From positions 1 through 16,047 of the forward strand of contig JAEOTU010000333.1 in assembly GCA_016839665.1 (NCBI GenBank): a DNA stretch of 16,047 nucleotides. Reading direction: 5' to 3'. The position numbers and the translations under genes were made by a program. This DNA comes from Candidatus Hodarchaeota archaeon (lineage in GTDB: Archaea; Asgardarchaeota; Heimdallarchaeia; Hodarchaeales; Hodarchaeaceae). The notes under the pieces were generated by a model. The model ran no database searches, was not told where the DNA came from, and saw only the letters and a list, made by a program, of their open reading frames with translations. Positions 1 through 16,047 of this stretch are shown in pieces (position 1 is the stretch's first letter; each line of letters begins with the position of its first letter).

Positions 1-1814
1 AAATCTTTTACAGTGTTACCTGAGGTATCATCAGCTACTAGAGTATAGTTATATACACCAAGAGGAAGACCACTTACATCTCTAATGATAGGAACAGCCG
101 ATTTCCAAGCATCAGACATAACTACAGTATCATTTCGATAAATGGTATAAAGGGAGGGATATGAATCTACCAGCGTCCACGACAATTCCTTGTTAAGAGC
201 ACCCACTCTATATAGAAGATCATCTGGGCTTTCTATTAACTGAGGTAAGTCTGATTCGATAACTGTAACCTTAACAACATCAGTAATATTGTATCCTGAT
301 TTCTCGGTAAGAACAATTTGATATGAATGTAATCCTATTGTAAGATTACTACTAACTGGGTAAATAATTGGTGAAGCATTTATCCACGTACCATTATTTA
401 TCATTAGACCTTCTTTATAGATTGTGTAATTTTTCGTTTGAGGGTCTGAGGCCAACCAAGAAATAGAATTACCGACACCTCCTTCTTCAATAATGAGATC
501 AGCAGGTCTGAGAAAACTTTGTAGGGCTACAATTTGCCCGTCAGCGATGTTTTGCGAGTATTGTACGTTACTACTTGTTTCATCAATATAGAACGAATTG
601 GAAACATTGGTGAAAGTATTCCAACTGATGATTGCATTATTGCATTCAGTAATGTATAATCCTACTGAAGATGTTACATTGGTAATTGTATTATTTCTAG
701 TAATCAGGTTATTGCTTTTATCAGCGAAAATCGCTGTTGCTTCGGAATTTGTTGAATTTAAGTTTAAAATTTTGTTCCATTCAATTGTTGATGCTTCACT
801 TGCTTCTAAACGTATACCAAAAAGAGTAAAGATTGAAGAAGTGGAAGAAAGAGATTGGATAGTATTGTTTCCTAGAATTGAGCTGCTACTCTGGTCTAAA
901 TACACACCATTAAGTGAAGATGGTGTATCTATCACATTAATATTGTTGAGAATTACTGAAGAGTGATTACTATCTTGCAGAAAGATACCAAACGAAGCTA
1001 GTGTTGTAGAGTTCAAATTAGAAATTGTATTGCTTTTTACTACCGCAGCTTGACTGTCTAAAATATAAATACCTTGAGAAGCCTTTGAGGTGACGTCATC
1101 TATTGAAGAATCATTAATATTAATATTTGGGGAAGATTCGACATAAATTCCATAATTATTACCATTAGAATCCAGATTTTCGATATGAGTATCTAGAATT
1201 TTTGAATCTGGACTGGAATTGATTAGAATACCGTGGGTGTCTCGTGGATAAAAGAAACTGGTGGTAGTAGAAGAAACTTGTTCAACAGTGTTCCCATCGA
1301 TCGTTGTATTTTGTGAATCAATTAAATGAATCCCTGAAACAGAGTTTGAGGTCGAAATGATGTTCAAAATATCATTATTATAAATTTGCGTATTTGGACT
1401 GTTATTAACCAATATAGCATAGTTGTATGAGGAATCTGTTAACCCAGAAATTAGATTATTCCTAATTATTGAATTTGGACTATCTGTTAAAGTAATACGT
1501 TGGTTCAGGCCATCTATAACGACCGCAGGGGAATTAATGATTGAAATTGATTTTATCATTTGATGAGGTATAAAATTTTCTACGAAATCCAAAGAATCAA
1601 GATGAAGTGACTGACCTTTTCCATTTAGATTGAGGTTCAAACCATCAGAATTGGGAAAAATTTCGACATCAATTTTCTGACCATTTGCTATGAATGTGTT
1701 TTCTATCGAATCAATTATGGTAATGGATTGAGGAAGCAGTGTCAGATTGTTAACACTTGTAAATGTGGCTAAAGTAACTAAGAGAGTAAAAATAACTGTT
1801 AACCTAAGTTTCAT
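1..1814 (-). CDS. Secreted right-handed parallel beta-helix protein with Ig-like domains (3'-partial)
   Basis: The frame is open from the ATG at 1814 to the window edge: 604 complete codons and no stop. The ATG follows AGGAG with 9 bases between. Residues 1-22 (MKLRL then a hydrophobic stretch through TFTS) are a signal peptide. Residues about 75-428 hold some 11 repeats of GI[YFHR]L-x-x-[DS]-S-x-x-x-x-I-x-x-N-x-I, 27-35 residues apart. This is the NosD/pectate-lyase-like parallel beta-helix pattern. Two Ig-like domains follow (about 437-522, and 523 to the edge), each with a W-x(3)-D...YTIY...W pattern; the first runs to VKVTV and the second is cut off by the window edge. Such helices occur in polysaccharide-active enzymes and in inert surface proteins. 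I see no catalytic Asp/His arrangement, so an enzyme call is not supported. It is last in the visible operon; any C-terminal anchor would lie beyond position 1. Confidence 0.92.
   Translation of the reverse strand, partial: MKLRLTVIFTLLVTLATFTSVNNLTLLPQSITIIDSIENTFIANGQKIDVEIFPNSDGLNLNLNGKGQSLHLDSLDFVENFIPHQMIKSISIINSPAVVIDGLNQRITLTDSPNSIIRNNLISGLTDSSYNYAILVNNSPNTQIYNNDILNIISTSNSVSGIHLIDSQNTTIDGNTVEQVSSTTTSFFYPRDTHGILINSSPDSKILDTHIENLDSNGNNYGIYVESSPNININDSSIDDVTSKASQGIYILDSQAAVVKSNTISNLNSTTLASFGIFLQDSNHSSVILNNINVIDTPSSLNGVYLDQSSSSILGNNTIQSLSSTSSIFTLFGIRLEASEASTIEWNKILNLNSTNSEATAIFADKSNNLITRNNTITNVTSSVGLYITECNNAIISWNTFTNVSNSFYIDETSSNVQYSQNIADGQIVALQSFLRPADLIIEEGGVGNSISWLASDPQTKNYTIYKEGLMINNGTWINASPIIYPVSSNLTIGLHSYQIVLTEKSGYNITDVVKVTVIESDLPQLIESPDDLLYRVGALNKELSWTLVDSYPSLYTIYRNDTVVMSDAWKSAVPIIRDVSGLPLGVYNYTLVADDTSGNTVKD
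540..1600 (-). repeat. Parallel beta-helix repeats in gene C
   Basis: About 11 degenerate units of roughly 27-35 residues carry a small hydrophobic strand GI-x-[LVI] followed by an Asn/Ser turn and a second strand ending N-x-[IV]. Clear copies begin GIHLIDSQ, GILINSSP, GIYVESSP, GIYILDSQ, GIFLQDSN, GVYLDQSS and GIRLEASE. Asn-rich turns form the ladder expected of a right-handed parallel beta-helix (PbH1-type repeats). Confidence 0.85.
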
Positions 1815-1828
1815 CTATAACCACTCCT
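1815..1828 (-). promoter_or_regulatory. Ribosome binding site of gene C, overlapping the stop codon of gene B
   Basis: AGGAG (1824-1828, minus strand) overlaps the TAG stop of gene B (1827-1829) and lies 9 bases before the ATG at 1814. The spacer repeats the GGTTATA string seen before gene B. This placement fixes the gene C start and again suggests coupled translation. Confidence 0.8.
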
Positions 1829-4800
1829 AGACCAACGCTCGTCTCCTTCGAATTAAAATAGCTGCAACAAAGGCTGCACTAGCGAGAACAACCGCTCCAG
1901 CGAATCCGATTAAGATTATTGTTCCCCAATCGATCTCAACCTCTACAACACGGAATAGAATCATATTATCTAACAGGACTGATCCGATAATTCTATCAGG
2001 TGAAGTCGGGTAACTATAATTAGTAGCTAATCCAAATATTTGAAACTCATACTCACCTTTCTTGAAAGAGATTTCTCCATGAGTCCAACGAGAAAATCCC
2101 TGGTATTTTAAAGTATAATTCTTACTCCAAGTAGCGGTCTGGTTCTGAGTCTGATTATTTGCTTGGCTTTTCTCCCGATATCGGAAATAGACCTCACCTG
2201 AAACCGTCGAGAGAGTCGTTAGGTTTAGCATCTCAAAGGATATTGGGCCTACAGAATAGTTTCCATTGTGTTGAGGTGATTTCATTTGGAGAGGACTGGT
2301 AAGACGGAGAACTGCTGCTAAAAATTCTTCTTCTGGTGTATATACATTGGGATCAGTTCCAATCCACAACTCTAAAGGATCACTATAACCGTCAGGTGTC
2401 CCATGGGTGCCGTTACGATCCGAATCGGCGGAGTAAGGCAGTGTACCATAAACAAGGATTTCATCGCCATCCATGAGACCATCGAAGTCTGAATCAGGAT
2501 TCCTATAATCAAGAAATCCGCCATGTTGAGTTCCATATGAATTGTAGGTATAATACTCGTCACCATCAGAGATAAGGTCATGATCGTAATCTCTTTCATA
2601 TCCATCTAGAATACCATTATTATTGGTATCGGGATCGTACGGATTATATCTAGGATCACCATCAGTCGCATTAATTTCTAAACCATCGGGCCAGCCATCA
2701 CTGTCACTGTCAGGATCGAGTGCATTAGTCATGTATCGAGGATTATACTCACTGATTCCAGCACCACCACCCGTCACATTAACAGCAGTAACTTCATCTT
2801 TATCTAAAAGACCATCACCATCAGTATCATTTTTCCTTGGGTCTGTCTTATGTGTATAAATTTCGTCCCAATCAGAAAGTGTATCGTTATCAGTATCATT
2901 AAGATCTGGCCTTAAATTGTTGTCAACTTCAAACTTGTCTCCCAGTTCATCATCATCGCTATCTGCATCTATTGGAGAAGTAAGCAAAGGATGGATGGAT
3001 TGATAACCAATGAATGGGAAAACTAAGATTTCAACTTCACTAATCACGAGTTCTTGACCATCACGAAGACCATCATCGTCTGTGTCATTATCAAGAGGGT
3101 CTAATGGAATATTGGCAAAATTAGGGATATCTCCTTGGGCAAGATATAATTCCCAAGTATCCATAATGGAATCGTTATCGGTGTCTATTGATCTAGGATT
3201 CGTACCATACATAATCTCGTCATAATCAGTCCATAAAAAGGTTGGATCCCCATTTTCATCTGGACTTAATATTGAATCAAAATCGGAGTCGATGTTATTT
3301 GGGTCTGTCTCATATATTAGAATCTCTGGTCCATCTCGAATACCATCTCCGTCGCTGTCGGGATTCATTGGATCTGTATTATATTCGAATATTTCATCTC
3401 GATCTCTGAGGTTGTCATTGTCCGAATCTTCATCTACAGGATCACTGCCATAAATATAAATTTCCTCGTAATCCCTTATTCCATCTCCATCACTATCCGC
3501 ACTGTGAGGATTTGAATGACTGAAGAACAATTCCCAATAATCCTCCACACCATCATAATCAGTATCAGGCATTCGAGGATTGGTGAAAAATACGAAAAAT
3601 TCGTCTCCGTCTAATACGAGGTCATGGTCTGTGTCAGGATCGCCTGGATTTGTGCCTAGCGCTAGTTCGATTCCATCAGGAAGAGAATCGCCATCTGTGT
3701 CCGGATTGGAAAAGCTTGTTGTCGTATTCCTTTCAGGAAGAAGCGTACCTTCAAGTCCATCAATTAATCCATCGTTGTCAGTATCTGCGTCTAGAGGATC
3801 GCTTGCAGGATCTTGACTTAACTCATATCCATCTGAATTTAAGAAAAAGCCAGCAGTAGCCACTCTTGATTTGGCACCAGTGTCACCATCGCTATCAGGG
3901 TTACAGGGATTTGTTTGAAAGAGAGAAGAAACTAGCTCAATAAAACCGTCAGGATCAACTTCAACAACCGTTGCTGCTATCCCCTTGACTTCGACGCCAT
4001 CTCTCATGTCACGCAAAAACACTCTAGATTCAGAGGTACCAGCAATAGAGCCATCATAGTACTGATAATAAGAATCATCATCAGTATCATTATCAAGGGG
4101 ATGAGTATAACCTTCGTTAAATAATAACATCGGTTCATCTGATCCTTTTGGGTAGTTGTTTGGATTACCCCACCACGGACCAAAAGCTCCTTCCTGGCCA
4201 TCTAAGAGGCCATCGTCATCAGTATCAGGATTCAAAGGATCTGTGTGATTATCATAAATTGTATCTCCGATTTGTACTGCTGTGACTGAGGGAGTGACCG
4301 ATGTTATATTCCAATCAGTAGTGATCTCGTAATAATCAGTGAGTCCGTCGTTATCTGTATCGCGTGAATTAGGGTCAGTCCTATAGAGTAAGACTTCTTC
4401 TCCATCTGAGATTCCATCCATATCAGTATCCACTACATTTGGATCAGCTCTGGGACTCCCGCCATACCACTCAAAGAAATCGCTCAACCCATCTCCATCC
4501 GTGTCATATTTATCTGGATCCGTCTTACTAACTTTCAACTCAAACTTATCACTCAACCAGTCGCTATCAGTATCATCTTTCCGAGGATTTAATGATGGGC
4601 TTCCAAATTCTATGTCATCAGACAATCCATCAAAATCGAAATCAAACCCTAACGCATTCTCTTCAAGGTCCGGATCATCTCGGCCAGGTGAGAGATCCAG
4701 TGGGAAACCTGGTGGTCTAAATTCAAAACCAATCTCGAAATCCCAGAAAAGGAATGTAAGGACCAGTTTTGCCCAAAAAACAATATCTAGTGTTATCATA

Positions 4801-7800
4801 AAGGGATCATTGTTACCGGGAGCAAGATTTTGGAAGAATATCAAATATATATCTAATCCAATTTTAAACGAAACGCCAACAAACCCTAAATCCAAACCGA
4901 TAGAAATAAATGCCCCTATTCCAAGTGTCAACGTTAAAGAGCCTTGCGCTGGTTCTCCATTATGAGCAGCTTTCTGGTAAATTTCAAAAGAGGCGGATAA
5001 CCACAAAGTAAGATCGAGCAGCTCTAGACCAATATATTGCATTGCTTTGGTAGCTGTGCCAGCAACGGCTGCTCCTCCCCCTGTGGCATACAATATGAGT
5101 TCTATGAGAGTGATGGTTTTACTGACTTTGAAACCGATGCTAAAATGCCACCCAAGAAGTTTCATAAATCCCTCGGAATCGAAACCGCCTGCTGAAAACG
5201 CAAATAATTGAATTGAGAATCCAATTGACCCCCATACTTCGAGATCCACACCTAGAGGAGCAAGTACTGCGGAAAGTATCCCTCCCTTTCCCGAATCTAC
5301 TGCTTCACAACCTAGTTCAGCCGAGAATATAGGTGCGAACGTTATAAATGTTAGAATCTTCTTGAAGAACTCTGGTATATCAAGTTTAAAATCGTCTATT
5401 CCTGTAAAGATTATGTCTTCTATCCAAGTCCTAAAAGCTTCATTGTCCCATTCAAATCCTAAACCAATCGAAAGATTATATGTTAATTTAATACCAATAA
5501 CATCTCCCCCAGGTAGCCCAATTGTACCTGCAATCGCCAACAGTGGTTTACCTGAAATTTTTGCAGCAATTTTGCCAGTAAATTCACTAATTAAATCCGC
5601 AAGAAATGACGCTAGTAGTGTTTTGAATTCTTTCATGATAAAGTCAATTCCTCCAGAGATGAGATCTTTAATCATGAAAAGATAATGAATCCCTTTTTTC
5701 GCCAGAGTAACAACAGAAGCTGATACACCTCGTTTTTCTAGCTCACTTCCAATCAGATCTTGAAGGTCCTGAGACGTCTGTGTTGCGTTGAATACTGCCT
5801 CTCCACCAAGAAGGTTTTTACCGATTATCCCTGTGAAAAGACTTTGAATTACACGCATTGTAGCGGTACCATTTACACCTAAAACTTTATCAAAGAAAAG
5901 GGTTCCAGCCTGCATGGCTACTGTACGTAAAAACGCCGTGATCGAATTCCCTTGACCAGAAATGAGTATCCCTGCTACGGCCAATACTAAATCTGTTAAT
6001 ACTTCAACAGCTTTCACTACTTTAGTGCTATTTGTTTTTTCAAGAACCCAAATGTTAAACAAGCCTACAACAGCATTTTTTGCGATCAAAACCATTTTTA
6101 ATTGTATATCTTTAAGTTCTTGAGGATCACTTTCTGCCAGACTTTCAGCGTTTCTTAGTTTACTTGCATCATCTATTAAGAGCAGCTGGGCTGCGGTATT
6201 AGATTTTCCGAGTGCTATAATCCCAAAAATAGTTTCAATAACGACAAAAAGGGCTTTTTCCTTCCACGCTGAAACAGTGGTATTGGTTGTAGTAAAATTG
6301 AGGAATTGTTTACTTACTCCCTTGATATCTGAAGCGAAAGGTTCTACCATGGTTGGTATCCAAATGGCTCCTAACCATGCCAAGGCGTCGATTAGTGTTT
6401 CTGCTTCTGGTGAAGTGGTAGGAAGATTATTGGCACTCATACTACTTGATATAAGTTGTTTCAGCAGGTTTCTATCCGACATTTGAGCTATTGAAGCATC
6501 AGCGAGAATACTTACTAGACTGGTCGCAAATGAAGAGGCCCGTGTGTCGCCAGCTGTAACGGTAACATCTAGCATGGGTAGGGCGGCGTTAATAAGCTTG
6601 GAGAATACTTTTTGGTTTGCTAGATTGGCATCAAGGTCAATAGCAGTGGTCCAATATTCTAATGCATTTCCCCCAAGACTGAAAGAGTCATAGAATGTCA
6701 TTGCTGCTCTATAAAATTGCCCAATTGTCGCGCAAGCGCTTTCTTCTTTTTCTGTTAATGTCTGATTAGACATTTTCGAGAACAAATATTCAACAACCTC
6801 GGGGATGGTATCCATTAAGTCATCAAAATCACCTGTAGCAAAGGCTTTGACAAGGGGCCCGAGAAATCCCATAAGTTTCCCCACTTCTTTCAAAATTGTA
6901 CTATTCGTTCCCCCGAGAACTTCACTCCACCAGCTATATGTGGTGGCATTAAGAACTTTGTCAATGGCGAATGTCACGACCACATTCAATGCGTTAAACT
7001 TTTTACCCTCTTCTTCCGCCTCTTTTTTCGCGTCAATCATGTCTTCAGCGAGGTCCACACCATTGAGCAATGTGTCCTTCAGAACTTTCATCATAGTCGT
7101 CATAATGGAAGAATTTCCGACAGTGGTGTTTTTCGTAAATTCCCCAATAACCGTGAAGACAGTTTCTATGACTGACCCGGCAAAATCAGTTATATCGTTT
7201 GGTTCGCCCCGAATTAAATAAAGTGCATCTACGATTAAAGGCAAAAATGGCTTAATTTTTTCCGATATAGGGGCATTGTCAGTAATCAATTTAATGAGAC
7301 TTTTGATGGTGCCCTTGACGTCTCCTTCTCCTTCGTCACGATTAGCGAACATAGTAGCAATATCCTTGATAGTATTACATATCCCAATTGCTGTCTCTGG
7401 ATCTAATCCCAATGCACTTCCCCCGAATTTAATTAATACACTTAAAATGGCATCGATCACCCCTGCTGCTGCACCATCCATTCCAGAGAAGAGTGGAATA
7501 TCAGATATTTTAAATTCTGCTTCCTCTTCTTCTACAGTACTGGCATTGATTATTCTTAACCTGGTATTAGGAGCAGGAATCGATTCTGTATCAAATCGTC
7601 TGATTGACTTATCAGGCATAACTTGATATGCGTCAGACCAATTCTCTTGCTTTTCTTCCCAAGCTTGGATTCTAGCTTGGACATCCTCCTCTCCTAACGG
7701 ATTAATTGCACGGCTAGGTTCTATTATTCCATTCAACAAACGGTTACAATTTTCAGCAAAATATTTGACTCCCAACATTCTGAAGTCTTCGCCCACTTTC

Positions 7801-8426
7801 TGGTATCCAAGGCCAGGATCTCCAGCAAGGATATCACCTATTTCCCAGAGATTGTAGAAGTAAGACTGTTCTGCACCAAGAACTGGACTTCCTTCAATAC
7901 GGATATTCGTTTGATTTACTGGAACATAGGTTCGTAGTTGATTAGTTGAGCCAGAACCAAAGACATGGTATGATGATGGATTGGAACTCAGAATTCTCGC
8001 GATCTCTCCCCATTCTATTATTTGATCACCTAAATAAACACCATCTATCTTACCATTAATGAAGTAGAGTTTTATCCAATAGTCTGCATCAAGTATTAAG
8101 GATCTAAGGTCATCCCAGTCTTTAATAGTAAAGATGTAGGTGTTATGATAGACCATGCTTGCTGATGCAAGGACATTAAACGCTGTTGCTGTTAAGATTG
8201 AATGATTTGAATCATAAAAGATCGCGATTTTCCTTGGAAGATCCCAACCGCGATATGTTTTATCAAATGTCGGTGGTTGGTTAGGGAGAGCATCAGCTTT
8301 ACGTGCTGCAACGCTACCAACGTTCACAAGTATGATAATTATCATAATTGCTGAAAAAACAATACTCCTAAATCGTGGTATCTTACTCATAGGAAGTATA
8401 TTAATGGTGTTTCTGATGTGACGCAT
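1827..8426 (-). CDS. Giant membrane-anchored surface protein with thrombospondin type 3-like calcium repeats
   Basis: Complete, 2199 residues. The start is the ATG at 8426, chosen for its AGGAGG 8 bases upstream; Met13 has no such site. Order: basic n-region and hydrophobic core (about 20-40), a signal peptide probably cleaved near VAA-RKADA; alpha/beta domain (about 65-235) with RKIAIF, GVYLGD and YHVFGSGS motifs; Glu-rich spacer; long region of hydrophobic and amphipathic helices (about 313-965); region of alternating strands (about 970-1240; for example IGLGFEW, FSIGFKV, FEIGFEF); about 26 Asp-rich repeats (1262-2028) of the form [TS]D-x-D-G-[LI]-x-D-x-x-E; Ig-like beta domain (about 2040-2160) with clustered sequons; transmembrane helix 2169-2192; RRRRALV end. 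The repeats are a known calcium-binding type in secreted proteins and probably form a stiff stalk. I do not recognise residues 65-1240. No enzyme is evident. An adhesin or scaffold role is inferred from context. Confidence 0.95.
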   Translation of the reverse strand: MRHIRNTINILPMSKIPRFRSIVFSAIMIIIILVNVGSVAARKADALPNQPPTFDKTYRGWDLPRKIAIFYDSNHSILTATAFNVLASASMVYHNTYIFTIKDWDDLRSLILDADYWIKLYFINGKIDGVYLGDQIIEWGEIARILSSNPSSYHVFGSGSTNQLRTYVPVNQTNIRIEGSPVLGAEQSYFYNLWEIGDILAGDPGLGYQKVGEDFRMLGVKYFAENCNRLLNGIIEPSRAINPLGEEDVQARIQAWEEKQENWSDAYQVMPDKSIRRFDTESIPAPNTRLRIINASTVEEEEAEFKISDIPLFSGMDGAAAGVIDAILSVLIKFGGSALGLDPETAIGICNTIKDIATMFANRDEGEGDVKGTIKSLIKLITDNAPISEKIKPFLPLIVDALYLIRGEPNDITDFAGSVIETVFTVIGEFTKNTTVGNSSIMTTMMKVLKDTLLNGVDLAEDMIDAKKEAEEEGKKFNALNVVVTFAIDKVLNATTYSWWSEVLGGTNSTILKEVGKLMGFLGPLVKAFATGDFDDLMDTIPEVVEYLFSKMSNQTLTEKEESACATIGQFYRAAMTFYDSFSLGGNALEYWTTAIDLDANLANQKVFSKLINAALPMLDVTVTAGDTRASSFATSLVSILADASIAQMSDRNLLKQLISSSMSANNLPTTSPEAETLIDALAWLGAIWIPTMVEPFASDIKGVSKQFLNFTTTNTTVSAWKEKALFVVIETIFGIIALGKSNTAAQLLLIDDASKLRNAESLAESDPQELKDIQLKMVLIAKNAVVGLFNIWVLEKTNSTKVVKAVEVLTDLVLAVAGILISGQGNSITAFLRTVAMQAGTLFFDKVLGVNGTATMRVIQSLFTGIIGKNLLGGEAVFNATQTSQDLQDLIGSELEKRGVSASVVTLAKKGIHYLFMIKDLISGGIDFIMKEFKTLLASFLADLISEFTGKIAAKISGKPLLAIAGTIGLPGGDVIGIKLTYNLSIGLGFEWDNEAFRTWIEDIIFTGIDDFKLDIPEFFKKILTFITFAPIFSAELGCEAVDSGKGGILSAVLAPLGVDLEVWGSIGFSIQLFAFSAGGFDSEGFMKLLGWHFSIGFKVSKTITLIELILYATGGGAAVAGTATKAMQYIGLELLDLTLWLSASFEIYQKAAHNGEPAQGSLTLTLGIGAFISIGLDLGFVGVSFKIGLDIYLIFFQNLAPGNNDPFMITLDIVFWAKLVLTFLFWDFEIGFEFRPPGFPLDLSPGRDDPDLEENALGFDFDFDGLSDDIEFGSPSLNPRKDDTDSDWLSDKFELKVSKTDPDKYDTDGDGLSDFFEWYGGSPRADPNVVDTDMDGISDGEEVLLYRTDPNSRDTDNDGLTDYYEITTDWNITSVTPSVTAVQIGDTIYDNHTDPLNPDTDDDGLLDGQEGAFGPWWGNPNNYPKGSDEPMLLFNEGYTHPLDNDTDDDSYYQYYDGSIAGTSESRVFLRDMRDGVEVKGIAATVVEVDPDGFIELVSSLFQTNPCNPDSDGDTGAKSRVATAGFFLNSDGYELSQDPASDPLDADTDNDGLIDGLEGTLLPERNTTTSFSNPDTDGDSLPDGIELALGTNPGDPDTDHDLVLDGDEFFVFFTNPRMPDTDYDGVEDYWELFFSHSNPHSADSDGDGIRDYEEIYIYGSDPVDEDSDNDNLRDRDEIFEYNTDPMNPDSDGDGIRDGPEILIYETDPNNIDSDFDSILSPDENGDPTFLWTDYDEIMYGTNPRSIDTDNDSIMDTWELYLAQGDIPNFANIPLDPLDNDTDDDGLRDGQELVISEVEILVFPFIGYQSIHPLLTSPIDADSDDDELGDKFEVDNNLRPDLNDTDNDTLSDWDEIYTHKTDPRKNDTDGDGLLDKDEVTAVNVTGGGAGISEYNPRYMTNALDPDSDSDGWPDGLEINATDGDPRYNPYDPDTNNNGILDGYERDYDHDLISDGDEYYTYNSYGTQHGGFLDYRNPDSDFDGLMDGDEILVYGTLPYSADSDRNGTHGTPDGYSDPLELWIGTDPNVYTPEEEFLAAVLRLTSPLQMKSPQHNGNYSVGPISFEMLNLTTLSTVSGEVYFRYREKSQANNQTQNQTATWSKNYTLKYQGFSRWTHGEISFKKGEYEFQIFGLATNYSYPTSPDRIIGSVLLDNMILFRVVEVEIDWGTIILIGFAGAVVLASAAFVAAILIRRRRALV
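2341..4643 (-). repeat. Array of about 26 thrombospondin type 3-like calcium-binding repeats within gene B
   Basis: Gene B residues 1262-2028 are built from units of [TS]D-x-D-G-[LI]-x-D-x-x-E followed by a short segment ending T-D-P-x-x-x-D. The regular units are 22-25 residues (for example the run at about 3230-3660). Others carry insertions of 10-40 residues, mostly between about 3780 and 4330 and near 2700-3060. Each unit supplies several Asp side chains of the kind that bind calcium in bacterial and archaeal TSP3 repeats. The DNA shows the same period as recurring ccatc...gtatc strings on the plus strand, but copies have diverged, so this is an old protein repeat rather than a recent DNA expansion. 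The count was made by eye. Confidence 0.9.
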
Positions 8427-8441
8427 GGTTATAACCTCCTT
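8427..8441 (-). promoter_or_regulatory. Ribosome binding site of gene B, embedded in the end of gene A
   Basis: On the minus strand the sequence reads AAGGAGGTTATAACC directly before the ATG at 8426. AGGAGG (8435-8440) is also the two Arg codons at the C-terminus of gene A, followed by its Leu codon and TAA stop. The same bases therefore encode the RRL end and serve as the ribosome site, which argues for translational coupling. The spacer and the end of the site form a perfect 10-base palindrome, GGTTATAACC (8427-8436). Confidence 0.85.
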
Positions 8442-11400
8442 GTAGAACGGAAAAGTTGTTTTTTCCGCTTAATAATGAAGATCAACGAGAGATTAACTAA
8501 TGAAACTAGAAATATCTGGACAAGAGGGTCAACAACCTCCGTTCTTGGTGAAGTATGTGTCGAACTCTCTGACTCATCTTGTTGCTGGTTCATAGGTGAA
8601 TGATCTCGAAATTCCGCGATTGCCGCTGCTCCGTATTGAGTCCCTATAATTCTTCCAGACGGGTCTGCAACTGCAATCATTCCTTTACTTAAAATTCCTA
8701 TAAAAGCAGGTTTTCTTGTTGAATCCACAAACCATTTTTTTCCTTTAATTATATTCTCAGGGAAAGAATGTGATTCAATAACATCTCCTTCGGATGTAAA
8801 GATTACTAGCGAGTTACCAACAACCATGACTAGTTCACTAGTACCAGTATTATCGGTATTAGCGAAATAATGATCATAAGAATCAATATAGTAGTTTGTA
8901 AACTCTTTAACAACGGTCATTAGGCTGCCATTATCTCTTAAGATCCTTGAGCCATTATTATGAGTTACCAATAGAATATCATTGTAAGAACCTTGATCAA
9001 CTACATCCCAAGATACAATTTGATGTGGGTCGCTCATTAACGAAGAGCCAGTAGTAATCTCACCGCTTGAAAGCCAGCTATATCGAGCTAGCTGTCCCCC
9101 GTCAGAAAGTAGATACACTTCTGTTAACTGATCCCTATTTTCAATTGTTTTAATCGAGATCCATTTTGTTCCCACAGTTGGAGCAGGGAAGGCTCCTCCA
9201 GGGATATTGGTTGAAGGTAGTTCAATCAATTCAGCTATTCCGTTCAAATCTAGAGCAACAATATGGGTGTCTATTCCAAGGTTTGAAACATCTAGACTTA
9301 CTACGCTCAAGGAGGTATAGTAAGCTGTGTTTGTATGAGACCAGATATAGGATTTAGAAATTGGATCGAAAATAGTAATTGTACCACTAATGTTTGAAAT
9401 AGCTTGGGACAATAATACATCAGAGCTTCCATCTAAAGATAATGACGTCACATTAGAACCACTTGAGGAAATCTTAGCCCAAATGTCTGTGCTTGCTCCT
9501 TCTAGAATATAAAGATCACTAGTATCAGCTTTGAAAGCAAGGCCATATTTTCCTGGTTCAATTTCTAAACCACAAGCGGTTATTGTTGAAAAAGTACTGA
9601 TCGAACTTCGCCAAATTTCTCCGTGATCAAAGCTCCTTAAAATCAGTGTTCCATTAGTAAAGGCAATAAAGAGTTTTTCTGCTCCATCATTTGTCACGGT
9701 AACTGGGAAAGCGAACGAAGTTTGTGTCTGTTCGGAATATAGAATCTCTGTTTTTGTTTTGACGGTATAAGTTTGGGAAGTAATTGTATTGGTTGCTTCT
9801 GTTAACATTCCTACAACTCTTGAAACGGGGCCGTTTCCATTTGGATAGGACACAGCAATGTATGTTTGTTTGGTGGAAAAATCATTTGCAATGTCTGCTA
9901 CAACAGTTAGCCCAGAATATTCTTGAACAGCCCAAAGTACATCAGCTCCGCTTGTAGATACAGCAAACAACCCTGAATTTGATGTATAAGTTAATATAAC
10001 TTCCTCCTCGTCGTAAGGTACAATTTCAAACTTAACCATGCTATCTTTGAAGTATCTCTGCCAAATTATAGAAGCACTGGTAACATCAACCACAAAAATT
10101 CCACTAGAATATCCATTTGAAGGAAAGAGAGAAGTTGAAGTTTCAAAGCTTGGAATTGATAAGATTATATCCTCTAAGAAATCATTATTCGCATCTTTTG
10201 AATATATCTCAAAACAACTCAAATCTATTGATCCTACAGTCGGTATTGTTTGATTTAATAGTAGATCCAAGGTATTCAGATTATAAACTTCTAAATGGTT
10301 ACTAGCTCCATAATTATCAAAAATTGCAATAGCAAAATCTAACTGAAGGTCACCATCGAAATCACCGAGTAAAGATTGTGATCTTATATCGAACTTCGTT
10401 AAGTGTGTTAAATTGAAAGATTTTAAAATAGAACCATTACCTCTCAAGATATTTACCTTTTTATAAGTGGAGAAATCGCTTGAGCAGACAGAGATTCTTG
10501 ATGTGTTTCCAATTTTGCCTACTGCAAGATCAAAATATTCAGTCGAATTAAGATCTGGCTTTACATCATTCCATATCATTTCACCAGATACTGGCTTAAT
10601 GGCAAATATTTTGGTTGTTGTTGCGATAATAAGGTCTGAAGTCGCATCGTTGTTGATATCAGCGAAAGCGTGATTATTTCTTGGATCTAATGAGGCCCCT
10701 GTTATCCAATAGCGTTGAGTTCCATTTAGACTTACCCCAAATACACCTTTGGAAGTAACTCCTATAATGATTTCACCCAAGGAATTGTTCAGGAAATAGA
10801 TTTTTCCAATTGACCCTGCGACTGGATAACGCCATAATAAGGAATCATGATGCAAGTTCCAAGCAACCAGTCCATTTCCATATTTTCCATCAGCAAGAAT
10901 AAGATCCAATTCACCATCTTTATTGACATCAACAAGAAGGTTGTCTATTGTCTTAGATGGCTGATTATAGTAAGAATCGGTCCCTGGAGTTCCTACACTT
11001 CCAGTATTCTCCCAATCAAGGTGGGAATCAGTATCTATAAGAGTTAATCTTCTTAGTGATGCATTCGTAGCTATTAACAATTGGTCTGGTACTTCCAAAC
11101 CCCAAGATACAGAGTCAATAATTACCGAATTACTATCTATCAATTTTAAGGTGTTTCCCGCAGGAATCATAGAAAGGTTATCACTAGAAATCCACTCCAA
11201 ATTGGGCGTAGGGGCTCCTGGGTATGATGCTTGAAACGAAGTAATATTCCGAGCTACTAGGAAATATCCACCAGCATTTATTGTACCACTTAAATAGAAG
11301 TTATTTTCAGAAGTGTAAAAATCAGAGAGTTGCCAACCCGCAAGGGAAACTGGAGAATTAGTCGGATTGTAAATCTCTACCCATTTGACATCAGATGAGT

Positions 11401-14400
11401 CTGAATGATCACAAAGTACCTCGGTAATCAATAAACTAGTATTATACAAAGAATATGAAGCATTACTATACAAACTTTCTTCAGTGATAGCATAAAGATC
11501 ATTTATTGGCTGTTCATTATCAACAACCTCAAAAATGAAGATATCTCCTCCTCTAACAGAGAAAATAAGCTCAGGCCAACCATTACCATTGGTATCCTGA
11601 ATCGACACTGCTCCTGTTTCTCTAGGCTTAGCTTCTGCAGGTGTGATATATTTAGCAAAGGTGCTATTAACTTGCTCAGGATGAAGTGAAATAAATAATG
11701 GAGGTTGGTATTGCCATTTTTGGAGGTAGCTATATGTCCCATCTGACTTCTGATTAATTTCAAGTAAAGAAACACGTGAATCATGTGAAATAAATAGCTC
11801 TAAACGAAGATCATTATCAGTATCGCCAATTGCAATATCTCTTACATTGAAAATATCAGTGTATTCGAACCATCCTCCCTGTTTTAACTGTCCTATCCAC
11901 TGTTGGGTTACCAAGTGGGAAGAATTGCCGTAAAAATCGACCAAATTCCCCGAATAATTCGGATCTGAATCATTTTCTATCAAGAATCGGGTTACAAATT
12001 GATAGTAAATTCCACCAGTATTGTCCATGGTAACACGAGGTCTAAACATCTGTCGATTAGAAACACTAGCATTTGCTCCTTTGGTTCTTAATGACCCATA
12101 AGCATTATAAACCTCTAAATTTGGATCGTCACTAAATAAGGCATATTGTTGAGACCAACTGTTACCATTATCACTGCTAAAGACTGAAACGACCTCTGAC
12201 ATTGACCCAGTTACATGTTCACAGGTTGCAAAGATACTATTGGGATCATTAGCCATATTAGTGGCCGAAACAAATTGATAATTACCTGTTCCAGATAATA
12301 TCTTTGAAAATCCTTGATTATGATAAGTACTATTCAACAGGGTGAAATAGATTTCGTCATTGATGGTTCCAAGAGAGTTCCTAGAATAACCAGAGAATAC
12401 AACCCCAATTTGTCCGTCAATTTCAAGTAAATCAATAGATGACAAAGTATAATTTGTATCTATGGCACTTGGAGCTGATATATCTGTGATAGTCCAATCG
12501 GTGGTATTGATTACATTTATAGAGAGATTTCCTGAGAAACCAGTATAACTTGGGGAACCTTTTTGGATATCATCCAAAACATACGCAACAATGAGTGAAT
12601 CTCCAATTTCTTCAATGGCAACATCTTTGTAGATTACATAATAATTATCTGACGAGGTCGAACCGTTTGTATTTTTGAGTGAATCTACTTCATAATACGG
12701 TGCAAGGGGAGTACCAGTCGAATCAAACTGTTGGATATTCACCGTTCGACCATAAATATCATTTGGGGATACATAGCCTGCTATCCACGCTACAGTAACA
12801 ATACCAGATTCGCCTTGAGTGATTGCAGGCCGTAACTCATACCCCAAAGGAGCTGAAGTATAATTTCCTTCTCCTGGGAGAACTGTTATCGATGTATTTA
12901 GCCAATCACTAAAAAGACCATCATTTAACGGATAAATACTTTCCATATATCCAATTGTTTGATTTCGTACAAGAGAAGTACCATTAGCTTCTAATGGCCA
13001 ATAAATTCCATTCCCCCAAGAAAGGGAATCTTCAACACCCGACAAACTATTCACTAGTTGTAATCCATCAACAGTACCGAGCTGTAAAGCAGTGACTGGG
13101 ATGAAGGGAGTTGGTGCACTTGGATAATTACTGTCAAAAACTGATTGATTAGAAGCAATTAGAAAATAGTCATATGCAGGAATAATCCCCCATAAAGACA
13201 CACTTTGGATGGATGTATTTAATTCCCAACCCACTAAGGAGACATCATACCAATTTGGATTGTATAGTTCAACCCATTGGTAGGTAGTGTTACCTGGATC
13301 AAGATCATTTTCATAATAGACCTCTGTGATAAGAATACTATCATCACGAGGCTCATATGAAAGGTCATCCCATTCACAAATATACCTGAAAAATTGTGTG
13401 CCATCAAAATCACCCCATTGCCCATCTGATGACTGCATTCCCGCATAATCGCCAGTACTTGGTGCAACAATCCAATTAGCTAATGTATCGGACTCACCTG
13501 TCACCCATAGCCAGGTGTCTTCAGTCACTTCATCAGTCAATCCAATCCAGGCAAAGGATGGGAATGAACCAAAAGCATTTTGAACAAAAGTATTCTCTTC
13601 CATAGTACTAAACGTGACCAGATGCCCCCCTTGTGCCTCACAATCAGCTTTCGCGTCAGCCCAATTCTTAAAGCTATCAATTAATTTGTATTCATGACCA
13701 TTGTATAAAAGTCCACCATGGTCTTTAAGTTCTCCCCTATCACGACTTATTTGATAGTTTGGATCTTTTATTGTCATTAAACTTCTTGGGTCTGATGTAA
13801 TCGAATAGAAAAGCCTACCGTCACCATAAGTGGTATTCTGCAAAACAACTCCAATATCTTCATGATTGTAAGGATCGTGATTATCCTCTTCAACACCATA
13901 GATTGAGAAGTAATTGTTTCCTCCTTGGAGCTGAACTAATTCGTGTGATCTTGGGGCAAGACCATTAGAGGACTGATAAGTATTAAAAACTGGGGAAATT
14001 ACTTTTTCTTGACCGTAGATTGGATCTGATGAGACATAGCTCATTAATGTAAACGAAAAATCATTTGGATCTTTATCGACTTCCCAAATATCTAAACCAT
14101 GACCATGAGCGATGATTAATTCCAATTTTCCGTCGTAGTTAGCATCTGTTGTCTCAAGATCATTAATCACAGTAGAATTTATAGTTGGGAAGTCATAGAT
14201 TTTCTGGATATTTCCATAATTTGAATCTAAGGCTAAAAGGAAACCCGTATCTACATTACCACTCGAATTCCGCCCTCCAATCCACAATTCAGTGTTACCA
14301 TTTTGATTTAAATCAGCAAATAGTAAAGCTCCAATATCTAAATCTGGATAGTCGAACGGATTTCCCGGAATATCATAAAATCCTAATCCAGAGATAGGTT

Positions 14401-16047
14401 GAAAACTTTCTAGCCAGCCAAGCTGAGGATCAAATCTTATTAGGAAAAGTACATTTTGTGCTGCAAAGGCGATCATCGGGCCTCTTCCATCAAAATCTGG
14501 AGTCAGTGTTATGGCTGAAAATTGGGTAATTGAAGAATCATTAAAGAATTCTTGATGGTCTTTCTCAAAAATTAACTTAAACTCATCGTTAAATCCAGTT
14601 GCTTCAAAAACATAAAGACTCAATGCAGCAGTCAAAATAAACTCTTCATTTCCATCATCATCATAATCAAAACCACTAACAAGTAAATTTCCATGATCAA
14701 AAATTGTTTTCTTAAAATCCCCAGATACTCCTTCCAAATCCTGAAATTTATAGGGAGAATAAGTGGTTTCTTCAGTATGATTTAAGTCTTGGGACTTCCA
14801 CGCTCTTTTATAGGTGTTTTCAGCGAGATGTTCGAATACAATGAGATTATTGTCAAAATCACTTACAATAATCTCACTATTATTATCCCCATCTAAATTC
14901 AGGGCGGTAGTGAGAGTTAACGTCCAATCCTTTAACTCTTCTGTGTTTGTCCATGATTTCAGGATTGAATAGCCGAAATTGATTGCATCAGGAGGTGATT
15001 GTCTTAGATTAACTTCTAATTTCAATAGCTCAGGGTTTGTTCCAATAATAAAGGCCGTTTGTTGATCTACTTCAGCGACTAAATTTCTCAAGTGTTGTGG
15101 TGTGGTTACACCATTCCAAATCCACAGAGACTCTGCTGATTTCTCAGTTGAATTTGAAGGAATAACAACACCAGCAGTATAATTATTGAACCTTAAAGAT
15201 CCATCAGTCGTTGGATTTTTCATGACATAAGCGTTCCTAACCCATTGAGGGTTCGTTGAGGTTCCCAGGTTTTCAAAGAAGTCCATCCCGTAACGTAAAT
15301 CCCCAGATCCACGGCCGTATGAGTATGTAATATCATAATCGCCATCTTGATCATAATCCCATGCATTTGGCGAAAAGATGGGATTTGAAGGGGCACGTTC
15401 ATTAAGTTCTTTAAAATAATTGAAATCAAACTTAAAACTTGGACTGGTGCTATTACCAATATTCCATAAGAGGGCTAGTCTTCCATTAGATATAACAATA
15501 TCCTGTAAAGTATCATTATCAATGTCTGCTATAGTAGCTGAGGGATAAGTAGTCGAATCCGCTAGAAAATTGAACATCTGATTATCTATATCACTTAAAA
15601 CGGTAAAGTACGGAGATGGTGCATAATATTCCCATGGTTCTGGAATAGTAGGGGACTGTAAATAATAAATTTTTGGTAAGAGAGATGCATCATAAGTGGT
15701 TGGTTTTATGAAAGAACCCTTAAACCAGGGAAAGATAATTAGCTCATCAAAGTCATCACCCCACTGATAAAGATCACCAAAAGCGGTTGTTGGAACTCTA
15801 TTTGTACTAGTTAAATATTGATTAACAAACCGAAGAATATCTTGAAGACCACCCGTATTTGGTATCAATGCACCAGTTTCAATATTATAGGCTCTAATTG
15901 TACTATCGTCAGCACTTGTGACAACGAATTCTCTAGAATTTGGGTTGTTGACCCTACTCATATCAGATATACTTAAATGATGCAAATCCGTGAGATCTGG
16001 AGACGTCCCTGAGTTAAACTCTTTCGTTTCACCAGTTTTGTATCTCC
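8429..16047 (-). CDS. Giant membrane-anchored surface protein with FG-GAP repeats, C-type lectin-like and lamin-tail-like domains (5'-partial)
   Basis: The frame is open to the window edge, so the N-terminus and signal peptide are missing. The TTG at 15985 is an internal Leu. In-window length is 2538 residues (residue 1 at 16045). Visible order: about seven FG-GAP-like motifs of the D-x-[DN]-x-[DN]-G type (about 155-645); C-type lectin-like domain (777-894; C802, WIGL at 833, C890); lamin-tail-like domain 1 (900-1051); BNR/sialidase-like strand region (1060-1380) with one Asp box at 1290-1297; two more FG-GAP motifs; lamin-tail-like domain 2 (1535-1687); further FG-GAP/PQQ-like blades (1690-2460); polar Gln/Ser/Glu/Thr linker; transmembrane helix 2507-2525; basic tail from KRKK. 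Such domains usually bind calcium, glycans or proteins outside the cell. No catalytic site is evident. It is the first gene of the visible operon, 2 bases before the next. A surface adhesin or receptor is the inferred role; the ligand is unknown. Confidence 0.93.
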   Translation of the reverse strand, partial: RYKTGETKEFNSGTSPDLTDLHHLSISDMSRVNNPNSREFVVTSADDSTIRAYNIETGALIPNTGGLQDILRFVNQYLTSTNRVPTTAFGDLYQWGDDFDELIIFPWFKGSFIKPTTYDASLLPKIYYLQSPTIPEPWEYYAPSPYFTVLSDIDNQMFNFLADSTTYPSATIADIDNDTLQDIVISNGRLALLWNIGNSTSPSFKFDFNYFKELNERAPSNPIFSPNAWDYDQDGDYDITYSYGRGSGDLRYGMDFFENLGTSTNPQWVRNAYVMKNPTTDGSLRFNNYTAGVVIPSNSTEKSAESLWIWNGVTTPQHLRNLVAEVDQQTAFIIGTNPELLKLEVNLRQSPPDAINFGYSILKSWTNTEELKDWTLTLTTALNLDGDNNSEIIVSDFDNNLIVFEHLAENTYKRAWKSQDLNHTEETTYSPYKFQDLEGVSGDFKKTIFDHGNLLVSGFDYDDDGNEEFILTAALSLYVFEATGFNDEFKLIFEKDHQEFFNDSSITQFSAITLTPDFDGRGPMIAFAAQNVLFLIRFDPQLGWLESFQPISGLGFYDIPGNPFDYPDLDIGALLFADLNQNGNTELWIGGRNSSGNVDTGFLLALDSNYGNIQKIYDFPTINSTVINDLETTDANYDGKLELIIAHGHGLDIWEVDKDPNDFSFTLMSYVSSDPIYGQEKVISPVFNTYQSSNGLAPRSHELVQLQGGNNYFSIYGVEEDNHDPYNHEDIGVVLQNTTYGDGRLFYSITSDPRSLMTIKDPNYQISRDRGELKDHGGLLYNGHEYKLIDSFKNWADAKADCEAQGGHLVTFSTMEENTFVQNAFGSFPSFAWIGLTDEVTEDTWLWVTGESDTLANWIVAPSTGDYAGMQSSDGQWGDFDGTQFFRYICEWDDLSYEPRDDSILITEVYYENDLDPGNTTYQWVELYNPNWYDVSLVGWELNTSIQSVSLWGIIPAYDYFLIASNQSVFDSNYPSAPTPFIPVTALQLGTVDGLQLVNSLSGVEDSLSWGNGIYWPLEANGTSLVRNQTIGYMESIYPLNDGLFSDWLNTSITVLPGEGNYTSAPLGYELRPAITQGESGIVTVAWIAGYVSPNDIYGRTVNIQQFDSTGTPLAPYYEVDSLKNTNGSTSSDNYYVIYKDVAIEEIGDSLIVAYVLDDIQKGSPSYTGFSGNLSINVINTTDWTITDISAPSAIDTNYTLSSIDLLEIDGQIGVVFSGYSRNSLGTINDEIYFTLLNSTYHNQGFSKILSGTGNYQFVSATNMANDPNSIFATCEHVTGSMSEVVSVFSSDNGNSWSQQYALFSDDPNLEVYNAYGSLRTKGANASVSNRQMFRPRVTMDNTGGIYYQFVTRFLIENDSDPNYSGNLVDFYGNSSHLVTQQWIGQLKQGGWFEYTDIFNVRDIAIGDTDNDLRLELFISHDSRVSLLEINQKSDGTYSYLQKWQYQPPLFISLHPEQVNSTFAKYITPAEAKPRETGAVSIQDTNGNGWPELIFSVRGGDIFIFEVVDNEQPINDLYAITEESLYSNASYSLYNTSLLITEVLCDHSDSSDVKWVEIYNPTNSPVSLAGWQLSDFYTSENNFYLSGTINAGGYFLVARNITSFQASYPGAPTPNLEWISSDNLSMIPAGNTLKLIDSNSVIIDSVSWGLEVPDQLLIATNASLRRLTLIDTDSHLDWENTGSVGTPGTDSYYNQPSKTIDNLLVDVNKDGELDLILADGKYGNGLVAWNLHHDSLLWRYPVAGSIGKIYFLNNSLGEIIIGVTSKGVFGVSLNGTQRYWITGASLDPRNNHAFADINNDATSDLIIATTTKIFAIKPVSGEMIWNDVKPDLNSTEYFDLAVGKIGNTSRISVCSSDFSTYKKVNILRGNGSILKSFNLTHLTKFDIRSQSLLGDFDGDLQLDFAIAIFDNYGASNHLEVYNLNTLDLLLNQTIPTVGSIDLSCFEIYSKDANNDFLEDIILSIPSFETSTSLFPSNGYSSGIFVVDVTSASIIWQRYFKDSMVKFEIVPYDEEEVILTYTSNSGLFAVSTSGADVLWAVQEYSGLTVVADIANDFSTKQTYIAVSYPNGNGPVSRVVGMLTEATNTITSQTYTVKTKTEILYSEQTQTSFAFPVTVTNDGAEKLFIAFTNGTLILRSFDHGEIWRSSISTFSTITACGLEIEPGKYGLAFKADTSDLYILEGASTDIWAKISSSGSNVTSLSLDGSSDVLLSQAISNISGTITIFDPISKSYIWSHTNTAYYTSLSVVSLDVSNLGIDTHIVALDLNGIAELIELPSTNIPGGAFPAPTVGTKWISIKTIENRDQLTEVYLLSDGGQLARYSWLSSGEITTGSSLMSDPHQIVSWDVVDQGSYNDILLVTHNNGSRILRDNGSLMTVVKEFTNYYIDSYDHYFANTDNTGTSELVMVVGNSLVIFTSEGDVIESHSFPENIIKGKKWFVDSTRKPAFIGILSKGMIAVADPSGRIIGTQYGAAAIAEFRDHSPMNQQQDESESSTHTSPRTEVVDPLVQIFLVSLVNLSLIFIIKRKKQLFRSTRRL
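10165..11830 (-). repeat. Second cluster of FG-GAP/VCBS-like repeats in gene A, interrupted by a lamin-tail-like domain
   Basis: Motifs DTDNDLRLE (near 11810) and DTNGNGWPE (11585) come before the second lamin-tail-like domain (about 10985-11440). DVNKDGELD (10915), DINNDATSD (10645), DFDGDLQLD (10350) and DANNDFLED (10185) follow it. Each leads into a hydrophobic strand. Blades further downstream (to about 8700) are more like PQQ repeats and lack the calcium loop. Confidence 0.8.
14110..15530 (-). repeat. First cluster of FG-GAP/VCBS-like repeats in gene A
   Basis: Seven motifs with calcium-loop spacing are visible: DIDNDTLQD (near 15500), DYDQDGDYD (15345), NLDGDNNSE (14880), DYDDDGNEE (14660), DFDGRGP (14490, lacking the last acidic residue), DLNQNGNTE (14305) and DANYDGKLE (14130). 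Each is followed by a hydrophobic strand, as in integrin-type beta-propeller blades. The segment at 15870-16000 looks like a further blade without a calcium loop. Seven blades would close one propeller. Confidence 0.85.

Follow-up and report, generated by a model that had tools for sequence, protein, structure and literature searches.

Two giant proteins encoded side by side on a Hodarchaeota contig, here called P1 and P2, are a real and conserved surface pair of Asgard archaea that is undescribed in the literature we searched. They fill most of the window—i.e. the whole 16,047-nucleotide stretch of DNA that was analysed—together with part of a third protein, P3. The trio is one clade's elaboration of the P1-P2 pair, and its cytosolic arm lies beyond the window. 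We found no description of the pair in the open-licence literature searched, and one may be in print elsewhere; the available sections of PMC10307638 (author correction PMC12960242), PMC12077186, PMC8813620 and PMC9258230 yielded no account of it.

Gene content and junctions of the window

Three minus-strand frames fill the window (Table 1), with 2,538 codons in P1, 2,199 amino acids in P2 and 604 codons in P3. Their sum of 5,341, with gaps of 2 bases between P1 and P2 and 12 bases between P2 and P3, bears out the original prediction of more than 5,300 codons in three adjacent genes with these gaps. Both internal ribosome sites overlap the preceding gene, as had also been proposed: the first lies inside P1 codons, and the second shares only two bases of the P2 stop. 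The three frames do adjoin, but the idea of a three-gene unit is too narrow, as both end genes are truncated and at least four genes are present in each of two related loci from named genomes. These are L001, from a Hodarchaeota MAG (93% identity), and L002, on a Heimdallarchaeota MAG chromosome (70%).

Compared with L001, the shared parts of P1, P2 and P3 are 86, 93 and 79% identical, respectively, and dN/dS against this 93%-identical relative is 0.18, 0.08 and 0.23, so all three look to be under purifying selection. Scans of the window for Rfam families at gathering score and for tandem DNA repeats came back empty, and its three proteins have no NCBIfam match at the family cut-off.

Table 1. 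Position, strand and supporting evidence of the features; positions refer to the window unless a locus is named.
Feature	Position	Strand	Evidence or remark
P1, giant propeller/lectin/lamin-tail surface protein	8429..16045	-	ORF, Pfam and homologues; 5' end cut by window
P1 FG-GAP repeat (propeller)	15329..15526	-	PF13517, E 6.6e-9
P1 C-type lectin domain	13373..13669	-	PF00059, E 5.5e-15
P1 lamin tail domain, best of two stretches	11099..11440	-	PF00932, E 1.8e-23
P1 C-terminal membrane helix, then short basic tail	8471..8527	-	hydropathy 2.37
AGGAGGT ribosome site for P2	8434..8440	-	within last P1 codons
P2, giant surface protein with TSP3 repeats, partner of P1 in the core pair	1827..8426	-	ORF and homologue/profile searches
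P2 N-terminal signal/membrane segment	8307..8363	-	hydropathy 2.65
P2 Rossmann-like alpha/beta domain, residues 63-228	7743..8240	-	
P2 long helical region, about residues 319-890	5757..7472	-	model partly low confidence
P2 amphipathic beta domain, residues 963-1236, barrel-like in model	4719..5540	-	
P2 TSP3 calcium-type repeats, about residues 1310-2060	2247..4499	-	PF18884, E 4.9e-17; limits by eye
P2 C-terminal membrane helix	1863..1919	-	hydropathy 2.55
AGGAG ribosome site for P3	1824..1828	-	overlaps P2 stop codon by two bases only
P3, beta-helix and Ig-like protein	3..1814	-	ORF, Pfam and relatives; 3' end cut by window
P3 right-handed beta-helix	858..1418	-	PF13229, E 6.6e-19
Third gene of short P2-P1 type	L103:12839-14680; L105:628-2448; L108:116-1942; L109:14890-16764		

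P1 and P2 adjoin across loci

We mapped the genes of 75 stretches (in sets of 35, 20 and 20), leaving out some profile matches (e.g. in genomes G041, G161 and G196, and one P1 in G204). P1 and P2 adjoin in 48 of the 75 (19/35, 19/20 and 10/20)—i.e. in 48 of the 48 where the join is assessable—and no locus among the 75 has P1 or P2 flanked on both sides by unrelated genes. The remaining 27 comprise, in the first set, 13 P2 genes cut by a contig end, two flank pieces and one join reading N; in the second, one P2 at a contig end; and in the third, five joins reading N and five P1 genes that are cut or fill their contig. In two of the 27 (L100 and L111) the 3' end is cut and P1 is not preceded by P2, which fits either the P1-P2 order or a lone P1. 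The pair also survives the check proposed beforehand for the trio, i.e. whether orthologues are regularly found apart, since none are among the 48 assessable loci.

The order of the two genes varies, with P2-P1 in 40 of the 48 loci, P1-P2 in 6 (the window, L001, L002, L053, L072 and L107) and a fusion in 2. In the fused loci, L073 and L074, P1 and P2 form single polypeptides of 4,881 and 4,836 amino acids, in frames without unknown residues. The join consists of a hydrophobic helix, a charged linker and a second hydrophobic helix, so both ectodomains would be outside. Other apparent one-frame P1 loci were not called fusions, as the neighbouring part reads N; at L077:3582-18099, a locus with 10 N, P1 lies in two overlapping frames, which is either an assembly error or a broken gene. 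Both gene orders are present in genomes G002, G035, G036 and G042, and a 29-row tree of the P2 beta domain splits the two order types with 100/100 support; how P1 and P2 are ordered was seen directly for 4 of the 13 rows of type A (with P2-P3 in a fifth) and for 11 of the 16 rows of type B, the rest being labelled by similarity.

Junction geometry is tight, with gaps of -20 to +20 bases in 21 of 26 junctions. In the other five the earliest possible start was used, and the resulting overlaps of 64-124 bases are probably a longest-frame artefact. Where P2 comes first, raw counts place GGAG within the 20 bases upstream of its stop codon in 21/21 ends and GGAGG in 20/21, four of these ends being also among the 26 junctions. 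The original prediction of a single surface assembly with fixed-ratio synthesis is well supported for P1 and P2, with 48 of 48 assessable loci and two fusions, but not for the trio as a general unit, which was seen in four loci.

Distribution of the pair among Asgard genomes

A search with whole P2 matched 53 of 58 genomes, many by TSP3 repeats only, and genome counts therefore use a profile of the beta domain. With up to seven candidates scored per genome and a threshold of E <= 1e-20, this profile has matches in 39 of 227 Asgard-phylum genomes, including 21 outside the Heimdallarchaeia-type class of G002. A P1 N-terminal profile matches 41 of the 227 at E <= 1e-40, and the two profiles co-occur in 35 genomes vs about 7 expected by chance. 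Four genomes have P2 only (G001, G004, G041 and G196), and G001 holds a P1 that is cut at its N end (L001). Among the six with P1 only, a partial P2 adjoins P1 in three (L066, L095/L096 and L099), the neighbouring sequence reads N in two, and P1 is at a contig end in one. Given that only 39 of 227 genomes are matched, the pair is not a general Asgard coat.

Named sources in the 18-protein homologue set (query included) are Hodarchaeales/Hodarchaeota or Heimdallarchaeota, except for one labelled Odinarchaeota and one Kariarchaeaceae. P2 matches at least 104 proteins, and the names among the matches listed include Lokiarchaeota, Thorarchaeota, Hermodarchaeota and Candidatus Lokiarchaeum ossiferum, whose relative (P0046; 2,076 amino acids) is 52% identical over 98%. 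Matches with bacterial names, among those listed, cover only 6-7% of the query. One relative matching 98% of the query (P0104) comes from a MAG labelled Methanobacteriota, and would reflect a mislabelled bin or a transfer.

Domain content and topology of P1 and P2

Pfam bears out the domains described beforehand, with matches to FG-GAP, C-type lectin, TSP3 and right-handed beta-helix models. In the window, P1 carries FG-GAP, one C-type lectin and two lamin-tail stretches; the lectin and propeller expected of this protein are both found, but the lamin-tail stretches had been overlooked. FG-GAP models PF13517 and PF01839 are above cut-off in P1 of L002. The lectin and lamin-tail modules vary, with one lectin and two lamin-tail stretches in the window part of P1 and two lectins and one lamin-tail domain in L002 (P0021). 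Hydropathy reveals features of exported, anchored proteins—i.e. N- and C-terminal hydrophobic segments in P2 and a C-terminal helix in P1 of the window. The N-terminal signal of P1 is clear in several relatives; the L002 protein stays below the hydropathy threshold there, and the window does not reach this part of P1. The threshold is also exceeded within P2 at residues 321-339, 804-822 and 1167-1227, so P2 may cross the membrane more than once.

TSP3 repeats are the sole Pfam domain type in P2 of the window. Calcium repeats had been predicted for this protein; they are present, but confined to about its last third. A sequence search of solved structures with the P2 profile, at E up to 1, gave matches only in this C-terminal, repeat-bearing part (a biofilm surface protein and EF-hand/OmpA-type chains). 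A second such search gave EF-hand-type chains (mostly designed helical proteins), the two long chains PP507 and DP221, and a tailspike domain, none below E 1.6e-4. A protease role (caspase/legumain/CHAT-like) for the N-terminal domain was dropped because conserved catalytic residues (His and Cys) were not seen by eye. Three P2-like proteins (P0093, P0094 and P0097) match 38-54% of the query and have PKD-type domains in their annotation, which suggests that the P2 body has undergone domain shuffling.

P3, P4 and other third partners

The truncated P3 of the window passes the Pfam NosD and Beta_helix models, and scores 42 bits against the NosD maturation protein TIGR04247, below the curated cut-off of 300. 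In L002 the operon encodes P1 (3,162 amino acids), P2 (2,224), P3 (846) and a fourth protein, P4 (911); P1-P2 and P3-P4 each overlap by 4 bases, and P2 and P3 are 12 bases apart. All four genes recur in L001, where P4 has 651 amino acids, starts at TTG and overlaps P3 by 20. Convergent with the L002 operon is a 1,280-amino-acid surface protein (L002:21968-25810) with SBBP propeller repeats, DUF7948 and Ig-like domains.

In both loci hydropathy places a C-terminal membrane helix in P3, followed by an 88-residue tail, and no membrane segment in P4. Three secreted proteins had been proposed; for P3 this fails in the close relatives, where the conserved cytosolic tail means that the protein is not wholly extracytoplasmic and where P4, a cytosolic TPR protein, comes next. 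TPR repeats (PF13424) score 301.1 bits in P4 of L002 and 268.5 bits in P4 of L001, against a cut-off of 30.1. Those in the P3 tail, at 24.8 and 22.7 bits (E 2.6e-5 and 1.1e-4), are below it, so the TPR call there draws on these sub-cut-off matches and on similarity to P4 (53 and 67 bits). From these scores the tail is probably TPR-like, and its match to P4 suggests stacking of like repeats between the two.

The tail is also the best conserved part of P3. A search with P3 gave a set of 17 proteins, itself included: the helix and tail are present in 14, a further one is truncated, and this ending is missing from two distant members; one of the 14 (P0031) is counted by its visible C-terminal end, the automatic pick being an earlier hydrophobic segment. 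Mean identity, on 9 of the 14, is 73.7% in the tail vs 53.6% in the beta-helix, 56.1% in the Ig part and 54.3% in the helix, and the tail exceeds the beta-helix in 36 of 36 pairs.

P3 has a narrow distribution. P1, P2 and P3 occur together in four loci (the window, L001, L002 and L053), and P2-P3 in a fifth, L054. The P3 homologues of L053 and L054 (86 and 101 bits) have a short lysine-rich tail and no Pfam beta-helix match, whereas P3 has a beta-helix in the window, L001 and L002; L053 lacks P4. The predicted three-gene order thus recurs in L001, L002 and L053 but is not general: beside the pair in P2-P1 loci (first 35 and next 20 stretches mapped), no P3 or P4 was seen on the same strand. 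For these reasons P3 and P4 were rejected as core members, and, as they are seen in few loci, the cytosolic wiring falls outside the core. Beside the fused gene of L073, an opposite-strand protein of 266 amino acids (L073:1915-2715) aligns with the P3 Ig part at 72 bits, and a 526-amino-acid protein of L086 scores 24 bits to P4.

A third, shorter P2-P1 type has complete P2-like proteins of 1,535-1,609 amino acids and complete P1-like proteins of about 1,950. In four such loci (Table 1), a third protein of 606-624 amino acids is hydrophobic at both ends; these are mutually alike, are unmatched by P3, and have fn3 at E < 1e-4 in three of the four, two of them above cut-off. The one in L103 has Cys and His stretches that appear protease-like by eye.

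A proposed membrane-anchored surface complex

With moderate confidence, we interpret the operon as encoding the form that a two-protein Asgard surface complex takes in Hodarchaeales-type archaea, in which membrane-anchored P1 and P2 would be linked to the cytoplasm through P3 and P4. Both core proteins would be exported and held by their C-terminal membrane helices, and coupled translation would yield them at about 1:1, given that the start of the second gene sits right at the stop of the first. In P2, the TSP3 repeats would make a calcium-dependent stalk near the membrane, and the N-terminal alpha and amphipathic-beta parts a large body. The domain types suggest binding roles: glycans or adjacent surface proteins are the most likely ligands of the P1 propeller, lectin and lamin-tail modules. 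Joined physically, P1 and P2 may form a tall coat or contact unit of about 0.5 MDa. In the window's clade P3 would add a beta-helix/Ig ectodomain, and its conserved, TPR-like cytosolic tail may dock the TPR solenoid of P4; this docking would relay a surface contact to the cytoplasm or anchor it there.

Alternative readings

The pair could instead be an ordered S-layer-like lattice, serving as a structural coat and not as a means of binding. A pair of large proteins that are anchored in the membrane and include calcium-type repeats would suit such a lattice, as S-layers consist of one or two proteins (PMC5744192). We regard this as unlikely, given that P2 is found in just 39 of 227 genomes and that Ca. 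L. ossiferum, which carries a P2 relative, has no highly ordered S-layer (PMC9834061).

Two further alternatives concern the P2 beta domain, modelled at moderate confidence (pLDDT 72.8, pTM 0.49). Its strands are amphipathic (p<0.05 in 9 of 10 tested, p 0.067 in the remaining one), four have hydrophobic faces of 13-15 residues, a length sufficient for a membrane crossing, and the hydrophobic face is 75% ILVFM and the polar face 29% charged. Foldseek gives the model no match at E <= 0.001; among the matches listed, TM reaches at most 0.27 (query-normalised) and 0.42 (target-normalised), and the best structural alignments are outer-membrane beta-barrels (CymA, TamA and autotransporter domains), a likeness that is suggestive only.

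P2 might handle lipid, its helical region wrapping the hydrophobic face of the beta domain to make a lipid cavity or path, much like large lipid transfer proteins, with P1 as its docking partner. The amphipathic strands and hydrophobic face would fit this, as would the large helical region immediately preceding the beta domain and the microsomal triglyceride transfer protein at Foldseek ranks 2 and 11. We nevertheless find it rather improbable: the rank-2 match is weak (match probability 0.16, TM 0.12, rmsd 21 A), no lipid-transfer match is among the best 50 listed by VIA, and the helical region and beta domain were modelled as separate pieces. The domain could also be a true membrane beta-barrel, a pore through the cell's own, a vesicle's or a partner cell's membrane. 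This we consider quite improbable, as the cultured relative is single-membraned (PMC9834061), and the charged share of the polar face, the model's confidence and its structural matches are those given above.

In favour of P1 and P2 being unrelated surface genes and neighbours by chance, such genes frequently cluster in genomes, but pairing in every assessable locus, an order switch that keeps the pair and two fusions leave this reading close to refuted and highly improbable.

Relation to known systems

SlaA and SlaB of Sulfolobus are an archaeal two-protein S-layer. Set side by side by description, P1-P2 would resemble them in being exported, membrane-anchored and cell-covering; by contrast, in most loci P1 and P2 are each longer than 2,000 amino acids, two genomes have them fused, and they include propeller modules and, in some, lectin modules. 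P2 scores 127.1 bits against the adventurous gliding lipoprotein CglD (NF033765), with the best stretch in the TSP3 part, which is far below the family cut-off of 400. The outer-membrane beta-barrels that best align with the P2 model differ in setting, as the hosts here are single-membrane archaea.

P1 shares FG-GAP repeats, a membrane anchor and a possible link to cytosolic partners with integrin alpha and other FG-GAP proteins, but its architecture differs from integrin alpha and the cytosolic link here is on P3. Asgard integrin-like families with FG-GAP have been reported (PMC9258230), and are set beside P1 by description only. Tandem giant genes are also described in Heimdallarchaeum Aloposons and Thorarchaeota (PMC8813620), so adjacent giants occur in Asgards as here; those of Aloposons belong to mobile elements at tRNA sites. 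This comparison is likewise by description, and the Thorarchaeota genes may overlap with P1-P2.

Significance for Asgard archaea

Asgard archaea are the archaea closest to eukaryotes. Ca. L. ossiferum has a single membrane and complex surface proteins, which the available sections of PMC9834061 leave without names. Since the P1-P2 pair is retained within and beyond the Heimdallarchaeia-type class, is fused in two genomes and has a P2 relative in that culture (P0046), P1 and P2 are named and good candidates for the surface structures observed on Asgard cells. More speculatively, and with a fairly low chance of all parts holding, P1-P2 would be among these structures, P2 would bring a barrel or lipid-conducting domain at 1:1 with P1, and the Hodarchaeales complex would be wired through the P3 tail to a TPR scaffold. 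We know of no single-membrane archaeon with a barrel or lipid-conducting beta domain of the P2 kind. If true, this would be a prokaryotic receptor for contact that has a partner inside the cell, in the Hodarchaeales, a lineage whose placement as sister to eukaryotes is proposed (PMC12077186) and contested (PMC12395588).
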